Of a DNA stretch of 64,000 bases, positions 1-64,000 are shown piece by piece. The DNA is from Lachnospiraceae bacterium (GTDB lineage: Bacteria > Bacillota > Clostridia > Lachnospirales > Lachnospiraceae): NCBI GenBank assembly GCA_028693705.1, contig JAQUUX010000003.1, positions 1 through 64,000 of the forward strand. Direction: 5' to 3'. Both the position numbers and the translations under genes were made by a program. Numbering within the stretch: the first letter of the stretch is position 1; each line of letters starts with the position of its first letter. The notes under the pieces were generated by a model. The model did no database searches and was not told the origin of the DNA. It was given only the letters and a program-made list of their open reading frames with translations.

Positions 1-50
1 TTTGCAGTTTCAGAGTAAGCCATTTTTCTCCACTGTTCTAACAATGCCAT
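1..50 (-). CDS. Partial unknown protein (N-terminus only)
   Basis: An open frame starts with ATG at 50 and runs off the left edge; only the first 16 residues (MALLEQWRKMAYSETA) are present. A GAGGTG ribosome site lies seven bases upstream, and a TTTACT/TATACT promoter lies at 88-116, so this is very likely a real start. The family cannot be told from so little. The short hydrophilic start resembles small SEC-C-motif proteins of Clostridia as I remember them, which is only a guess. Confidence 0.6.
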   Translation of the reverse strand, partial: MALLEQWRKMAYSETA

Positions 51-87
51 ATTCTTTCACCTCAAATTGTAAAATTGAAACACAGTT

Positions 88-116
88 AGTATATAACAAA
101 TTGTCCCAAAAGTAAA
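88..116 (-). promoter_or_regulatory. Promoter of the partial left-edge gene
   Basis: On the minus strand, TTTACT (111-116) and TATACT (88-93) are separated by 17 bases and lie about 40 bases before the ATG at 50. Both boxes match the vegetative consensus at most positions. Confidence 0.6.
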
Positions 117-197
117 TCATGTATAATTTTTTTCAAAATGTTCATACTAGTAACTGTCAATGGACCCCCTCCTTTGATGAAAATAATCCTCCCGCTG

Positions 198-228
198 AAA
201 GTCTGCTTCCAAGCAGGCTTTCTTTTTG
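198..228 (+). terminator. Hairpin with T-run (terminator-like)
   Basis: AAAGTCTGCTT and AAGCAGGCTTT form an 11-bp stem (one T-G pair) around a CC turn, followed on the plus strand by CTTTTT. The T-run is on the plus side although the adjacent HAD gene ends toward it on the minus strand. It may act as a boundary between the two minus-strand genes, or stop rightward transcripts. Confidence 0.45.
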
Positions 229-250
229 GGTGAATATCTGTTCAGGGGAT

Positions 251-853
251 TTATTCCACTCCAAGTTCTTTTAATTCCCGTAATGCCTGTTCTCTGCTTT
301 CAAACAAAATAGTATGAATACCTTCTTTTGCTGCGCCTTCTACATTTTCTTTTCTATCATCTAAGAACACACATTCCGAAGCATTTAGATGATATCGTTT
401 TAATAAAAGCTGATATATTTCCGGTTGCGGTTTGATCATCTTATCCTGATAAGATAAGATTCCTCCGTCAGTATATTTCAGAAAAGCCAAAGCTCTCTTG
501 GTTTCTCTGTGTGCTTTTTTTGAATAATTGGATAATACCAGTACCTGATATCCCTTCTTCTTCAATTCCTGCACCCAGGAAACAGCATATTCCTTTGGAT
601 TAATGATTTCGTCCATATTTGCAACTGCCTTGCGAATCACAGCTTCGATCTCCGGATCACTGTCAATGAAACCCTGCAGCACTTCCTCTTCTGTCCAGAT
701 TCCTCTGTCATACTCGTCCCATACCGGATTCATCACGGTTGCCTTTACCAGCCGTTCAAAAATTTCTTCATCTCCTGCGGCCTGACGAAAATAGGGTTCC
801 CAGTCAAATCCCGCCAATACATTTCCAATATCAAAAATAACTGTTTTGATCAT
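251..853 (-). CDS. HAD-family phosphatase, YihX-like
   Basis: A haloacid-dehalogenase-type sugar-phosphate phosphatase of about 200 residues. The first motif is VIFDIGNVL (nucleophile D8), in the DxGN form seen in E. coli YihX (alpha-glucose-1-phosphatase) rather than the classic DxDGT. The middle motif VLVLSNYS supplies the Ser, K follows in MIKPQPEIY, and the acidic pair is in FLDDRKENVEG. The ATG at 853 was chosen because GAGG overlapping the LysR stop codon is its ribosome site; a longer GTG start at 865 would use that same GTGAGG. The gene directly follows the LysR gene and is probably co-transcribed. The true substrate is not evident. Confidence 0.85.
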   Translation of the reverse strand: MIKTVIFDIGNVLAGFDWEPYFRQAAGDEEIFERLVKATVMNPVWDEYDRGIWTEEEVLQGFIDSDPEIEAVIRKAVANMDEIINPKEYAVSWVQELKKKGYQVLVLSNYSKKAHRETKRALAFLKYTDGGILSYQDKMIKPQPEIYQLLLKRYHLNASECVFLDDRKENVEGAAKEGIHTILFESREQALRELKELGVE

Positions 854-861
854 AATATTCC

Positions 862-1761
862 TCACTTTTTCCCTGTATTCTGGTCTATAATTGCTAAAAG
901 CTCATCTGCTGCTACAGACTTTATCTTCTTTTCATCTGTTACCACACAAATCTGTCTTTTTGGGATCATTTTATTAAAACGCAGTGCAAACAATCTTCCC
1001 GACTCCATATCCGCCTTTGCAAAATCCTTAACAATCATACCAATTCCCAGACTCCTCAGTGCAAACTGTACGATCATATCGGAAGTTGCCAGTTCGAATT
1101 CCGGATGAAGTTCCACATGATTTTCCCGTAAAAAGGTATCCATATAGGTTCTGGTACTGGTTCCCTTCTCCAGTGAAATCAATGGCAGTTTCTCCAGTTC
1201 CTGGAAATCCAGTGTTTTATTTTTATACGGGATAAAGCGTCTGCCCGCCACAAAAATATCTTCAATTTCCCGCACAGTCCTGATCCTAAGTCCCTCTCTG
1301 TTTTCAAAAGGAGTGGATACCACACCAAAATCTATCATACCGTCTCTGAGATTTTGTAATGTTTCCGGTGTGGGTGCATTGGTTACTGTCACTTTTATTC
1401 CCGGATGGCTCTCATGGAAAATTTCCAGGAATGGCAGAAGATAAAATTGTAATGTCATATCACTGGCACCAATTCTGATCTCTCCTGCATCGAGATGCCG
1501 CATTTCGTATAGCTTGCGTTCTCCCATTTCCATCTGTTCGTACCCTTTAGATACATAAGCATATAAAACAGCACCTTCTTCTGTGAGAGTAACACCCTTA
1601 GAAGTTCGCACGAAAAGCTTTGTTTCTACTGCCTGTTCCAGTTGCTTTAAAGACTGACTTACCGCCGGTTGAGAAATAGATAATTTTTCAGCCGCCAGCG
1701 TAAGGCTCTTACACCTGGCAACAGTTACAAAAACCTTATAATATTCCAGATAGTTTACCAT
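862..1761 (-). CDS. LysR-family transcriptional regulator
   Basis: A 299-residue LysR regulator. The N-terminal winged helix covers about residues 1-60 with the characteristic LTLAAEKLSISQPAVSQSLK stretch. The C-terminal periplasmic-binding-protein-like effector domain starts near residue 88 (GEIRIGASDM). ATG 1761 sits after AGGAGC; an upstream TTG at 1779 is possible but overlaps a large inverted repeat. The stop codon overlaps the ribosome site of the HAD gene, so the two form an operon. The effector and targets are unknown. It may act on the downstream gene or on the left-edge gene. Confidence 0.88.
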   Translation of the reverse strand: MVNYLEYYKVFVTVARCKSLTLAAEKLSISQPAVSQSLKQLEQAVETKLFVRTSKGVTLTEEGAVLYAYVSKGYEQMEMGERKLYEMRHLDAGEIRIGASDMTLQFYLLPFLEIFHESHPGIKVTVTNAPTPETLQNLRDGMIDFGVVSTPFENREGLRIRTVREIEDIFVAGRRFIPYKNKTLDFQELEKLPLISLEKGTSTRTYMDTFLRENHVELHPEFELATSDMIVQFALRSLGIGMIVKDFAKADMESGRLFALRFNKMIPKRQICVVTDEKKIKSVAADELLAIIDQNTGKK

Positions 1762-1776
1762 TTTGCTCCTATTTAC

Positions 1777-1826
1777 CAAAGAGACAAAAGACTGTCACAT
1801 AACTGCGGCAGTCCTTTATCTCTTTG
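1777..1826. repeat. Long inverted repeat between purA and LysR gene
   Basis: CAAAGAGACAAAAGACTG pairs with CAGTCCTTTATCTCTTTG across a loop of about a dozen bases, an almost perfect 18-bp stem. It lies about 60 nt past the purA stop and right before the LysR start. On the minus strand the distal arm carries TTTTG, so it may be the purA terminator or an attenuator that limits read-through into the LysR gene. Confidence 0.55.
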
Positions 1827-1883
1827 TCTGATATGATCTCATGCTATGGAATAATCATAACATGTTCCATTTATATTCGCTTT

Positions 1884-3176
1884 CTATTTCTTTAATGGAC
1901 TTTCTCTGTAAATAATATCGCTTCTGCCAGGTCCGTTACTTACCATAGTAATTGGATAACCAATCTGTTCTTCTACGAATTCTACATATTTCCTGCAATT
2001 TTCCGGCAAATCTTCGTATTTCTTAATGCCACGAATTTCGCAGTTCCAGCCCGGAAGCTTCTTTATAACCGGCTTTGCTTTTTCCAGCTTATAAGTAACC
2101 GGGAAATCAGTTGTTACTTCCCCATCAATATCATAGCCAACACATACCGGAATCTCTTCCAGATAGCCTAATACATCCAATACGGTAAAGGCAACATCTG
2201 TAGTTCCCTGTAATCTGCAGCCATATTTGGAAGCTACGCAATCGAACCATCCCATTCTGCGAGGACGTCCGGTAGTTGCGCCAAATTCGCCGCCATCGCC
2301 GCCACGTCTTCTGAGTTCATCTGCTTCCTCGCCAAAAATCTCGGAAACAAAAGCACCGGCGCCTACTGCTGAAGAATAAGCCTTGCAGACAGTCACAATT
2401 TCTTTGATCTCGTAAGGCGGAATACCGGCTCCAATGGCACCATATGCAGCCAGTGTAGAAGAAGATGTAACCATAGGGTAAATACCATGATCAGGATCTT
2501 TTAAGGTACCCAGCTGGCCTTCTAAGAGAATGGTCTTGCCTTCCTTGATTGCTCTGTCCAGATATGCAGATACATCACATACGAATGGTGCGATCTGTTC
2601 TTTATATTCATGTAAGGTAGCCAGCAATTCTGCAGGCTGTAAACATGGTTTATGATAGAGATGTTCGAACAGCACGTTTTTCTCTACGCAGATTCGCTCA
2701 ACCTTTTCCTCTAACAGCGCTTCATCAAATAATTCGCTGACCTGGAAACCGATCTTTGCATATTTATCGGAGTAAAATGGTGCAATACCGGATTTGGTAG
2801 AACCAAAGGACTTACCACCCAGACGTTCTTCCTCATACTGGTCTAACAGGATGTGATATGGCATAACCATCTGAGCTCTGTCAGATACCAGGATCTTGGG
2901 CATTGGTACGTCTCTGTCAGTAATAGATTTGATTTCCTTCATTAAAACAGGAATATTCAATGCAACACCATTTCCAATAATACTGGTGGTATGACCATAG
3001 AATACACCTGATGGTAATGTATGAAGTGCAAATTTACCATATTCATTCACGATTGTATGACCTGCATTGGCACCACCCTGGAAACGGATGATAATGTCAG
3101 CCTTTTCGGCCAGCATATCTGTAATCTTGCCCTTGCCTTCGTCTCCCCAGTTCGCTCCAACTACTGCTTTTACCAT
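1884..3176 (-). CDS. purA: Adenylosuccinate synthetase
   Basis: PurA, 430 residues, joins IMP and aspartate using GTP to form adenylosuccinate, the first committed step to AMP. The N-terminus has the P-loop-like VGANWGDEGKGKITD with catalytic Asp, then GGANAGHTI with the catalytic His. Further conserved stretches are GSTKSGIAPFYSDK, TSSSTLAAYGA and GRPRRMGWFD near the C-terminal half. The start has a GGAGG box seven bases upstream. It is a single-gene unit with its own promoter at 3224-3252, separate from the purC-purF-purB operon at 12-15.7 kb, whose PurB performs the next step. Confidence 0.97.
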   Translation of the reverse strand: MVKAVVGANWGDEGKGKITDMLAEKADIIIRFQGGANAGHTIVNEYGKFALHTLPSGVFYGHTTSIIGNGVALNIPVLMKEIKSITDRDVPMPKILVSDRAQMVMPYHILLDQYEEERLGGKSFGSTKSGIAPFYSDKYAKIGFQVSELFDEALLEEKVERICVEKNVLFEHLYHKPCLQPAELLATLHEYKEQIAPFVCDVSAYLDRAIKEGKTILLEGQLGTLKDPDHGIYPMVTSSSTLAAYGAIGAGIPPYEIKEIVTVCKAYSSAVGAGAFVSEIFGEEADELRRRGGDGGEFGATTGRPRRMGWFDCVASKYGCRLQGTTDVAFTVLDVLGYLEEIPVCVGYDIDGEVTTDFPVTYKLEKAKPVIKKLPGWNCEIRGIKKYEDLPENCRKYVEFVEEQIGYPITMVSNGPGRSDIIYRESPLKK

Positions 3177-3223
3177 GTTTATTCCTCCGTTAATTTTTCG
3201 TTGTTTGTCTCAATGACAGGTTC

Positions 3224-3252
3224 ATTATAACCGAAGCTTCGGCATAAGTAAA
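3224..3252 (-). promoter_or_regulatory. purA promoter with palindromic spacer
   Basis: TTTACT (3247-3252) and a perfect TATAAT (3224-3229) are 17 bases apart. The spacer contains the perfect 12-bp palindrome CCGAAGCTTCGG (3231-3242), well placed for an operator. The CCGAA core is reminiscent of half-sites of Bacillus-type PurR; that link is inference. Confidence 0.75.
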
Positions 3253-3300
3253 ATCAATATTTGTTATATTGTATATAAGTTTTGCTTATGTGTTCCATAT

Positions 3301-4185
3301 TAAACTTCAGTTTAGGTTACTGCAAAAGGCACAGAAAGTCCCACTATAGTACTTATCGAGGCACGCTTTCGCTACAGGAATTGCGTAGCATCACATAAGC
3401 GCATATACTACATGCGCTAAGTGATGACGCATTCCAAGTACCTCTCAAAGTACTATAGTGGGACTTTCTTTCGTTTTGCACCAACCCGGGTGCCCAGTCT
3501 GTAGCCGAGGCCAGACTATTGCAACTGTTCATTTGCTGTAACTGGGGTCTTTGCGTCACCGGGCACTATAAACTGTAGTTTAAAGGAATAAAGATTGATG
3601 TAAAGTGACGGTTCAGCCGTGTATCATATGCTCACAAGCCCGTTCTCACTACGGTAAACACGTAGCTGTACGTAGGTTCGCACAAGACGCGAACCAAGTA
3701 CAGACGTGTTTACAGTGCTTGTTCGCATACGATACACGGCTGAACCTCGTTTTACGGCAATCTGTATTTCCTTCAATCTGCAGTTTATAGTGCCCAGGGA
3801 CGCAAAGACCCCAGTTACGGCAAATGAATAGTTGCAATAGTTTAGCCTTGGCTACAGACTGGACCAACTGCAGATTGGCAACTTGAAAAGAATAACGAAT
3901 GTAACGAACAGGCAGTAGTGCGGGTGTGTATTCTTCCATTGCCTGTGAGCATGTATTAAAGCCACTTAATCATTCCAGACATTACCACAGCTATTCCGGG
4001 CAAGGACGCCCGGAAAGGAACCGCAGAGCCAGGATGGCGATTGGTTCCGTTAGCGTAAGCTGCTGCAATCTAAATGGAATGATTTAGTGGCTTTTATACG
4101 TGCGAGCGGCAATGGAAGGATACACACCCGCACCATTGCCGTCTCGTTATAATTATTATTATTTAAGTTGATAAACTGCAGTTTA
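3301..4185. repeat. Modular hairpin repeat element, copy A (885 bp)
   Basis: This gene-free stretch is one mosaic element bounded by the palindromic TAAACTTCAGTTTA (3301-3314) and TAAACTGCAGTTTA (4172-4185). In order it holds: module 1, a hairpin with perfect 21-bp arms (3333-3353 and 3449-3469) and an inner hairpin; a ~90-nt unit in reverse orientation (3479-3568); TAAACTGTAGTTTA (3569-3582); module 2, a three-tier hairpin (3610-3746); the same ~90-nt unit in forward orientation (3788-3873); and module 3, a hairpin with ~66-nt arms (3911-3976 and 4075-4140). The right end provides the TAA stop of the 4183-4770 gene. Small open frames inside have no ribosome sites and follow the hairpin arms, so I treat them as non-coding. 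Confidence 0.85.
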
Positions 4186-4770
4186 CTGTGCATCTCCCGC
4201 TTTGGAATCATACTCAATCGAAGTAACCGCATCATTTGTCACGATGAATTTCAGGTCCATATCCCCTTTGGTTAAAACCACCATGCCGCTTTCCACTTCA
4301 TAGTCGGAACCGTAAGCAGCCTCAATATCTGCCAGAGTATCGCCAATAGCAATTCCCTCCGATGTCTCTACCATATCATTTTTCAGAATGATGGCAGCAA
4401 TTTTATCATTTTCTCCATCCGGATAAGTATCAATTTCAAAGTTATCATAGGTATACACCTTATCCAGACCTTCAAATGCACAGCTTGGTGCTTCATAATA
4501 GCTGACCGGTTCGCCAAGGCTTTCCAAAACCGGTGCCATGTCCATATCCGGTGCCATAATTGTATCTTCTGTTATCAAAACATAGCCATCTACAGCTGCT
4601 TCCGGTGTTGCCTCTGCGCTGTTTTTCTGCTCTGGCTCTGTTGCCTGACTTTCTGTTTGTGCGGTCTGGTCGTCCTTAGAAATCACTGCTGTATCATCAG
4701 AGCCGCAGCCCATACAGATACCTGCTGTTAAAATAACTGCTGTAATAATGTAAACGATCTTCTTTTTCAT
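4183..4770 (-). CDS. Predicted lipoprotein of unknown function
   Basis: A 195-residue secreted protein. Residues 1-21 form a signal peptide, and C22 in ICMGCG is the likely lipidated cysteine, though the lipobox is not canonical. Residues 25-60 are a low-complexity Thr/Glu/Ala linker, and the rest is a small acidic domain I do not recognise. Its ATG overlaps the stop of the upstream SGNH gene by four bases, so it is the last gene of the surface operon. Its TAA stop lies in the boundary palindrome of repeat copy A, so the last residues may have been altered by that insertion. A role on the outer face of the membrane with the Dlt-like system is inferred only from position. Confidence 0.75.
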   Translation of the reverse strand: MKKKIVYIITAVILTAGICMGCGSDDTAVISKDDQTAQTESQATEPEQKNSAEATPEAAVDGYVLITEDTIMAPDMDMAPVLESLGEPVSYYEAPSCAFEGLDKVYTYDNFEIDTYPDGENDKIAAIILKNDMVETSEGIAIGDTLADIEAAYGSDYEVESGMVVLTKGDMDLKFIVTNDAVTSIEYDSKAGDAQ

Positions 4771-5825
4771 TTTTCTTCTCCTTTTTTCTGTCTCTCGATA
4801 TCCTGCTCATAAGCCTTGATTTTCGGCTCCCAAGCTGTCTGTAATACACTTTCCCCTCTTCTGTCCGGGATTTCAAATTCCTGCTGCAATATCTTTCCAA
4901 AATAATCTGACAGCTTATCCGCTCCTGACAAATTCAAATGCAGACCTGCATCATAGGTATCCGTGGTAAAGTCCAGACCTATTTCTTCTGTCAAATCAAG
5001 GAAATTATAATAGGGCAAGTCGTTTGTCTGCGCATACTGATCCATCTGTTCTTCCCATTCATCATACCAATATGGATAAAGACTGGGCGCTTTTACCAAA
5101 ATCAGCTGTACTCCGTGTGATCTGCAAAGATCTCTCATTTTATCCAGATAAGCATAGGCCGTACTTCCAAACTGATAATCTGCCAGTATCTTTCCCTCCG
5201 GCACATTTTCTGCCGGTTTTACGTCCACCCGCAGATAGTATCCGTTATGGGATACTTTATCCTTTGTCCAGAAATATTCCAGATCCTCTGTCGAAAGTTC
5301 CTGCCATCTGGAATGATATCGCAAAATAGGAAATGCATAATCCAGAAATTTTTCATCCGGCATCATGGATGCTCTGATGGAATTAATCTTACTGGCAGAC
5401 CATCGCATACCGTCCAATGTCATACGGTTAAAAGCTTCCTTTTGCGGTTCATTATATTTCATGGACAATACATTAAATACAATAGCCTTGGGCGTCTCAT
5501 ACTTTAATGTCTCCTCCATCAGATAATATGACTGCCAGATCAGTTGCTGAGCGCTGCCTCTGATGTAACTGTTGATTCCATAGTGTTCCCACAGATATAC
5601 CGGATCCATGTTTTCATACAATTCGCAGTCTCCTACGAAAACTACATCATGATTTTTTTCTTCCTCATAATATTCTGCGATCATGGCGCCTTCTACAATA
5701 TCCGTCATATATTTTGGCATGAAAAGCCGTTGTAGCAGAAACAGGGTTCCCAGTACAAATATTGTTGCTAAAAGTACACGCATCGCTTTTTTCTTATTTA
5801 TATTCACATGCTTTTTATCTTCCAT
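4767..5825 (-). CDS. Membrane-anchored SGNH/DltD-like protein
   Basis: A 352-residue protein with one N-terminal membrane helix (about residues 14-34) followed by an extracytoplasmic SGNH-like domain. FVGDCELYENMDP is at the position of the GDS block but has Cys instead of Ser. DAGLHLNLSGADKLSDYF near residue 300 resembles the block V Asp/His region. Such proteins accompany MBOAT acyltransferases, as DltD accompanies DltB, and act in the final transfer of an acyl or aminoacyl group to the wall polymer. ATG 5825 follows AGGA by five bases; a GTG twelve bases upstream is less likely. The Ser-to-Cys change leaves open whether it is a hydrolase or a structural partner. Confidence 0.75.
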   Translation of the reverse strand: MEDKKHVNINKKKAMRVLLATIFVLGTLFLLQRLFMPKYMTDIVEGAMIAEYYEEEKNHDVVFVGDCELYENMDPVYLWEHYGINSYIRGSAQQLIWQSYYLMEETLKYETPKAIVFNVLSMKYNEPQKEAFNRMTLDGMRWSASKINSIRASMMPDEKFLDYAFPILRYHSRWQELSTEDLEYFWTKDKVSHNGYYLRVDVKPAENVPEGKILADYQFGSTAYAYLDKMRDLCRSHGVQLILVKAPSLYPYWYDEWEEQMDQYAQTNDLPYYNFLDLTEEIGLDFTTDTYDAGLHLNLSGADKLSDYFGKILQQEFEIPDRRGESVLQTAWEPKIKAYEQDIERQKKGEEK

Positions 5826-5861
5826 ACATGTCCTCACGCTTCATACAGGCTCTTCTTTTCA

Positions 5862-7469
5862 TCAAAACTGATTATAAATAAACTGACTGGCATCAAATCC
5901 CACACCATATGCACCCAGTATCAGTACTATCAAAAACAGCCCATACCATAAGCCAAACCTGATAATACCCGGCATATCTGCAATCTTCATTCTGACAGAA
6001 CCACTTCTTTGTACCATGCTCACGGTAAATACCAGAAGAAGGCCGAGTATCAGCACCAGATAGTCCCATCCATTTAGTCCAAGTTCCAAAAAAGAAGCTC
6101 CGGAAAGATTATTCCAATTCCAGTTGGTAAACATGGTACCAAACATACGAAAGGTCAGTGGTACGTCACGATAACAGTCAAATAATCTAAGGCAGCTCAT
6201 CAGCAATACTGTCCTGGTTACCTGAAATACCTTCCACCCAAAGTTCCCCTGCAAATGAATGCCTTTGCCCTCCATCTTCTGATAGAACAAACGATATAAG
6301 GGTTCAAATTCCTGGCTGATCAAAATCACCACGCAGTTGCCCAGTCCCCAGACGATAAAGTTCCAGCTTGCACCATGCCAGATGCCTGTTGTAAACCACA
6401 CCACGATACAGGACAAATATACGCTGACTCTTTTACCAATCTGCTCTCCCAGATGTTTTCTGGACCATTTGCCCAGTTTCAACATAGGGCCGCAAACGGA
6501 GATGGGATAAAATATGTAATCCGTAAACCATGATCCCATGGTAATATGCCACCGGTTCCAATATTCTTTAATACATTTAGAAAAGAAGGGACGTTTAAAG
6601 TTCTCTGTTACCCTGATTCCCATGACTTCCGCCACGCCAATGGTAATATCAATACCACCGGTAAAATCACAGTACAATTCAAATGCATAGAACAGCATTC
6701 CTACAAAAACAAAAGTGCCCCGGTATTGATCCGGATTGTGGATGATGGTATTTACACCAATAACAATTCGATCTGCAATTACCAGCTTCTTAAAATATCC
6801 CCACAGAATACGTTCCAGACCAAACGACACATTCTGCCAGTTCAGCGTATGCTCCTCAAACAGACTGACCGACAGATCATCAAATCGGCTGATCGGTCCC
6901 TGTACCAGCTGCGGAAAAAAGGACACGAATAATGCCAGCTTAGCAAGATTTCTCTCTGCCGGATACTTTCCGCGATATACATCAATCAGATATCCCAGCG
7001 TCTGGAATGTATAAAAGGAAATCCCCATCGGCAGCAATAGATTCAGATAATCCAGCTGCCTTGTGCTGCCCGTGAATGTAAGAATCCCATTCAGATTGGC
7101 AATTGCAAAGTTGGTATACTTCAATACTGCCAGGATACCCAGATTCAGAAAAAGAATCAGAAGAAGGCAGTGCCATCTTTTCTTCTTTTGCACTGCCTTA
7201 AAGGCTTTTCTTTCGTCCTTATTCATTTCACTTTTATGGAGCAACAAATAGGCTTTCTGATCTGTATAGGTTTTCTCCATGGCACAAGCTGCAAAATATG
7301 CTGATACGGTAGTGACCAGAATAAAGACCAGGTAACTCCAATCTGCCATAGCATAGAAAAGATAACTTGCTCCCAGCAAAAGTATCCACTGGAATTTCTT
7401 TGGAACAACATAATATAATAAAAACAGGATTCCTATAAATGCCAGGAATTCATAAGATGTAAAAAGCAT
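5862..7469 (-). CDS. dltB: DltB-like MBOAT membrane acyltransferase
   Basis: A 535-residue polytopic protein of the membrane-bound O-acyltransferase family. It has the MBOAT signatures: CDFTGGIDITIG, then EYWNRWHITMGSWF (H308) and TGIWHGASWNFIVWG with the invariant His at 365. About ten or more hydrophobic segments are visible. In the D-alanylation pathway DltB passes the D-Ala from DltC across the membrane; the gene for the carrier protein ends three bases before this one starts. The gene order A-C-B-SGNH differs from the usual dltABCD. Alginate-acetylase-type MBOATs share these motifs, so assignment to Dlt rests on the neighbours. Confidence 0.87.
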   Translation of the reverse strand: MLFTSYEFLAFIGILFLLYYVVPKKFQWILLLGASYLFYAMADWSYLVFILVTTVSAYFAACAMEKTYTDQKAYLLLHKSEMNKDERKAFKAVQKKKRWHCLLLILFLNLGILAVLKYTNFAIANLNGILTFTGSTRQLDYLNLLLPMGISFYTFQTLGYLIDVYRGKYPAERNLAKLALFVSFFPQLVQGPISRFDDLSVSLFEEHTLNWQNVSFGLERILWGYFKKLVIADRIVIGVNTIIHNPDQYRGTFVFVGMLFYAFELYCDFTGGIDITIGVAEVMGIRVTENFKRPFFSKCIKEYWNRWHITMGSWFTDYIFYPISVCGPMLKLGKWSRKHLGEQIGKRVSVYLSCIVVWFTTGIWHGASWNFIVWGLGNCVVILISQEFEPLYRLFYQKMEGKGIHLQGNFGWKVFQVTRTVLLMSCLRLFDCYRDVPLTFRMFGTMFTNWNWNNLSGASFLELGLNGWDYLVLILGLLLVFTVSMVQRSGSVRMKIADMPGIIRFGLWYGLFLIVLILGAYGVGFDASQFIYNQF

Positions 7470-7472
7470 ACT

Positions 7473-7703
7473 TTAGTCCTCGTCTTCAAGACGCTCAATC
7501 AAAGCAAACAGGCTCTCCGCCGAGTTGAAATTCTCCGGTGTGATATCCTCTGCTGAAATCGTAACATCAAACTGGTCATTGATCTCTGAGATTAGAGTTA
7601 CAATATCAAAGGAATCCAGGATTTTATCATCGACCAGTGTATCACATAATTCAAAGTCCACATCGGGATGTAAATCTTTCAAAATCTCCAGTAAAGTATC
7701 CAT
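7473..7703 (-). CDS. dltC: DltC-like acyl carrier protein
   Basis: A small acidic carrier protein of 76 residues. The 4'-phosphopantetheine attachment site is S31 in KILDSFDIVTLI. Its length and acidity match DltC, the D-alanyl carrier protein charged by DltA. It starts 20 bases after the dltA-like stop and is followed three bases later by the MBOAT gene, so the three are translated together. A general fatty-acid ACP is unlikely in this context. Confidence 0.87.
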   Translation of the reverse strand: MDTLLEILKDLHPDVDFELCDTLVDDKILDSFDIVTLISEINDQFDVTISAEDITPENFNSAESLFALIERLEDED

Positions 7704-7722
7704 GTTAATATTCTCCTTTAGA

Positions 7723-9240
7723 TCATTTTGATTTTTCTTGATAGTTCTTTTTTAAATTCACACGGTCAATTTTTCCATTGGGCGTCAGGGGCATTTGTTC
7801 CAAAGCCTCTGTTACATTAGGTAGCATATACCGTGGCAATTTTTCTTTCAACTGCAAGGTTACTTCTTTTGCAGTCAGTCCACCTACATAATATAATACA
7901 ATTTTACTCTTTTCACCATCATAAATGCAGGCTGCAGAATTAATTCCCTCCAGCGCATTCACATTGGCTTCTATTTCACCCAGTTCGATCCGGTGTCCCA
8001 TGTGTTTGATCTGATAGTCTTTTCTGGACACAAAGACCAGTTCTCCATAGGAATTATATTTTCCAATATCTCCGGTACGATATATAATCTCTGGATAAGC
8101 TGTATTCAAAGGATTTTGTACAAAACATTCCTTGGTTTTCTCCGGATTGTTATAATAGCCTAACGTCACCGACGTTCCCCTGATGCAGATTTCTCCCGGT
8201 TCCCCATTCTTTGCCCGTTCATCCTTTTCATCCAATAAAAGAATTTCCGTATTCTTAAAAGGACGTCCCACCGGAATCACATCACCCAGCGCAAAATCCC
8301 TGTTTACATGATAATAACAGCACATTCCCGTACCCTCTGTGGGTCCGTAGAGATTAGTAAACTTTGCTTCCGGCAATACCTTTCTCCAAATAGCGAACTG
8401 CTTAATGGGAAATACTTCACTTCCAAAAGCAATAGTTCTCAGATATAACGGCTGTACCTTATCGAAGGCACCGAAGGCTGAGATCATGGTCAAAGCTGAT
8501 ACTACCCAGCAAACTGTATTTACTTTATGCTCATTCAGATACTCTACCAACTTAATCGGGAACATGAAAAGGCTCTTTGGTACAATATAAGTAGTCGCAC
8601 CAAATTTGATGGTGGGATATACCTCTTTCAAACAAGCATCAAAATACAATGGTGTCTGGTTTACAAACACTGTCTGCTCATTAAATTCCAATGTTTCGGA
8701 TAATTGCTCGATATAGTCTAGCACAGATCGATGACAGGCTGCAACACCCTTTGGGACTCCTGTAGAACCGGAAGTAAAAACAATATAAATGGGATCCGTG
8801 TCAATTGACAGATCATGGATTTCCTGTAATGCTTCTGCATCCGCCGGTGTTTTGCTTATCGTATCATATTTATAAACCGGTACCTGATAAGAAAATGCGG
8901 CTGCCTGCTTTGCAGTCTCTTCATCACATATCATAGCCCTCGGTTTACAATTCTCCAATATCAGATCTATTCTGGTGGCAGGCATCTCTTCATCTATTGG
9001 TACATAAAAGCAGCCTGCTTTTATAACGCCAAAGAATGCGGCTATCGTCTTAGGGCTCTTTCTCATAAATACGATAATTGGTTCCTTGTAAAGTCCTTTT
9101 TCGTGAAAAAAAGTTCCGATTGCTCTGCAATCCCTATAGGTGTCTGCAAAAGTAAGCGCACAATCTTCCCCGGCAAACGCTATCTTATCCGGTACTCTTT
9201 TTACCGTTTCTTCAAGATAATCCAATACATGATTTTGCAT
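7723..9240 (-). CDS. dltA: DltA-like carrier-protein ligase (AMP-forming)
   Basis: An adenylation-domain enzyme of 505 residues, the usual DltA length. The phosphate-binding loop is VFTSGSTGVPKGVA near residue 155, LYGPTEGTGMCCYY is the A5-type motif, YRTGDIGKY the A7/A8 motif, and the C-terminal catalytic lysine is in TPNGKIDRVNLKK. DltA activates D-alanine with ATP and loads it on DltC. ATG 9240 was chosen because GGAGAT lies six bases upstream; the ATG at 9252 would contain that site. The amino acid used could differ from D-Ala, since a racemase gene directly precedes it. Confidence 0.88.
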   Translation of the reverse strand: MQNHVLDYLEETVKRVPDKIAFAGEDCALTFADTYRDCRAIGTFFHEKGLYKEPIIVFMRKSPKTIAAFFGVIKAGCFYVPIDEEMPATRIDLILENCKPRAMICDEETAKQAAAFSYQVPVYKYDTISKTPADAEALQEIHDLSIDTDPIYIVFTSGSTGVPKGVAACHRSVLDYIEQLSETLEFNEQTVFVNQTPLYFDACLKEVYPTIKFGATTYIVPKSLFMFPIKLVEYLNEHKVNTVCWVVSALTMISAFGAFDKVQPLYLRTIAFGSEVFPIKQFAIWRKVLPEAKFTNLYGPTEGTGMCCYYHVNRDFALGDVIPVGRPFKNTEILLLDEKDERAKNGEPGEICIRGTSVTLGYYNNPEKTKECFVQNPLNTAYPEIIYRTGDIGKYNSYGELVFVSRKDYQIKHMGHRIELGEIEANVNALEGINSAACIYDGEKSKIVLYYVGGLTAKEVTLQLKEKLPRYMLPNVTEALEQMPLTPNGKIDRVNLKKNYQEKSK

Positions 9241-9282
9241 GTTAATCTCCATTCTTTACCACAGTATGAATTTCTCAGACTG

Positions 9283-9999
9283 CTATTGCGTGATCAGTTC
9301 ACGATATTCAGGTTTTAGCACACCGCAAGCCTCTACACTGCATTTTGCCAGTATTTCCATAGCATCTAAGAATCCGGCACCGATCGTTTGGTCTCTCTTT
9401 GCCATAGATAATTCCGTACATCCTAATACAATAACCTCTGCCCCCTGCTGTTGCAGATTATCTGCTGCCCCGGCAAACAATTCCATATCTACCGGTTTTC
9501 CTGCCTTTACATTTTTATAAATGATATCCATCACCATCTGCTGGTGAACTTCATCCGGTATCACTGTATGTATCCCCAGCTGTTCTAATTCCTTCTGAAA
9601 TAGTGCACTTTCAATGGTTCCGTCCGTTGCCATGATACCTGCACATGAAATCTTCCTTTGCTGAAGATACTTCCCTGTTTCCTTAACAATGTGGATAATT
9701 GGCAAACCTATTCTCTGTTCTAATTTATCATGAAAATAATGTGCTGTAATACATGGAATAGCAAGTAACTCTGCTCCGAGTCCTTTTAATTCTTTTCCTA
9801 TCTCAATGATAGGGTCCGAAGGATCTTCCTTGCTCTTCCCCAGAATAAACTGTGTTCGATCCGGTATGGCAGGACAGCTGTGAATCAACATTTCAATATG
9901 CTGCTGATCCGTTTCTGCCTCTGTCATCTGAGTGACCAGCTGCATAAAATATGCGGTAGCCATGGGACCAAGTCCCCCAACGACACCTAATTTTTTCAT
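9283..9999 (-). CDS. Asp/Glu-racemase-superfamily amino-acid racemase
   Basis: A 238-residue cofactor-independent racemase. The two catalytic cysteines are in LLAIPCITAHYF and VIVLGCTELSMA, and the N-terminal GVVGGLGPMAT is typical of the RacX/aspartate-racemase group. In this family the first cysteine usually sits in PCNTAH; here the Asn is Ile, which may change substrate binding. It overlaps the stop of the transglutaminase-like gene by four bases and lies 42 bases before dltA, so it probably supplies a D-amino acid to the surface pathway. D-Ala itself usually comes from a PLP-dependent enzyme, so the product here is open. Confidence 0.83.
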   Translation of the reverse strand: MKKLGVVGGLGPMATAYFMQLVTQMTEAETDQQHIEMLIHSCPAIPDRTQFILGKSKEDPSDPIIEIGKELKGLGAELLAIPCITAHYFHDKLEQRIGLPIIHIVKETGKYLQQRKISCAGIMATDGTIESALFQKELEQLGIHTVIPDEVHQQMVMDIIYKNVKAGKPVDMELFAGAADNLQQQGAEVIVLGCTELSMAKRDQTIGAGFLDAMEILAKCSVEACGVLKPEYRELITQ

Positions 10000-11891
10000 T
10001 CAGCTGCCTCCTCAGGTTTCGTGCCTGTAATCTCCGGATACTGGGTCTTATCATAATTATGCGATCCAAAATGCTGTCCCGAATAAGTCATCAATTCTTC
10101 ATCAGTCCATAGAAAAATATCAGGATGATCAGAAACACGCGGAGTTGTATCAAAATGAAGCCATCCGGTTCCCACATCCACCAGATTCCAGAAATGATCA
10201 TGAGATCTTGGTATTTTCATGATATCCATATTGGTAATCCCCGCCCTGGTCAATAATTCCTTGGAAGTCATGGCATATACATAGCAATCTCCGGTATGAT
10301 TTTTCAATCCTTCATAGGCTCCCTGCAACCAGTTATCTTTTTGTGAACTGTCCTTATATCCAATATTTCCCTTGATCCATTTAAAGATCGCATGGGCTTT
10401 TTCATAATCTGACATATCTGCCGTTGTAATCTTCGCCAACACCTCATCCGCCATCGCATCAATCTCTGTCAGATCGTATTCCTGTAGTCTCACGTCCACA
10501 TAGGCATCCTGTGATACCATATTACCCGCGCGGTCTGTAGCGGTATAGGTAATGAGATATTTTCCTACCGTATCCGGTTTTACTGACCCCTGATCCACCT
10601 TAAACTCTATATCGGTGTCGCAATTATCCGTAACAGACACACCGCTTTTATAAGAAATCGTTCCGCCTGTAAACGCTACAATATCCTTTACACCTGTAAG
10701 TTTCGGTGGTTCGGTATCAACCGCAAGAGTAAGCTTTGCTGATCTCACACAGCTGTTTCCGGACGGATCCGACAATTTAATTTGTACCGTCTGCTCCCCG
10801 GTTTTGGAGTAATCCGGTTCTGCCTCAAAAGAAGCTGTTACCGGAAATAAATCCTCTGTAGACACTACAAAATCAGAAGCCTGTAATACGCTTGTTGTAA
10901 ATGCTTCCAAATCCTGCACTTCACCGACTGGCGGTGTGGTATCCACAACATGAAGATTGGTCACGTAGGTAGTTCCGTCCACCTGTATTTCCACCGGATA
11001 ATCTGCCACCTCTGACAAGGGAATTGTTGCAACATCTGTTACAAATGATGCATTTGTCCCCTTTTCCAACAGGAAATCAGATAAATCCGGTAATTCTCCT
11101 CCAGCCTCTGTATCCAAATCTGTAACCGTTTGAGGAATGGTCAGAGTTGCCTCATAAGTTGTGGTATTCCCGCCTGCATCCGTCAGTAAAAGTGAAACCG
11201 GATAAATACCATAGGCGGACACATCCGGTGTTTCTGTAAAAGCAACTGTGGTTCTGGTTACATCTTGAACGGATGCAAAGAACTGCTCAGGACTAATGGA
11301 TTCTCCCAGTGAAATAACCACATCCTGTACTTCACCCGTAGGGGGTACCGTGTCCTGTATCGTTAATTTTGTAAAAAAAGGTATCATGCCGGCCTGCAGT
11401 TTAATCCGATATTCGCTCGGTACTGTTACATCCACCGGATTATTATCCGGTGCAAATTCCACCTGCAGACTTTGATCCTTCATAAAATCAGAAGCCACGA
11501 TTTCCGTACCGGTTTCTGTTACTGCCTGATGATAATAGGCGTTGTCATAACTATAGAATAAATAGCCTCCACCGCCTAATAACGCTATGCACAATAAAAA
11601 AATGACAGCTTTAAGAAACCAATGACCGGATCTTGCAGTTTTCTTTTCCGGCTGTCTGCCGTGTTTTTTGACTTTCTGATGTTCCAGGTGACCTTTCTCA
11701 TTAGTCCGTTCTTTGGGACGTTCTTTAATCCGGTCAAGTTCATTAAAATATTCCAGATCGGTTTCCTGATCATCCAGATATTCCAGATCATCCTCCGGCT
11801 CATCTTCCAAATCCAGAATATCTTCTTCGAAGTCCTGCTCCTCATATGCTCTTTTTTTTCTCATATTCTGCATTCGGCTCATATAACACAT
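9996..11891 (-). CDS. Membrane-anchored transglutaminase-like protein with Ig-like repeats
   Basis: About 630 residues. The N-terminal ~90 residues are very acidic, then basic, and cytoplasmic. One membrane helix follows (near HWFLKAVIFLLCIALLGGG). Outside come several beta-sandwich repeats, recognisable by repeated DTxPPxGEVQDL-like junctions and a TDNCDTDIEF repeat. The C-terminal transglutaminase-like domain has Cys536 in TGDCYVYA, His566 in DHFWNLVD and Asp581 in LHFDTTP, a complete catalytic triad. Such proteins act on wall or surface proteins as cysteine proteases or amide-bond enzymes. The start is uncertain: ATG 11891 is used, but no clear ribosome site is seen. It is the first gene of the surface operon. 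Confidence 0.8.
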   Translation of the reverse strand: MCYMSRMQNMRKKRAYEEQDFEEDILDLEDEPEDDLEYLDDQETDLEYFNELDRIKERPKERTNEKGHLEHQKVKKHGRQPEKKTARSGHWFLKAVIFLLCIALLGGGGYLFYSYDNAYYHQAVTETGTEIVASDFMKDQSLQVEFAPDNNPVDVTVPSEYRIKLQAGMIPFFTKLTIQDTVPPTGEVQDVVISLGESISPEQFFASVQDVTRTTVAFTETPDVSAYGIYPVSLLLTDAGGNTTTYEATLTIPQTVTDLDTEAGGELPDLSDFLLEKGTNASFVTDVATIPLSEVADYPVEIQVDGTTYVTNLHVVDTTPPVGEVQDLEAFTTSVLQASDFVVSTEDLFPVTASFEAEPDYSKTGEQTVQIKLSDPSGNSCVRSAKLTLAVDTEPPKLTGVKDIVAFTGGTISYKSGVSVTDNCDTDIEFKVDQGSVKPDTVGKYLITYTATDRAGNMVSQDAYVDVRLQEYDLTEIDAMADEVLAKITTADMSDYEKAHAIFKWIKGNIGYKDSSQKDNWLQGAYEGLKNHTGDCYVYAMTSKELLTRAGITNMDIMKIPRSHDHFWNLVDVGTGWLHFDTTPRVSDHPDIFLWTDEELMTYSGQHFGSHNYDKTQYPEITGTKPEEAAE

Positions 11892-11895
11892 CAAA

Positions 11896-11934
11896 CGGCT
11901 TTACACCTGTCCTGTCTGACAGGATGTAAAACCG
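11896..11934 (-). terminator. Inverted repeat after purB / before surface operon
   Basis: CGGTTTTACATCCTGTC and GACAGGTGTAAAGCCG form a stem with a short centre, 70 nt past the purB stop. On the minus strand only TTTG follows, so termination may be partial. On the plus side there is a CTTTTT run. It directly precedes the start of the transglutaminase-like gene and could also hide its translation start. Confidence 0.5.
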
Positions 11935-12000
11935 TCTCCTTTTTACACTTTTAAAGTATAGTTACATTAATATAATTTGTTATTGCATATATTATTACTT

Positions 12001-13452
12001 TTATACATTTATTTCTGCTTTTACACCCAATATATCCTTGTTTGCAGCAAGCAGTGGATTGATCACTTTCTGTAAGAAGCTGTCTACCTGCTCTTTGGAA
12101 CGGCCAACATATTTTGCCGGGTCCATGGATGCCTGTAATTCTTCTAAGGATAAGTTAAAGGCCGGGTCTGCAGCGATTAATTCCAGCAGGTTATTATCCT
12201 TGCCTTCTTCCTTCACTGCTTTTCCTGCTACCATGGAAAGCTCACGGATCTTCTCATGAAGTTCCTGACGATTTCCACCATTCTTTACCGCATCCATCAT
12301 GATATTCTCCGTTGCCATAAATGGCAGTTCAGATAACATATGCTTTTCAATGACCTTAGGATATACAACCAGACCATCTACTACATTCAGACACAAATCC
12401 AGTACACCATCTGTTGCCAGGAAGCCTTCCGGAATAGAAAGTCTCTTGTTTGCAGAATCATCCAGGGTTCTCTCAAACCACTGGGTAGCTGATGTAATAG
12501 CCGGATTTAAAGCATCTACCATAGTATATCTGGATAAAGAAGCAATTCTCTCACTTCTCATCGGATTTCTCTTATAAGCCATTGCTGAGGAACCAATCTG
12601 ACTCTTCTCAAATGGTTCTTCTACTTCCTTTAAATGCTGTAACAAGCGGATATCATTGGACATCTTATGTGCACTGGCTGCAATGCCTGCCAATACATTT
12701 GCCACTCTGGTATCTACTTTGCGGGAATAGGTCTGTCCGGAAACCGGATAGCACTCTTTAAATCCCATCTTGGCGGCGATCATTGGATCAATTTTATCAA
12801 TGGTCTCCTGGTCACCGTTAAATAATTCCAAAAAAGATGCCTGTGTACCTGTGGTTCCTTTAGAACCCAGTAATTTCATGGTATCCAGCACATGATCCAG
12901 ATCTTCCAGATCCAGGCAGAATTCCTGCATCCAAAGGGTAGCTCTTTTACCTACTGTAGTAGGCTGTGCCGGCTGGAAATGGGTAAATGCCAGGGTTGGC
13001 TGTGCTTTATACTTTTCTGCAAAATGAGCCAGCTCTGCGATAACGTTAATCAGCTTTTTACGAACCAGCTTCAAAGCTTCTGTCATAATGATAATATCGG
13101 TATTATCTCCCACATAACAGCTGGTTGCACCCAGATGAATGATACCTGCTGCTTTTGGACATTGCTTGCCATAGGCATAAACATGGCTCATAACGTCATG
13201 GCGTACTTCTTTTTCACGTGCTCTTGCCACATCATAATTGATGTCATCTGCATGGGCTTTTAATTCATCGATCTGCTCTTTTGTAATAACCGGCTTTCCA
13301 TTCTGGGAAAGTCCCAGTTCCATTTCTGTTTCTGCCAGGGCGATCCATAATTTTCTCCAGGTACGGAATTTCATGTCCTGTGAAAAAATGAACTGCATTT
13401 CCCTGCTTGCATATCTTTCTGAAAGCGGACTGCTATAACGATCTGTTTCCAT
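12001..13452 (-). CDS. purB: Adenylosuccinate lyase
   Basis: A 483-residue fumarase/aspartase-superfamily enzyme that splits SAICAR to AICAR and adenylosuccinate to AMP. The superfamily signature is SSAMAYKRNPMRSER, with the catalytic Ser loop. TSCYVGDNTD and THFQPAQPTTVGKR carry the catalytic His region. The length matches the longer, eukaryote-like PurB branch rather than the ~430-residue Bacillus type. ATG 13452 follows GGAG by seven bases. It is the third gene of the purC-purF-purB operon. Confidence 0.95.
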   Translation of the reverse strand: METDRYSSPLSERYASREMQFIFSQDMKFRTWRKLWIALAETEMELGLSQNGKPVITKEQIDELKAHADDINYDVARAREKEVRHDVMSHVYAYGKQCPKAAGIIHLGATSCYVGDNTDIIIMTEALKLVRKKLINVIAELAHFAEKYKAQPTLAFTHFQPAQPTTVGKRATLWMQEFCLDLEDLDHVLDTMKLLGSKGTTGTQASFLELFNGDQETIDKIDPMIAAKMGFKECYPVSGQTYSRKVDTRVANVLAGIAASAHKMSNDIRLLQHLKEVEEPFEKSQIGSSAMAYKRNPMRSERIASLSRYTMVDALNPAITSATQWFERTLDDSANKRLSIPEGFLATDGVLDLCLNVVDGLVVYPKVIEKHMLSELPFMATENIMMDAVKNGGNRQELHEKIRELSMVAGKAVKEEGKDNNLLELIAADPAFNLSLEELQASMDPAKYVGRSKEQVDSFLQKVINPLLAANKDILGVKAEINV

Positions 13453-13523
13453 AAGTAATCTCCATTTTCCTAATATCTGTATGAATGAGGTATCACACAA
13501 TTAACAATGCTTTGCATAGCTGT

Positions 13524-14966
13524 TTATGCGTCAAAGTCTCCACGGATGTCTTCTTTTGGTATATCCGTAGGATATTTCCCGCTAAAGCATCCCTTACAAA
13601 TACCAATACCGCCAACCATCTCATCCAAACGCTCTTCTCTTAAATATCCCAGTGAATCAGCTCCAATGACCTTTGCGATTTCATCTACAGTCCGGTTATA
13701 GGCAATGAGCTGTTCTCTTGCCGGAATATCCGTTCCGTAATAGCATGGCCATAAAAATGGCGGTGCACTGACTCTCATATGTACTTCCTTGGCACCGGCA
13801 TCTCTTAACATATGAACGATGCGGTCTGAAGTTGTACCACGGACAATGGAATCATCGATCATAATGATACGTTGGCCCTCCACTGCCTCACGGATTGCAT
13901 TTAATTTAACTCTTACGCTGCTTTCTCTTGTCTTTTGTTTTGGCTTGATAAAGGTTCTGCCTACATAGGAATTCTTTACGAAAGCAGTTCCATAAGGAAT
14001 ACCCGACTGTAAAGAATAGCCAAGTGCTGCAGTATTACCGGATTCCGGTACGCCCACTACCAGGTCTGCCTCCACAGGAGAATCTATAGCAAGATACTGC
14101 CCTGCTTTCATTCTGGCATTATAAACACCCACACCGTCTATATAGCTGTCCGGTCTGGCAAAGTAAATATATTCAAAGATACATCTGGCATGCTCTTCCT
14201 TCGGTATACAAAGGCTGGTGTCAGATTCAATCCCTTTTTCCGGTGAAATAGTTACCACTTCACCCGGTAATACATCCCTTACAAAGGTTGCTCCTATTGT
14301 ATCCAGTGCACAGGTTTCAGATGCAAGCACATAAGCATTGTCTCTCTTACCGATACACAAAGGTCTGAATCCAAAAGGATCTCTTGCACCGATTAATTTT
14401 CTGGGAGACATAACAACCAGTGAGTAAGAACCCTTTAATTTCTTCATGGCTCTTCCTACTGCTTCTTCTGCACTCTTGGAATTTAATCTTTCTCTGGCAA
14501 TCAGATAAGCAATAACCTCGGAATCAATAGTCGTCTGGAAAATCGCACCGGTATAGGCAAGCTCTCTTTTAATCTCCGGTGCATTTACCAGATTTCCATT
14601 ATGAGCTACGCCTAAAGTACCTTTTACATAGTTGATAACCAGTGGCTGTGCATTTTCTCTGGTAGAAGAACCTGCTGTAGAATAACGTACATGTCCTACG
14701 CCAATATCACCCTTTAAGGTCTCCAGTGTCTCTGGAGTAAAGGCCTCGTTTAACAGACCCATTTCCTTGGCACTTAAAACTTTTCCCTTAGGGCCATTGG
14801 TATCGCTGACTGCAATACCGCAGCTCTCCTGTCCTCTATGCTGCAAAGCATACAGTCCGTAATATATTGTGGAGGAAACATCCCCGCCATCAAAATCATA
14901 CATGGCAAAGACTCCGCATTCCTCCTTTGGTTTATCATCATTTTCCTGAATATAGATATCGCCCAA
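13524..14966 (-). CDS. purF: Amidophosphoribosyltransferase
   Basis: PurF, 480 residues, makes phosphoribosylamine from PRPP and glutamine. A short propeptide precedes the N-terminal nucleophile Cys in EECGVFAMYDF, so it is the processed Bacillus-type enzyme. The glutaminase half has HRGQESCGIAV, GHVRYSTAG and AHNGNLVN. The PRPP-binding loop is RIIMIDDSIVRGTT. Cysteines in EHARCIFEY and GICKGCFSGKYP match ligands of the Fe-S cluster of this class. The start is TTG at 14966, preceded by AGAAGGAG eight bases away; no ATG fits. It lies 15 bases after purC. Confidence 0.95.
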   Translation of the reverse strand: MGDIYIQENDDKPKEECGVFAMYDFDGGDVSSTIYYGLYALQHRGQESCGIAVSDTNGPKGKVLSAKEMGLLNEAFTPETLETLKGDIGVGHVRYSTAGSSTRENAQPLVINYVKGTLGVAHNGNLVNAPEIKRELAYTGAIFQTTIDSEVIAYLIARERLNSKSAEEAVGRAMKKLKGSYSLVVMSPRKLIGARDPFGFRPLCIGKRDNAYVLASETCALDTIGATFVRDVLPGEVVTISPEKGIESDTSLCIPKEEHARCIFEYIYFARPDSYIDGVGVYNARMKAGQYLAIDSPVEADLVVGVPESGNTAALGYSLQSGIPYGTAFVKNSYVGRTFIKPKQKTRESSVRVKLNAIREAVEGQRIIMIDDSIVRGTTSDRIVHMLRDAGAKEVHMRVSAPPFLWPCYYGTDIPAREQLIAYNRTVDEIAKVIGADSLGYLREERLDEMVGGIGICKGCFSGKYPTDIPKEDIRGDFDA

Positions 14967-14981
14967 ATTGGTTACTCCTTC

Positions 14982-15689
14982 TTAGTCTAATCCAAGACGC
15001 TTAAATACTTCGTTGTAAGCCTCTTCTACATTACCAAGGTCTCTTCTGAAACGATCCTTGTCCAGTTTTTCGTTGGTATGTACATCCCACAGTCTGCAGG
15101 TATCCGGTGAAGTCTCATCAGCCAGGATGATCTGTCCATGGTAACGTCCAAACTCAATCTTGAAATCAATTAATTTGATATCAGCTTTTAAGAAATATTC
15201 TTTCAATACATCATTTACCTTGAAAGCATATTTTTTAATGGTCTCAATTTCTTCCCAGGTGGCCAGATTTAATGCCCTTGCAAAATAAGCATTGATTAAC
15301 GGATCACCCAGTTCGTCGTTTTTATATGAAAATTCAATGGTAGGCTCGGTAAATTCTGTTCCTTCCGGAACACCAAGTCTCTTGGAAAAGCTGCCTGCAG
15401 CTACATTACGAATAATAACCTCAAGTGGTACGATCTGTACACACTTAACAGCGGTTTCACGATCGCTTAACTGTTCGATAAAATGTGTTGGAACGCCTTC
15501 CTTTTCCAGAATCTGGAAAACTTTGTTGGTCATCTTGTTATTGATCACACCTTTACCAACGATAGTACCTTTTTTTACTCCATTAAATGCTGTTGCATCA
15601 TCCTTGTAGTCAACGACTAATACATCCGGATCGTCTGTTTTAAATACTTTCTTTGCCTTGCCTTCGTAAAGCTGCTCCAATTTTTCCAT
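14982..15689 (-). CDS. purC: SAICAR synthetase
   Basis: PurC, 235 residues, the normal size. It joins CAIR and aspartate with ATP. Conserved parts are [14 protein letters not shown] at the N-terminus, [13 protein letters not shown] and IDFKIEFGR, and [15 protein letters not shown] near residue 185. AAGGTGA lies six bases before the ATG. It is the first gene of the purC-purF-purB operon and is transcribed from the promoter at 15778-15806. Confidence 0.96.
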
Positions 15690-15777
15690 TGTAAATCACC
15701 TTGAACCTTTCCTGTTTTGTTTTCTTAGCCACAAAAAATGGCACGCAGTACCTATTTTCAAGCATACCTACGCGCCA

Positions 15778-15806
15778 ATTATATCGCACACATATTCTAA
15801 TTTCAA
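15778..15806 (-). promoter_or_regulatory. purC-purF-purB promoter
   Basis: TTGAAA (15801-15806) and a perfect TATAAT (15778-15783) are 17 bases apart. The -35 box overlaps the stop codon of the preceding ABC ATPase gene. The leader is about 80 nt; no purine riboswitch or second copy of the purA palindrome was seen in it. Confidence 0.78.
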
Positions 15807-16561
15807 CCTACAAATTTCCCAATAAATGCCTTCACTCTTTCATTAGGTGCTGTGAATATTTCTTCAGGAGTGCCCTGCTGCTGTATCACGCCATCCTCCA
15901 TGAAAATAATACGGTCAGAAACTTCTCTGGCAAACTGCATCTCATGAGTAACGATAATCATAGTCATATGTTCCTTTGCCAGTTCCTTAATAACCTTCAA
16001 TACCTCTCCGGTAAGCTCCGGATCCAGTGCTGAAGTGGGCTCATCAAAGAATAAAATCTCCGGTTGCAGTGCCAGCGCCCTTGCAATAGAAACTCTCTGC
16101 TGCTGCCCGCCTGATAGCTGATATGGATAAGCATCCTTTTTGTCAGTTAAGCCTAACTGTGCCAGTAATTTCTCAGCTCTCTCCATCGCTTCTTTTTTGG
16201 AAATCTTATCTACACTCATAGGTGCATCAATAATATTTTTCAGCACACTATAATGAGGGAACAGATTGAAATTCTGGAACACCAATCCAAAATATTTACG
16301 GATTCTTTTCAGGTCATTCTTTGGCGCATAGGTACAGCCGCCCTTTTCATTTTCCCAGGCAGCTTTTTCTCCATGATAAATAAGCTCGCCGCCATCCATG
16401 TTTTCCAACATAGTCGCGCAACGAAGCAACGTGGACTTTCCTGAGCCGGAAGGGCCAATGATAGAGATAACCTCTCCCTGTTCTACAGAAAGAGAAATAT
16501 CTTTGATAACGCCAAGTCCGTCAAATTCTTTTTTCAGATGATTGATTTCCAATAATTTCAT
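15803..16561 (-). CDS. Polar amino-acid ABC transporter, ATP-binding protein
   Basis: A GlnQ/HisP-type ATPase of 252 residues. It has Walker [13 protein letters not shown], the Q-loop in [14 protein letters not shown], signature [15 protein letters not shown], Walker [15 protein letters not shown] and the switch His in [11 protein letters not shown] Cys-containing insert sits between Walker A and the Q-loop (about residues 60-85). It is the last gene of the binding protein-permease-ATPase operon that starts at 18182. Members with this arrangement import amino acids such as Gln, Cys or cystine; the substrate is not decided. Confidence 0.93.
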
Positions 16562-16582
16562 ATTGATATCCGTTCTTTAATT

Positions 16583-17233
16583 TTATCTATAATAGGAAAG
16601 TTTCTTCTCCAAAGCTTCCATGCCTGCTGCAACTGCCAGATTGAAAATATAGTAGAACAGACCAGCCACCATAAGGGGCATAATCGTAGTCTGTGCTGCC
16701 GCAATCTGCTTTGCCAGTGTAAACATTTCTGCTACAGAAATAGCAAATGCCAAAGAGGTGTCCTTTACCAGTGTAATTGTCTCGTTGGTAACTGCCGGTA
16801 AAATATGCTTGATCACCTGAGGCATCACGATCTTAAAGAAGGTCTGGAATCTATTATACCCCAATACCTTTGCAGCTTCATACTGTCCCACAGCAACGGC
16901 TTCAATACCGCCACGATATATCTCAGCAAAATAAGCTGCATAATTAATAGAAAAGGCCATGATCACTGCGATGAAACGGTAGGATGATGCAATCTTCACG
17001 CCAAACACATAATAGGGTGCAAAATATACCACAATCATCTGCAGCATCAGAGGGGTTCCTCTCATAACCGATATATAGAACTTAGTCAATATCCGAAGTA
17101 ATCCATTTTTGGACATACGTCCAAAGGATACCACCAGTCCTAATGGCAGGGAGAACAGCAGCGTCAGGACAAATACTTCTGTCGTGATCACCATTCCCTG
17201 TAATAGCTGCATTACCATTGTTAACAGGTTCAT
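16583..17233 (-). CDS. Polar amino-acid ABC transporter permease
   Basis: A 216-residue His/Glu/Gln/Arg-type permease with about five membrane helices. The ATPase-contact loop is EIYRGGIEAVAVGQYEAAKV, the EAA-like motif of this family, and MRGTPLMLQMIVVYF is characteristic of its N-terminal half. It lies between the binding protein and ATPase genes. One permease gene suggests a homodimeric channel. Confidence 0.92.
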   Translation of the reverse strand: MNLLTMVMQLLQGMVITTEVFVLTLLFSLPLGLVVSFGRMSKNGLLRILTKFYISVMRGTPLMLQMIVVYFAPYYVFGVKIASSYRFIAVIMAFSINYAAYFAEIYRGGIEAVAVGQYEAAKVLGYNRFQTFFKIVMPQVIKHILPAVTNETITLVKDTSLAFAISVAEMFTLAKQIAAAQTTIMPLMVAGLFYYIFNLAVAAGMEALEKKLSYYR

Positions 17234-17285
17234 AGCCTTTTCCTTTCCAAATCAAATTATCTCAATAGCTTATTGCAAGTAAATC

Positions 17286-18182
17286 TTATTTCAGACAAAC
17301 GGAATCTGTTAATTCCCATTCTTCTGCGATCTTAGCAAAAGTACCGTCTGCTACCATCTCTTCCAGAGATGCCTGTACTGCATCACGTAAGGATTCGTTT
17401 CCTAATTTAAAGCCAATACCGTACTGCTCTGTAGAAAGAGGCTCGTCTAAGATAACAAAACCGCCCTGTCTGGATTCGATCTGGTAGTTAGCAACACCGA
17501 TGTCCATTGCTACTGCGTCAATTGCTCCACTTTCCAAATCCATGAATGCTGTATTGTATTCAGCATACTGTGTCAGAGCTGCAAAGCTGTCACGAAGTTC
17601 AATGTTCTCAGGTACTTCTTCATCATTTAATGCTGCCAATGCGGAAGAATCTGCCTGTACACCAACTGTTTTACCAGCCAGATCAGCTTTTGCAGTAATA
17701 CCTGCATCTTCAGCCACTACAAATACCTGGCTGTTATCTACATAAGGTACGGACCATGTGTAAGCATCTTCTCTTCCGTTCATGGTAAATCCGTTCCAGA
17801 TACAATCAATAGTACCCTGGTCTAATTCCATATCCTTGGAATCCCAGTCGATTGGCTGTTTTACAAGTTCCCAGCCATTTCTGTCACATACTTCCTGTGC
17901 CAGATCAAGATCGAAACCTACATATTCTCCGTTATCATCCTTATAACCATAAGGTGGGAAGCTGGCATCAAAACCAACGATCAGCTGTGTTCTGCCAGAT
18001 TCGTCTGCTGCTGCATTTTCTGCTTCTGCTGTTGTTTCTGCTGTCTCTGTCACTGCTGTTGTTTCTACTGCTGTTTCAGTTGCAGCTTCTGTCGCTGCTG
18101 TTTCTGTTGCGGAAGAACCACAACCTGTTAATACGCCTGCCATCATAGACATGACACAAGCTACTGCTAAAAACTTTTTCAT
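17286..18182 (-). CDS. Amino-acid ABC transporter substrate-binding lipoprotein
   Basis: A family-3 binding protein of 298 residues. The signal peptide ends in the lipobox VLTGC. Then comes a Thr/Glu/Ala-rich linker (about residues 25-62) and the binding fold starting at LIVGFDASFPPYGYKDDNGE, a hallmark of this family. DCIWNGFTMNGRE and DAVAMDIGVANY carry the conserved ligand-contact regions. AAAGGAGG precedes the ATG. It is the first gene of the transporter operon, with a strong promoter at 18218-18247. Confidence 0.92.
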   Translation of the reverse strand: MKKFLAVACVMSMMAGVLTGCGSSATETAATEAATETAVETTAVTETAETTAEAENAAADESGRTQLIVGFDASFPPYGYKDDNGEYVGFDLDLAQEVCDRNGWELVKQPIDWDSKDMELDQGTIDCIWNGFTMNGREDAYTWSVPYVDNSQVFVVAEDAGITAKADLAGKTVGVQADSSALAALNDEEVPENIELRDSFAALTQYAEYNTAFMDLESGAIDAVAMDIGVANYQIESRQGGFVILDEPLSTEQYGIGFKLGNESLRDAVQASLEEMVADGTFAKIAEEWELTDSVCLK

Positions 18183-18217
18183 AATTAAATCCTCCTTTTT
18201 GCTTAAAACACTTTACC

Positions 18218-18247
18218 ATACTAACACGATGACGTGTCGCATGTCAA
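18218..18247 (-). promoter_or_regulatory. Promoter and dyad operator of the amino-acid transporter operon
   Basis: A perfect TTGACA (18242-18247) and TAGTAT (18218-18223) are 18 bases apart. The spacer holds the dyad ACACG-ATGA-CGTGT (18224-18237), which covers the space between the boxes and would suit a repressor. Confidence 0.7.
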
Positions 18248-18284
18248 CGAAAACACGCCTTCTCTAAAAAGTCAGAAAAAAGCA

Positions 18285-19472
18285 TTATTTTTTCTCATAT
18301 TCTCCCACTTTTGCCATAATCCCCGGTGCATATTGCGGATAATCATGTGCCAGATCCTTGATCTCGTTACTGGCATTTTCTCCCAGTGTCTTATTATACT
18401 CCAGCTGCTTTCTAAGGCTCTGCCTTCTGGTAATTAACGCATGTCTGATCTCAACCATTTCCCGGCTGTCCAGAATAGCCTCTGCTTGATGTTTCCACAA
18501 TTCAGGGTGCTTGATTTGGTATCTGTGCAGTACTCTCATCAGTTCTCTCTCGTAAAAGACAAAATCATCCTTTACCTGATTAAAAGTGGCACGCTCCTCC
18601 TTTTCGTCCAGATAACGGTTCCACTTACTTTCCAGTTCTTCCGCACTTCCTACACCATACTTCAAACAGAGATAATCCAGCAAATTTCGGTTATTGATAT
18701 AACGTATCTTCACACGGTTTTGCAACAGAATCAGCTTATTAATGGTATTGTCCACCCTTTTCAGTTCCAGTTGTGCATCGGAATACTTCATATAAATAAC
18801 AGTAATCGCAACTGCCGCTGCCGCCGTCGTAAGGATATAGCCCATACGTGTCTCCATATTTAATAAAAACTGCAAAATCACAAGCATAATCAGGCACACT
18901 ACCAGAGCTGTAACGCAGATAGCTGCCATCCCCCTTGTATTGATCAATACATTTTTTAACTCGTTTTTACGGAAAAGATAGGCATGCTTCTCGCCTTCGA
19001 GGCGATTCAGGTCTTTTTTTACCAGAACCCGGTAATCTTCGGCTTCTCTGAGCTTCCCAATACCTTCCTCAGCTACATCCTCCATTCTGCTCATCTGTTC
19101 AAACAGTTCATCGGACATTTCAGAGTCCCTTGTAAGATAATGATCCTTTTCCCCTTCCAGAGAAACCAGTTTAGAAGCACATGCCTCCAGATCATTTCGC
19201 TCCTCTAAAGGCAATGCTTCTATTTCTTCCATATCCGTCAAATATTCTGTCACCAGATTATATTCTCCGGTAAGTTTATCTATTTCGTCAGAAGCCTCTG
19301 CGATCTGTTCCAGACAATTCTTCACATATCTTTCTCTCTGCAACGTATTATGGACGTCCACATCACGACGTCTCACTGAGGTATCTTCCCAATCTTCCTC
19401 TTCGTAAGCTTCTTCTTTTGGCGTTCGTGATACGAACAGCCGGTTTTTAAATAATTTTTTTAAAAATCCCAT
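18285..19472 (-). CDS. Coiled-coil membrane protein of unknown function
   Basis: A 395-residue protein I cannot assign to a characterised family. Residues 1-45 are basic then acidic. Residues 45-180 are charged and heptad-like (probable coiled coil). Two membrane helices follow at about 181-205 and 209-230, separated by a short turn. A second coiled region runs from about 232 to the end. It has no signal peptide, so both coiled arms should face the same side, probably the cytoplasm. It is the last gene of a four-gene operon with a DUF5717-like, a DUF5716-like and a TPR-like protein, and may anchor that complex to the membrane. Confidence 0.72.
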   Translation of the reverse strand: MGFLKKLFKNRLFVSRTPKEEAYEEEDWEDTSVRRRDVDVHNTLQRERYVKNCLEQIAEASDEIDKLTGEYNLVTEYLTDMEEIEALPLEERNDLEACASKLVSLEGEKDHYLTRDSEMSDELFEQMSRMEDVAEEGIGKLREAEDYRVLVKKDLNRLEGEKHAYLFRKNELKNVLINTRGMAAICVTALVVCLIMLVILQFLLNMETRMGYILTTAAAAVAITVIYMKYSDAQLELKRVDNTINKLILLQNRVKIRYINNRNLLDYLCLKYGVGSAEELESKWNRYLDEKEERATFNQVKDDFVFYERELMRVLHRYQIKHPELWKHQAEAILDSREMVEIRHALITRRQSLRKQLEYNKTLGENASNEIKDLAHDYPQYAPGIMAKVGEYEKK

Positions 19473-19486
19473 GTACCCTCCATCTG

Positions 19487-20317
19487 CTACTGGGCAAAAA
19501 AGCTTCTGTATTCCTGTTTCAGACTCTCATTTAGTCTGGCTGTTTCTTCATAATAAAGCGCTATGTTTCCATCGCCTCTGCAGGCAGACAATTTGCGAAG
19601 CTGCTCACATTTCTCACTTTGTTCCCATGCTTCCATAATGGATCGTATTCTTTTCTCCAGAGTAAGTGAGACCTCATATGCCTCCGGATGCTCCGCAATA
19701 TATCGAATATAGCCTTCTTCACCCATATCCAGCCTTTTTGCGGCCAGAAACTCCAGATAAGTTTCTTCATTATTTTCAAGTTCCCAGGATTGATAGAACT
19801 TTTCTGCCGCTTCTCCAAATAAAAACAGCTGAGCCGAAATAACACCCATATTATGTAATATTTTAGCCTGAAGTGTCTGCTCTCTTTCCGGTATCATATG
19901 AAGCAGCGCATCATACTCACTGTTTGCCAGTGCATATTTTCCGGTTTGTGCCAGATAATCTGCTTTAGCCTTTTTCTTTTCATAAACACTAAGATAAGCA
20001 TTTTGTTTCAGTATTCGCTCTACATCTCGTCTCTCCCCATCATCCAGATAACCGGTATAAGACAGAATCGTCCCCACAAATGCCGAAACAGAAGCTTTCT
20101 GATTCAGCAAAGTATACAAATCTCTTGCCAGTTCCGGCAACCCCAGCTCTGTATCTATCCAGTCCACGAATTCTTTATTTTCAATACTTTCATCGATCAG
20201 ATAGGCATTACGGGCTACAAGATAACACACTTCTTCGATACTGTAGATGTTCATGCAGACCTTACCGGAATAATATGGAGTTTTCGCATATTTACCAAGA
20301 CATAAAATAGCGCTCAT
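19487..20317 (-). CDS. TPR-like helical protein of unknown function
   Basis: A soluble 276-residue protein, almost all alpha-helical by composition. Residues 125-200 have tetratricopeptide-like spacing (KADYLAQTGKYALANSEYDA, then HNMGVISAQLFLFGEAAEKF). The N-terminal part (about 25-110) carries YSIEEVCYLVARNAYLIDE, also helical. Its ATG overlaps the stop of the actin-like gene by four bases, so the two are translationally coupled. A scaffold or adaptor role is likely for such a fold, but no function is known to me. Confidence 0.72.
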   Translation of the reverse strand: MSAILCLGKYAKTPYYSGKVCMNIYSIEEVCYLVARNAYLIDESIENKEFVDWIDTELGLPELARDLYTLLNQKASVSAFVGTILSYTGYLDDGERRDVERILKQNAYLSVYEKKKAKADYLAQTGKYALANSEYDALLHMIPEREQTLQAKILHNMGVISAQLFLFGEAAEKFYQSWELENNEETYLEFLAAKRLDMGEEGYIRYIAEHPEAYEVSLTLEKRIRSIMEAWEQSEKCEQLRKLSACRGDGNIALYYEETARLNESLKQEYRSFFAQ

Positions 20318-21591
20318 TCGATTGTGATCTCCTCTTTCCAGGTCATTTTAGTACGCGGGAAAAACTCTCCAAACCCCATATCCGAAAGTCTTACCTGAAG
20401 TTTATTACCCGAGAGCATTTCCATTTCTATGTGTATTCTGGTGGTCTTCTCCGGTCTCTCAGGCAAACCTGTCAGGCTTATAACCACTCTTTTTCCTTCT
20501 TTTTCTGCTGATAAAGGCATCAGACAGACAACCACTTCCGGTTCTTTTTCCAAGAGCACATCACATTCTGCTTTGGCCTCATACCAGTTGATACCGGCAT
20601 CCAGCAGAGGATGATAGCCACCCGCTCCCTGTTTGGTTACTTCCAGACCTATGTTGGCCTTTACCTTATCATCTCCCAGGAAAACATATTGTTTGTCCAG
20701 CTCTCCCGGATCTATTTTTTCTCTGACTGCATAGCAGGCACCCTTGCTGTAAAGGTTGTTTCCCTGGAATACACGACGATTCAAACACAAAAAGCGCAGA
20801 GATTCCTGCATCCATTCCCCTTTAAAGCCATCTCCCAGCAAATATACCGTAGAAACTATTCTTCCGGCACACACTTCCTTTACCATACCGGTAAACCATA
20901 AATCCAGTTCTTCCGTTGTACCCGGCCGCCTGTCATTTTCTTTTTTATCAATAAACACCACCATAGGTGAAGTCTTTTTATTGCATTCCAGTCTGTAGGT
21001 GATCAGCTTATCTGCATCCATTTCACTTACCAGAACCTGATAATTCCAAAGTTCTTTGGGCTGGTTCAATATGTAATAGTAGCAGCTTTCAATATGGCTC
21101 TGAAAAAAAATGTTTTTACATTTCAAATGTAATCCCTCTACCACCTGTTCCAGAACAGAAAGAGTTCTATGATCCAGTTCCTCTGTTGTAACCATAATGG
21201 CATCTGCCAGATCCACAGATACCTCCAGGGATAAAATGGACAGGCTTCGTTTTACGAAAAGTGTCAAAAGTGCTACCGGGTCAAAGGTTTCTCCTTCTAT
21301 ATAAACAGGATTACCTTCTCTTGCTAATTGTAATAATCCTTCCACCAGTTCTCCATCCCCGTTTTCTGCCTGTCGATATGCATCTCTTCCAAAGAACCAC
21401 TGGTTTACGTCTTTTCGTTTACATAACACTGTTGGGATATTAAAAAGTTCCGTTCCCACAACAACCGCCGCTGTCTCAGGTGCCGTACCGGATGATATGC
21501 TGTAGCTGATCTGTGAAAAACCGTTTCCCAGATCATAGCCTATTACGAGTCCCTTATTTTTTTTACCGGGAATTCTTTTTTCAAGAATCAT
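20314..21591 (-). CDS. Actin/Hsp70-fold-like protein (DUF5716-type)
   Basis: 425 residues. The N-terminus has LVIGYDLGNGFSQISYSI (D20, G22, N23, G24), the phosphate-1 loop pattern of the actin/Hsp70/sugar-kinase superfamily. TVYLLGDGFKGEWMQESLRF near residue 245 resembles the phosphate-2/adenosine region, and ADAIMVTTEELDHRTLSVLE fits subdomain contacts. The C-terminal ~110 residues form a separate beta-rich domain. I recall this domain pair as DUF5716 in Lachnospiraceae, but could not search. It stands between the 1203-residue repeat protein and the TPR-like protein, suggesting an ATP-driven complex. The biochemical role is unknown. Confidence 0.75.
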   Translation of the reverse strand: MILEKRIPGKKNKGLVIGYDLGNGFSQISYSISSGTAPETAAVVVGTELFNIPTVLCKRKDVNQWFFGRDAYRQAENGDGELVEGLLQLAREGNPVYIEGETFDPVALLTLFVKRSLSILSLEVSVDLADAIMVTTEELDHRTLSVLEQVVEGLHLKCKNIFFQSHIESCYYYILNQPKELWNYQVLVSEMDADKLITYRLECNKKTSPMVVFIDKKENDRRPGTTEELDLWFTGMVKEVCAGRIVSTVYLLGDGFKGEWMQESLRFLCLNRRVFQGNNLYSKGACYAVREKIDPGELDKQYVFLGDDKVKANIGLEVTKQGAGGYHPLLDAGINWYEAKAECDVLLEKEPEVVVCLMPLSAEKEGKRVVISLTGLPERPEKTTRIHIEMEMLSGNKLQVRLSDMGFGEFFPRTKMTWKEEITIE

Positions 21592-21620
21592 CTCAGTGCA
21601 GCTCCTTTCTATTGATTTAC

Positions 21621-24600
21621 TCAGCGAAGTTTAAAGATATTTTCTGTTACATACTCCTGTTGCTTATAATCATAAAGCATGGCATCTACAGTATCATAAT
21701 CCTGTAAGCTTCTGCTAATAGTAATATCATTAATGGCTCCAAAGCGACTTTCGTGCTTTTCCTGCCCAATGTCACTTTTGGATATAGTACCGCTTTCTGT
21801 AAGCTGTTCTGTTCCATCCCGCTTTTCTACCACATAATACTGCAGTGTTTCTCCAAAGAATAAAACAAAAGGCTTAGTACATACGCCACCATAAACCGAT
21901 TCCATTTCCTCAGTTCGATATTCTCCCTCTGCCTCTTCGTCACGGTTTAACATATAGTGCAGTATTACCTGACTGTCCGGATGTGCTTTATATTCGATTA
22001 CAGTTTTATCCCAAAAAGAAGAAGATACTTCTATCCAGGGTACATATTCTTTCAGGAAAGAGAGGTACTGCTTCTCCTGTACTAAAATCCACTGTAAAGC
22101 CTCCGTTAACAGTGGTTTTATCTCTTCTGTCCGTTCTTCCTTATTTTCCGCAAAATATTTCAGGAAGGCCAGTTTTGCCACCTTGGGAAGTTCCCCGTCC
22201 TGTTTCCATGATAAAAATAATTCTCTGAAAACTGTTATTGTGATCAGCCTGTCCCGTACAAAATAATCATAGGCCTCCTGGAGTAAAAATGCCATTCTCA
22301 GATCCGGGTTTGGATTATGTTCCAGATAGGATTGGAAAATCTCTATTTTCTCTCCCACGTAATCACCGGTATATAATAACTGATTCAAAATTTTCTCTTC
22401 TAAACGGACAGTGTCCATTTGCTGCTCATGTGCGGCTTTCCATACATCACGTAACAGCTTCGTCCTGCCCTCATAATGATCCAGCAGATATTGTAATGTC
22501 ACATGATTGTATCTGCCTTTCTCAAATGCAAAAAATGCCAGATACAAAATATTTTCTTCCGGCTCCGTGCTACTTTCTTTTGCCCGTTCAATCATAATCG
22601 ACAGTGCCTTAACAATCAGTTTGGGTTCCATTCCCTCCGGACCATACTGTTGTAGCAGAGTTAGTGCCTGCTCGTATAATCCTCTTACCACCATTAGTCT
22701 AAGCAGATCGTTTCTCTCTTTTTCCGAAAAGCAGCTTGCATCTATCTGTTCTAAGCTTGCGTCGAGCTCACGCATCTTGTCATGATCATAATAGTATTGT
22801 AAAAGCTGTATCATAATGCCATGACGAAACTGTTCGGATATATGATCAGATACTGCAATCCTGGCAAAACGTTCCTCATTTTCCTCTGTAATTGATGCTG
22901 AACCCGTATTTTCACAGATAAATACATCAAAGCCAATGCTGTTCTTTACAAAAGGCGCTATCATCTTGGCATGTTTTCCGGGCAACATCAGTTTCTCCAT
23001 TGTATAAGAGATACTTGGCAGGTAACGTCTGCCTCCCTCTCCTTCAAACAGAATAGTGGCATCATTTCCATAAACAGGCACGATTGCTACTCCGTCCTTC
23101 ATCGGATAGGAATATTCCTCCACTGCCATAGTCTGATATACAATGACCTTGCGGATATCTTTTCTGGCTATCCGAATCTGACACTGGAACAAAATGTGAG
23201 CCATTGCCTCTGCCGTTTCCTCGGTAATCATCTGTGGAGAAAACACATTTTTATATAAATATGCCAGATCCCTGTTGTTTTTCTTTTTTAAAATCTGCTG
23301 CAAAACAAAACGTTCCATGGGTTCGGTATATCCCGGATACACATCCTCTAATTCTTCTCTATGCTTATGTACATTAGCATACAAAAAGGCTGTATGTCTG
23401 TCATCCAGTTCACTTTGGTATGCAAAATACAGATACACCGTCTTTGCAAGCAGTTTATCTGTCTGTAAATTAATGGACATCATATAGTATTCGAATAATC
23501 TGGTGATACGAAGTCCGGCTTCTACAGCTTTCTCGTACCAGCCAAACCATTCTGTTCCCATCAGGTTCCCTTTGATCAGCATAATGCATACGCCCTGCAA
23601 TGCAACATCCTTGGGTTCTGCTTCATAGCAGGCTGTCAGTATTTTCAATAATAATGGAGAAAAATCCTTTTCTTTTTCTGCCAGATATAAAATCTGATCT
23701 ATCAGATCCGTTGTCAGCAGCTTTTTCTTGGCTCCATAGTACAGGATCTGCATTTCAAAGCGCTCCAGTTTCACCAGAATAGCCGGATTCGCCTGCAATA
23801 TCATAAACGCTTCCAGATATAAAATCGGGCTGTTGCAGCCATAACGAAACTGATCTTCTAATAACAGCCAGCGTCTCGCTGCACTCTTGCCATATTCCTC
23901 AGACAGATATAACAGCAGCCACGCGATTCTCCAGTTCCTGGGATTACGCTCGAATGCATTCGTAATGATTGCTGTAATCTGATTAACATATTCCTCTTCT
24001 CTGCTATTCAATGAAAGTAAGTACAGATAATAACACTTTATCTCCGGTGCCATATCCGAACCGTCAACAACAGGTTTTACACTGTTTAGTATCCACTGTG
24101 CCTCATTAAAACGATCCCTGGTAATCAGAAGCTGCGCATGAAACAGTCTTGCAATCAGATCATTTTCATCTAAAACCAGCATCCGCTCCAGAAGTTCATT
24201 AGTCTGTCCCAGCCAGATTTCCTTAGAAGCCTTTTTAGATCTGAATGCTGTGAATAGTTCCATGATCTGAGCAATGATCCGCTTCCGCTCACGCTTCACA
24301 ACCGGCAAAATTCTCTGCTCAGAATGACTGGATACCGTTACCGGTATTTCAAGATGCATGTGGTCATTGTCCAGACAGATACTTCCCAGATTATTTCCAC
24401 TGTGTATTTTTTCAACATCCACATAAAAACGTAATTCACAGTAATTTCCAAGAAAATCCCGCTCATTCAGACTTTCTTTTTCCAGGGATAGAAAATCGCC
24501 TTTACAGGAAAGATCAAGATGCACATATCCCCATCCGTTTTTCACCAGTTTACATATGCCACTTGCCTCCAGTGAAGGATTTTCCATGAGAATTTCTTTG

Positions 24601-25232
24601 TCCTCGGGAATATATTCCACCAGCTGCTTTTTATGTAATGCGATCAGGAATTCATCCACATTCTGTTCATTTCCCGCTGTTTTGGATAATCCCCGGTATA
24701 TCTTCTCATATTGTCTGTCACTGCCATTTTGAAATAATCTGTGAAAACAGGGCTGATAAAAAAGCGATACTGCTTCTTCCCATTCAGTTTTGGCCAGATT
24801 TGTAAAATGAAACAGATTCTTAATCGGTCCCATAGAAGATTGTATCAGGGCATGCTCCACGGTTACCACATAGGGCAGATAGTATTCTCCCTGACTGGAA
24901 ATAATATCAAACTGACCTTTCATAACCGTGCCTTCATCCAATCCCTCCCCATGGAATCGGAACAAAATAGCATCTCCATTCCCATTAAAGGCAGGTGTAA
25001 GACATTCCATCCTGGAAAGAGACGTAGATACCGTTCCTACTGTCTGTCTCCCCGGTGCTCCCTGTACAGTAAAAGATCCTTCATAGACCTCATCCTTTTG
25101 CAGCCCAATCTCTATTTTGGGTGTGGAAAATGCAAGCGCACCATTATCATAAATGAAATGATCCTGTAATATCTGATTTATGATTTCCTGCAAATTCTCA
25201 CCCCATTTCTTCCGTAATTTTTTCCCGAACAT
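21621..25232 (-). CDS. Giant helical-repeat protein (DUF5717-type)
   Basis: A 1203-residue cytoplasmic-looking protein without signal peptide or membrane helix. Residues 1-330 are beta-rich: two domains resembling the N-terminal beta-sandwiches of its partner families. Residues 330-800 and 870-1080 are rows of helix pairs with TPR-like character (for example LIARLFHAQLLITRDRFNEA near 365). The last ~90 residues are beta again. I recall this layout as DUF5717, found with DUF5716 in Lachnospiraceae; this is memory, not a search result. It is the first gene of the operon. ATG 25232 has only a weak AAGAG site, and its promoter lies just four bases before the expected start of the mRNA. Confidence 0.75.
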   Translation of the reverse strand: MFGKKLRKKWGENLQEIINQILQDHFIYDNGALAFSTPKIEIGLQKDEVYEGSFTVQGAPGRQTVGTVSTSLSRMECLTPAFNGNGDAILFRFHGEGLDEGTVMKGQFDIISSQGEYYLPYVVTVEHALIQSSMGPIKNLFHFTNLAKTEWEEAVSLFYQPCFHRLFQNGSDRQYEKIYRGLSKTAGNEQNVDEFLIALHKKQLVEYIPEDKEILMENPSLEASGICKLVKNGWGYVHLDLSCKGDFLSLEKESLNERDFLGNYCELRFYVDVEKIHSGNNLGSICLDNDHMHLEIPVTVSSHSEQRILPVVKRERKRIIAQIMELFTAFRSKKASKEIWLGQTNELLERMLVLDENDLIARLFHAQLLITRDRFNEAQWILNSVKPVVDGSDMAPEIKCYYLYLLSLNSREEEYVNQITAIITNAFERNPRNWRIAWLLLYLSEEYGKSAARRWLLLEDQFRYGCNSPILYLEAFMILQANPAILVKLERFEMQILYYGAKKKLLTTDLIDQILYLAEKEKDFSPLLLKILTACYEAEPKDVALQGVCIMLIKGNLMGTEWFGWYEKAVEAGLRITRLFEYYMMSINLQTDKLLAKTVYLYFAYQSELDDRHTAFLYANVHKHREELEDVYPGYTEPMERFVLQQILKKKNNRDLAYLYKNVFSPQMITEETAEAMAHILFQCQIRIARKDIRKVIVYQTMAVEEYSYPMKDGVAIVPVYGNDATILFEGEGGRRYLPSISYTMEKLMLPGKHAKMIAPFVKNSIGFDVFICENTGSASITEENEERFARIAVSDHISEQFRHGIMIQLLQYYYDHDKMRELDASLEQIDASCFSEKERNDLLRLMVVRGLYEQALTLLQQYGPEGMEPKLIVKALSIMIERAKESSTEPEENILYLAFFAFEKGRYNHVTLQYLLDHYEGRTKLLRDVWKAAHEQQMDTVRLEEKILNQLLYTGDYVGEKIEIFQSYLEHNPNPDLRMAFLLQEAYDYFVRDRLITITVFRELFLSWKQDGELPKVAKLAFLKYFAENKEERTEEIKPLLTEALQWILVQEKQYLSFLKEYVPWIEVSSSFWDKTVIEYKAHPDSQVILHYMLNRDEEAEGEYRTEEMESVYGGVCTKPFVLFFGETLQYYVVEKRDGTEQLTESGTISKSDIGQEKHESRFGAINDITISRSLQDYDTVDAMLYDYKQQEYVTENIFKLR

Positions 25233-25242
25233 ACTCTTATTG

Positions 25243-25272
25243 ATTATACCATTATGAACTTCCTTTCTGCAA
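25243..25272 (-). promoter_or_regulatory. Promoter of the DUF5717/DUF5716 operon
   Basis: TTGCAG (25267-25272) and a perfect TATAAT (25243-25248) are 18 bases apart on the minus strand. The ATG of the 1203-residue protein begins only ten bases after the -10 box, so the mRNA would be nearly leaderless. Confidence 0.6.
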
Positions 25273-25351
25273 TAAAGTACACCACATTTTGTTGTCGTTA
25301 CCTATCTTTATTGTCATATTTTGTTATTGTTCTTTATTTATCGCCTTATTG

Positions 25352-25400
25352 TTGACAGTATTTCAGCATTGTACTACTGTATTAAGCATCTAATACAGTA
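25352..25400 (+). promoter_or_regulatory. Promoter and operator of the ytrA-type operon
   Basis: TTGACA (25352-25357), 17 bases, then TACTGT (25375-25380). The perfect inverted repeat TACTGTATTA-N6-TAATACAGTA (25375-25400) starts on the -10 box. This position and form fit autorepression by the GntR/YtrA protein encoded directly downstream. Confidence 0.82.
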
Positions 25401-25438
25401 ATACATTTCTGTGTCAACAGAAAGAAAGGGGAAACAAT

Positions 25439-25804
25439 ATGCCATGGATACTAGATAATAATTTACCAATTTATACACAGGTTCTGGAAAGAATTGAGAT
25501 CCGGATCATCTCCGGCGAATATAAACCGGGAGATAAACTGCCAAGTGTCAGAGAACTGGCTTCAGAAGCCGGAGTCAACCCAAATACCATGCAAAAAGCC
25601 TGCACGGAACTGGAACGAATCGGCCTGGTCATTACCCAGAGAACCAATGGACGAAGCGTTACCACAGATGAGGAACTGATCCGTTCCTGCAAAGATCGTC
25701 TGATACGCAATCGCATGCAGGACTTTGTTATTCATATGCAGGCATTGGGGTGTGGAAAAGAAACTGTTATAACATTATTGCAACAAGAGTGGGAGGAGAA
25801 CTAG
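25439..25804 (+). CDS. GntR-family regulator, YtrA subfamily
   Basis: A 121-residue repressor. The winged helix covers residues 1-70 with ISGEYKPGDKLPSVRELASE and VNPNTMQKACTELE, the GntR signature. The short C-terminal tail (about 50 residues, no ligand domain) defines the YtrA group, which controls ABC exporter operons. AAAGGGG precedes the ATG. The stop codon overlaps the start region of the ATPase gene by a direct junction (TAG-ATG), so the three genes form one operon. Confidence 0.93.
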   Translation: MPWILDNNLPIYTQVLERIEIRIISGEYKPGDKLPSVRELASEAGVNPNTMQKACTELERIGLVITQRTNGRSVTTDEELIRSCKDRLIRNRMQDFVIHMQALGCGKETVITLLQQEWEEN

Positions 25805-26509
25805 ATGGGAGAAGCACTTTTAGAAATTCAGAATTTATCAAAAACCTATGCTAAAAAGACAATAGCACTGGATCACGTGGATCTGACTGTAGGCAGAGGT
25901 CGAATCGTAGGACTGTTAGGACCAAACGGCAGTGGCAAAACAACATTGATCAAAATTATCAACGGTTTATTACAGCCTTCGGAAGGAACTGTTCTCATTG
26001 ATGGCAGTGCACCTTCCGTTACTACCAAATCTTTTATTTCTTATCTGCCGGAACGAACCTATCTTTCACCTGAGCTTAAGATAAAAGATATGTTTTATAT
26101 GTTTGCCGATTTTTATGCAGACTTTTCCATGACCGCTGCCGAGCAGATGCTCCAGGGACTGCAGATTGATCCTGAGGCAGTGATTAAATCCTTATCAAAA
26201 GGCACCCGCGAAAAAGTACAGCTGATCCTGGTCATGAGCAGACAGGCAAAGCTCTACGTTCTGGATGAACCCATTGCCGGTGTGGATCCCGCTGCCAGAG
26301 ATTATATTTTGAAAACAATTTTAAATAACTATAATCCCGAAGCCTCTATTATCCTCTCCACCCATTTAATCAGTGATGTGGAAAATATTCTGGATGATAT
26401 TATATTCATTAAATACGGTAAAATCGTATTGCAGTCTTCTGTAGACAACATTCGTGCCATTCACAATGAATCTGTAGATGCTTATTTCAGGGAGGTGTTC
26501 TCATGTTAA
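25805..26509 (+). CDS. ABC transporter ATP-binding protein (YtrB-like)
   Basis: 234 residues with Walker A GPNGSGKTTLIK, signature SLSKGTREKVQLILVMS, Walker B LYVLDEPIAGVDPA and switch His in ILSTHLISD. The signature is the SKG variant often found in exporters of the Ytr/Bcr type. It starts directly after the repressor gene and its end overlaps the permease gene by seven bases. Such operons respond to cell-wall-active compounds or export lipids or peptides; the substrate here is unknown. Confidence 0.92.
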   Translation: MGEALLEIQNLSKTYAKKTIALDHVDLTVGRGRIVGLLGPNGSGKTTLIKIINGLLQPSEGTVLIDGSAPSVTTKSFISYLPERTYLSPELKIKDMFYMFADFYADFSMTAAEQMLQGLQIDPEAVIKSLSKGTREKVQLILVMSRQAKLYVLDEPIAGVDPAARDYILKTILNNYNPEASIILSTHLISDVENILDDIIFIKYGKIVLQSSVDNIRAIHNESVDAYFREVFSC

Positions 26510-27327
26510 AAAAATTATTCGGATATGAATGGAAAGCTTTCTGGAAGGTTCCTACGCTGATTGCAGTTACATTTCTGGTTATGTCCTTACTGGCCTCTGC
26601 CATGTTCATCATGCCTGAATGGACAAATGAATATACCCTGATAAATTTACTGAAAATGTTGTTTTTCTCCTTTTATTATATGGCTATCATCGGTCTGAAT
26701 TTTTTCCTGCTGGTTTGGATTGCCCTGCGCTTTTATAAGAATCTGTATACGGATGAGGGTTATCTGATGCATACCCTACCGGTAACACCTCATCAGCTCA
26801 TTCTTTCCAAACTGTTTGTTTCCGGTATCTGGGAAATTATTTACAGCATTATTCTCTGTATTGGTATTGGAAATATCTTTTTGTTCGTCTTTATATCCTC
26901 AGACATGCAGGCGATCAACTGGCAAGATGTCATGAGAGGTATCGGTACATTGATAACTGAATTTGAACAGTCATTTGGATGCTCTATTCTCGTGACTTGT
27001 TTAACCGTAGGTTTATACCTGTTTATGTCACTGGTATTCTCTATTATGGTCATTTATGCTTCCATATCTCTTGGTCAGTTATGCAAAAAGCACCGTGTAA
27101 TTGGAGCGATTATAGTTTATTTGATTTCTACTGTTATTATGCAGGTTGTGGTCAGTATAATTTTCTTTATGAATGCACTTCCAAGCTTAAACAGCTCATC
27201 AAATGTGACTATGGCTTCCATATTTGGGCCATCCATCTATCTTATTATTTTATTTGAAGTTGTGATATTTTTACTATGCTATTTTGTCAGCTATTATATG
27301 ATGAATCGTAAGCTGAACCTGGAATAA
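26503..27327 (+). CDS. ABC transporter permease, six-helix type
   Basis: A 274-residue hydrophobic protein with about six membrane helices, including long ones at residues 20-40, 55-80, 105-130, 165-195, 200-225 and 240-262. The N-terminus MLKKLFGYEWKAFWKV and the loop YTDEGYLMHTLPVTPHQLI are typical of exporter permeases paired with YtrB-like ATPases. It ends the operon, followed by the terminator at 27347-27390. Confidence 0.88.
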   Translation: MLKKLFGYEWKAFWKVPTLIAVTFLVMSLLASAMFIMPEWTNEYTLINLLKMLFFSFYYMAIIGLNFFLLVWIALRFYKNLYTDEGYLMHTLPVTPHQLILSKLFVSGIWEIIYSIILCIGIGNIFLFVFISSDMQAINWQDVMRGIGTLITEFEQSFGCSILVTCLTVGLYLFMSLVFSIMVIYASISLGQLCKKHRVIGAIIVYLISTVIMQVVVSIIFFMNALPSLNSSSNVTMASIFGPSIYLIILFEVVIFLLCYFVSYYMMNRKLNLE

Positions 27328-27335
27328 TATTTACT

Positions 27336-27363
27336 AACCAAATAAGAAACCTCTGCATATAGT
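27336..27363 (+). promoter_or_regulatory. Possible sigma-K-type promoter before the SpoIID-like gene
   Basis: AC at 27337-27338 and CATATAGT (27356-27363) are 17 bases apart, matching the sigma-K pattern AC-N16/17-CATANNNT of Bacillus and Clostridium. It lies inside the upstream arm of the terminator hairpin, and the expected mRNA start falls in its loop. Confidence 0.4.
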
Positions 27364-27390
27364 ATAGAAATAATATGCAGAGGTTTTTTT
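27347..27390 (+). terminator. Intrinsic terminator of the ABC operon
   Basis: AAACCTCTGCATAT and ATATGCAGAGGTTT pair around a 12-base loop and are followed by a T7 run. The final T directly precedes the ATG of the next gene, and AGAGG in the distal arm is at ribosome-site distance (seven bases) from that ATG. Confidence 0.9.
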
Positions 27391-28668
27391 ATGCCTGAAA
27401 GTCTGAAACAAGCGCAGGAAACAGTGCTTCGTGATAGAGGCCGGCTGGAAATCAATGTAACATCCACAGTAGGGCTTTTACCAATCAGAGAAGCTACTGT
27501 GACTATTTCCTATACAGGAGAACCGGATCGGATCATCGAGTCAATAACTACTAATGAGTCCGGGCAGACCGAGACTGTAACACTGCCGGCACCGCCCTTG
27601 GAATACAGTCTGGAAAGCAGTGAATCACAGCAGCCCTATTCCGAATACAACATTACAGTGAGTGCGCCTGGTTATGAACCGGTAACTGTTTCCGGAACAG
27701 AGATCTTATCTGATGAAACTGCTATTCAGCCTATTCGAATGGAACCCACCAACTTAGATACCGGAGAAAACACAGTAGATCCCGTGGTAATCGATCCCCA
27801 TACCCTGTATGGAGATTATCCGCCAAAGATCCCTGAAGCCGAAATTAAACCAGTGGATGAAAGCGGTGAAATTGTACTAAGCCGTGTCGTTGTTCCTGAG
27901 TATGTGGTCGTCCACAACGGTCCGCCCGGAGATACCCGTGCTACAAATTATTATGTGAAATATAAGGATTACATCAAAAATGTTGTCTCTTCTGAGATCT
28001 ATGCCACCTGGCCGGAAAGTGCTCTGTATGCCAATACCCTGGCCATTATGTCGTTTACCCTGAATCGTGTATACACGGAATGGTATCGTAATCAAGGATA
28101 TGCCTTTACCATTACCAATTCCACAGCCTATGATCAGAAGTGGATTTACGGCAGAAACATCTACTCCAACATCGATTATCTGGTAAATTCTGTATTTGCC
28201 AATTATCTGTCCAGACCAGGAGTCAGACAGCCTATCTTCACTTCCTATTGCGATGGGAACCGTGTAAGCTGCGAAGGACTTAGTCAGTGGGGTTCCAAGT
28301 ATCTGGCAGACAGAGGTTATTCTGCCATTGAGATTCTGCGATATTACTATGGCTCGGATATGTTTATCAATACAGCTGAAAGCATCTCCGGTATCCCCTC
28401 TTCCTTCTCGGGATATGATCTTACCATTGGCTCTACCGGTCAGAAAGTATTGCAGCTGCAGCAACAGTTAAACCGAATCGCCCAGAACTATCCTGCCATC
28501 CCTACCATCGCCGCCGATGGAATCTATGGAACCGGAACCGCAAATGCTGTCCGGGTATTTCAGAGAGTATTCAATCTACCGGAAACAGGCGTTGTGGATT
28601 ACCCGACCTGGTATGAGATTTCCTCTATCTATGTGGGGGTTACCAGAATCGCAGAACCCGGGACTTGA
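27391..28668 (+). CDS. SpoIID-like protein with peptidoglycan-binding domain
   Basis: 425 residues. Residues 15-115 form two beta-sandwich repeats (LEINVTSTVGLLPIREATVT). Residues 170-325 are SpoIID/SleC-N-like: YIKNVVSSEIYATWPESAL, ITNSTAYDQKWIYGR and GLSQWGSKYLADRGYSAIE. Residues 345-415 form a peptidoglycan-binding type 1 domain (GQKVLQLQQQL, AADGIYGTGTANAV). There is no signal peptide, as in spore-associated proteins such as the cortex-lytic SleC group, so a role in spore peptidoglycan is likely. The ATG follows the terminator T-run directly, and its ribosome site is the hairpin arm. Confidence 0.83.
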   Translation: MPESLKQAQETVLRDRGRLEINVTSTVGLLPIREATVTISYTGEPDRIIESITTNESGQTETVTLPAPPLEYSLESSESQQPYSEYNITVSAPGYEPVTVSGTEILSDETAIQPIRMEPTNLDTGENTVDPVVIDPHTLYGDYPPKIPEAEIKPVDESGEIVLSRVVVPEYVVVHNGPPGDTRATNYYVKYKDYIKNVVSSEIYATWPESALYANTLAIMSFTLNRVYTEWYRNQGYAFTITNSTAYDQKWIYGRNIYSNIDYLVNSVFANYLSRPGVRQPIFTSYCDGNRVSCEGLSQWGSKYLADRGYSAIEILRYYYGSDMFINTAESISGIPSSFSGYDLTIGSTGQKVLQLQQQLNRIAQNYPAIPTIAADGIYGTGTANAVRVFQRVFNLPETGVVDYPTWYEISSIYVGVTRIAEPGT

Positions 28669-28725
28669 TAATGATAAGCTATGGGAACTTTTTTATTCCA
28701 ATATTATGAACCTTACTTCTAATAC

Positions 28726-28777
28726 AAAAAGCTTTGTTATGTCAACTATCAGCTGACACACAAAGCTTTTTGTTTTT
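28726..28777. terminator. Bidirectional terminator between convergent genes
   Basis: AAAAAGCTTTGT and ACAAAGCTTTTT form the stem, with TGTCA/TGACA extending it inward. A T-run follows on the plus strand and A-run precedes it, so it serves both the SpoIID-like gene and htpG. Confidence 0.88.
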
Positions 28778-28801
28778 GATTCTTATTCAATTATCATGAT
28801 T

Positions 28802-30880
28802 CTATTTGGTTAACAGCATCATGATATCGTTGCTTCTGCTTACAAACTTGGTCATGGCTTCTGCATCCAAAGGTGCATTCTGTAACTTAGCCAGATCATA
28901 AAGCTGCTCACAGATCATAGTAGTATTATCATCTTCCTTATGCTCCATTACATATTCTACCAGTGGATGATTTGCGTTTAATACCAGTGTTTCACCATCT
29001 GCACCTAATCCGCCCATGTCCATTCCGTTCATGGAGTACATCTTCATCATATCCTGCATTCTTCTGCTTTCTTCAGATACGGTAAGCACAGAAGAAATCT
29101 TTTTATTCTTTAACTTCTCAATCTTAACAGCCAGTTTTTCTTTCTTTAATGCTTTCTGCATCATCTTAGCAATACTTTCTGCCTGGTCTGCCAGTTCTTT
29201 TTCAGCCTTTTTGCTAGTCTTGGTCTTAAAGGTATCTGTCAGGTCTGCATCGATTCTCTGGAATTTGATACCTTCATTCTTGGACTCTAACTGAGATACA
29301 AATGGCTGGTCGATGTTATGTGTTAAAATAACCGCATCCATCTTTGCCTGACGGAACATATTAATGTACTGACTCTGCTGCTTCTCGTCAGTTACATAGT
29401 AGATGGTCTTTTCTTTCTTCTCATCTTCCTTGGCTTCACCATCCGCATCTTCTCCGGAAACGGTATTGCCGTTCTCATCTACGACCTCTGCCTCTACCTT
29501 TTCTCCATTTTCATCAGTAGCTTTCTCAGCATCTGTTTCATCCGGATCAATCTTGTTGACTTCCAAACACTCCGGTAAAGTCATGTATTTGCCATCCAGA
29601 TTCTTAAACAGGATATAATCTGTCATCTTCTCACAGAATTTATCATCCTTTAAGCAGCCAAATTTGATAAATGGGCTAATATCATCCCAGTATTTCTCAT
29701 ACTCTTCTTTTTCGGTCTTACACATACCGGACAGTTTATCTGCGACCTTCTTGGTAATGTAATCAGAGATTTTCTTTACAAAACCATCGTTCTGCAATGC
29801 ACTTCTGGAAACATTCAGTGGCAGATCAGGACAATCAATAACACCCTTTAACAATAACAGGAATTCCGGGATAACCTCTTTGATGTTATCTGCGATAAAT
29901 ACCTGGTTGTTATATAACTTAATGGTACCTTCAATAGATTCATATTCCATATTGATCTTAGGGAAATATAAAATACCCTTTAAGTTAAATGGATAATCCA
30001 TATTCAGATGAATCCAGAACAAAGGCTCCTTATAATCATTAAATACTTTACGATAAAAATCCAGATACTCTTCTCTGGTACAATCGTTAGCAGATTTGGT
30101 CCACAATGGATGAATCTCATTTAACAGTTCCGGTCTCTTGGTAATCTTTACCTTTTCCGGATCTTCATCTTTTTCTTTCTTTACCTCTTCTACTACAGTA
30201 TCTGTAGGAAGTACTTCTGATATCAGAATGGTTTCTGTTTCTTTGGTATCCTGCTGGGAAAGATAAATTTCCACCGGCATAAAGGAACAATATTTCTTAA
30301 TTACGCTTCTGGCTTCATATTCATTACAGTATTTCAGGCAATCTTCGCTGAGGAATAAGGTGATCTCTGTACCGACTGTAGTCTTGTCGCCCTCTTCCAT
30401 TGTAAACTCAGTACCACCGTCACATTCCCAGTGAACCGGCTTTGCACCTGCCTGGTGAGACAGGGTATCAATGTGTACCTGATCTGCTACCATAAATGCA
30501 GAATAGAACCCTAAACCGAAATGTCCGATGATCTGGTCATCATTTGTCTTATCTTTATATTTGTTGATAAAGTCTGTTGCACCTGAGAATGCGATCTGGT
30601 TAATATATTCCTCCACTTCGCCCTCGGTCATACCAAGACCATTATCAATAATCTTAATGGTTTTATCCTGAGGATTTACGATAACCTGTACCTGTGCCTT
30701 GAACTCATCGGGTAAGGTATATTCCCCCATCATATCCAGTTTCTTTAATTTCGTGATGGCATCACAGCCATTGGAGATCAATTCCCTGTAAAAAATATCC
30801 TGATCGGAATATAACCACTTCTTGATAATGGGGAATATGTTGTCACTGTTGATTGATAAGCTTCCTGTTTTTGCTGCCAT
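28802..30880 (-). CDS. htpG: Chaperone HtpG (Hsp90)
   Basis: A 692-residue Hsp90. The N-terminal ATPase domain has YRELISNGCDAITKL, IIDNGLGMTEGEVEEYI and GHFGLGFYSAFMVAD; the middle domain has LPLNVSRSALQNDGFVKKI. It carries an unusually acidic insert of about 55 residues near 445-500 (KATDENGEKVEAEVVDENG and so on) between the middle domain and the C-terminal part, absent from E. coli HtpG. Upstream are a strong promoter and a CIRCE element, so it is likely induced by heat shock through HrcA. AAGGACGTGA is the ribosome site. Confidence 0.96.
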   Translation of the reverse strand: MAAKTGSLSINSDNIFPIIKKWLYSDQDIFYRELISNGCDAITKLKKLDMMGEYTLPDEFKAQVQVIVNPQDKTIKIIDNGLGMTEGEVEEYINQIAFSGATDFINKYKDKTNDDQIIGHFGLGFYSAFMVADQVHIDTLSHQAGAKPVHWECDGGTEFTMEEGDKTTVGTEITLFLSEDCLKYCNEYEARSVIKKYCSFMPVEIYLSQQDTKETETILISEVLPTDTVVEEVKKEKDEDPEKVKITKRPELLNEIHPLWTKSANDCTREEYLDFYRKVFNDYKEPLFWIHLNMDYPFNLKGILYFPKINMEYESIEGTIKLYNNQVFIADNIKEVIPEFLLLLKGVIDCPDLPLNVSRSALQNDGFVKKISDYITKKVADKLSGMCKTEKEEYEKYWDDISPFIKFGCLKDDKFCEKMTDYILFKNLDGKYMTLPECLEVNKIDPDETDAEKATDENGEKVEAEVVDENGNTVSGEDADGEAKEDEKKEKTIYYVTDEKQQSQYINMFRQAKMDAVILTHNIDQPFVSQLESKNEGIKFQRIDADLTDTFKTKTSKKAEKELADQAESIAKMMQKALKKEKLAVKIEKLKNKKISSVLTVSEESRRMQDMMKMYSMNGMDMGGLGADGETLVLNANHPLVEYVMEHKEDDNTTMICEQLYDLAKLQNAPLDAEAMTKFVSRSNDIMMLLTK

Positions 30881-30965
30881 TTCTAATCACGTCCTTTTCT
30901 TTTATTTCCTGCTCGCCGCAGTCTTTTTGATTACAGCTTTGCTTGTAACTGTTTTGATACTACAA

Positions 30966-30994
30966 AGTTTAGTGCCAGAGTTACAAAAAGTCAA
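30966..30994 (-). promoter_or_regulatory. htpG promoter
   Basis: TTGACT (30989-30994) and TAAACT (30966-30971) are 17 bases apart on the minus strand, seven bases downstream of the CIRCE palindrome. The leader is about 80 nt. Confidence 0.72.
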
Positions 30995-31001
30995 TAAAAA
31001 A

Positions 31002-31028
31002 TTAGCACTCATTCTTTGTGAGTGCTAG
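31002..31028. promoter_or_regulatory. CIRCE element (HrcA operator)
   Basis: TTAGCACTC, nine bases, GAGTGCTAG: the CIRCE consensus with one mismatch in the last base. It overlaps the region just upstream of the htpG -35 box. Neither hrcA nor groE/dnaK is in this window. Confidence 0.93.
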
Positions 31029-31090
31029 TAATGTGCCGGAAAACGCCTATTTTACGGCATTCTAAGTATTCTAAATTTTTTATAAACTTT

Positions 31091-31706
31091 CAAACTGTAG
31101 GTTAAAGGAATAAGGATTGATGTAAAGGGACGGTTCAGCCGTGTATCATATGCTCACAAGCCCGTTTTCACTACGGTAAACACGTAGCTGTACATAAGTT
31201 CGCACAAGACGCGAACTAAGTACAGACGCGTTTACAGTGCTTGTTCGCATACGATACACGGCTGAACCTCGTTTTACGGCAATATTTATTTTCTTTAAGC
31301 TGCAGTTTGTGGTGCCCTGGGGCGCAAAGACCTCAGTTACGGCAGGTGAAAAATTGCAACAGTTTAGTCTTGGCTACAGACCGGGCCAACTACAGATTAG
31401 CAACTTGAAAAGGATAATGAATGTAACGAACAGGCAGTGGTGTGGGTATGTATACTTTCATTGCCTGGGAACACGTATTAAAACCGCTAATCATTCCGGC
31501 TGTAACCCAAGCTATCACGAACATGGATGTTCGTAAAGGAACCTTAGAGCCAGGATGGCGATTGGTTCCGTTAGCGTAAGTAATCGCCATCTATACGGAA
31601 TGATTTTGTGGCTTTTATACGTGTGAGCGGCAATGGAAGGATACACACCCACACCATTGCCGTCTCATTATAAACATTATTTTTTAAGTTGCTAAACTCC
31701 AGTTTG
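31091..31706. repeat. Modular hairpin repeat element, copy B (~616 bp)
   Basis: The gap between htpG and the PrsA-like gene is filled by a second mosaic element. From the left: the boundary CAAACTGTAGGTTAAAGG, module 2 with its nested hairpin (31125-31265), boundary GCTGCAGTTTGTGG, the ~90-nt unit (31305-31390), module 3 (31432-31662), and the boundary TAAACTCCAGTTTG (31693-31706). It has the same module order and orientation as the right two thirds of copy A but lacks module 1. The right end encodes the last residues and TAG stop of the PrsA-like gene (FQTGV-stop). No credible gene lies inside. Confidence 0.85.
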
Positions 31707-32753
31707 AAAGTACTTCGCATACACCGCAAAGAAGTCTGCACTTCCCGCACTTTCCTCCAGTGAAATCTCCACCCCATCCCAAAGCTTTTCATTCAGCTCT
31801 CTTGTCAGGGTTTTCACAAAGGCATCATATTCCTCGCTGAACGTTTCCTGCCTTCTCTCTTCTACGATTTTCACCTTATTAGCATCTGTCTGGTTTCTGT
31901 CGAAGGTGGAAAGGCATTTAATAATCTCATAACCAGAATCGGTTTCTACAATGTCACTGATTTCATCCTTTGCCAGATTAAAGGCTGCAGTTTCGAAAAC
32001 TTCATCCATCTCCCCTTTACCAAAAGAATAGGTTCCTTCTTCCGCCTCACTGTATTCTGTCATCAGGCTTTCAAAAGGTGTTTCACCATCTCTCGTTCTG
32101 TTAAAAGCTTCTTTAGCTTTCTGGTAGGCAGTCTGTTTTTCAGCATCTGTATAAGCTACTCTCTCTCCGTTACCATCCAGTGTATAGGTCTTTATCAAAA
32201 TATGCTCCACTGTAATGATTCTGGCTTCATCATCGCTGATCTCCGGATTGATGTCTTTTATAATATATGCATATACCTTTTCAGCAAGGGCATATTCTCT
32301 GTATAGTTCTTCCACCGTTTCTAAATCAATTCCCATATAGTCGATTTCAGCTTCGGTCAAAGCTCCATAATATTCCTGTGCAGCTTCTTTTACCTGGGCT
32401 TCTTCTGTCTCGTCCAATACAATACTGTGCTCACGTGCCAGCAGGTTCATGGTCTTGATCTGGGACATTTTTGCCAGTACTGTATCCTTTACGTTCTGTT
32501 CCAGTGTGATACCTTCCAGATCTGCGTTCCAGATTTCTGTGCCATACACATTTTCATACTGATTTCTGGTATTCACCAGATAAACCATAATCTCCGGCAG
32601 TGTACAGGTAATATCTTCAATTCGAAATACTTCATTTTTAGAAAATCCCGTGGTCAATACCACCTTGGTAATATCTTCCGTCTGACTGCCACATGCTGTC
32701 AGAGGACCACCTATCATGAGTAAAAAAAGCATAGAACAAAAAAACTTCTTCAT
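31692..32753 (-). CDS. PrsA/SurA-like peptidyl-prolyl isomerase lipoprotein
   Basis: A 353-residue extracytoplasmic foldase. The signal peptide ends in lipobox PLTAC (Cys21). Residues 40-170 are a SurA-N-like helical domain; residues 180-285 resemble the parvulin-type PPIC domain (ITVEHILIKTY, TPFESLMTEYSEAEEGTYSF, GKGEMDEVFETAAFNL, SDIVETDSGYEIIKCL). A C-terminal helical tail closes the N-terminal domain. It should help secreted proteins fold at the membrane surface. The last residues and the stop are within the boundary of repeat copy B, so the C-terminus may have been changed. GGAG precedes the ATG. Confidence 0.87.
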   Translation of the reverse strand: MKKFFCSMLFLLMIGGPLTACGSQTEDITKVVLTTGFSKNEVFRIEDITCTLPEIMVYLVNTRNQYENVYGTEIWNADLEGITLEQNVKDTVLAKMSQIKTMNLLAREHSIVLDETEEAQVKEAAQEYYGALTEAEIDYMGIDLETVEELYREYALAEKVYAYIIKDINPEISDDEARIITVEHILIKTYTLDGNGERVAYTDAEKQTAYQKAKEAFNRTRDGETPFESLMTEYSEAEEGTYSFGKGEMDEVFETAAFNLAKDEISDIVETDSGYEIIKCLSTFDRNQTDANKVKIVEERRQETFSEEYDAFVKTLTRELNEKLWDGVEISLEESAGSADFFAVYAKYFQTGV

Positions 32754-32803
32754 CCGCTATTTCTCCAATATTCTTCATATACTTTGCATTTTGTTATGGC
32801 TCA

Positions 32804-35467
32804 TCATACCACAATTTGCAGAGTGCTTCCACCGTTTGACTTCTCCACCACAATCTGGCTGTCGATTCTCTCCCTAAGCTCTGCTACATGAGAAATAATG
32901 CCAATCAGTCTGTCCTTTTCCACTAACGAATTTAGTGTATTGCAGGCCTGATCCAAGGATTCCTCATCCAGACTGCCAAATCCCTCATCAATAAACAGAG
33001 CCTCCATATGAATACCACCATTACAGGACTGCACCACATCGCTCATACCCAGCGCCAGCGCCAGAGAAGCCTTGAAAGATTCACCTCCGGAAAGAGTTTT
33101 AACGGAACGATACTTGCCAGTATAGTGATCTAATACTCTGATTTCCAGATTATCCTTACTTCGTCCATCTGTAATTTCTTCCACCCTGGCCATCTCAAAA
33201 CGGCTGTCCGTCATTTTATCCAGACGAATGTTGGCTGCTTTTAAGATATCCTCAAAATAACTTGCCAATACATATTGTTCAAATACAAGACGTTTTGTAT
33301 TATTTCCGTTCGCAAGATTGTCCAGATCTTTTACCGTACCATAGCTTTCCCGGTATTTCTCAGCCTGTTTTCCATTTTCTTTCAGGGACGACAGTGCACG
33401 TTTGATCTCCTGCAGTTTTGTATGACATTCCGTACTTTCTCGTAACAGCGCAGACTTTTTCTGTTGTAATACCTGCAAAACATCCTTCTCTTCCCGCGTC
33501 TGCTCCTCTATCATGTTTATTGCATCTTCCGCTGTTCCCTTAGGCAATTGATCTTTTGAATGGGTCAACTGCTCATATTCTTTCAGCATTTTCTGAACTG
33601 CTTTGATGTTCTCCTGGTAGGTATAATATGTTTTCTTATATTGTTCCAGTTGTTTTACAGATAACTTCCTGGACTCCCAGTCTTGTTGATCCGCAAAACC
33701 ATTTTGCTGCAGTGCTTTGGAAAACTGTTTACATGCCTGTTTTTCTAATTCTTCCAGTTTCCTGCTTCGTTCCTGATATTGCTTCTGGTTCTCCAGCTGT
33801 TCTTTTTTCGTTCCATCCAATTCATTATAACGAGAGAGCTGCTGTTGCAATTTTCGTTCCAATGACTCCGGATCAGAACACTGATAAGATGTCGGAACCT
33901 TATCCTTGCTTAACGAGATCTCTCCTCGCAATACTTCCAGTGCTTTTGACTGATTTTGCACCATTTCCTGTAAATGTTCCACTTCACCGCGCAGTGCTTC
34001 CGTCTGTCCGAAAATAACAGTCAGCCGCTTCTCCTGTTTTTCCACTTCCAGTTTAAGTGCTTCCAGTTGGTCTCTATCCGGTATTCCATCCTCGCAGACT
34101 GCCACACTGGGATGCTCTAATGAACCACAGACAGGACAGGGCTGTCCTTTTTTTACCATTTTGGCAACAATACCCACTGCTGCCCGCTTATATAATATAT
34201 CAGCTTCTTCAAACTGCTGTTTCTTTTGGTTTCGTGCTTCTTCCTGCACCAAATAGTTTTTCTGACTGATTAAGAGCTGTTTTTGCCTTTCCTCCAGTTG
34301 AATACTAAGCTTTTGCAGCTGTTCTTCATCTGCTTTTCCCTGTTTAATCAAAAGCAGGAACACACGAATTACTGTTTCAGCTTTGGCAATCGGTTCCAAT
34401 TCCTTTTGTTGTCTTTCCAGTTCTGTAAGTTTCTCAGCACTATTTTCCAGAAGCACCATACATTGTTTTCTATCCTGTTTTGTATGTTCCAGTTCCAGTG
34501 CCACAGAATCCAAGGCGGAGGCTTTTTCAGCCATGGAAATCTGTCCAAAAAGAGACTTCATTGCTTCTTTCTTTTCTGACAGTATTGTCAGTTCCGTCTC
34601 TGCCTGCCTCTTCTTTTCCCAAAGCTGTTTTTCTTTTTCTTTTCCGGCAAGACTTTCTGTCCGTAATGTGATCTGCTTTTCCAGTTCTGTCAGTCTTTGA
34701 GCCTGCTCTTTACTAATATGACTTGTTTCCTTTTGTTTTTGAGCAAGATAGTCACATATCTCTTCAAAATTCAGATAATCTGCTTGGGATAGTTTTTCCC
34801 ATTCTTCATCATCTATTTGGAGCAGGTTCAGATCTTCTTCCATTTTATGCTGGTATTCCATCACATTTTTATAAAGATCTCTGGCCTGTCTTCCAAGATT
34901 CTTAGCAAAACGCTCCAGTAATTCCGTACCAAATATCTCTCTGAATATCTTGGTCTTTTCCATAGGAGACGCCACCAGCAATTTGGCAAATTCGCCCTGG
35001 GCAATCATGGATATCTGCTTGAACTGGCGGTAATCCAGTACCAGAATCCGCTGTAATTTCTTTGCCACCTCAGTATTTCCCTCTATTACTGTTTCATCCG
35101 GTAAATATAAAATTGCATTTTCCTTCTGGATGGTAAAATCCGATTTTACACTTTTACGCTTACTGGGTCTCTCATATTCCGGATTTCGCAGGATACGATA
35201 CTCCTCCCCTCCATGTTCCATGGTGAGTTCTACAAAGGTCGCTGTATCCGGCGCGGCGAAATCACTGCGAACAGAATTTTTCTCCCTCATTTCTCCGCTT
35301 ACATTTCCATAAAGTGCAAAACAGATCGCATCAAATACGGTTGTCTTACCCGCTCCGGTAGGTCCTGTGATTAAGAAGAGTCCTCGCTTTCCCAGCCGGG
35401 TAAAATCAATTTCCACCAGATCCTTATACGGCCCCCAGGCACTGATTTTTAAAAATAATGGTCTCAT
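32804..35467 (-). CDS. sbcC: Exonuclease SbcC
   Basis: An SMC/Rad50-like ATPase of 887 residues. Walker A is GPTGAGKTTVFDAI near residue 35; two long coiled-coil arms flank the zinc hook CPVCGS (Cys444, Cys447); the C-terminal half has the signature LSGGESFKASLALALG and Walker B ALFIDEGFGSLDEESLD. With SbcD it opens hairpins and trims DNA ends at palindromes. That is of interest here because the chromosome carries very long palindromic repeats. Its ATG overlaps the sbcD stop by four bases. Confidence 0.95.
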   Translation of the reverse strand: MRPLFLKISAWGPYKDLVEIDFTRLGKRGLFLITGPTGAGKTTVFDAICFALYGNVSGEMREKNSVRSDFAAPDTATFVELTMEHGGEEYRILRNPEYERPSKRKSVKSDFTIQKENAILYLPDETVIEGNTEVAKKLQRILVLDYRQFKQISMIAQGEFAKLLVASPMEKTKIFREIFGTELLERFAKNLGRQARDLYKNVMEYQHKMEEDLNLLQIDDEEWEKLSQADYLNFEEICDYLAQKQKETSHISKEQAQRLTELEKQITLRTESLAGKEKEKQLWEKKRQAETELTILSEKKEAMKSLFGQISMAEKASALDSVALELEHTKQDRKQCMVLLENSAEKLTELERQQKELEPIAKAETVIRVFLLLIKQGKADEEQLQKLSIQLEERQKQLLISQKNYLVQEEARNQKKQQFEEADILYKRAAVGIVAKMVKKGQPCPVCGSLEHPSVAVCEDGIPDRDQLEALKLEVEKQEKRLTVIFGQTEALRGEVEHLQEMVQNQSKALEVLRGEISLSKDKVPTSYQCSDPESLERKLQQQLSRYNELDGTKKEQLENQKQYQERSRKLEELEKQACKQFSKALQQNGFADQQDWESRKLSVKQLEQYKKTYYTYQENIKAVQKMLKEYEQLTHSKDQLPKGTAEDAINMIEEQTREEKDVLQVLQQKKSALLRESTECHTKLQEIKRALSSLKENGKQAEKYRESYGTVKDLDNLANGNNTKRLVFEQYVLASYFEDILKAANIRLDKMTDSRFEMARVEEITDGRSKDNLEIRVLDHYTGKYRSVKTLSGGESFKASLALALGMSDVVQSCNGGIHMEALFIDEGFGSLDEESLDQACNTLNSLVEKDRLIGIISHVAELRERIDSQIVVEKSNGGSTLQIVV

Positions 35468-36624
35468 GCCTCGTCCTCCCCTGCCATACGCATGGCAGCT
35501 TCTACGATTTTCTTTCGTTCCTCATCCGGTTCTTCCTCTCTAAGCAGCCGATAAAAATCATAGAAAAGTTCCAGGGGAGATTTACTCACATCCACAACTT
35601 TGTCATGTTCTCCTTTTGTGCGGTTCAGCCCGGATTCCAGGCGAATCTGCATAGTATTAGGATACACGCTTCGCATGGTCCCCATTGGATCAATCAAAGC
35701 CATTTCATCTGTCAAAGTAGCCTCAATATAGTCTTCTCGGTCACATTCTTCCAGTACAGCCGGTGTCAGTAAATCTTCCAGTTTTCCTTTTAACCTGCGC
35801 ATCTCATGAAGCGGCTTTAATGGCACCTTCTCAACTTTCACCTTTCCTTTTTCTGAAAGTGTCACCAGATTTACACACTTCTGGTGTCCTGCCTCTGAAA
35901 AGGAATATTTTACCGGTGAACCGGCATAATAAACCGGACGTTCTCCCATTTGCTGGGGTTTATGGATATGTCCCAAGGCAACATAATCAAAGCCTTCGAA
36001 AACACCGGCATCTACATTGTCAAGGCCACCGACCTGTATTGTGGTCTCTGCATCAGATAACTCCGGTTCTCTTCCATTAGCCGTTACAAAAAAATGAGTC
36101 AGCAGCACATGACGTTTTTTGTCAGCATCCTCACCTTTTTCAGCTGTATCATTCTCCTGCGCCCAGTATGCCTGCAATAGCTTTTCTACTGCTTCCTCAC
36201 TGGTTCTGGCATCCACAACAGCCGGCTTTAAAAAGGGCATAAAAACAAAGGAAACTGTTCCGTAGGCATCGGTTAGGTCTACCTGCTTTAAAGTTCCCTC
36301 GTAAGTTCCTGCAATATAAACACCCTGTTTTTCCAGAATACGATCTGCAAAACTGACACGTTCCGCCGAATCATGATTTCCGCTGATGAGCAGTACCGGT
36401 ATCTGCAGTTCCTGCAGTTGGTTTAAAAACTCATCGAACAGTGCAACTGCCTCTGTTCCCGGAATAGAACGGTCATAAATATCCCCTGCGACTAACAGTG
36501 CGTCCACTTTTTTGTTCTCTGCAATTTCTAATATCTGATCCAATACATATCGCTGGTCGGATAACATGGAAAATTCGTTTACTGTCTTTCCCAGATGTAA
36601 ATCTGATGTGTGTAATAAAATCAT
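35464..36624 (-). CDS. sbcD: Exonuclease SbcD (Mre11-like nuclease)
   Basis: A 386-residue metallophosphatase-fold nuclease. Metal-binding motifs are HTSDLHLGKTV at the N-terminus, VAGDIYDRSIP, ISGNHDSAERV and VALGHIHKPQ. A capping domain follows after residue 280. It is translationally coupled to sbcC (four-base overlap) and to the preceding PHP gene (four-base overlap), so the three genes form one operon. Confidence 0.95.
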   Translation of the reverse strand: MILLHTSDLHLGKTVNEFSMLSDQRYVLDQILEIAENKKVDALLVAGDIYDRSIPGTEAVALFDEFLNQLQELQIPVLLISGNHDSAERVSFADRILEKQGVYIAGTYEGTLKQVDLTDAYGTVSFVFMPFLKPAVVDARTSEEAVEKLLQAYWAQENDTAEKGEDADKKRHVLLTHFFVTANGREPELSDAETTIQVGGLDNVDAGVFEGFDYVALGHIHKPQQMGERPVYYAGSPVKYSFSEAGHQKCVNLVTLSEKGKVKVEKVPLKPLHEMRRLKGKLEDLLTPAVLEECDREDYIEATLTDEMALIDPMGTMRSVYPNTMQIRLESGLNRTKGEHDKVVDVSKSPLELFYDFYRLLREEEPDEERKKIVEAAMRMAGEDEA

Positions 36625-37418
36625 ATGGTATGAAACACCGGTTTCCTTTCTGAAAATGTATTGATATGAGTAAATCCCGCTGCCTTCACAATCTCCATTC
36701 CCTCTCGGATAGGCGCTCCTACATATTGTTTTTCGTGAGCATCAGATCCAATGGTCAAAATCTCTCCACCGCACTCCTTATATAGCTTTAACAGTTCCAA
36801 GGTAGGCATTGCAAATTTCCCCGGGCGATACAGACCTGATACATTTAATTCGATTCCTTTTCCATTACTGATCAGCCGCTGGTACAGATCACGGATCTTT
36901 TCATCAAAAAGCTTCATATCCACTTTTTGCCCTCTCTGCAACATATATCGGATCGGATAAGTGATGTGTCCCATTACATCAAAGTCATATCCATCTGCAA
37001 GTTCTAACAGCCAGTCCAGATAATGGTCATAGATTTTATTACAGTCCATCTTAGCAAAATCAAAATAATAAAGATCTGCATCATTTTCTACATTATGAAC
37101 TGATCCGATCACAAAATCCAGTGGATACTCTGCCATGAATTTTTCTGCTTCTTCAGGGTTAATCTGGGGCTGTCCTACTTCTGCTCCCACCATAACCTTT
37201 AATCTGCCCCGATAAGATTCTTTTACTTCACGAAGTTCCTGATACAGGCTCTTGGCATCCAGAATACAGGTATAAGGTTTTCCGCTGTATATATCCATAT
37301 GATCCGTAATAGCAATCTCCTGCATACCCTGTGCAATTGCCTGATCACATATGGTTCTCAGTTCTTCTTTTCCGTCAAAAGAATATTTTGAATGTAAATG
37401 AAAATCAGTTAAATACAT
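36621..37418 (-). CDS. PHP-domain histidinol-phosphatase-like protein
   Basis: 265 residues of the HisJ/HisK-type PHP family. Metal-ligand motifs are FHLHSKYSFDG, ITDHMDIY, GAEVG, FVIGSVHNV, VMGHITYP and IGSDAHEKQYVG, all complete. In low-GC Gram-positives such enzymes dephosphorylate histidinol phosphate, but no his genes are nearby, and the coupling to sbcDC suggests it could serve another phosphate ester. The ATG was kept at 37418 as the only good start before the PHP motif. Confidence 0.85.
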   Translation of the reverse strand: MYLTDFHLHSKYSFDGKEELRTICDQAIAQGMQEIAITDHMDIYSGKPYTCILDAKSLYQELREVKESYRGRLKVMVGAEVGQPQINPEEAEKFMAEYPLDFVIGSVHNVENDADLYYFDFAKMDCNKIYDHYLDWLLELADGYDFDVMGHITYPIRYMLQRGQKVDMKLFDEKIRDLYQRLISNGKGIELNVSGLYRPGKFAMPTLELLKLYKECGGEILTIGSDAHEKQYVGAPIREGMEIVKAAGFTHINTFSERKPVFHTI

Positions 37419-37480
37419 GCTGCATTATCTCTTCTTCCTTTAGATTTTAGCATTTTCATTATACTATGCCATCTTTCTAT

Positions 37481-37509
37481 TTGACAATGTTTTCACACCG
37501 TGCGACAAT
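37481..37509 (+). promoter_or_regulatory. Promoter of the SGNH esterase gene
   Basis: A perfect TTGACA (37481-37486) and GACAAT (37504-37509), 17 bases apart. The GTG at 37500 lies inside it, which argues for the downstream ATG at 37563 as translation start. Confidence 0.6.
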
Positions 37510-37562
37510 TTTTAAGATCCTTTTATAAAAATTACAATACTATCCGAGAAAGAAGTTATTTC

Positions 37563-38816
37563 ATGAATTTAATACCCAAGCCTCATATACAGGCAAATAA
37601 CACTTTATTCGTAAATCAAGAAAAAGCTGTCTGGACAGCCATGTGGGGAAATGCTGTTTCCCGTCCTGATCATCTGCCCGCCGAATACGCTAAAGACATC
37701 ACACTGCGTTACCCCGTTTTTGCTCCTTTTGCAGGTACTGCACTGCGCTTTCGTTTTGACAACTACTGTGGCAGTGAACCGATTACCATTGCAGATGTTT
37801 ATGTATCTCACAAAGTAAAAGAAACGATAGAAGATACTCCCGGCACCGGATTTCGCGGCACGCTTTGCGATGCTTCTACAATAGTCCCTATTACATTTTG
37901 CGGTAAAACCAACATTACCATTGCTCCCGGTAAAAATATTCTAAGCGATGAAATTCCATTTACAGTAGTTGCAAAAGAAATGCTCACCATCAGCTTTTAT
38001 CTACCGGAGTTTACGCAGATGAATTCCTGTGTTTTCACCTCCGGCCCTTTATCCGGTGGTTTTTTCTCCAAAGGGAACCATAGTGCCGACAGGATATTCC
38101 CTGTCGAGACTGCCAGAAGCACAAACTGGATCTATTTTTTAAGTGATATTGATATATTAACCCAGCCGGAAAATCACGCGGTGATCTGTTTTGGTGATTC
38201 TATTACTGCCCAGAGCTGGCCTGATTATCTCACGCTCTTTTTAGCAGAAAATGAAAACAACCATATTTCCGTTATCCGAAAAGCTGTATGCGGCACCCGT
38301 ATCCTCAGACAATATGATTGTGTCAATTATGATTCCTACGGACTGATGGGAAAAAACCGCATGCCCCACGAATTAAATGTTACCGGCGCCACCGATATTA
38401 TTCTGCAGCATGGTATCAACGACATCATTCACCCCGTAGGGTACAAAATAAATCAGTTCCGTCCCATGAGTGATCTGCCTACTGCCAGTGAACTGGAAGA
38501 CGGCTTTGCATGGTATATCAATCAATCCAGAAATGCCGGATTACGTGTATACGGAGGCACTCTGGTACCTATCTGGAATTGGAGAACCTATGCACCTTTC
38601 CGAGAAGATCTGAAAAATGATTTTAATGATTGGATTCGAAATACGGATCTGCTAGACGATTGCATGGACTTTGATCTGGCGGTCAGAGATGATGAAAACC
38701 CTGTTGCTTTTAAAAAAGGATATGACAGCGGAGATCATTTGCATCCCAGCGAGGAGGCGTACCAGGCGATGGCAAGGTGTGTGCAGAGTAAGTTAAACTG
38801 TAGGTTAGTAACTTGA
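37563..38816 (+). CDS. SGNH/GDSL-family esterase
   Basis: A 417-residue probable carbohydrate esterase. Residues 1-180 form a beta-sandwich domain. The catalytic domain has block I VICFGDSITAQSWP (Ser213), block III ILQHGINDIIHP, and block V GDHLHPSEEAYQAM (Asp391, His394). There is no signal peptide, so it probably acts inside the cell on imported acylated sugars. This layout resembles SGNH proteins that deacetylate plant or host glycans, but the substrate is open. The last residues (LNCRLVT) and the TGA stop are encoded by the edge of repeat copy C, so the native C-terminus was probably replaced. Confidence 0.83.
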   Translation: MNLIPKPHIQANNTLFVNQEKAVWTAMWGNAVSRPDHLPAEYAKDITLRYPVFAPFAGTALRFRFDNYCGSEPITIADVYVSHKVKETIEDTPGTGFRGTLCDASTIVPITFCGKTNITIAPGKNILSDEIPFTVVAKEMLTISFYLPEFTQMNSCVFTSGPLSGGFFSKGNHSADRIFPVETARSTNWIYFLSDIDILTQPENHAVICFGDSITAQSWPDYLTLFLAENENNHISVIRKAVCGTRILRQYDCVNYDSYGLMGKNRMPHELNVTGATDIILQHGINDIIHPVGYKINQFRPMSDLPTASELEDGFAWYINQSRNAGLRVYGGTLVPIWNWRTYAPFREDLKNDFNDWIRNTDLLDDCMDFDLAVRDDENPVAFKKGYDSGDHLHPSEEAYQAMARCVQSKLNCRLVT

Positions 38817-39324
38817 AAAGAATAATTATAAAGAGACGGCAATAGTGCGGGGGTGTATCCTTCCATTGCCGCTCACACGTATAAAAGCCACTAAATCATT
38901 CCATTTAGATTGCAGCTAACTACGCTAACGGAACCAATCGCCATCCTGGCTCTGAGGTTCCTTTCAAGCCATTTATGGCTTTGGCATCCTTGCCCGGAAT
39001 AGCTGTGATAACAGTTGGAATGATTAAGTGGCTTTAATACATGTTCACAGGCAATAGAAGAATACACCCCCGCACCACTGCCTGTTCGTTACATTCGTTA
39101 TTCTTTTCAAGTTGCCAATCTACAGTTGGCCCGGTCTGTAGCCAAGGCTAAACTATTGCAACTATTCATTTGCTGTAACTGGGGTCTATGCACCACCGGG
39201 CACCACAAACTGCAGCTTAAAGAAAATAAATATTGCCGTAAAACGGGCTTGTGAGCATATGATACACGGCTGAACTGTCCCTTTACATCAATCCTTATTC
39301 CTTTAACCTGCTGTTTGTGGTGCC
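38794..39324. repeat. Modular hairpin repeat element, copy C (~531 bp, reversed)
   Basis: The gap between two convergent genes is a reverse-orientation copy: boundary TAAACTGTAGGTTA (38794-38807), module 3 (38837-39085), the ~90-nt unit (39120-39210), boundary AAACTGCAGCTTAAAG, a shortened module 2 (39215-39300) and TTAACCTGCTGTTTG (39303-39317). Module 2 has lost one hairpin arm and its centre: the sequence jumps from GCCGTAAAACG to GGGCTTGTGAGC, which in copies B and D are separated by about 115 bases, each marked by AAAACG or a close variant. The left edge supplies the stop of the SGNH gene, the right edge the stop of the MATE gene. Confidence 0.85.
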
Positions 39325-40655
39325 AGTATCTTATTGATCCGGGTCAGGAACAGCGCACTGGCGGTTACCGCTGATACAATATCAGAAATCGGTTCTGCAA
39401 AGAACACTCCGTTAACTCCCATGAAAAACGGCAGGATAAGTGCCAGTGGGATCAGCAGAATGATCTTTCTGAATACCGCAATAAACAGGGATATCTTAGC
39501 CTGTCCCAAAGATACAAAGGTGGGCTGGATACCCATCTGCAATCCGAACAGGAACATACCAAACATAAAGATCCTCATACTGTTCTTTACCAGAGCAATC
39601 AGTGCTGCATCGGTTGTAAACATAGATGCAAGCTGCCCTGCGAACAGGATACTGCCACCTGTTATGATCACGCCATAGAGAAAGCACATGCCTATCATAA
39701 CACGGTAAGTTTTCCGCACTCTTCCGTAATTATTGGCTCCATAATTAAAACTGATAATCGGCTGTACACCCTGGGTAAATCCCTGGATCGGCACGTTGAT
39801 CATCTGCATGATACTCTGCAAGATCGTAAATGCTCCAACGTAGGAATCCCCGCCATATACAGCAAATTGATGATTCATCACAATACTGATCAAGCTCTCG
39901 GTAGAGGTCATGACGAAAGGTGAAACGCCAAGTGCCAGCATTGGTTTGGCAAGAGATGACTTGTAGCGTATTTTTTTCAGTGTTAACCGCATGGCTGATT
40001 TTTTACCAGCCAGGAATGTAACTACCCAAATGGCTGAGACTGCCTGTGATATCACAGTAGCTATGGCAGCTCCTACAACACCCCATTTGAACACAAAGAT
40101 CAAAAGAGGATCTAAAATCATATTTAAAACAACACCAATGCCCACAGAGAGCATGGCTGTCATGGAGTTGCCTTCTGCAATGATATAAGGATTCAATCCC
40201 ATGTATAGCTGTACGAAAATCGTTCCAATCAGATATATGGAAATATAAATATCCGCATAGGGGAATGTAGCATCTGAAGCACCAAACATATATAAAAGTG
40301 GTCTTTTAAAGATATAAAAAACAACCATGATACCAACCGTAAACATCAGTAAAAGGAAAGTACCTACCCCCATATTATTCTCGGCTTCCTCATGATCTCC
40401 TCTTCCTAACGCAATGGCAGCAAGCGGAGCTCCGCCCGCACCTACGATTCTTGAAAATGCTGCTACAAAGGTTATGATGGGAAGTGTCAGACCAACACCG
40501 GTTAAAGCACTGGCTCCTGCACCGGGAATATGCCCGATATAGATCCTATCGATGATACTGTAGAGGATATTAATAACCTGTGCCACAATAGAAGGCAATG
40601 CCATCTGGCGCATTAATTTACTTAGTTTTTCAGTTCCTAATTTCTTGTCATCCAT
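39303..40655 (-). CDS. MATE-family efflux transporter
   Basis: A 450-residue multidrug/toxin exporter with about 12 membrane helices. MRQMALPSIVAQVINILYSI is the usual first helix, and GVGLTLPIITFVAAFSRIVG, IVMNHQFAVYGGDSYVGAFT and FNYGANNYGRVRKTYRV the repeated MatE signatures. It probably exchanges drugs for Na+ or H+. ATG 40655 was chosen over one at 40772: it is the start that aligns with the family and follows AGGG. The last residues APQTAG and the TAA are encoded by repeat copy C. It ends the peptide/hydantoin-type cluster. Confidence 0.88.
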   Translation of the reverse strand: MDDKKLGTEKLSKLMRQMALPSIVAQVINILYSIIDRIYIGHIPGAGASALTGVGLTLPIITFVAAFSRIVGAGGAPLAAIALGRGDHEEAENNMGVGTFLLLMFTVGIMVVFYIFKRPLLYMFGASDATFPYADIYISIYLIGTIFVQLYMGLNPYIIAEGNSMTAMLSVGIGVVLNMILDPLLIFVFKWGVVGAAIATVISQAVSAIWVVTFLAGKKSAMRLTLKKIRYKSSLAKPMLALGVSPFVMTSTESLISIVMNHQFAVYGGDSYVGAFTILQSIMQMINVPIQGFTQGVQPIISFNYGANNYGRVRKTYRVMIGMCFLYGVIITGGSILFAGQLASMFTTDAALIALVKNSMRIFMFGMFLFGLQMGIQPTFVSLGQAKISLFIAVFRKIILLIPLALILPFFMGVNGVFFAEPISDIVSAVTASALFLTRINKILAPQTAG

Positions 40656-40782
40656 GTAAAGATCCCTGTCTTCATCTTTTATCGTAATATTACCAGTATA
40701 ACCACAAAACAGATAGACAGCAACCTCAAATCCGCCATCTATCTGCTTTTTTAGATTAATTTTATATTCCAATTACCAGTTT

Positions 40783-42078
40783 TCAGCTTGCCAGTTCTCT
40801 CATTGCCGCTCCATATATTTTTCTGAGAAAAAGAATATCTTCCACGGGCAGGCATTCATTCTTCTGGTGTTCTGTACAGATTCTTCCCGGTAACATCGGA
40901 CCAAAAGCTACGATGCCATCCATAGCTCTGGCATAGGTTCCGCCTCCCATAATCATAGCTTTTCTGTTATCTCCGGTTGCTTCCCGATATACCTTCATCA
41001 GTTTTTGAATCACTTCTCCCTGTTCGTCCATGTAAACCGGTTTCATATGCTCTGCTACTGACACTGTTACACCATATGGCTCACACACCGTCTGGACACC
41101 TTCTAATACCTGTTCCAGCGTATCGGTAACAGGATATCTGATATCCACAGTCAAAGTTACTTTTTCTTCTCCCATGCGAAGCATTCCTGTATTAAATGTC
41201 AATTCTCCGCTTTCTGCATCCTGAAAAGCACATCCGATCCGTTCTTCATGCAGATCATATCCTATGGTGTTCTGATAAAATTCAGCAAAGTAGCTCTCCT
41301 TTGAATTTTGAGTGACGATTTGTTCCATACATCCCGATATTGCATTTTCGCCATCCTCAGGCGTGCTGCCATGGGCCGCAACTCCTGTTGTCTCAAAAAC
41401 TGTTCCATCCGTTAAAGTCACCTGACAGGAGTCAGCTACCATGTTAGGAGCTTCACCGCCTGTAGCCGACGTAAAACCGGAAGCAGATTCATCCATACTA
41501 AGTTCCAGCATGGCAATTCCCTTTTCCCCGTAAATAGCCGGAAAATCAGCATCCGGTGTAAATCCGAAGGTAGGTATTTCTTCATGTGCTTTATAATATT
41601 CCATATCTGTCCAGTCACCCTGTTCCTCTGTCTGACCGAAAATAATTCGAATACGTCTTTTCAGCTCACAGCCACTGTCCAGAATATCTTTCATGGCATA
41701 TATACAGGCCATGGCCGGCCCCTTATCATCCGTTACGCCTCTTCCATACATCTGTCCGTCTTTAATAACTGCCTGAAAAGGATCCGTATCCCAGCCGCTT
41801 CCTGCCGGAACCGTATCCAGATGTACCAGAATACCCATCAGCTCCTTGCCGGAACCAATTTCAGCATAACCGCATTCGCCATTACAATTCTTGGTACGAA
41901 AACCAAAGGAATCACATAACTGCAATACAAATTCCAAAGCCTTTGCCGGACCCTCTCCATAGGGATATGACGATTCACCTACCCTCGCAGCTTCCCCGGT
42001 TTTTGCAATACTCTTAATCGCAATTAATTTTCCCAGATCCTCCAGATATTTCTGATCAGATTGTTTGAATTGTTCCAT
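40783..42078 (-). CDS. M20-family metallopeptidase, PepV/Sapep-like
   Basis: A 431-residue zinc dipeptidase. Metal and catalytic motifs are GILVHLDTVPAG, GRGVTDDKGPAMA, FGQTEEQGDW and FTPDADFPAIYGEKG, matching the PepV/Sapep branch. These enzymes cleave dipeptides or N-acyl amino acids. It lies in the same operon as a dipeptide ABC transporter, racemases and a DUF917 protein, so it probably hydrolyses the imported compound. GGAGG precedes the ATG. Confidence 0.9.
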   Translation of the reverse strand: MEQFKQSDQKYLEDLGKLIAIKSIAKTGEAARVGESSYPYGEGPAKALEFVLQLCDSFGFRTKNCNGECGYAEIGSGKELMGILVHLDTVPAGSGWDTDPFQAVIKDGQMYGRGVTDDKGPAMACIYAMKDILDSGCELKRRIRIIFGQTEEQGDWTDMEYYKAHEEIPTFGFTPDADFPAIYGEKGIAMLELSMDESASGFTSATGGEAPNMVADSCQVTLTDGTVFETTGVAAHGSTPEDGENAISGCMEQIVTQNSKESYFAEFYQNTIGYDLHEERIGCAFQDAESGELTFNTGMLRMGEEKVTLTVDIRYPVTDTLEQVLEGVQTVCEPYGVTVSVAEHMKPVYMDEQGEVIQKLMKVYREATGDNRKAMIMGGGTYARAMDGIVAFGPMLPGRICTEHQKNECLPVEDILFLRKIYGAAMRELAS

Positions 42079-42099
42079 TTTACGCCTCCGTGCTGAAGT

Positions 42100-42786
42100 T
42101 TACATAACTTTATAACCCATGTGAACCATCTGTTCCAGAAAAACAGTAGCACAGGCCATGGGTTCAATCACTGTCATATCACATTTTCTCAACTTTAACC
42201 TGGATCGAAGTTTATCTGTCAGATAATACATACCTGTGCAGCCCAGAACCGCCACGTTAATCCGCTGTTCTTCCCACATTTTAACACAAGCATCTGTCAA
42301 GTGTTCCAGTAGCATTTCTTCCTCTGACAGCACATCCTGCACCTGCATATCCACTTTCGTGACAGCCGCCAGATGCGTTTCATAGCCGTTTAGCCTGGCT
42401 TTTCTCTCTTCGCTTAAAATACCGGCACGATCCGTGGTAATAATTCCGATTCTCTCTCCCAATCCCATTGCCATCAACATGGAGGGCTGGTAAGCTCCCA
42501 CAACCGGTATTTTCATAAATTCTCTGCATGCGTACACGCCCGGATCATCAAAGCAGTTCACGAATACACCGTCAAAGCCTTCCTGCTCAGCTTTTTTACC
42601 CAGTGGAATGACCTCTGCCCCATTTATGATACCTGTCACTTCTGATTCTACACTTGAATATCCATTTGTCAAAGACTGGATGAAAAGCTCTGTCTCCGGT
42701 CTCACAAACTGCCGCAGATAGACCAGGCACTCCTGCTCTATCTGCTCATAATCTCCCTTTACCGGAAGAATGATTTTTAATTTCAT
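42100..42786 (-). CDS. Asp/Glu/hydantoin racemase family protein
   Basis: A 228-residue racemase. The two catalytic cysteines are in VFVNCFDDPGVY and VAVLGCTGMYYL; GAYQPSMLMAMGLGERIGII is the conserved middle. The cysteine contexts (CFDDPG) match hydantoin or allantoin racemases rather than glutamate racemase. It is intact, and is a paralogue of the frameshifted racemase at 43941-44638, so it could supply the missing activity. GAGG lies six bases before its ATG. Confidence 0.85.
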   Translation of the reverse strand: MKLKIILPVKGDYEQIEQECLVYLRQFVRPETELFIQSLTNGYSSVESEVTGIINGAEVIPLGKKAEQEGFDGVFVNCFDDPGVYACREFMKIPVVGAYQPSMLMAMGLGERIGIITTDRAGILSEERKARLNGYETHLAAVTKVDMQVQDVLSEEEMLLEHLTDACVKMWEEQRINVAVLGCTGMYYLTDKLRSRLKLRKCDMTVIEPMACATVFLEQMVHMGYKVM

Positions 42787-42804
42787 AAAAAACCTCGGTT
42801 CTTC

Positions 42805-43905
42805 TTATTCACAAAAAGGACGATAATCCACATCAAAGCCAAAGAAATGAGGTCCAAATACTTCCAGTCCCTTCGGGGTAGTCCATTCTTTTGGAGATGG
42901 CAGTGCAATAACAGAAACATTGGTTCCTTTCTTTCCATAAGGATTCATCTGTGGCATTTTCTCATCTTCATTAAAGACACAGATCAGATCCGGTGCCATG
43001 CAATAATAATCTCCATCTAACCAGCTCATAATATTTTCATTCTGATACCAGATTTGTAACTCATGTCCGGTATATGCTCCGGTTCCTTTGATCACTGTGG
43101 TTCCAACTGTATAACCGTCCACGGTATCCCATTCGTTGCTTTCAATTTCACCCTGGAACATGGCCTTGCCTTTTCCGGCTTCCACAACCGCGGATACATA
43201 ATCCTTACCTGCTGCTTTATTCTCTAAAAATGCTTTACCAATCTGCTCTGCATAGCTGATTGCTCCTAAAATCAGGGCATTTTTTAATACCTTGGCTGTA
43301 TTAACATGATCGCAGACAGAGATCATATTCTGGCTCACACATGCCAGAGCACGTACCATGTCTTCTCCGCGCATATCATCGTAAACATTACTGAATACTG
43401 CACCTTCGCCAAATTTATTCATAACACTCATCGGACACATCGGTACGTTCTGTAAATAATAGGTGGAATGCTGTAAACAAGGTACACTTCTGCCAGCCGG
43501 GTCACTATCCATGATCAGCTTACCGGAAACAGCTGCACAGTAAAATGCTGTTGCGGTATTCATGCCACCCAGTTCTGTGCTGGTAACAGCCTTTAATTCT
43601 TTTCCCATATAAGTTTCCAGCTGCTTCATGCAAAGAGTATAAGGGTTCTCCTTAGCCTCCGGAAGTCTGGCATATTTTTTGATTTCTTCTTCGGTCAGAG
43701 GTGAAATCGCACCACAGCCATAAGGTGTGCCGATCAGATCGTCATCCTCTAATTCATCAAAGCTGGCTAGTTTGAACTCGCCGCCCAGAGCAAAAGCCTC
43801 ATCGATTAATGCAAAGCCTTCTTCCAGCGTACCACCGCCGCCGGTTCCTAAAATGGCACAGCCATATAAAATATTTGTTAAGTCTTCTCTTGATAAAATA
43901 CGCAT
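42805..43905 (-). CDS. DUF917-family protein
   Basis: A 366-residue protein of the DUF917 group. Diagnostic parts are YGCAILGTGGGGTLEEGFAL at the N-terminus, GTPYGCGAISPL and TSTELGGMNTATAFYCAAVS. DUF917 genes are often next to hydantoin racemases and hydantoinase-like genes, but no activity has been firmly shown to my knowledge. Here it sits between two such racemases, downstream of a dipeptide-type importer. ATG 43905 follows GAAGGAGA; a longer TTG start overlaps that site. Confidence 0.85.
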   Translation of the reverse strand: MRILSREDLTNILYGCAILGTGGGGTLEEGFALIDEAFALGGEFKLASFDELEDDDLIGTPYGCGAISPLTEEEIKKYARLPEAKENPYTLCMKQLETYMGKELKAVTSTELGGMNTATAFYCAAVSGKLIMDSDPAGRSVPCLQHSTYYLQNVPMCPMSVMNKFGEGAVFSNVYDDMRGEDMVRALACVSQNMISVCDHVNTAKVLKNALILGAISYAEQIGKAFLENKAAGKDYVSAVVEAGKGKAMFQGEIESNEWDTVDGYTVGTTVIKGTGAYTGHELQIWYQNENIMSWLDGDYYCMAPDLICVFNEDEKMPQMNPYGKKGTNVSVIALPSPKEWTTPKGLEVFGPHFFGFDVDYRPFCE

Positions 43906-43940
43906 TAGATTTCTCCTTCTCAACTTACTTCTCTTTTTTC

Positions 43941-44638
43941 TTATTTATGTTTTCCGTAGGTCTCCCTGCTGTGGGTCAGCCCCATCTTAACCTGCAACTC
44001 CAATAACATCAGCGCAGTCTGGGCTGCCTCCAAAACCGGCACATCATATCCCTTTGCCAGTAGCTGTTCTTTTACCCGTTCTGCCACTTCGATCATAGCC
44101 GTACAGCCTAATACAATTGCCTGGGCATGTTTTTCCTCTATTTTCCGGATGCTTTTCTCAACCAGGGCATCCACCAGCCTGTCATGATCTGTTAATTCCA
44201 TAACCGGCATACTTACATAACTTACATCCACAATACGTCCGTCTAAATGAGCTCCGGACACATGATGTTCGATCATCGGTACCACATTTTTAACAACAGT
44301 AACAATGGCTATTTTATCTGCTAACCCAAGTGCCAAATGTACTGCCGGCTCAAAGCCGCCATATACAGGTATATCTACAGCCTCTCTTGCAGCTCTTACT
44401 CCGGGATCACCAAAACAGTCAAGGAAATACCATCAAAACCATCTTTTTCTGCCTGGATGCATTCTGCAATAACCGGTGCCTGGGAAAGTGCCTCATCATA
44501 TTCTGATTCAATGGTCTGGGGACCATTTTTAATCTGTCTGGATTCTAATACCGTATCTTTTCCCAGATATTTGCCAATATAAGCCTCTTCCTCTTTTGTC
44601 GTGGCATAGAGTACCGGGTCTAAATTCAATAATCGCAT
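43941..44638 (-). pseudogene. Frameshifted Asp/Glu/hydantoin racemase
   Basis: Two adjacent open frames encode the halves of one racemase. Residues from 44638 to about 44420 (MRLLNLDPVLYATTKEEEA up to DGFDGIS) are in one frame; from there the frame +1 continues as LDCFGDPGVRAAREAV and on through IVLGCTAMIEVAE to 43941. A single missing base near 44418-44424 (TTGACTGTTTT where TTGGACTGTTTT restores the frame) breaks it, and the first frame ends at a TAA soon after. Both catalytic cysteines survive in the split halves. It is either a recent mutation or a sequencing error. An intact paralogue lies two genes downstream. Confidence 0.85.
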
Positions 44639-44665
44639 GTTTTACTCCATTCCCAACGGTTGTTG

Positions 44666-46453
44666 CTAGTTCTCTGCAATAACCGTGCAGTTTACATAAT
44701 GATTTTCATTTACCCAGAACATCTCCGGAGCCTTTTCCTTACATTTCTCACAGCACTGGTTACATCTGGTGTGGAATGTACAGCCTGACGGCGGATTAAT
44801 CGGACTTGGTATCTGTCCTTCCAAAGTCTTTAGTCCTTCCATACCGATGGTCTCCAGATCCGGAATGGCGTCAAACAATGCCTTTGTATATGGATGAATC
44901 GGATTTTTAAAAATCTCATCTGCGGGACCAAATTCCACGATTTTACCCAGATACATAACCGCTATTTTATTTGACAGTGCATGTACAACACCAAGGTCAT
45001 GTGAAATCAGAATATTGGTCAGATGGAACTCATCCTTCAGATCCTTTAACAATTCCAGAATCTGTTTCTGACTGAATACGTCAATGGAACTGGTGGGCTC
45101 ATCCAGTACTACCAGCTTGGGATTAGAAGCCAATGATCTGGCAATGGCGATACGCTGCCTTTGTCCTCCGGAAAACTCATGAGGATATTTATAGCAGGCA
45201 TTTTCCGGGATTCCCACCATTTTCAGTAACTCTACAACACGTTTTAAACGTTCCTGTTCTCCCAGCTTTTCATATACATCAATAGGCTCTGCCACGATGT
45301 CCTTGATCAGCCATCTGGGATTTAAGCTCCAGAAGGGGTCCTGAAATACGATCTGCACATTTTTCTTAAAGGCATTACCATTCTTTTTCAGATCATCATA
45401 AACATCTACCCCATCAAAGAATACCTTGCCGTCTGTGGGGGCAAACAGCCCCAGAATGGTATTGACCAGTGTGGATTTACCACAGCCGGATTCTCCTACA
45501 ATTCCCAGTACTTCACCCTTTTTCAGTTCAAAGCTTACACCGTCTACTGCTTTTAGAGTCTGATGTTTTTGATGTTTGATCTCATCATTGATATCAAAAT
45601 ATTTTTTGATATTGTCTACCTTTAATAGAACATCGGTGTCCACCACATCCAGATTTTCCTGTGATTTTGTATGTACTGCTTCCAATAATACTTTGGTATA
45701 TTCGTCTTTCGGCTCTCTGACTACCTGTTCTACCAGACCCTCTTCCACGATTTTACTGTCATGGAGAATGGCAACCTTATCGCAGAATGCAGAAACCAAA
45801 CTCAGATTATTGGCAATAAACAGAACCGTGATATTGTATTTCTCCTGCAATTCTTTTAAAAGCTTCAGAATGCTGGCCTGAATAGTAACATCCAAATTTC
45901 GGGTAGGTTCATCTGCGATCAAAAATTCTGCCCCGCAGCAAAGCGCCAGTGCAATAATCACACGCTGCCTCTGTCCGCCGGATAACTGGTGTGGATATTT
46001 CTCCATAATGCTCTCTGCATCTGCCAGTTTTACCTCTCCTAACAGACGGATTGCTTCAGCATAAGCCTTTTTACGATTCATACCCTTGTGATTCTTTTTC
46101 AGCACATCAATCATGGTGGTTCCCACTCTGAATACCGGATTCAGGCAGCTCATGGGATCCTGGAAGATCATGGCGATCTTCTGTCCGCGAATATTACGCT
46201 GCATCTGATGCTGACTCTTTTTTAATAAATCCTCGCCCTCATATAAAATCTCGCCGGACTCTATAATGCCGGGCGGGCACTGTAAAAGCTTTAATATGGT
46301 AAGAGCCAGTACTGTTTTTCCCTGACCGGATTCACCAACCAGACCATAGGTTTCACCTTTTTCTATTTTCAGTTCTTTAATATCCAGGACCGTTTTCACG
46401 CCCTCAAAAGATTTATGCTTTACCACTAAATCATGTATTTCAAAAAATGCCAT
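44666..46453 (-). CDS. Dipeptide ABC transporter, fused double ATPase
   Basis: 595 residues, DppD and DppF in one chain. The first half has Walker A GESGQGKTVLALTIL and signature LSGGQRQRVIIALAL; the second has GESGCGKSTLVNTIL and FSGGQRQRIAIARSL. The C-terminal Cys-rich tail CTFHTRCNQCCEKC is typical of oligopeptide/dipeptide ATPases. Note GQGKT in place of GSGKS in the first site. It powers the permeases encoded upstream. Confidence 0.93.
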   Translation of the reverse strand: MAFFEIHDLVVKHKSFEGVKTVLDIKELKIEKGETYGLVGESGQGKTVLALTILKLLQCPPGIIESGEILYEGEDLLKKSQHQMQRNIRGQKIAMIFQDPMSCLNPVFRVGTTMIDVLKKNHKGMNRKKAYAEAIRLLGEVKLADAESIMEKYPHQLSGGQRQRVIIALALCCGAEFLIADEPTRNLDVTIQASILKLLKELQEKYNITVLFIANNLSLVSAFCDKVAILHDSKIVEEGLVEQVVREPKDEYTKVLLEAVHTKSQENLDVVDTDVLLKVDNIKKYFDINDEIKHQKHQTLKAVDGVSFELKKGEVLGIVGESGCGKSTLVNTILGLFAPTDGKVFFDGVDVYDDLKKNGNAFKKNVQIVFQDPFWSLNPRWLIKDIVAEPIDVYEKLGEQERLKRVVELLKMVGIPENACYKYPHEFSGGQRQRIAIARSLASNPKLVVLDEPTSSIDVFSQKQILELLKDLKDEFHLTNILISHDLGVVHALSNKIAVMYLGKIVEFGPADEIFKNPIHPYTKALFDAIPDLETIGMEGLKTLEGQIPSPINPPSGCTFHTRCNQCCEKCKEKAPEMFWVNENHYVNCTVIAEN

Positions 46454-46465
46454 ATTCTCATCTCC

Positions 46466-47350
46466 CTACTTTTTCCGTGTCTTTGGATCCAGAATTTCCC
46501 GAACGGCATCACCCAGCAGATTAAAGCATAATACAGTGATAAAAATTGCGATTCCGGGGAAAATACAGCACCACCACTTATCCGGGAAATAACTCTGCCC
46601 GTTGGAAATCATAAGTCCCCACTCCGGCATTGGTGCCTGAGCGCCTAATCCCCAAAAGGACAAAGAAGCAACGGTTAAGATAACACCACCCATATCCATG
46701 GAAGCCTGTACGATAATAGGGCTTATGGTATTTGGCAAAATATGTTTGAAAATAATCTTCATACGGCTGGTTCCAATGGTCTCTGCTGCCTGCACAAACT
46801 TTCTCTCCTTTACGGAAATGGCCTGCCCGCGAACCAGTCGGGTATACCATGGCCACCAGGAAATGGCGATGGCAATGGTTGCATTAGTCAGACTCGATCC
46901 CAGTAAAGCTACCAGCGCAATTGCCAGTAACAGTGGCGGGAAGGACAGAAAAACATCAGTGATACGCATAATGACATTATCCACTTTTCCACCTATGGAA
47001 CCGGCTATGGCACCTAACGGAACACCAATGATCAGCGCCAGACCAACAGCTAACACTGCTGCCCAGATAGATACTCTCGCACCGTAAATAACTCTGGTAA
47101 AAATGTCCCTGCCCAGCTCATCCGTACCAAAAAAGTAAGCAGCGCTGGGAGCCAGGAATTTCTCTGTAATATGTGTCTCATCTGCAATGTCCTCCGGATG
47201 CGGTACAATCCAGGGCGCAAAAATCGCCATAAGTACGATCAGAACCAATATAATCAAAGCCAATAAGGATAACTTATTCTTTGCAAGCAGATAAAGGCTT
47301 TTTTTAAAACTGTCTATTTTCGGTTTTAATGATTGTTTTATATTTTTCAT
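46466..47350 (-). CDS. Dipeptide ABC transporter permease (DppC-like)
   Basis: A 294-residue permease with an N-terminal anchor helix and about five core helices. FFGTDELGRDIFTRVIYGAR is the well-known DppC/OppC signature, and FVQAAETIGTSRMKIIFKHI is the EAA loop that touches the ATPase. It lies 12 bases upstream of the ATPase gene. Confidence 0.93.
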   Translation of the reverse strand: MKNIKQSLKPKIDSFKKSLYLLAKNKLSLLALIILVLIVLMAIFAPWIVPHPEDIADETHITEKFLAPSAAYFFGTDELGRDIFTRVIYGARVSIWAAVLAVGLALIIGVPLGAIAGSIGGKVDNVIMRITDVFLSFPPLLLAIALVALLGSSLTNATIAIAISWWPWYTRLVRGQAISVKERKFVQAAETIGTSRMKIIFKHILPNTISPIIVQASMDMGGVILTVASLSFWGLGAQAPMPEWGLMISNGQSYFPDKWWCCIFPGIAIFITVLCFNLLGDAVREILDPKTRKK

Positions 47351-47393
47351 GTGACATCTACCTTTCTATTTCCTATTACCTGTTTCGTTTCTG

Positions 47394-48404
47394 CTACAGA
47401 CGAACACGGGGATCCGTGGCAATGATAATGTCAGCTATCAGATTCAGTATGATATAGCTTACTGCCCCGAAAATAGTGACACCAATGATCGCCGGAAAAT
47501 CCAGAGACGTAATAGAAGAAGTGATATAGCTTCCAATTCCCGGCCAGCTGAAAATCGCTTCTACCAGGAATGTACTGGTTAAGGTATAGCCCATGGACAA
47601 CGCCACATCTGTTGCCGTTGCTCCCAGAGAATTCTTCAAGGCATATTTCCAAAGCATCTTAAACTCGGTCAGTCCATAACTTCTGCCGGCCACAATATAA
47701 TCCTCATTTAAGATTTCCAGCAATGCACTTCTGGTCATACGGGATACCAGCCCAATCGGGTAAAGTGCAATCGTGATGCAAGGTAAAATAATGTGTTGCA
47801 GACCATCCATGAACAAATTGAATTTACCGGTTAATATGCAATCTAATAACAGCAGTCCTGTAATATGAGGTCTGCTCTCAAAAATCGTTGCTGTGACACT
47901 AACCTGTCCGCCAAGAGGCAATACATTCAGAGTCTTGTAGAAAATCAGCTGCAAAAACAACGCAACCCAGAAAGTCGGCAATGATACTGCTCCTATGGAA
48001 AAAACACGACTGGCATGATCCAGCATTTTATCTTTTTTCTTGGCAGAATAAATACCCAGTGGAATACCTAGTACAATGGCCAGCACAAACGCCATAATAA
48101 CCAGCTCCAGAGTTGCCGGAATATATTCACCCAGTTCCTCGCTTACCGGTTTATGAGTCTTTAAGGATTTTCCCAGATCTCCATGGAGTAAATCCCCAAT
48201 ATATTCCACATACTGCATATAAAGAGGATCATTTAGTCCCAATTCCTCTCTTGCCTGCTCCAGCTGTTCAGCTGTTGCTCTCTGCCCCGCCCATTTTACA
48301 GCCGGATCAGACGGCAGAACCCTGGAAATCAAAAAGGTAATTGTTACAACTCCCAATAGAACCAGTAAACTGCCCAGTATACGCTTACCAATATATTTCA
48401 GCAT
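47394..48404 (-). CDS. Dipeptide ABC transporter permease (DppB-like)
   Basis: A 336-residue permease. The N-terminus MLKYIGKRILGSLLVLLGVV and LPSDPAVKWAGQRATAEQLE are typical of DppB/OppB; YIVAGRSYGLTEFKMLWKYA is the EAA loop. It follows the binding-protein gene after a 143-bp gap that holds a hairpin and a tandem repeat. Confidence 0.93.
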   Translation of the reverse strand: MLKYIGKRILGSLLVLLGVVTITFLISRVLPSDPAVKWAGQRATAEQLEQAREELGLNDPLYMQYVEYIGDLLHGDLGKSLKTHKPVSEELGEYIPATLELVIMAFVLAIVLGIPLGIYSAKKKDKMLDHASRVFSIGAVSLPTFWVALFLQLIFYKTLNVLPLGGQVSVTATIFESRPHITGLLLLDCILTGKFNLFMDGLQHIILPCITIALYPIGLVSRMTRSALLEILNEDYIVAGRSYGLTEFKMLWKYALKNSLGATATDVALSMGYTLTSTFLVEAIFSWPGIGSYITSSITSLDFPAIIGVTIFGAVSYIILNLIADIIIATDPRVRL

Positions 48405-48432
48405 ATTTTAAACCACACCTTTCCTGCCAATA

Positions 48433-48458
48433 CGCCCGGGTAATTTCTTACCCAGGCG
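48433..48458 (-). terminator. Intra-operon hairpin downstream of the binding-protein gene
   Basis: CGCCTGGGTAA and TTACCCGGGCG form an 11-bp stem (one G-T) around four bases, 90 nt past the binding-protein stop. No T-run follows, so it is more likely an mRNA-stabilising or attenuating hairpin that raises the binding protein over the permeases. Confidence 0.55.
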
Positions 48459-48479
48459 TGGTTTACATAAATCTTATAC

Positions 48480-48539
48480 ATTTTACTTCCATGATACTTA
48501 TTTCAAGGAAGCTTACTTCGATGAAATTTATTTCGACGA
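48480..48539 (-). repeat. Four tandem 15-nt repeats after the binding-protein stop
   Basis: On the minus strand the units TCGTCGAAATAAATT, TCATCGAAGTAAGCT, TCCTTGAAATAAGTA and TCATGGAAGTAAAAT follow one another, each 15 nt with the core GAARTAA. The true stop (AAGTAA at 48548) has the same core and could be the source. Each unit has an in-frame TAA. Confidence 0.75.
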
Positions 48540-48547
48540 AGTTTGTT

Positions 48548-50146
48548 TTACTTCATTGTGACCTTATAGTAGTCAATTGCACTTGGATATGCCGGATTCT
48601 CTTTTACATTTTCAACAGCCGGACTTAATGCATAAACAGTTGTCAGATCATATGGGAAAATGAAGTTTGCATCATCTACCAATTTCTTCTGAATCTCAAT
48701 GTAATCCTGTTCTGCTGCATCTCTGTTGGAAGCTGTCTGAATCTGTGCATCATCAATCAGTGCATCGATTTCCGGATCATTCATATAAGCAAAGCCATAG
48801 TTAATGGTATCCTCACTATGTACCATGGAGATGAACCAGCTGGATGGATCTGCATAATCAGGCCACCACATGAAGCAAAGGATATCCTGTCTGTCATTAG
48901 GTTCTGTATTCTTTGCTTTATCCCACTGTGCATCCCATTCCATGGCATTGATCTCTAAATCAATTCCCAGTTTCTTTAAATTAGACTGCCATAACTGTGC
49001 AAAAGTAGCATAGCTGTCATCACCTGTAGGATAGGTAAAGTCAAGGGTAATACCCTGGCTTACATCTACACCTGATTTATCCAGATATTCCTGTGCTTTT
49101 TCCAGATCAAAATTATACTGGAACATTGTATCATCATGTCCCCACAAACCGGATGGAATCATACCATGGGACTGTACTCCGGTTCCACCTAATACATTGT
49201 TCACGGTTTCTTCATAAGGGAAAGCATAGGATAATGCACGTCTGAAATCTGCATTGTCCATATAATCAGCCTCAGAGTTCAGGCAAAGTGTAACGTTAAT
49301 GAAAGTTTTTGCTTCATATATATTGACTTTATCAGTTTCTGCTCTCAGCGCTTCCAAATCCGTTGAAGAAAAACCGCTGGAAATCTGTGCCTCGCCTGTT
49401 TCCAATAACTGACGGCGTGCACTGGATTCAGAAACCTCTCTGACGATTACGTTCTGATACTGATTATCCTGCCAGCCATCTCTGTAATCTGCATATGCTT
49501 TTAATACGCAGGTATCACCTGTTGCCTGAGCAATAGTGTAAGGACCTGAACCGCCATCATTTCCTGCATTGAACCAGTCGGAATCCTGTGCTGCAGCTTC
49601 TTCACTCATGATATAAGCTGCATATGCTGCTGATGCGATCAGATCTATAGAAGCGGAATAGCTGCAGGTAAAGGTAACCTGATAATCACCTGTTGCTTCA
49701 ACTTTTTCTACACTGTCCCAGATATAAGCAGCGCCCTGTCCGATTTCCATAGTACGGTTAATGGAATCTACGACTGACTTGGCTGTCATCTGTGTACCAT
49801 CATGGAAGGTTACATCATCTCTTAATTCAAACACCCACTCTGTTCCGTCTTCATTGCTGGTCCAGGAAGTTGCAAGTGCAGGTTCTACTTCACCGGTTTC
49901 ATCATTATAATAAGACAGTGTTTCATATACATTTTTCAAAATCATAACACCGTTGGAGTTCTCACTGCTGGGATCCAGGGTAACATATGGTAAGCTGGCA
50001 TAGGCATGATATAACACATTGCCTTCTACAGAAGTGCTTTCCTGTGCGCCGGTCTCCTCTCCTCCTTCAGTTGCTGATCCGCAACCACTTAAAACAGAAA
50101 CACCAAGTGCTGTGCAAAGTAACATAGCCAATAATTTCTTTTTCAT
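48548..50146 (-). CDS. Dipeptide/oligopeptide-binding lipoprotein (SBP family 5)
   Basis: A 532-residue solute-binding protein. The signal peptide ends in lipobox VLSGC. The family-5 fold starts with YVTLDPSSENSNGVMILKNV and has the signature region EWVFELRDDVTFHDGTQMTA near residue 110. It captures the substrate for the DppBC-like permeases. The promoter must lie in the 90 bases after the PucR-gene terminator, but no clear -35 box was found. AGAGGAGGAG precedes the ATG. Confidence 0.93.
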   Translation of the reverse strand: MKKKLLAMLLCTALGVSVLSGCGSATEGGEETGAQESTSVEGNVLYHAYASLPYVTLDPSSENSNGVMILKNVYETLSYYNDETGEVEPALATSWTSNEDGTEWVFELRDDVTFHDGTQMTAKSVVDSINRTMEIGQGAAYIWDSVEKVEATGDYQVTFTCSYSASIDLIASAAYAAYIMSEEAAAQDSDWFNAGNDGGSGPYTIAQATGDTCVLKAYADYRDGWQDNQYQNVIVREVSESSARRQLLETGEAQISSGFSSTDLEALRAETDKVNIYEAKTFINVTLCLNSEADYMDNADFRRALSYAFPYEETVNNVLGGTGVQSHGMIPSGLWGHDDTMFQYNFDLEKAQEYLDKSGVDVSQGITLDFTYPTGDDSYATFAQLWQSNLKKLGIDLEINAMEWDAQWDKAKNTEPNDRQDILCFMWWPDYADPSSWFISMVHSEDTINYGFAYMNDPEIDALIDDAQIQTASNRDAAEQDYIEIQKKLVDDANFIFPYDLTTVYALSPAVENVKENPAYPSAIDYYKVTMK

Positions 50147-50230
50147 ATTGCTCCTCCTCTTTAAATCGCTAAAGTCTACAAATTTATTCTATACTTTACA
50201 GGATTTTCTTTTCTTTTGCATCGGTTTAAA

Positions 50231-50279
50231 GGCAAAAAATAAGCGTCTTTCATTGTCCATTTGGACAACAAAAGACGCC
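50231..50279 (-). terminator. Intrinsic terminator of the PucR regulator gene
   Basis: GGCGTCTTTTGTTGTCC and GGACAATGAAAGACGCT pair on the minus strand around AAAT, followed by TATTTTTTG. It separates the regulator from the transporter operon. Confidence 0.85.
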
Positions 50280-50313
50280 TTTCTTACACTTTTGGTTACC
50301 ATAAGGTGATTTG

Positions 50314-51703
50314 CTATACCCTATGCTTCTTATTTTCCTGTTTTTCCAACAAACGCTCCAGTGCCATAGCCCTGTAATAATTGTAGGATTCCGGCATGAA
50401 CGCCACATTTAAACGCAACAGCTCATTGATTTTACGGATACGGTACTTAATGGTGTTCTTATGCAAAAACATTAATTCTGCTGTTTCCGCAATATTAGAA
50501 TGGGCATCCAACAAGTAAACAGCCAGCGTACGATGCAGTTCCTTTTCCATTTCTTTGTCATTTTGCACCAAAGGATTCAGTATTTTCAAATAATTCTGTA
50601 CTGCCAGCTCGCCCTGGGCGATCAGTTCTTCACACTCTTCGGCAAAACGAATTTCCTGGATAGTATAAACTGCTCTGGGCAAATAGATTTTAGAAACAGC
50701 ATCTGTAAAATTACCAATTGCCACATAATCAAGTCTGGCATCTGCCGTACTGCCAATATAATTGCAAAGGTACAGAGAAGAGGACATTCCCTTTTCTTCC
50801 AAATCTGCTGCCAGCTTATCTGCCAGATCATAGGCATTTTTATCCTGTATCAGATCAATAAAAACAACCAGATTCTTCTCATAAATATCTGCGATTAGAA
50901 TATTGCTTTCATCTTTCAGGGTTTCTCTGGCACATTCCAGCATGCTTTGTAACTGATTTTCATCCTGGTGTTCTATGCCGTGTTGCTCGTCCTTCTGATT
51001 TTGCAAATAATGTCTTTTTATCCAGGGAAATCGGCTGTACAACGCCCTTCTTTCCCATGATTCCGTTACACTGTTCCAGTATCTTATCAAAACTGTTTTC
51101 CAGAAATCTCGGCCACATGGCATAGCCCATTGCCTGCTTCTCTCCATTAGCAAGGATAATTGAAAAATGGGTTCTGTCACTGAGCATCTTGAGCAACGCA
51201 TCCATACTCCGCTGATGGCTCGGCAGCATGGAGATACGATCTAATATCTCCGGTACAAAATAAGTATCCCTGATCTGATCCTTTAAAATAGCTTCCTCTA
51301 CCTCAGAAATCACCTCACTGTAGCGGAGATTATACAGATTTTCCGGCATACATATCAATGGGAAATTCAGTTCATCCGCCAATTGAATCAAGCGCTTGTC
51401 AATCGCAGGTAAAATCATACCCACATAATATAAAATCAGTCCCACATCCCCGGTGGCACTTAATTTACGTAAAATCGTACACTGTGCATCCACATCCGTC
51501 TTCACACCGGCAAAGCAGGAAATAATCAGCTCTCCTCCATTGAAAATGATCTTCTCATAAAGATCATCCATAACAGAATCGTCATCATAACATTCCAATA
51601 CTGAAACTGCTGCAATCAGTCTGTTTAATCCATTTTTTCCTGCAATTACACTGGCTTCCCGTAAACATGGCAGCTGCATTGCTTCCGCTACTGAAACACT
51701 CAT
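50314..51703 (-). pseudogene. Frameshifted PucR-family regulator
   Basis: Two overlapping frames encode one regulator. The first (51703 to 50960) begins with the PucR N-terminal domain (MSVSVAEAMQLPCLREASVI) and ends in an out-of-frame tail (SEGRATRHRTPG). The second, open from 51201 to 50314, carries the C-terminal part with the HTH_30 helix-turn-helix (LAVYLLDAHSNIAETAELMF, HKNTIKYRIRKINELLRL). The change of frame must lie between about 50985 and 51200. Together they make the usual ~460 residues. PucR proteins activate catabolic operons and this one lies next to the peptide/hydantoin genes. If the shift is real, the DNA-binding half is lost. Confidence 0.82.
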
Positions 51704-51717
51704 TTATGAGACCTCCG

Positions 51718-52356
51718 TTACTTTGGTTTTTTATTTTCTTCTAACCACTGATTATATCTCTTTTCAAATTCCGTTTGCGAAATATTTAGTTTCTCAGCCC
51801 CTCTATTTTTTAAATAATCCTTTTCAAATACCGATGTAAAAATTTCTTCTTCTCTTCCTTCTTCTCTTCCTTCTTCTCTTCCAATCTCCTGATTTTCCAA
51901 ATCTCTCATATGCAATGTCATATATTCCGTCCTCCATTCCTCATGATTTCTGGTTTTTACTACGGCATTCTGTATTCGTCCGGTGAAATCATCCACTACC
52001 TCATGATGCACCACATACTGCAAAAAATTTTCCATACGCGCAGAAACGTCTTTTGCAGTTCCATCTGCACATAGAAAAATTTTCTGTGCTTCATCCCCTA
52101 AAAATAACTTTGGCATCTCTACATCATACACCGTATTCTCATCATCCTCCGCATATATATCCAGACGTACACCACGCCCAACAGCAGTTATTTCTATTGC
52201 CTTCTGCTTTTCCGGATAAATAATTCGAATTATTTTACGGTTCAAGATCATTTCCAATAATTCTTTGCATAACCCCGGATCATCATAAAGTACTTTACAA
52301 TACATAAAGTCATCTGAAAATTCCAGTTCTTCATATTTCTTTTCACTTTTTGCCAT
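51718..52356 (-). CDS. Rpn/PD-(D/E)XK family protein, probably shortened
   Basis: 212 residues of the Rpn family (recombination-promoting nuclease, formerly putative transposase). The N-terminal part KYEELEFSDDFMYCKVL and DIYAEDDENTVYDVEM carries the Asp and Glu of the nuclease site. Directly after VEM the sequence jumps to PKLFLGDEAQKIFLCADG, while family members as I know them have about 55-60 more residues here, starting with a Gln that completes the site. This looks like an in-frame internal deletion. Near the end is a GREEGREEGREEE repeat, common in the family. It lies 14 bases before the PucR gene and shares its transcript. ATG 52356 follows AAAGGA. Confidence 0.72.
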   Translation of the reverse strand: MAKSEKKYEELEFSDDFMYCKVLYDDPGLCKELLEMILNRKIIRIIYPEKQKAIEITAVGRGVRLDIYAEDDENTVYDVEMPKLFLGDEAQKIFLCADGTAKDVSARMENFLQYVVHHEVVDDFTGRIQNAVVKTRNHEEWRTEYMTLHMRDLENQEIGREEGREEGREEEIFTSVFEKDYLKNRGAEKLNISQTEFEKRYNQWLEENKKPK

Positions 52357-52535
52357 TCTTTCTGTCCTTTCATATGATGCAGAAAGAATCAGCATAAGCC
52401 TGTGCCCTGTCTGTCTATCCCCCTGCATATTTAATTGTTGTAAGCAAGGAGTTCTGCGGGCATCCGCTTGAGACATTGCAGGTTGCAATTAGAATTGTCT
52501 TTAGAGTATTTTAGAAAACATTGCTTGTGGTCAAA

Positions 52536-52565
52536 GTATATCATAGCCTTATATTTGCCTTCAAT
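52536..52565 (-). promoter_or_regulatory. Promoter of the Rpn-pucR unit
   Basis: TTGAAG (52560-52565) and TATACT (52536-52541), 18 bases apart on the minus strand. It is the only good match upstream of the Rpn-like gene. Confidence 0.5.
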
Positions 52566-52784
52566 CATAACTTTTGCTAAAAAAATAGAAAACACCTACT
52601 GCTGTATTATTCACCGAAGCTCCCCCCACTAGCATCCTCAAGTCTAAGATGGGTGTATATTCATCGTAACTAATATATCCCTTGAATTCCATTTTTTTCG
52701 GTAAAATGTTGTATTTATATAAAATAGTACAGACTTTCCCCATCTCCTTGATGCGAATAAAAAATGCACATATTGCTACAGGTA

Positions 52785-52813
52785 TAAAAATGGGGAATCC
52801 ACAACAGATTCCC
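52785..52813 (-). terminator. Intrinsic terminator after the MNT/HEPN pair
   Basis: GGGAATC and GATTCCC pair on the minus strand around a seven-base loop, followed by CATTTTT. It begins about 14 nt after the HEPN stop codon. Confidence 0.75.
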
Positions 52814-52826
52814 TCCTCTTTGTTTA

Positions 52827-53207
52827 TCATTCTTTGATTTCAGCTTCAATATATCTACTCATTTCCTGATAGAACAATTCAGCTTTCTCCAATTGTTCCT
52901 CCGCATCCGCTTTTGAAACAATATAGTAATCATCATAATCACTCTTATTCCTGATCTGGAATGATTCCATTACTATCTTTGAATATTGTTTGTCAAAAAT
53001 TCCTTCTTTTACATAATCCTTCTGAAAACAGGCAATTACCCCTGCATGTTTTGAAAAGTCTTTACTATCCAGAGCAAGTACAGCTCTTGTTGCCGAAAAG
53101 ATTGCATAATACGAGCGACCTATTGAATCCTTATAAAGGCCACCAGAAAGAAGTAATCTGGAGGCCTTCAATTTCTCTTCTGCCGTTTCTAAGCGATGCT
53201 TAGCCAA
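52827..53207 (-). CDS. HEPN-domain protein
   Basis: A 126-residue helical HEPN protein (AEEKLKASRLLLSGGLYKDS, then SYYAIFSATRAVLAL). The conserved Arg-Asn is at 86-87 in IRNKSDYDDYY; the His of the RX4-6H ribonuclease motif is absent, so it may belong to the COG1895-type branch without toxin activity. It follows the nucleotidyltransferase gene by 16 bases, the normal MNT/HEPN pairing, here with the MNT first. The start is TTG 53207 after TAGG. Confidence 0.85.
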   Translation of the reverse strand: MAKHRLETAEEKLKASRLLLSGGLYKDSIGRSYYAIFSATRAVLALDSKDFSKHAGVIACFQKDYVKEGIFDKQYSKIVMESFQIRNKSDYDDYYIVSKADAEEQLEKAELFYQEMSRYIEAEIKE

Positions 53208-53223
53208 ACTAACCTACGTTTCA

Positions 53224-53565
53224 TTATGCACTGATTCTTACCCCTTCGTTCATAATATTTCTATAATACGGTAAATCATACTTCATTTTTTCAAATTCTG
53301 CCTGTGAAATCACGGTAGGTGAAATTACAATATCATATTCAAAAGCAACTTCAAATGATTCATCCCATACTCTCTTTAATGTCTTTTCTGCCTGTTCCCT
53401 CGATTCATCAACAATAGCTACCATATCTATGTCTGACTCATTATCATTATCATTTCTCGCATAGGAGCCATATAAGTATACAGAAACCAGATGCTCTCCA
53501 TAACATTCACGATAAATTTTAGCAATAAGTTTTGTAATTGTATTCAACTCGCTTTTTGTACACAT
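53224..53565 (-). CDS. MNT-type minimal nucleotidyltransferase
   Basis: A 113-residue nucleotidyltransferase. The active site is YGSYARNDNDNESDIDMV (G33, S34, D45, D47), and the third Asp is in FEYDIVIS. It forms a two-gene unit with the HEPN protein. In several such pairs the MNT protein blocks the HEPN toxin by nucleotidylation. The start at 53565 was chosen because a strong GGAGGTGG site lies seven bases upstream; the frame is open further but without a site. Confidence 0.88.
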   Translation of the reverse strand: MCTKSELNTITKLIAKIYRECYGEHLVSVYLYGSYARNDNDNESDIDMVAIVDESREQAEKTLKRVWDESFEVAFEYDIVISPTVISQAEFEKMKYDLPYYRNIMNEGVRISA

Positions 53566-53701
53566 ATAGCCACCTCCTATCCTTTTCTTATTATAACCAA
53601 TATCTGAGAGATTGAAAAGAAACTCTTTATGAAAAAGATAATAGTAAAAAGAAACCTGTCTGATTGTAACATTCATGAAACAGGTTTCTTTTCATTTTCT
53701 G

Positions 53702-55354
53702 CTATTTAACCGGCACATAATAAAACGTTGTGCATTCCGGTTTCCAACGGTACTGCGTCTGAAACTGAGTCTTTCCCTTTACCTCGGTCACATTCGTTGC
53801 CATGGCAAATAATATCCTGCCACCCGGCAGTTGTGCATATTTGGCACCCTCCCACTGGAAAGTTGCCTCATATGGCGCAATTACCTGTACCGCTTTTTCG
53901 TCTTCATTATTATAGGTGTACAAGCCGCTGTATCCCCAAAGGACAAAGTCTGTATCTGTTCCCGGCATAAGTAAATCAAAAGGTATTACTGCTTCTTCTC
54001 CAAAAATTTCGGTTTGAACATCTTCCAGTGCGCCGGTTTCAGGGTTGATTGCTGCAATTCCTGTATTAATTCCTGTATTATTACCTGTTTCTTTATCCAG
54101 TAAAACAGTATAGACTCTGCCATCTTTTCCCTGCCCAAGTGCACTAAGCATGGTAGTCTCATAGGTCTCTAAATCCGGTCTCGATATCAGCTTTCCTTCT
54201 TTATCTAACACCAAGCAGCTGTCACTGGTGGTCCTAAGATACAGATATCCCTTGTCGTCCATTACCATTCTTCTGACAATCAGGTATCCATCTTTTGCAA
54301 ACTGTTTAATGGAAAAACTGTTCTCCAGCTTACCAGCCTGGTTGATTTGCCAGATCTCACATTTCATCTGCTCGGTATTCCAATAATAAACTGCGGCGGC
54401 ATATAGCATGCCATCCGTTCCTTCCGTCATACATACCACCCGGGTATCTTCCATTGGAAAATCCGTGTAGAAAGGCTCTGAAGTACTGCTGCCAAATTCC
54501 ATTTTCTGGATACCGTTCCATCCGCAAAGATAAATGCAGTTTGCTCCCGCTGTCATGGAATACAGTTCCACATCTCCTGTGTATGGAATTTCCTGGTACA
54601 ATGTTCTGTTTTGCAGTATATCCTGCTTTGCTGTTTCATTTTCTGCGCCTGTTGGTTTATTCGCCGCATTCTCTGTCTCATCCTGGCTGTCTGATGAGTC
54701 ATTTGCCAGCGATTCCTCCAGTACATAAGTTCCTGCCGCAATCTGACTTCCCAGTTTTGTTACACTGTAATCCCTTTTCGCATAAAAATCTATAATCTGC
54801 AGCAGTTCCTCATCTGACATTTCCGCCTCCGGGAAAAAGAAAGTGCTGGTCTTTGCTACAAATGCCACACCTTTGCCCGCATAGTCCTGATAGTCCTCTA
54901 ACAATGTCAGTTCTCCCTTAGGGAACCGGCCTTCCGCCTCGTACACCATGCGAAGTTCTGCCATTCGTTTTTCTTCCGCATCCGTATATGGTCTGTTCTT
55001 ATTATCATATCCCACGAAACTCTTCGCTGCGTCAACATAATATTCTTCCAGCTTTTCATGATTCATGGCTTCCATTCGAGCCTTTACCAGATATACTGCT
55101 GCACTTACTGTCATGGAGAGTAATAGGGTTAATGCTGCCGCCAGAATCAGAGCCTTTTTCCAAGTCAGTTTTCCTCTCTTTCCATCAGATTTTCTATCTG
55201 GCAAACTGTTCTCTTTTTTCTCCGGCAAACCATTCAAAACTCTTGTGATTCTATTTTGAAATTCCTCTGACAGTTCAATCGTCTCTTTTCCTGCCATGGA
55301 AAATAATTTCTGATCCCATTCCCGTTCTGTCATCCTATTTGTCATTTTATTCAT
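53702..55354 (-). CDS. Membrane-anchored anti-sigma-factor-like protein
   Basis: 550 residues. About 60 cytoplasmic residues (MTEREWDQKLFSMAGKETIE) precede one membrane helix (about 66-90). Outside are a helical DUF4179-like segment (100-200), an Asn/Glu/Thr-rich linker and a C-terminal beta-propeller-like domain of repeated strands (GWNGIQKMEFG, MVMDDKGYLYLRTTSD, GQGKDGRVYTVLLD). This layout fits an anti-sigma factor that senses something outside. It starts 13 bases after the sigma-gene stop with GGAGGG upstream, so the two form a unit. Since the sigma gene is interrupted, its present role is unclear. Confidence 0.75.
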   Translation of the reverse strand: MNKMTNRMTEREWDQKLFSMAGKETIELSEEFQNRITRVLNGLPEKKENSLPDRKSDGKRGKLTWKKALILAAALTLLLSMTVSAAVYLVKARMEAMNHEKLEEYYVDAAKSFVGYDNKNRPYTDAEEKRMAELRMVYEAEGRFPKGELTLLEDYQDYAGKGVAFVAKTSTFFFPEAEMSDEELLQIIDFYAKRDYSVTKLGSQIAAGTYVLEESLANDSSDSQDETENAANKPTGAENETAKQDILQNRTLYQEIPYTGDVELYSMTAGANCIYLCGWNGIQKMEFGSSTSEPFYTDFPMEDTRVVCMTEGTDGMLYAAAVYYWNTEQMKCEIWQINQAGKLENSFSIKQFAKDGYLIVRRMVMDDKGYLYLRTTSDSCLVLDKEGKLISRPDLETYETTMLSALGQGKDGRVYTVLLDKETGNNTGINTGIAAINPETGALEDVQTEIFGEEAVIPFDLLMPGTDTDFVLWGYSGLYTYNNEDEKAVQVIAPYEATFQWEGAKYAQLPGGRILFAMATNVTEVKGKTQFQTQYRWKPECTTFYYVPVK

Positions 55355-55366
55355 AAGCCCTCCTTT

Positions 55367-55831
55367 CTACAATTTTTCCCGAAGCATTTGTTTTGCCCGG
55401 TGCAATCTGGATTTCACAGTACCTTCCGGAACCTGTAAAATCCTTCCGATTTCTACGATGGAAAACCGTTCGTAGTAAAATAATACCGTTACGCTTCTAA
55501 ATTCCTCCGGCAAAGTCATCACCACCGCCAATAATTCCTGATGCCCCTCCTCCGATACGCCCTGTAATTCTTCCGTATCTTCAATATATTGCAGCCTCTT
55601 ATTCTTCTAATAGATTCGTCTGGCTTCATTTACCACAATCTGTAATATCCATGGTTTGAATTTACCCTTATCTTTTAAATGATCCAGTTTCTCATAGGCT
55701 CTTACAATGGCTTCACTCACTGCATCCTCTGCCTGTGTTTCATTTCGCAGGATACTGAGCGCAAGCCGATACATATTGCCCTGCAGGCTGGTCACTTCTG
55801 CTGCAAAATCATTCTTGTTCATCCTACTCAA
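55367..55831 (-). pseudogene. ECF sigma factor with in-frame amber codon
   Basis: A complete ECF-type sigma-70 frame of 155 codons, interrupted once. Region 2 reads NMYRLALSILRNETQAEDAV and KFKPWILQIVVNEARRIY. Then TAG stands at 55607-55609, and the same frame continues as KNKRLQYIEDTEELQGV into region 4 (TLPEEFRSVTVLFYYERFSI, VPEGTVKSRLHRAKQMLREK) and a second TAG at 55367. One base change (for example from CAG or AAG) explains it. The start is TTG 55831 after a perfect AGGAGGTGA. Without read-through the product lacks the -35-binding region. Confidence 0.88.
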
Positions 55832-55917
55832 AGCATCACCTCCTGTCCGTCTTTATCAAATTGTATATGTTTTACAATTCTGATTTTGTTCTTTCTATCT
55901 ATTAGACCGGCTAAAAG

Positions 55918-55972
55918 ACAAAAAGGTTCCCGTAAAAAAAAGTTAATTCTCTTTTTTACAGGAACCTTCGAT
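55918..55972 (-). terminator. ilvE terminator
   Basis: AAGGTTCCTGTAAAAAA and TTTTTTTTACGGGAACCTT pair on the minus strand around about ten bases and are followed by TTTTGTC. It begins about 30 nt after the ilvE stop. Confidence 0.85.
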
Positions 55973-55998
55973 TTTAATACCAATATATAAAATAATTT

Positions 55999-57030
55999 TT
56001 ATTTGATCTCGTAAATCCAGCCTTCCGGAGGTGTGATTCTACCCATCTGAATACCAGTCAGTGTATCATACAGCTTCTGGATAACCGGACCCATCTTCTC
56101 CATACCGCTTGGGAAGCAGATTTCTTTGCCATGATCATTGATCTTTCCAACAGGAGAGATAACTGCAGCCGTACCACAAAGACCACATTCTGCAAAATCT
56201 TTTACTTCTTCAAAATCAATTTCTCTTTCTTCTGCTTCTAAGCCCAGAACTTCTTTTGCAACATACATCAAAGAACGTCTGGTAATAGAAGGTAAAATAC
56301 TGTTTGACTTAGGAGTTACAACCTTGCCATCTTTTGTTACAAAGATAAAGTTAGCTCCACCGGTCTCTTCTACCTTTGTTCTGGTAACTGCATCCAGATA
56401 CATATTCTCATCAAATCCTGCTTTATGAGCATCTACAATGGCATGTAAACTCATGGCATAATTAAGACCAGCTTTGATATGACCAGTTCCGTTTGGTGCT
56501 GCACGGTCAAAATCACAAACACGAATAGTAATTGGCTTTGCGCCACCCTTGAAGTAAGGACCAACAGGTGTACAGAAAATTCTCATCTGATATTCATCGG
56601 ATGGTTTTACACCAATAACAGGACCTGAAGCAAACATGAAAGGTCTGATATAAAGTGTTGCACCTGAACCATAAGGAGGAACCCATGCTTCATTTGCTTT
56701 TACAACGGCTTCAACAGCCTTGATAAATTTCTCTTTAGGGAAAACAGGCATTTCCAGTCTCTTACAGCTGTTCTCCATACGTTCTCCATTTAAATCTGGA
56801 CGAAACATTACGATACGTCCGTCTTCTGTTGTATATGCTTTCAAGCCTTCAAAACAAGACTGGCTGTACTGTAACACGCCGGCACATTCACTCATCTGGA
56901 CTGTTGCCTCGCCGGTAAGAGTTCCCTCATCCCATTTGCCATCCTTGTAATTTGCTACAAATCTCAAATCTGTTGGCATATAGCCAAAGCTAAGGTTTGC
57001 CCAATCAATGTTTTTCTTTTCCATTTTCAT
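55999..57030 (-). CDS. ilvE: Branched-chain amino-acid aminotransferase
   Basis: A 343-residue fold-type IV PLP enzyme that moves amino groups between glutamate and the keto acids of Leu, Ile and Val. The PLP lysine is in GHIKAGLNYAMSL, and EETGGANFIFVTKDG and FAECGLCGTAAVISPVGKI are conserved in the BCAT-II type. CxxC appears as CGLCG, as in redox-sensitive BCATs. The start at 57030 follows AAGGGAAG. It has its own strong promoter and a leader hairpin. Confidence 0.94.
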   Translation of the reverse strand: MKMEKKNIDWANLSFGYMPTDLRFVANYKDGKWDEGTLTGEATVQMSECAGVLQYSQSCFEGLKAYTTEDGRIVMFRPDLNGERMENSCKRLEMPVFPKEKFIKAVEAVVKANEAWVPPYGSGATLYIRPFMFASGPVIGVKPSDEYQMRIFCTPVGPYFKGGAKPITIRVCDFDRAAPNGTGHIKAGLNYAMSLHAIVDAHKAGFDENMYLDAVTRTKVEETGGANFIFVTKDGKVVTPKSNSILPSITRRSLMYVAKEVLGLEAEEREIDFEEVKDFAECGLCGTAAVISPVGKINDHGKEICFPSGMEKMGPVIQKLYDTLTGIQMGRITPPEGWIYEIK

Positions 57031-57058
57031 TACTTCCCTTCTTGAGCATTGTTTTCTC

Positions 57059-57082
57059 CTGAAATGCAATCACGCATTTCAG
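57059..57082 (-). promoter_or_regulatory. Hairpin in the ilvE leader
   Basis: CTGAAATGC and GCATTTCAG form a perfect 9-bp stem around GTGATT, in the mRNA leader about 30 nt before the ilvE start. No T-box (no specifier domain or TGGN-containing bulge) was found. It may affect mRNA stability or translation. Confidence 0.5.
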
Positions 57083-57122
57083 ACAACATACTTCTTTTCC
57101 CGAAATATTCTTACAAGTATTT

Positions 57123-57151
57123 ATTTTATCGCTGTAATCCATGAACGTCAA
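57123..57151 (-). promoter_or_regulatory. ilvE promoter
   Basis: TTGACG (57146-57151) and TAAAAT (57123-57128), 17 bases apart on the minus strand, one mismatch in each box. Confidence 0.78.
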
Positions 57152-57237
57152 GACAAAAGGAGCTGTCTGGGCAGGGTACTCCTATGCTAAATAATCAGAA
57201 TTGTGATAACTTAAAGTTATATCTTTTCTTCCAGTTC

Positions 57238-57829
57238 TAAACTGTAGTTTAAATGGATTAAAGCAAACCGAAAGGGACGACTATATCACTCTGAGAGGCT
57301 CGCTTTTAGTGTAAAGAGCCGGATTAGCTGTATATGGTATGCTCTCAGGCACATTCGTATTACGGTAAGGACATAGCGGCACATAAGGCTGTAAACTACA
57401 CAGCCCAAGTGCCGATGTCCTTACAGTACCTGATCGCATACCATATACAGCTAATCCTTACATTACAGCAAAGTCCAGCCTCGATGAGTGATATAGTCAT
57501 CCCTTTCTTTGTACTTTATTCCAATTTAATCTGCAGTTGCCCCAGTCTGTAGCCAAGACCAGACTATTGCAACTATTCATTTGCCGTAGCTGTGGTCTAT
57601 GCACCACCAGGCACCACAAACTGCAGCTTAAAGGAACTAAACATTGCCGTAAAACGAGGTTCAGCCGTGTATCGTATGCGAACAAGCACTGTAAATACGT
57701 CTGTACTTAGTTCGCGTCTTGTGCGAACTTATGTACGGCTACGTGTTTACCGTAGTGAGAACGGGCTTGTGAGCATATGATACACGGCTGAACCGTCACA
57801 TTAATAGCAATCCTTATTCCTTTAACCTA
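57238..57829. repeat. Modular hairpin repeat element, copy D (~592 bp)
   Basis: The gap between ilvE and the alcohol dehydrogenase gene is a fourth mosaic. From the left: boundary TAAACTGTAGTTTA (57238-57251); module 4, a nested hairpin with 21-nt outer arms (57271-57291 and 57486-57506, one mismatch), a second stem (57321-57335 with 57443-57457) and inner stems; boundary ATCTGCAGTTGCCCC; the ~90-nt unit in reverse (57538-57620); boundary AAACTGCAGCTTAAAGG; and full module 2 in reverse (57650-57800). Module 4 is unique to this copy. The right edge supplies the TAA stop of the dehydrogenase gene. There is no ribosome site or credible gene inside. Confidence 0.85.
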
Positions 57830-58997
57830 CATTTCCTCTAAAAGCCCTCTCATAAACCTGTATCACCTGCTCCCTTGTTGGGAGAATCTGGTTGTCTGCC
57901 ATGCAGGTATCATGTAATGCCAGATCTGCCAGTGCTCCAAAATCTTTTGGATCCACCTTCCCCAGTTTTTCCAGAGATTCAGCAATTCCTACTCTCCGGC
58001 TTAGGTCCCGAATGGCACTAACACCTGTCTGGAAAGCCTGTTCCGAAGTCATCTGCTCTGCTCCGGCTATATGGAAGGCAGTTATAATCTTTTTAAATCG
58101 TTCTCTTACCACAGGCGAATTCCCATTAAACTCCATTACAAAGGGAAGCAAAACTGCATTGCATACACCATGGGGCAGATTATAATGTCCTCCCAGCGCA
58201 TGTGCCATGGCATGCACCATACCAAGGCCGGCATTACTAAATGCCATACCTGCCACATTTTCTGCATAAGCCATCATAGACCTGGCTTCTTCATCCTGTC
58301 CATTTACATATGCTCTTGGCAGATTTTCAAAAATAGCTTCCATCGCCCAGTAAGCATCCTTATCCGTTACCGGATTTGCCCGCAGAGCAAGTGCTGCCTC
58401 TATGGCATGGGTTAGTGCATCCATACCGGTTGCTGCCGTCAGCTTAGGGGGCATGGACATCATAAAATCAATATCATCAATAGCGATACTTACCATGCAA
58501 TTGGTATCCACCATTGCCATTTTACTGTGTTTTACCGGATCCGTCACAATATAAAAGCTGGTACACTCGCTTCCGGTTCCGGCTGTGGTATTCACTGCCA
58601 CAATAGGAATCCCGGATTTGACTGATTGATCCACACCCTCATATTGTTCAACGCTTCCGCCATTAGCGACCACAATAGAAACTGCTTTGGCCGTATCAAT
58701 GGCGCTGCCACCACCTACTGCTACCAACAGATCCACTGCCAGTTCTCTTGCCGCGTGAATACACTCATTGACCACATCTATGGTAGGATTGGGTTTTACC
58801 TGATAATAAATAGCATATTCCACATTTCCCTGTAACAGTGCATCTCCTACCCGTCCGGCAGCACCGGACTCATAGAGAAACGAATCTGTTACAATCAAGG
58901 CTCTGTGAATTCCCATTTTTATCAATTCCTGCGGTAATAATCCCAAAGCACCTTTTCCAAAAAATGTTGTTTTTACTGCATTGATTCTCTCAGCCAT
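57822..58997 (-). CDS. Iron-containing alcohol dehydrogenase (PduQ-like)
   Basis: A 391-residue group III alcohol dehydrogenase. The NAD site is VGGGSAIDTAKAVSIV; metal ligands lie in the region GMDALTHAIEAALAL and GMVHAMAHALGGHYNLPHG. In propanediol or ethanolamine BMCs such enzymes reduce the aldehyde to alcohol and regenerate NAD+. It is the last gene of the BMC operon. The last codons and TAA lie at the edge of repeat copy D (RGNVG-stop), so the C-terminus may be changed. GGAG precedes the ATG. Confidence 0.9.
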   Translation of the reverse strand: MAERINAVKTTFFGKGALGLLPQELIKMGIHRALIVTDSFLYESGAAGRVGDALLQGNVEYAIYYQVKPNPTIDVVNECIHAARELAVDLLVAVGGGSAIDTAKAVSIVVANGGSVEQYEGVDQSVKSGIPIVAVNTTAGTGSECTSFYIVTDPVKHSKMAMVDTNCMVSIAIDDIDFMMSMPPKLTAATGMDALTHAIEAALALRANPVTDKDAYWAMEAIFENLPRAYVNGQDEEARSMMAYAENVAGMAFSNAGLGMVHAMAHALGGHYNLPHGVCNAVLLPFVMEFNGNSPVVRERFKKIITAFHIAGAEQMTSEQAFQTGVSAIRDLSRRVGIAESLEKLGKVDPKDFGALADLALHDTCMADNQILPTREQVIQVYERAFRGNVG

Positions 58998-59032
58998 GGA
59001 CTAACTCCATTTCTTTTACTATGCTTCATCAC

Positions 59033-60262
59033 TTATTTTGCTGCATTGCACACCACTTGAACCGGATCCCATATAGCACTTACTGAAGAAGAATATACAA
59101 AATCAACACTTCCCAGCTGTTCCACGGTCATCCCTGCCTGAATGGCAACTGCAATGGCATTGATTCTGGCAGATACATTCTTTCTCCCCCATGCCTGGGC
59201 TCCAAGTACCTGTCTGCTTGATGCGTCGTACACCAGCTTGATCATAATACGATTGGGATTAGGGCAAATACCCGGTCTGTCATTTCCACCTGCTATTACA
59301 CTTTTTGTATGTACACCGTTTTTTCTGGCTTCCAATTCAGTCAGCCCTGTTCTGGCAATCTCAAGATCGGCTACCTTAATAGAAGATGTCCTTAAATTTC
59401 CATTCTGTAACAGTGCACAATCCCCTACTGCATAGATATCGGACACCGATGTTTCCAAAGTGCTGTCAATCATAATTGCACCATTAGGAGCCAGTGCAGC
59501 ACCAACGCTGGCTGCCAGTTCACTGTTTGGTGTAACCCCCATTGCCACGATACATAAATCGCAGTCATAGGTGTTTTTATTGGTAACTACTTTTTCCACA
59601 AAAGTTTTTCCGGTAAATTTGGTGACAGACTCTCCCATGGAAAATAATACGCCTGCTTCCTGCAATTCCTGTTGGATCATGTCGCTGACTTCTCCATCAA
59701 AATCAGGCAGTAGCTTATTTTCTTTTTCGATAATCCGCACCTGTCTGCCGAGCTTCAGAAAAGCTTTTGCAATCTCCAAGCCGGCATAACTGCCACCGAG
59801 AATACAAATATCCCGCACATAAGGTGTCTTGGTGTATTCCTTTAAAAATAGCAGATCTTCTACATTTTTAAACACCTGTACACCCATCTTATCTGCTCCC
59901 GGTACCATTGAAATAATATTCCTTGATCCGGTTGCCAGCACAAGCTTATCATAATGATCTATAAATGTGCGCCCTGTTGTCAGATCCTTAACTGTAATCT
60001 GTCTTGCCGCCTGGTCAATCTGCGTCACCTCATGCCGCAGATGTGCTTCCAGATGCTCAGCCTGAAGTGCCATCTCTTTTGCAGTAATAGCTTCCTTCAG
60101 GGTTTCCATGCTTTCGGTTAAATAATGAGGCAGCCCACAATTTCCACAGGTATAGAAGCCATCCTTCTCATATACCACAATTTTAGTGCCCTGCTCTCCT
60201 GCGGAAAGCTTATGTGCAGCCGAAACACCGGCTTCTATGCTTCCTATCACAATAACCTTCAT
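59033..60262 (-). CDS. FAD-dependent pyridine nucleotide-disulfide oxidoreductase (Nox/CoADR-like)
   Basis: A 409-residue flavoprotein with an FAD-binding start VIVIGSIEAGVSAAHKL, a single redox Cys42 in CGNCGLPHYL (plus Cys39), a second NAD-binding site ICILGGSYAGLEIAKAFLKL and the FAD-contact motif DIYAVGDCALL. This is the NADH oxidase/CoA-disulfide reductase group. It lies between the alcohol dehydrogenase and the vertex shell gene with 35-bp and 23-bp gaps, so it belongs to the BMC operon. It may recycle NADH or CoA thiols for the compartment; no encapsulation peptide is obvious. Cys39 next to Cys42 is unusual. Confidence 0.87.
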   Translation of the reverse strand: MKVIVIGSIEAGVSAAHKLSAGEQGTKIVVYEKDGFYTCGNCGLPHYLTESMETLKEAITAKEMALQAEHLEAHLRHEVTQIDQAARQITVKDLTTGRTFIDHYDKLVLATGSRNIISMVPGADKMGVQVFKNVEDLLFLKEYTKTPYVRDICILGGSYAGLEIAKAFLKLGRQVRIIEKENKLLPDFDGEVSDMIQQELQEAGVLFSMGESVTKFTGKTFVEKVVTNKNTYDCDLCIVAMGVTPNSELAASVGAALAPNGAIMIDSTLETSVSDIYAVGDCALLQNGNLRTSSIKVADLEIARTGLTELEARKNGVHTKSVIAGGNDRPGICPNPNRIMIKLVYDASSRQVLGAQAWGRKNVSARINAIAVAIQAGMTVEQLGSVDFVYSSSVSAIWDPVQVVCNAAK

Positions 60263-60285
60263 AATGCCATCTCCATATCTTCTAA

Positions 60286-60546
60286 TTATTTACCAAGAAT
60301 CGGTGGTGAATCCACAATACCCACTATAAAAGCATCAATTGGTGCTTCTCTGTCAATTGCATGCTGTGTAGTCTCATCTGTTGTTACCAATACCATTTCC
60401 CCGATTCCTGCACCAATGGTATCTCCGGCCACGATCATATCCTCTCTGGCTCCATAAACAGGTTCTACCAATAACAGTTTATAACCTACCAGATTTTGCA
60501 TTTTACGGGTAGATACCACGGTTCCCATCACTGTTCCAAGAATCAT
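60286..60546 (-). CDS. BMC vertex protein (EutN/CcmL family)
   Basis: An 86-residue pentameric shell protein that caps the vertices of bacterial microcompartments. It starts with MILGTVMGTVVSTRKMQNLV and has VAGDTIGAGIGEMVLVTT and ending IVGIVDSPPI, typical of EutN/CcmL. It is the only vertex protein seen in this part of the locus. It lies 25 bases after pduL. Confidence 0.93.
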   Translation of the reverse strand: MILGTVMGTVVSTRKMQNLVGYKLLLVEPVYGAREDMIVAGDTIGAGIGEMVLVTTDETTQHAIDREAPIDAFIVGIVDSPPILGK

Positions 60547-60571
60547 ATCTGTACTTCCTTTCTTTCATGAT

Positions 60572-61216
60572 CTACAACACTGTAACCAATTGTCCCTGGC
60601 TCAGTAGAAAAGCATTTCCATCATCCGTATCAATGTGAAAGTCCAGTCGATAATTATCGCTGACCCGTATCACCACGCCTTCCATGATACCCGGTTTTGC
60701 ACCACCCACCTGTACACGTACACGGTCTCCATTCTGCACACCAAACCGTTCAGCATCTGATGGTTGCATATGAATATGCCTGTCTGCAATAATAACCCCT
60801 TCTGATATGGTAATATCACCAAGCGGTCCACGCAGAACTACTCCCGGTGTTCCTGATACATCACCGGATGACCTTACCGGTACCTGCAATCCTAATGTTC
60901 TGGCATCTGTATATGACACCTCAACCTGACTTTTTTCTCTTTCAGGTCCCAGAATACGCACTTTTCTGATATTCCCTCGGGGACCAATTACCTCCAGCGT
61001 TTCCTCACAGGCAAATTGTCCCGGCTGGCTTAGCGGTTTCTTAGGAGTCAGCTGATAATTTCTTCCAAACAATCGGTTGACATCATCTCTGGTCAAATGG
61101 ATGTGTCGTACAGAAATTCCTGTGGGTACACTTCTATCCCTCGCCTGCAATTCCTGATAAACAGCCGCTGTCACAATGGAGATCAGCTGTTCTTTTGATA
61201 TGTTTTTATATTCCAT
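60572..61216 (-). CDS. pduL: Phosphate propanoyltransferase PduL
   Basis: A 214-residue PduL-type phosphotransacylase that converts acyl-CoA and phosphate to acyl phosphate inside BMCs, recycling CoA. Residues 1-20 (MEYKNISKEQLISIVTAAVY) form an amphipathic helix that looks like an encapsulation peptide. Then come VPTGISVRHIHLTRDDVNRL and IADRHIHMQPSDAERFGV, the duplicated His-containing zinc sites of the family, and VRVSDNYRLDFHIDTDD with GNAFLL. ATG 61216 follows AGGTG by five bases; a longer start would lengthen the peptide by seven residues. Confidence 0.93.
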   Translation of the reverse strand: MEYKNISKEQLISIVTAAVYQELQARDRSVPTGISVRHIHLTRDDVNRLFGRNYQLTPKKPLSQPGQFACEETLEVIGPRGNIRKVRILGPEREKSQVEVSYTDARTLGLQVPVRSSGDVSGTPGVVLRGPLGDITISEGVIIADRHIHMQPSDAERFGVQNGDRVRVQVGGAKPGIMEGVVIRVSDNYRLDFHIDTDDGNAFLLSQGQLVTVL

Positions 61217-61278
61217 TGCTACACCTGACATTTCCACTTTCTGATGTTTTCCCTATCCTGATAACATCTGCAAAGTTC

Positions 61279-61590
61279 TTACAGTGTTGGCATACAATCT
61301 CCCACGCTGCCATGAGGTCTTGGAATGACATGTACACTGACTACTTCACCAATTCTGGAAGCTGCTTCGGAACCGGCTTCTGTGGCTGCCTTTACAGCAC
61401 CTACATCACCCTGCACAAATACAGTTACCAGACCTGCTCCAATCTGTTCCTGACCTACCAAACGTACATCTGCTGCCTTTAACATAGCATCTGCTGCTTC
61501 GTAGCTTGCTGTCAGACCATATGTTTCTATCATTCCCAAAGCCTCCAACTTAGAGGTTTCTAATTCTTTTTTTGCTGTTTCTGCTGCCAT
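61279..61590 (-). CDS. BMC-H hexameric shell protein (copy 1 of type I)
   Basis: A 103-residue hexameric shell protein of the Pfam BMC family ([20 protein letters not shown], then [28 protein letters not shown]). It has a short charged N-terminal extension. It is nearly the same as the protein at 61993-62292. It forms a gene pair with 61612-61899, and that pair is duplicated. GGAGGG precedes the ATG. Confidence 0.95.
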
Positions 61591-61611
61591 GATAAAATAC
61601 CCTCCGTTTTC

Positions 61612-61899
61612 TTATTTACCTGCCGGTCCTTTTTTTGGTAAGATTCTTGCAATGTCTGCGTGAGGTCTTGGAATCACATGTACTGCATGCAATTCTCCTA
61701 CTCTAGATGCGGCTTCTGCACCGGCCTCTGTTGCTGCCTTTACAGCACCTACCTCTCCTGTTACCACAACTGTGGTCAGACCTGCACCAATGGTATCTGA
61801 ACCAACAAATTCCACATCTGCTGCTTTTAACATAGCATCAGTTGCTTCGATATTTCCTACAAGACCCTTGGTCTCGATAAATCCAATTGCTTTTAACAT
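61612..61899 (-). CDS. BMC-H hexameric shell protein (copy 1 of type II)
   Basis: A 95-residue BMC-H protein that starts directly with the domain ([20 protein letters not shown]), with [20 protein letters not shown] and VIPRPHAD. Residues 33-52 have [18 protein letters not shown], which differs from its paralogue at 62332-62616 in the pore-side strand. AGGAGG precedes the ATG. Confidence 0.95.
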
Positions 61900-61941
61900 A
61901 GCGTCCTCCTGTTTCTTTGGAAATTATCCCGATAAAGTAAT

Positions 61942-61990
61942 CATACATTTGTAAAATGTATGCATTTATAAAATGCATGAAAATGCATGC
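61942..61990. repeat. Consecutive hairpins between the two shell-gene pairs
   Basis: CATACATTT-GTA-AAATGTATG (61942-61962) and ATGCATTT-ATA-AAATGCAT (61960-61978) are two perfect hairpins that share three bases, followed by a palindromic AATGCATGC stretch up to the stop of the 61993 gene. They lie between two translated shell genes and may set mRNA stability or expression ratio. Confidence 0.65.
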
Positions 61991-61992
61991 TT

Positions 61993-62292
61993 TTACAAAG
62001 AAGGCATACATTCTCCTACGCTGCCGTGAGGTCTTGGAATAACATGTACACTAACCACTTCTCCTACACGGGAGGCTGCCTCAGAACCAGCTTCGGTTGC
62101 GGCTTTTACAGCACCTACATCCCCCTGTACAAATACGGTTACCAGACCTGCACCAATCTTCTCCTGACCTACCAGACGTACATCTGCTGCCTTTAACATA
62201 GCATCTGCTGCTTCATAGCTTGCTGTCAGACCATATGTTTCCACCATGCCCAGTGCTTCCAGTTTAGATGTTTCTAATTTATTGTCTGCCAT
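61993..62292 (-). CDS. BMC-H hexameric shell protein (copy 2 of type I)
   Basis: A 99-residue BMC-H protein, nearly identical to that at 61279-61590: it differs mainly in the N-terminus ([20 protein letters not shown]) and single changes such as QEKIGAG for QEQIGAG and GECMPSL for GDCMPTL. It should form hexagonal shell tiles alone or mixed with its paralogues. AAAGGAG precedes the ATG. Confidence 0.95.
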
Positions 62293-62331
62293 GATATATT
62301 CTCCTTTTCTACTGAAGTTCTTCTTTGTTTT

Positions 62332-62616
62332 CTATGCTGCCGGTCCCTTAGGAGGCATAATCTTTTCCAGATCAGCATGTGGTCTTGGAATCACATGTAC
62401 GGCGTGCAGTTCTCCAACTCTGGATGCAGCTTCCGCACCTGCTTCAGTTGCAGCTTTTACGGCACCAACTTCGCCCTGTACTACAACACATACCAATCCT
62501 GCTCCGATTGCCTGGGAGCCTACAAACTCAACATCAGCAGCTTTTAACATAGCATCGGTTGCTTCAATATTACCTACCAGTCCTTTAGTTTCAATAAATC
62601 CAATTGCTCTTAACAT
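62332..62616 (-). CDS. BMC-H hexameric shell protein (copy 2 of type II)
   Basis: A 94-residue BMC-H protein paralogous to 61612-61899 ([20 protein letters not shown]). The loop [18 protein letters not shown] has a Cys near the pore where the paralogue has Thr, which could alter the pore. It lies 40 bases after the aldehyde dehydrogenase gene. GAAGGAGAGG precedes the ATG. Confidence 0.95.
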
Positions 62617-62656
62617 ATTCCCTCTCCTTCCGTCGTCTCAGGCGACCTGTTTTTCC

Positions 62657-64000
62657 TTATATGATTCTAAGTCCGCCCTCTGCCAGCATGCATCGTCTCT
62701 TTCTGCAAAAGCTCTTGGCACAGGTGATTCCTTCACCGGTTGGTCCGGCAATTGTCATCGTACAATACCCTTCTCCGCCAATACCGACACCAGCCTTTGT
62801 GCAGCTGTTTTTTACATAAATAGTGGTTTCAATCAATCTGGCAAACTGTGTCATATGATTTACATCTTTACTGAAAATAGAAGCTGTATGACGGTTTCCA
62901 TGCTCTGCAGCCAACGCATATTCCATAGCGGTTTCAAAGCTCTGGCAACGAACTACCGGCAAAACCGGCATCATCTGTTCTACCATAACAAAAGGATGAT
63001 CTGCTGGAACCTCACAAACAGCCAGTCTGCACTGCTCCATGCCGGTTACACCGATCTGCTCCAGTATTCTGGCTGCATCCTGTCCGACCCATTTCTTGTT
63101 TACTTCATAGCCCTGTCCGTTTTTCTTAGGCTGCAGACATATCTTCACCAGCTGTTCAGTCTGTGCTGCATTTAATAAATAGGCACCGGCTTTTTGGATT
63201 GTATGAAGAAAACCATCACAATTCGGTTCCACCACAAAGACTTCTTTTTCTGCAAAGCACAAAATATTATTATCAAAAGAAGCGCCTTCATAAATTTTCT
63301 TTCCGGCCAATTCCACATCTGCTGTTTCATCCACAATAACCGGTGGATTTCCGGCTCCGGCTCCAATACATTTCTTACCGCTTCTAAGCAAAGCATTTAC
63401 CATGCCCATGCCTCCGGTTCCGGCCATAAGTCGGATCTTTGGATTAGCTGCGAGCTGATCCACGGAATCCATGGTGGGTTCCCGTAACATGGTCAGAAGG
63501 TTGGCCGGTCCGCCTGCTTCTATGATTGCCTTATTTAAAACCTGCAGGCAATCTGCTGATACCTTTTTGGCTCTTGGATGCACATTATAAACAACTGTAT
63601 TTCCGCCGGATATCATACTGATAGTGTTATTGATAATTGTTTCTGTAGGATTCGTCGTAGGTGTTATGGAACAAATTACACCAAATGGTGCATATTCCTC
63701 CAGCATAAGTCCTGTATCACCACTCATGGCTTCTGTGCTTAAGCATTCCGGTCCCGGTGTTTTATTGATAACGGCAAGATGTTTTTCCACTTTATCCTCA
63801 TATCTTCCCATGCCCGTTTCTTCCACGATATTCCTCGACCATTCCTCCACATGTGCTCTTGCAGCACGACGAATGGCCTCCACGATTCTCTGTCTGTCTT
63901 CTATTTTATAATTTGTAACCCAGTCACGCTGTGCTTTCCACGCCGCTTCCACAGCATCCTCAGCCTTATCAAACACCCCCAGTTCTCCGTTGACACTGGC
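62657..64000 (-). CDS. CoA-acylating aldehyde dehydrogenase (PduP/EutE-like), partial
   Basis: The frame runs from the right window edge (GELGVFDKAEDAVEAAWKAQ is in the open frame before the first Met) to 62657, so the N-terminus with a possible encapsulation peptide is missing. It has GVICSITPTTNPTETIINNT, GGMGMVNALLRSGKKCIGAG and the nucleophile Cys in NNILCFAEKEV, as in PduP and EutE. It converts propanal or acetaldehyde plus CoA and NAD+ to acyl-CoA for PduL. It is upstream of the shell genes in the operon; the signature enzyme of the compartment lies outside the window. Confidence 0.93.
   Translation of the reverse strand, partial: ASVNGELGVFDKAEDAVEAAWKAQRDWVTNYKIEDRQRIVEAIRRAARAHVEEWSRNIVEETGMGRYEDKVEKHLAVINKTPGPECLSTEAMSGDTGLMLEEYAPFGVICSITPTTNPTETIINNTISMISGGNTVVYNVHPRAKKVSADCLQVLNKAIIEAGGPANLLTMLREPTMDSVDQLAANPKIRLMAGTGGMGMVNALLRSGKKCIGAGAGNPPVIVDETADVELAGKKIYEGASFDNNILCFAEKEVFVVEPNCDGFLHTIQKAGAYLLNAAQTEQLVKICLQPKKNGQGYEVNKKWVGQDAARILEQIGVTGMEQCRLAVCEVPADHPFVMVEQMMPVLPVVRCQSFETAMEYALAAEHGNRHTASIFSKDVNHMTQFARLIETTIYVKNSCTKAGVGIGGEGYCTMTIAGPTGEGITCAKSFCRKRRCMLAEGGLRII

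Follow-up and report, generated by a model that had tools for sequence, protein, structure and literature searches.

Modular hairpin elements in the 64-kb window

The window analysed here is the first 64 kb of a 79-kb contig from the 3.12-Mb draft genome (160 contigs) of a gut bacterium. It contains four copies of one modular repeat, designated elements A–D, at positions 3301–4185, 31091–31706, 38794–39324, and 57238–57829; their parts and the adjoining genes are listed in Table 1. Direct reading and mutual comparison confirmed that the four stretches share their parts, as proposed in an earlier note made from the letters of this window, and both the five linking units and the module orders given there were borne out. 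With modules M1–M4 and the linking unit U, these orders are M1+ U− M2+ U+ M3+ in element A, M2+ U+ M3+ in B, M3− U− M2− (the reverse of M2-unit-M3) in C, and M4+ U− M2− in D. The copy of module 2 in element C lacks most of its hairpin; the match extends over 61 of 191 nt, and one arm is left. All the hairpin modules are present, but modules 1 and 4, noted as unique to one copy, are single-copy only inside the window, and both recur genome-wide. A near-identical copy of module 4 of element D is located at contig position 76453.

A palindrome had also been noted at every junction. It is clean at the outer ends of the elements, but the inner joints are degenerate, and none is present between module 1 and the linking unit in element A. 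The palindrome AAACTNNAGTTT was found five times as an exact match in the window, always within the elements, vs. 0.1 expected from shuffles. The TTA of the right palindrome of element A is the stop codon (TAA) of a minus-strand gene at 4183–4770. The window also carries four direct repeats of ~297 nt at 61279–62640, which are spaced by 348–366 nt, are 63–85% alike, overlap predicted frames, and are unrelated to the hairpin elements.

Table 1. Parts of elements A–D and adjoining genes (window positions).
Feature	Positions	Strand	Remarks
A, left terminal palindrome TAAACTTCAGTTTA	3301–3314		exact match
A, module 1, class I hairpin	3317–3490	+	conserved core 3354–3452; model R1, 96 bits
A, linking unit, reverse	3494–3569	−	91% to 3787–3863
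A, inner palindrome TAAACTGTAGTTTA	3569–3582		
A, module 2, class I hairpin	3584–3774	+	core 3631–3729; R1, 115 bits
A, linking unit	3787–3863	+	
A, module 3 hairpin	3877–4170	+	TwoAYGGAY (RF01731) at 3943–4109; 96.3 bits
A, right terminal palindrome TAAACTGCAGTTTA	4172–4185		
B, left terminal palindrome	31092–31103		one mismatch
B, module 2	31106–31295	+	core 31153–31251; 95% to module 2 of A
B, linking unit	31312–31384	+	
B, module 3	31400–31691	+	TwoAYGGAY at 31465–31630; 84.2 bits
B, right terminal palindrome	31694–31705		3′ end of PPIC-type rotamase gene 31692–32753 (−)
C, left terminal palindrome	38794–38807		3′ end of GDSL-lipase gene 37500–38816 (+)
C, module 3	38810–39116	−	TwoAYGGAY at 38869–39050; 69.1 bits
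C, linking unit	39131–39203	−	
C, truncated module 2	39242–39302	−	hairpin core lost; module 2 positions 1–61 only
C, right terminal palindrome	39305–39316		3′ end of MatE gene 39303–40772 (−)
D, left terminal palindrome TAAACTGTAGTTTA	57238–57251		
D, module 4, class I hairpin	57253–57525	+	core 57342–57440
D, linking unit	57542–57602	−	
D, module 2	57631–57821	−	core 57675–57773; 93% to module 2 of A
D, right terminal palindrome	57824–57835		degenerate; stop codon of iron-alcohol-dehydrogenase gene 57822–58997 (−)

Distribution of the element and its two hairpin classes

About 58 element clusters, fragments counted, were catalogued in the 3.1-Mb draft genome together with their module order and terminal palindromes. 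The orders include M2-U-M3, M4-U-M2, M2-M1, M1-U-M2-U-M3, M3-U-M1, and M4-U-M3. At least 40 copies of module 2 and at least 40 linking units are present, along with 40 matches to the RNA family TwoAYGGAY (39 above the family cut-off), and, allowing for up to one mismatch, TAAACTNNAGTTTA has 103 genome-wide occurrences vs. 19 of a reversed control pattern. The modules are thus neither restricted to this window nor joined as one fixed unit, and the idea of a modular, dispersed, BOX-like hairpin repeat with varying order and orientation stands. Many clusters lie at contig ends, ~110–135 bp inside the palindrome, so that the genome probably has more copies than counted here, and the assembly is probably broken up by the repeats. 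Beyond this genome, the mosaic element was found in only one other metagenome-assembled genome, that of Lachnospiraceae bacterium STD2_226 (referred to below as G195). Spread by phages or plasmids was rejected, as no match was detected in the phage, plasmid, and viral contigs of INPHARED, PLSDB, and IMG/VR.

The element is built from two hairpin classes, class I and class II (TwoAYGGAY, module 3), around a spacer of ~75 nt. Modules 1, 2, and 4 share one apical structure under different outer stems and are therefore related. The apical core, GTAGC..AC-RTARG-hairpin-AAGT..GA, is common to these three modules, a fifth variant, and one hairpin from a relative, while their outer stems are unrelated. 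In the covariance model of the core, pairing holds in 95.5% of the pair cells, with changes on both sides in 18 of 25 pairs; these values were reached in none of 500 shuffles, nor by sliding. Neither the core, nor modules 1, 2, and 4, nor the linking unit matched any of the 4227 Rfam models. Class I is an undescribed covarying hairpin family. Searches with its covariance model found it in 43 of 195 relatives, with counts per genome often near 21 or at least that high. Class I adds an unannotated structured element, reaching dozens of copies in a genome, to many members of the family. The linking unit was also considered as a remnant of a c-di-GMP riboswitch (GACGCAAAG), which was rejected because no Rfam match appeared even at E 10.

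Class I hairpins move in some genomes, as indicated by their dispersed copies in relative G073 and their arrays in relative G109. The former genome contains ~17 near-identical hairpins of ~230 bp with different flanks and sharp ends, GTAACAGTTC...GAACTGTTAC; perfect 8-bp direct repeats were observed at two copies (TCCAACGG and AGAAAAAG) and near-perfect ones at others. These hairpin MITEs with GTAAC ends correspond to loci L151–L167. In G109, class I forms tandem arrays with periods near 187, 178, and 164 bp (loci L168, L169, and L173). An origin of the MITEs from IS66, to which the GTAA ends and 8-bp repeats could point, was rejected since the carrier genomes have no IS66 transposase: PF03050 was absent from G000, G073, G105, G109, G086, G011, and G095, and present once in G195.

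The earlier view that no described family matches the modules does not hold for module 3, which is Rfam family RF01731, TwoAYGGAY (clan CL00106), with scores of 69–96 bits at a gathering cut-off of 43 bits. Almost all TwoAYGGAY copies examined have two hairpins with A(C)ANGGAU(G) loops (ACANGGAUGU-like) and freely changing stems, and both ANGGA-type loop patterns were matched in at least 24 of 29 module 3 copies. These loops fit the CsrA selection consensus. CsrA is encoded in 17 of 17 TwoAYGGAY genomes; within the family, it is present in 16 of 16 such genomes vs. 49 of 104 others (Fisher p = 2e-5, kinship ignored). CsrA binding by TwoAYGGAY, proposed previously (PMC4333381), gains support from this association, short of proof. 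A second, diverged CsrA-like protein (open frame of 93–132 aa) is encoded at G000:C137:3601–3747 and has homologues in G041, G008, G059, G001, and G016; the gene in G041 is located ~1.2 kb from a TwoAYGGAY copy (C54).

Class I and TwoAYGGAY occur in the same genomes more often than chance would predict (within the family, 13 of 16; Fisher p = 9e-5). Two stand-alone pairs of this genome (L008 and L004) consist of class I followed by TwoAYGGAY on the same strand, like M2-U-M3. In a relative, the intergenic site of the L008 pair is occupied by a Clostridiales-1 RNA (RF01699; L204, 610–775). Stand-alone TwoAYGGAY copies also often form diverging head-to-head pairs 0–400 bp apart (C74:32721–33054, C123:25808–26314, G085:C1, G008:C33, and G115:C7).

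Stand-alone TwoAYGGAY hairpins have outer arms of 60–80 nt, which are complementary to their own partner but not to those of other copies (mean score 30 vs. 8.7); between copies, arm similarity barely exceeds that of shuffled sequences (8.9 vs. 8.2). Mismatches of the G-U and A-C types in outer arms were about equally frequent in stand-alone TwoAYGGAY (76 vs. 99), class I (72 vs. 74), and module 3 (145 vs. 145), except for module 2 (129 vs. 51), the copies of which are closely related and not independent. Selection at the RNA level on the outer arms was rejected on these counts. The arms of stand-alone TwoAYGGAY look like the result of neutral decay or of DNA-level repair of each palindrome rather than of RNA selection, and template switching from arm to arm might explain this pattern. 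An origin of such arms by inverted duplication of host DNA could be examined at a single usable empty site (L005 vs. L207), where the relative has another perfect hairpin. The site lies upstream of a CIRCE-like repeat; the stand-alone TwoAYGGAY of L005 (1441–1729) has as its counterpart in L207 (G195, C179:70700–72500) an unrelated perfect 18-bp hairpin; the position of the hairpin is conserved, and its sequence is not.

Element ends and gene 3′ ends

Read inward from the flank, the 101 element ends give the logo T-AAACTG[T/C/A]AG[T/G]TTA, with a sharp boundary at −1/0 and no conservation outside. The polarity of the terminal palindrome does not differ between the two ends, with a conserved G at centre position 1, and these palindromes are therefore terminal inverted repeats, TAAACTGYAGTTTA. 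No direct repeat of 2–10 bp that could be a target duplication exceeded the control in the 37 best-defined elements. The palindrome is at background level in G195 (18 vs. 29 in the control).

Flanking genes were called by open frame, without a gene finder. A gene 3′ end is faced by 78 of the 101 element ends, and at 43 of these 78 the palindrome's first base is also that of the stop codon (41 TAA, one TAG, and one TGA). The frames running into the palindrome fall into classes of 50:9:4 (chi-square p = 7e-14), so that insertion at random into last codons does not account for them. Both ends were readable in 41 elements, of which 39 are flush with a gene at one end at least and 20 at both; convergent genes flank 22 of the 41, and divergent genes none. 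In one case, the element starts immediately after the last base of the tmRNA gene (gap 0; ARAGORN call). Stand-alone TwoAYGGAY hairpins showed no flushness with gene ends.

Such a distribution could also be expected of purely selfish MITE- or BOX-like repeats without function, which would insert anywhere, with selection sparing the copies at 3′ ends and deletion trimming the intergenic DNA. In pneumococcus, BOX, RUP, SPRITE, and IS are over-represented between convergent genes, which was read as tolerance (PMC3049150). The class I hairpin of G073 is itself a mobile element of the ordinary kind, several copies of which have 8-bp direct repeats, and the lack of a terminator consensus inside elements A and C is consistent with absence of function. 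However, tolerance predicts loose downstream sites, not a stop codon at the first base of the element or the observed frame bias, and it does not predict flushness with tmRNA. We consider this explanation possible, though rather doubtful.

Empty sites were looked for by searching the flanks of 20 elements in G195, which is ~75% identical and the state of which was assumed to be ancestral. At C28:6573, the left gene ends in ...FINN in G195 and in ...LINN here; in G195 it is followed by 44 bp up to the next open-frame end, with a CCCCTCC/GGAGGGG hairpin and T-runs, and in this genome the element follows directly after the stop codon. At C149:17852, both C-termini match those of G195 (HFQKSID/HFQKQID and LLELV/MIELV); in G195, 124 bp that include the hairpin AGGGACC...GGTCCCT separate the genes, and here both stop codons touch the element. 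At the site of element B, ~24 bp are missing in comparison with G195, and the rotamase is ~nine residues shorter. From these comparisons we infer that the element replaced DNA at gene ends, clearly at the two convergent loci and, with a shorter loss, at element B.

Possible role, alternatives, and known systems

We lean toward the view that these sequences are copies of a mosaic hairpin element, non-autonomous and amplified, which takes the place of the DNA at gene ends and probably provides an mRNA 3′ end in both directions. The element would be inserted by an enzyme acting in trans, or cassettes would be exchanged by recombination between palindromes (J-to-J). Insertion would replace the DNA between gene ends, and the inserted hairpin could then serve both flanking genes as an mRNA 3′-end structure, either a terminator or an exonuclease barrier, which would make the element tolerable and allow it to be kept. 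Neither in element A nor in element C was a canonical intrinsic terminator detected, so that a terminator function is unsupported by consensus. The TwoAYGGAY modules, once transcribed, might in addition bind CsrA. A stronger version, in which the replacement reaction of a mobile element is aimed at gene 3′ ends and yields a portable two-way gene-end module, with the undescribed class I of about one-fifth of the relatives behind it, is tentative and, in our estimate, unlikely. If insertion does target gene ends and replace terminators, this would be a novel means by which a mobile element can remain harmless.

Alternatively, the elements may be a family of CsrA-binding RNAs, in which each transcribed copy would titrate CsrA or put the neighboring mRNA under CsrA control, as suggested earlier for TwoAYGGAY (PMC4333381). 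The two loops on freely changing stems and the co-occurrence with CsrA in the family speak for this explanation. Against it, elements without module 3 (such as M2-M1 and M4-U-M2) are amplified and placed alike, and the outer arms, with no excess of G-U over A-C, give no sign of RNA-level selection there. We regard it as rather unlikely. Exchange of cassettes by a site-specific recombinase, with each hairpin being a mobile cassette between J sites, would account for palindromes flanking most modules, for the variable order and orientation, and for the lack of target duplication; since the terminal palindromes share their polarity, as in transposon ends, and the inner copies are degenerate, we think it improbable. 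An origin as REP/BIME-type elements, mobilized by a RAYT-like (Y1) transposase in the form of single-strand hairpins, would fit the many copies of long intergenic hairpins and their mosaics. The 14-bp inverted repeats at defined ends and the composite length of 600 bp are not REP-like, and we consider this origin very improbable.

A replacing, non-autonomous mosaic element at gene ends, as favored here, has partial counterparts among known systems. Like the bacterial MITEs represented by class I of G073, the mosaic elements are non-autonomous and have inverted terminal repeats and near-identical dispersed copies; the G073 MITE has 8-bp direct repeats, whereas the mosaic elements of this genome have none. 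Pneumococcal BOX elements (boxA-boxB-boxC) are modular and hairpin-forming, have more than 100 copies, terminal inverted repeats, and a variable number of modules, and are over-represented between convergent genes (PMC3049150). Judged by description, the elements studied here resemble them in their several modules, combined in differing numbers and orders at many loci, and in their terminal inverted repeats. Their modules are hairpins of 170–300 nt, whereas whole BOX elements measure 67–637 bp; also unlike BOX by description, their orientation varies, no target duplication was detected, and their ends coincide with stop codons. SPRITE of pneumococcus comprises hairpin repeats near gene 3′ ends, proposed to be co-opted terminators (PMC3049150). 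The hairpins described here are likewise close to 3′ ends, but SPRITE has an 18-bp stem with a U-tract, and our elements are 600–900 bp long without a canonical U-tract terminator. Finally, module 3 agrees with TwoAYGGAY (RF01731) in its two GGA loops and in its internal three-way layout; TwoAYGGAY was described as a single RNA motif and is here one module of a repeated mosaic element. This orphan Rfam RNA thereby gains a new setting, as part of a dispersed hairpin element beside an undescribed partner hairpin, and the mosaic setting makes the old CsrA proposal testable.

Follow-up and report, generated by a model that had tools for sequence, protein, structure and literature searches.

The elements in the 64-kb window

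The genes that flank the elements described here are ordinary chromosomal ones (adenylosuccinate synthetase, HSP90, MatE, Fe-alcohol dehydrogenase and others). The window, by which we mean the whole stretch of DNA analysed, 64,000 nucleotides in length, contains five full 137-nt hairpin domains (four on the plus strand and one on the minus strand), each enclosed within longer inverted arms. The domains are joined by a link segment, and a hairpin bearing TwoAYGGAY (RF01731) often comes after them (Table 1). The sequence ATGCTCNCANGC occurs six times in the window, against 0.08 copies expected.

A further type C unit has its core deleted, and the covariance model of the family gives no match to it; the conserved core is absent, with short stems left, at L188:1001-1050 as well. 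Separately, positions 61279-62640 hold four direct repeats of about 297 nt at a spacing of 348-366 nt, with 63-85% identity to the first.

Table 1. Hairpin domains, units, link segments and partner hairpins in the window
Feature	Positions	Strand	Remarks
Hairpin domain type A	3333-3469	+	Left out of the model and recovered by it, E 3.8e-24
Link segment B	3480-3572	+	Inverted copy at 3784-3862
Type C unit with outer arms	3570-3786	+	
Hairpin domain type C (module 2 of the preliminary description)	3610-3746	+	15/15 pairs; covariance-model match
Partner hairpin D with TwoAYGGAY	3866-4184	+	Rfam match 3943-4109
Hairpin domain type C	31132-31268	+	15/15 arms; covariance-model match
Partner hairpin D with TwoAYGGAY	31388-31705	+	Rfam match 31465-31630
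Partner hairpin D with TwoAYGGAY	38795-39127	-	Rfam match 38869-39050
Type C unit with core deleted	39208-39309	-	Two partial blastn matches, C[176-213] and C[5-72]
Type E unit	57238-57540	+	Outer arms end AAACTGTAGTTT / CTGCAGTT
Hairpin domain type E (module 4 of the preliminary description)	57321-57457	+	15/15 base pairs; model E 3.8e-34, itself in the training set
Link segment B between units	57541-57620	+	
Hairpin domain type C, facing the type E copy at 57321-57457	57658-57794	-	15/15 arms; covariance-model match

A conserved fold with compensatory changes

Types A, C and E, together with a type F found elsewhere in the genome, can be aligned by length and form one family of 137-nt hairpins, in which the unpaired stretches are conserved while much of the stem sequence differs. 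The unit consists of a long near-perfect inverted repeat and a conserved apical domain, which ends in an apical loop of 7 nt, is interrupted by the internal loops TAGC/GA and ATAA/NAA, and bears a mini-hairpin at its side. At loci L180-L184 the 6-bp apical stem is replaced by a far longer, locus-specific stem, and the conserved loops are kept.

The preliminary description of this DNA had argued for a conserved fold from compensatory changes between its modules 2 and 4. The arms of both (3610-3624 with 3732-3746, and 57321-57335 with 57443-57457) pair at all 15 positions, and the two left arms show exactly four differences, all four of which are compensated in the partner bases. Two sequences alone are insufficient to prove selection; the conserved fold and its compensatory changes are now strongly supported across many genera by alignments, shuffles and model searches. 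In an alignment of types C, E and F, both partners vary in 31 of the 48 pairs, no pair shows variation confined to one partner, and 96.6% of cells are paired; not one of 500 shuffles was as high in both-side changes or in the paired fraction, and slid structures fared far worse, while the number of further pair types was unexceptional (276 of the 500 shuffles). An alignment made without a structure model and anchored on a fixed core (58 of the 63 elements described below) has Watson-Crick pairs in 283 of 290 cases at five apical positions, each with three or four pair types and each unequalled in 1000 shuffles. Finally, a covariance model trained on 18 sequences (alignment A2; 33 distinct cores are listed), from which type A was withheld on purpose, recovers the type A copy of the window.

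Chance or a recent inverted duplication would account for the inverted repeat itself and for nothing further. It is refuted by the shuffles, the slid structures, the recovery of the withheld type and the presence of the family in 51 of 150 genomes, and we give it practically no credence; simple recent duplication, in particular, is excluded as the sole explanation of the pairing because conserved unpaired loops sit at fixed positions. The 12-mer that had been reported as shared with a module 3 fared less well: its copy ATGCTCACAGGC is present, on the minus strand at 3941-3952 and at the edge of a TwoAYGGAY hairpin, but homology is not established because the family covariance model does not score that module.

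Distribution among genomes

Comparison by DNA similarity with 397 Lachnospiraceae genomes returned the source genome and one short match only, and a search by model was therefore needed. By covariance model, the source genome contains about 80 distinct sites of the family at unrelated positions (81 with one added), a lower bound given that 150 of 591 candidates were scored. The 221-nt type C unit is present there in at least 40 near-identical copies that are 91-99% alike (40 of 76 candidates scored, again a lower bound). The family was found in 51 of 150 sampled Lachnospiraceae genomes, one for each of 150 genera and with the source genome included, 22 candidates being scored per genome so that copy numbers are lower bounds. 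A class-wide sample yielded matches in 6 of 291 genomes, all of them Lachnospiraceae. A search of named genomes with the core pattern gave at least 119 stretches, and nearly all of those listed belong by title to Lachnospiraceae or Clostridiales; 80 listed loci of these stretches supplied a named set of 67 elements with full flanks, or 63 without near-duplicates. Cultured species among these carriers are Butyribacter intestini and Mobilitalea sibirica. As far as sampled, the family is peculiar to Lachnospiraceae. Many copies were seen in a MAG titled Candidatus Gastranaerophilales (L222, L231, L251, L263, L269, L273, L279); judged by where the family occurs otherwise, this MAG is probably a Lachnospiraceae bin that was wrongly labelled or mixed.

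This covarying, multi-copy structure thus occurs in one third of the sampled Lachnospiraceae genera, yet it is missing from Rfam, which gave no match to domains A, C and E in the window or to family elements at 20 other loci; one element overlaps a match to a plant-type microRNA family that lies far below the cut-off (E 0.084). No description of the 137-nt family was found in the literature searched, including the available portions of PMC2864571 and PMC11701678, and the family is apparently undescribed so far. Viral contigs, phages and plasmids were also searched and held zero matches, on which ground carriage by phage or plasmid was rejected.

RNA or DNA: evidence from the two strands

Under selection for an RNA, the transcribed strand would be expected to accept G.U more readily than A.C, and the count of these two mismatches is a simple aid in separating RNA-level from DNA-level covariation. 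In a strand-neutral count, the stems of the 63 elements have 46 G.T and 63 A.C mismatches on the plus strand, whereas 6S RNA, counted identically (30 RNAs at 30 loci, out of 57 matching genomes), has 17 G.T and no A.C (Fisher p 4e-6); read on the opposite strand, the family still differs from 6S RNA (p 3e-4). A second set of 45 elements has 18 G.T and 17 A.C, and G.T makes up 1 of 290 pairs in the apical stem. A count on an RNAalifold structure was dropped in favour of the strand-neutral one, as it favoured whichever strand was folded, and wobble asymmetry did not clearly point to either strand.

Orientation is likewise unbiased. In a survey of 61 of 64 matches (the 64 picked from 98 rows, mostly for sufficient flank), elements relative to tandem genes were distributed 22:18, and 12 of 59 lay in divergent gaps, between starts. 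With replication strand assigned by GC skew the ratio was 56:42, which is not significant (99 placed elements, one with weak skew dropped). Selection on a folded RNA, one of two forms of the reading first offered for this fold, is not borne out by the missing wobble preference, the unbiased orientation, and a dispersal and doublet formation like those of mobile DNA. The other form, an extruded DNA hairpin, is the better fit, with a GNRA signature that leaves room for RNA.

That signature belongs to the minus strand: read there, the side mini-hairpin of 53 of 61 elements ends in a GNRA loop above a covarying stem of two pairs (among the 8 other loops, a few are apparently sites where the search pattern matched in the wrong place). 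The tandem mismatches likewise read as G.A on the minus strand by 73:12. The polarity of both motifs to the minus strand, together with the slower change at most orthologous loci (see below), points to one strand that functions in folded form, be it RNA or single-stranded DNA. Loops of GNRA-like type with a C-G closing pair are stable in DNA too. A structured minus-strand RNA that functions at each locus, as a cis element or as one of many paralogous sRNAs and perhaps with TwoAYGGAY, would explain these motifs, the conserved loops and the fact that 8 of 9 orthologous loci change more slowly than their surroundings, and would suit the CsrA-binding role proposed for the partner TwoAYGGAY in the available text of PMC4333381. 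We nonetheless judge this reading, the strongest competitor of the one favoured below, rather unlikely, in view of the lack of wobble preference on either strand, the gene orientation and divergent-gap placements just given, and the high copy number, doublets and mosaics.

Doublets, mosaics and insertion sites

Units occur singly or as two facing units: in the 81-site tally of the source genome, 25 of 26 neighbours less than 700 nt apart face each other. Contigs 21 and 41 of genome G109 each carry three head-to-tail copies, at spacings of 187 and 178 nt, unlike the usual facing doublets. Cores and arms are exchanged, as in a mosaic copy (L035, row CE1) with type C arms and a type E core, and type F cores sit in shells that resemble those of type E.

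Among the 40 type C units of the source genome, all 31 upstream ORFs of at least 80 codons end between -2 and +19 of the unit, and 22 of these 31 ends are T|AA or T|GA (with an expectation of one third, p 2e-5). Many copies start no more than some 40 nt from a stop codon, as would be expected if recombination had spread ordinary terminators of transcription or stabilisers of mRNA 3' ends. Half of the copies in named genomes, however, adjoin start codons on their left, 12 of 59 stand in divergent gaps, and the flanks displayed for divergent copies are without an obvious T-run past the hairpin base, so that this explanation is very improbable.

Between two congeners (G206 and G573), the element is common to 9 of 10 orthologous sites compared. 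At the empty site an intergenic region of 301 nt with the element corresponds to 21 nt in the congener, by gain or by loss, with no clear target duplication; composite ends in the source genome, looked at for exact target duplication, have flanks that are mostly T...A. At 8 of the 9 shared loci the element changes less than its 3-kb surroundings (overall, 58 of 1220 positions against 1905 of 26198, or 7.3%), and the central 70 nt less still (14 of 630 against the same 7.3%); the exception is L378/L387, where the element changes more than its surroundings. The shared elements are slower than their surroundings and are therefore retained, not merely decaying.

The same nine loci show 76 one-sided changes and 8 paired double changes, counts that run in both directions so that one event is counted up to twice. 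The fresh one-sided changes (17 G.T, 24 A.C and 35 other) have no clear bias. These numbers bear on the proposal that the arms are kept matching by mutation and not by selection, hairpin-templated repair copying one arm onto the other. Such repair would agree with the very few one-sided states in the wider alignment and with the lack of wobble preference, yet it would erase the unequal loops (TAGC/GA, ATAA/NAA and the side mini-hairpin) that are kept across genera, and one-sided changes do arise between congeners; we hold it to be improbable.

Neither a transposase nor an excision product nor a target duplication was found for the family. Y1_Tnp is absent from the source genome, and carriers of the family do not have it more often than other genomes (25 of 51 carriers, 62 of 99 non-carriers); RAYT/Y1 machinery was accordingly rejected for want of any in the source genome and of association across the 150 genomes.

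Comparison with known systems and the favoured explanation

REP doublets are inverted, with their members facing each other, and their hairpins show compensatory changes (available text of PMC3116915), while GTAG REPs give stop codons to adjacent genes (available text of PMC3733652). The present family resembles REPs and REPINs in all these respects: it consists of many interspersed intergenic palindromes, its doublets are inverted (compare PMC3116915), its hairpins vary in a compensatory manner (PMC3116915, PMC3733652), and its units in the source genome supply stop codons as GTAG REPs do (PMC3733652). It differs in that the REP unit is a palindrome of 20-40 bp and the conserved domain here is 137 nt long with elaborate conserved loops, and in the lack of a cognate Y1_Tnp. 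MITEs share with the family small size, many copies, long terminal inverted repeats and mostly T...A flanks; the family is without a demonstrated target duplication or parent transposon, and has one empty site. Integron attC sites are folded imperfect palindromes, often beside stop codons, of which the folded bottom strand counts. Family members, too, are folded imperfect palindromes that often adjoin stop codons, but their conserved part is the tip and not the base.

We lean, by a little, towards the explanation that these are dispersed mobile DNA hairpins of a REPIN/BIME-like kind, recognised in folded form by some factor. The substrate for recognition and copying would be the element folded in single-stranded DNA or extruded as a cruciform, and a protein of the host or of a mobile element may be the recogniser that keeps the arms complementary and the loops constant; a Y1 (IS200/RAYT) transposase encoded by the carrier genome itself is an unlikely candidate for this enzyme. 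Mobile DNA is favoured because copies stand at unrelated sites, mosaics, doublets and an empty site occur, and neither wobble preference nor orientation bias is seen. The case is weakened because 9 of 10 shared sites and a slowly changing core exceed what is expected of decaying mobile copies; because GNRA loops are a hallmark of RNA; because nothing in the way of a transposase, excision product or target duplication came to light and Y1_Tnp is not enriched in carriers; and because matches in viral contigs, phages and plasmids and a replication-strand bias are both lacking.

A broader proposal, conceivable though doubtful, is that Lachnospiraceae possess in this family an undescribed and widespread structured nucleic acid, the minus strand of which, with its GNRA loop and tandem G.A, acts in folded form at each of dozens of loci in a two-part system with TwoAYGGAY; were the substrate folded single-stranded DNA, this would be a new system of ssDNA-hairpin mobilisation without a Y1 transposase.

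The partner hairpin TwoAYGGAY

TwoAYGGAY has 39 matches above the cut-off in the source genome, where it stands in the same composites as the hairpin family, and is carried by 16 of 120 Lachnospiraceae genomes, several of them with 15-21 copies. Its two GGA loops have been proposed to bind CsrA (available text of PMC4333381). In 34 copies the arms contain 31 G.T and 26 A.C mismatches, that is, no wobble preference. Like the family, then, TwoAYGGAY is dispersed, has many copies and has long arms without wobble preference, and it differs in the two GGA hairpins at its tip; the family covariance model does not score TwoAYGGAY, nor does Rfam score the family. A high-copy dispersed repeat agrees poorly with the idea of one regulatory sponge for CsrA, and the identical tests suggest that this proposed CsrA-binding RNA is a dispersed repeat of a like class. 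At L041-L046, L048 and L064, further copies of TwoAYGGAY cap long inverted arms that have a different sequence at each locus.
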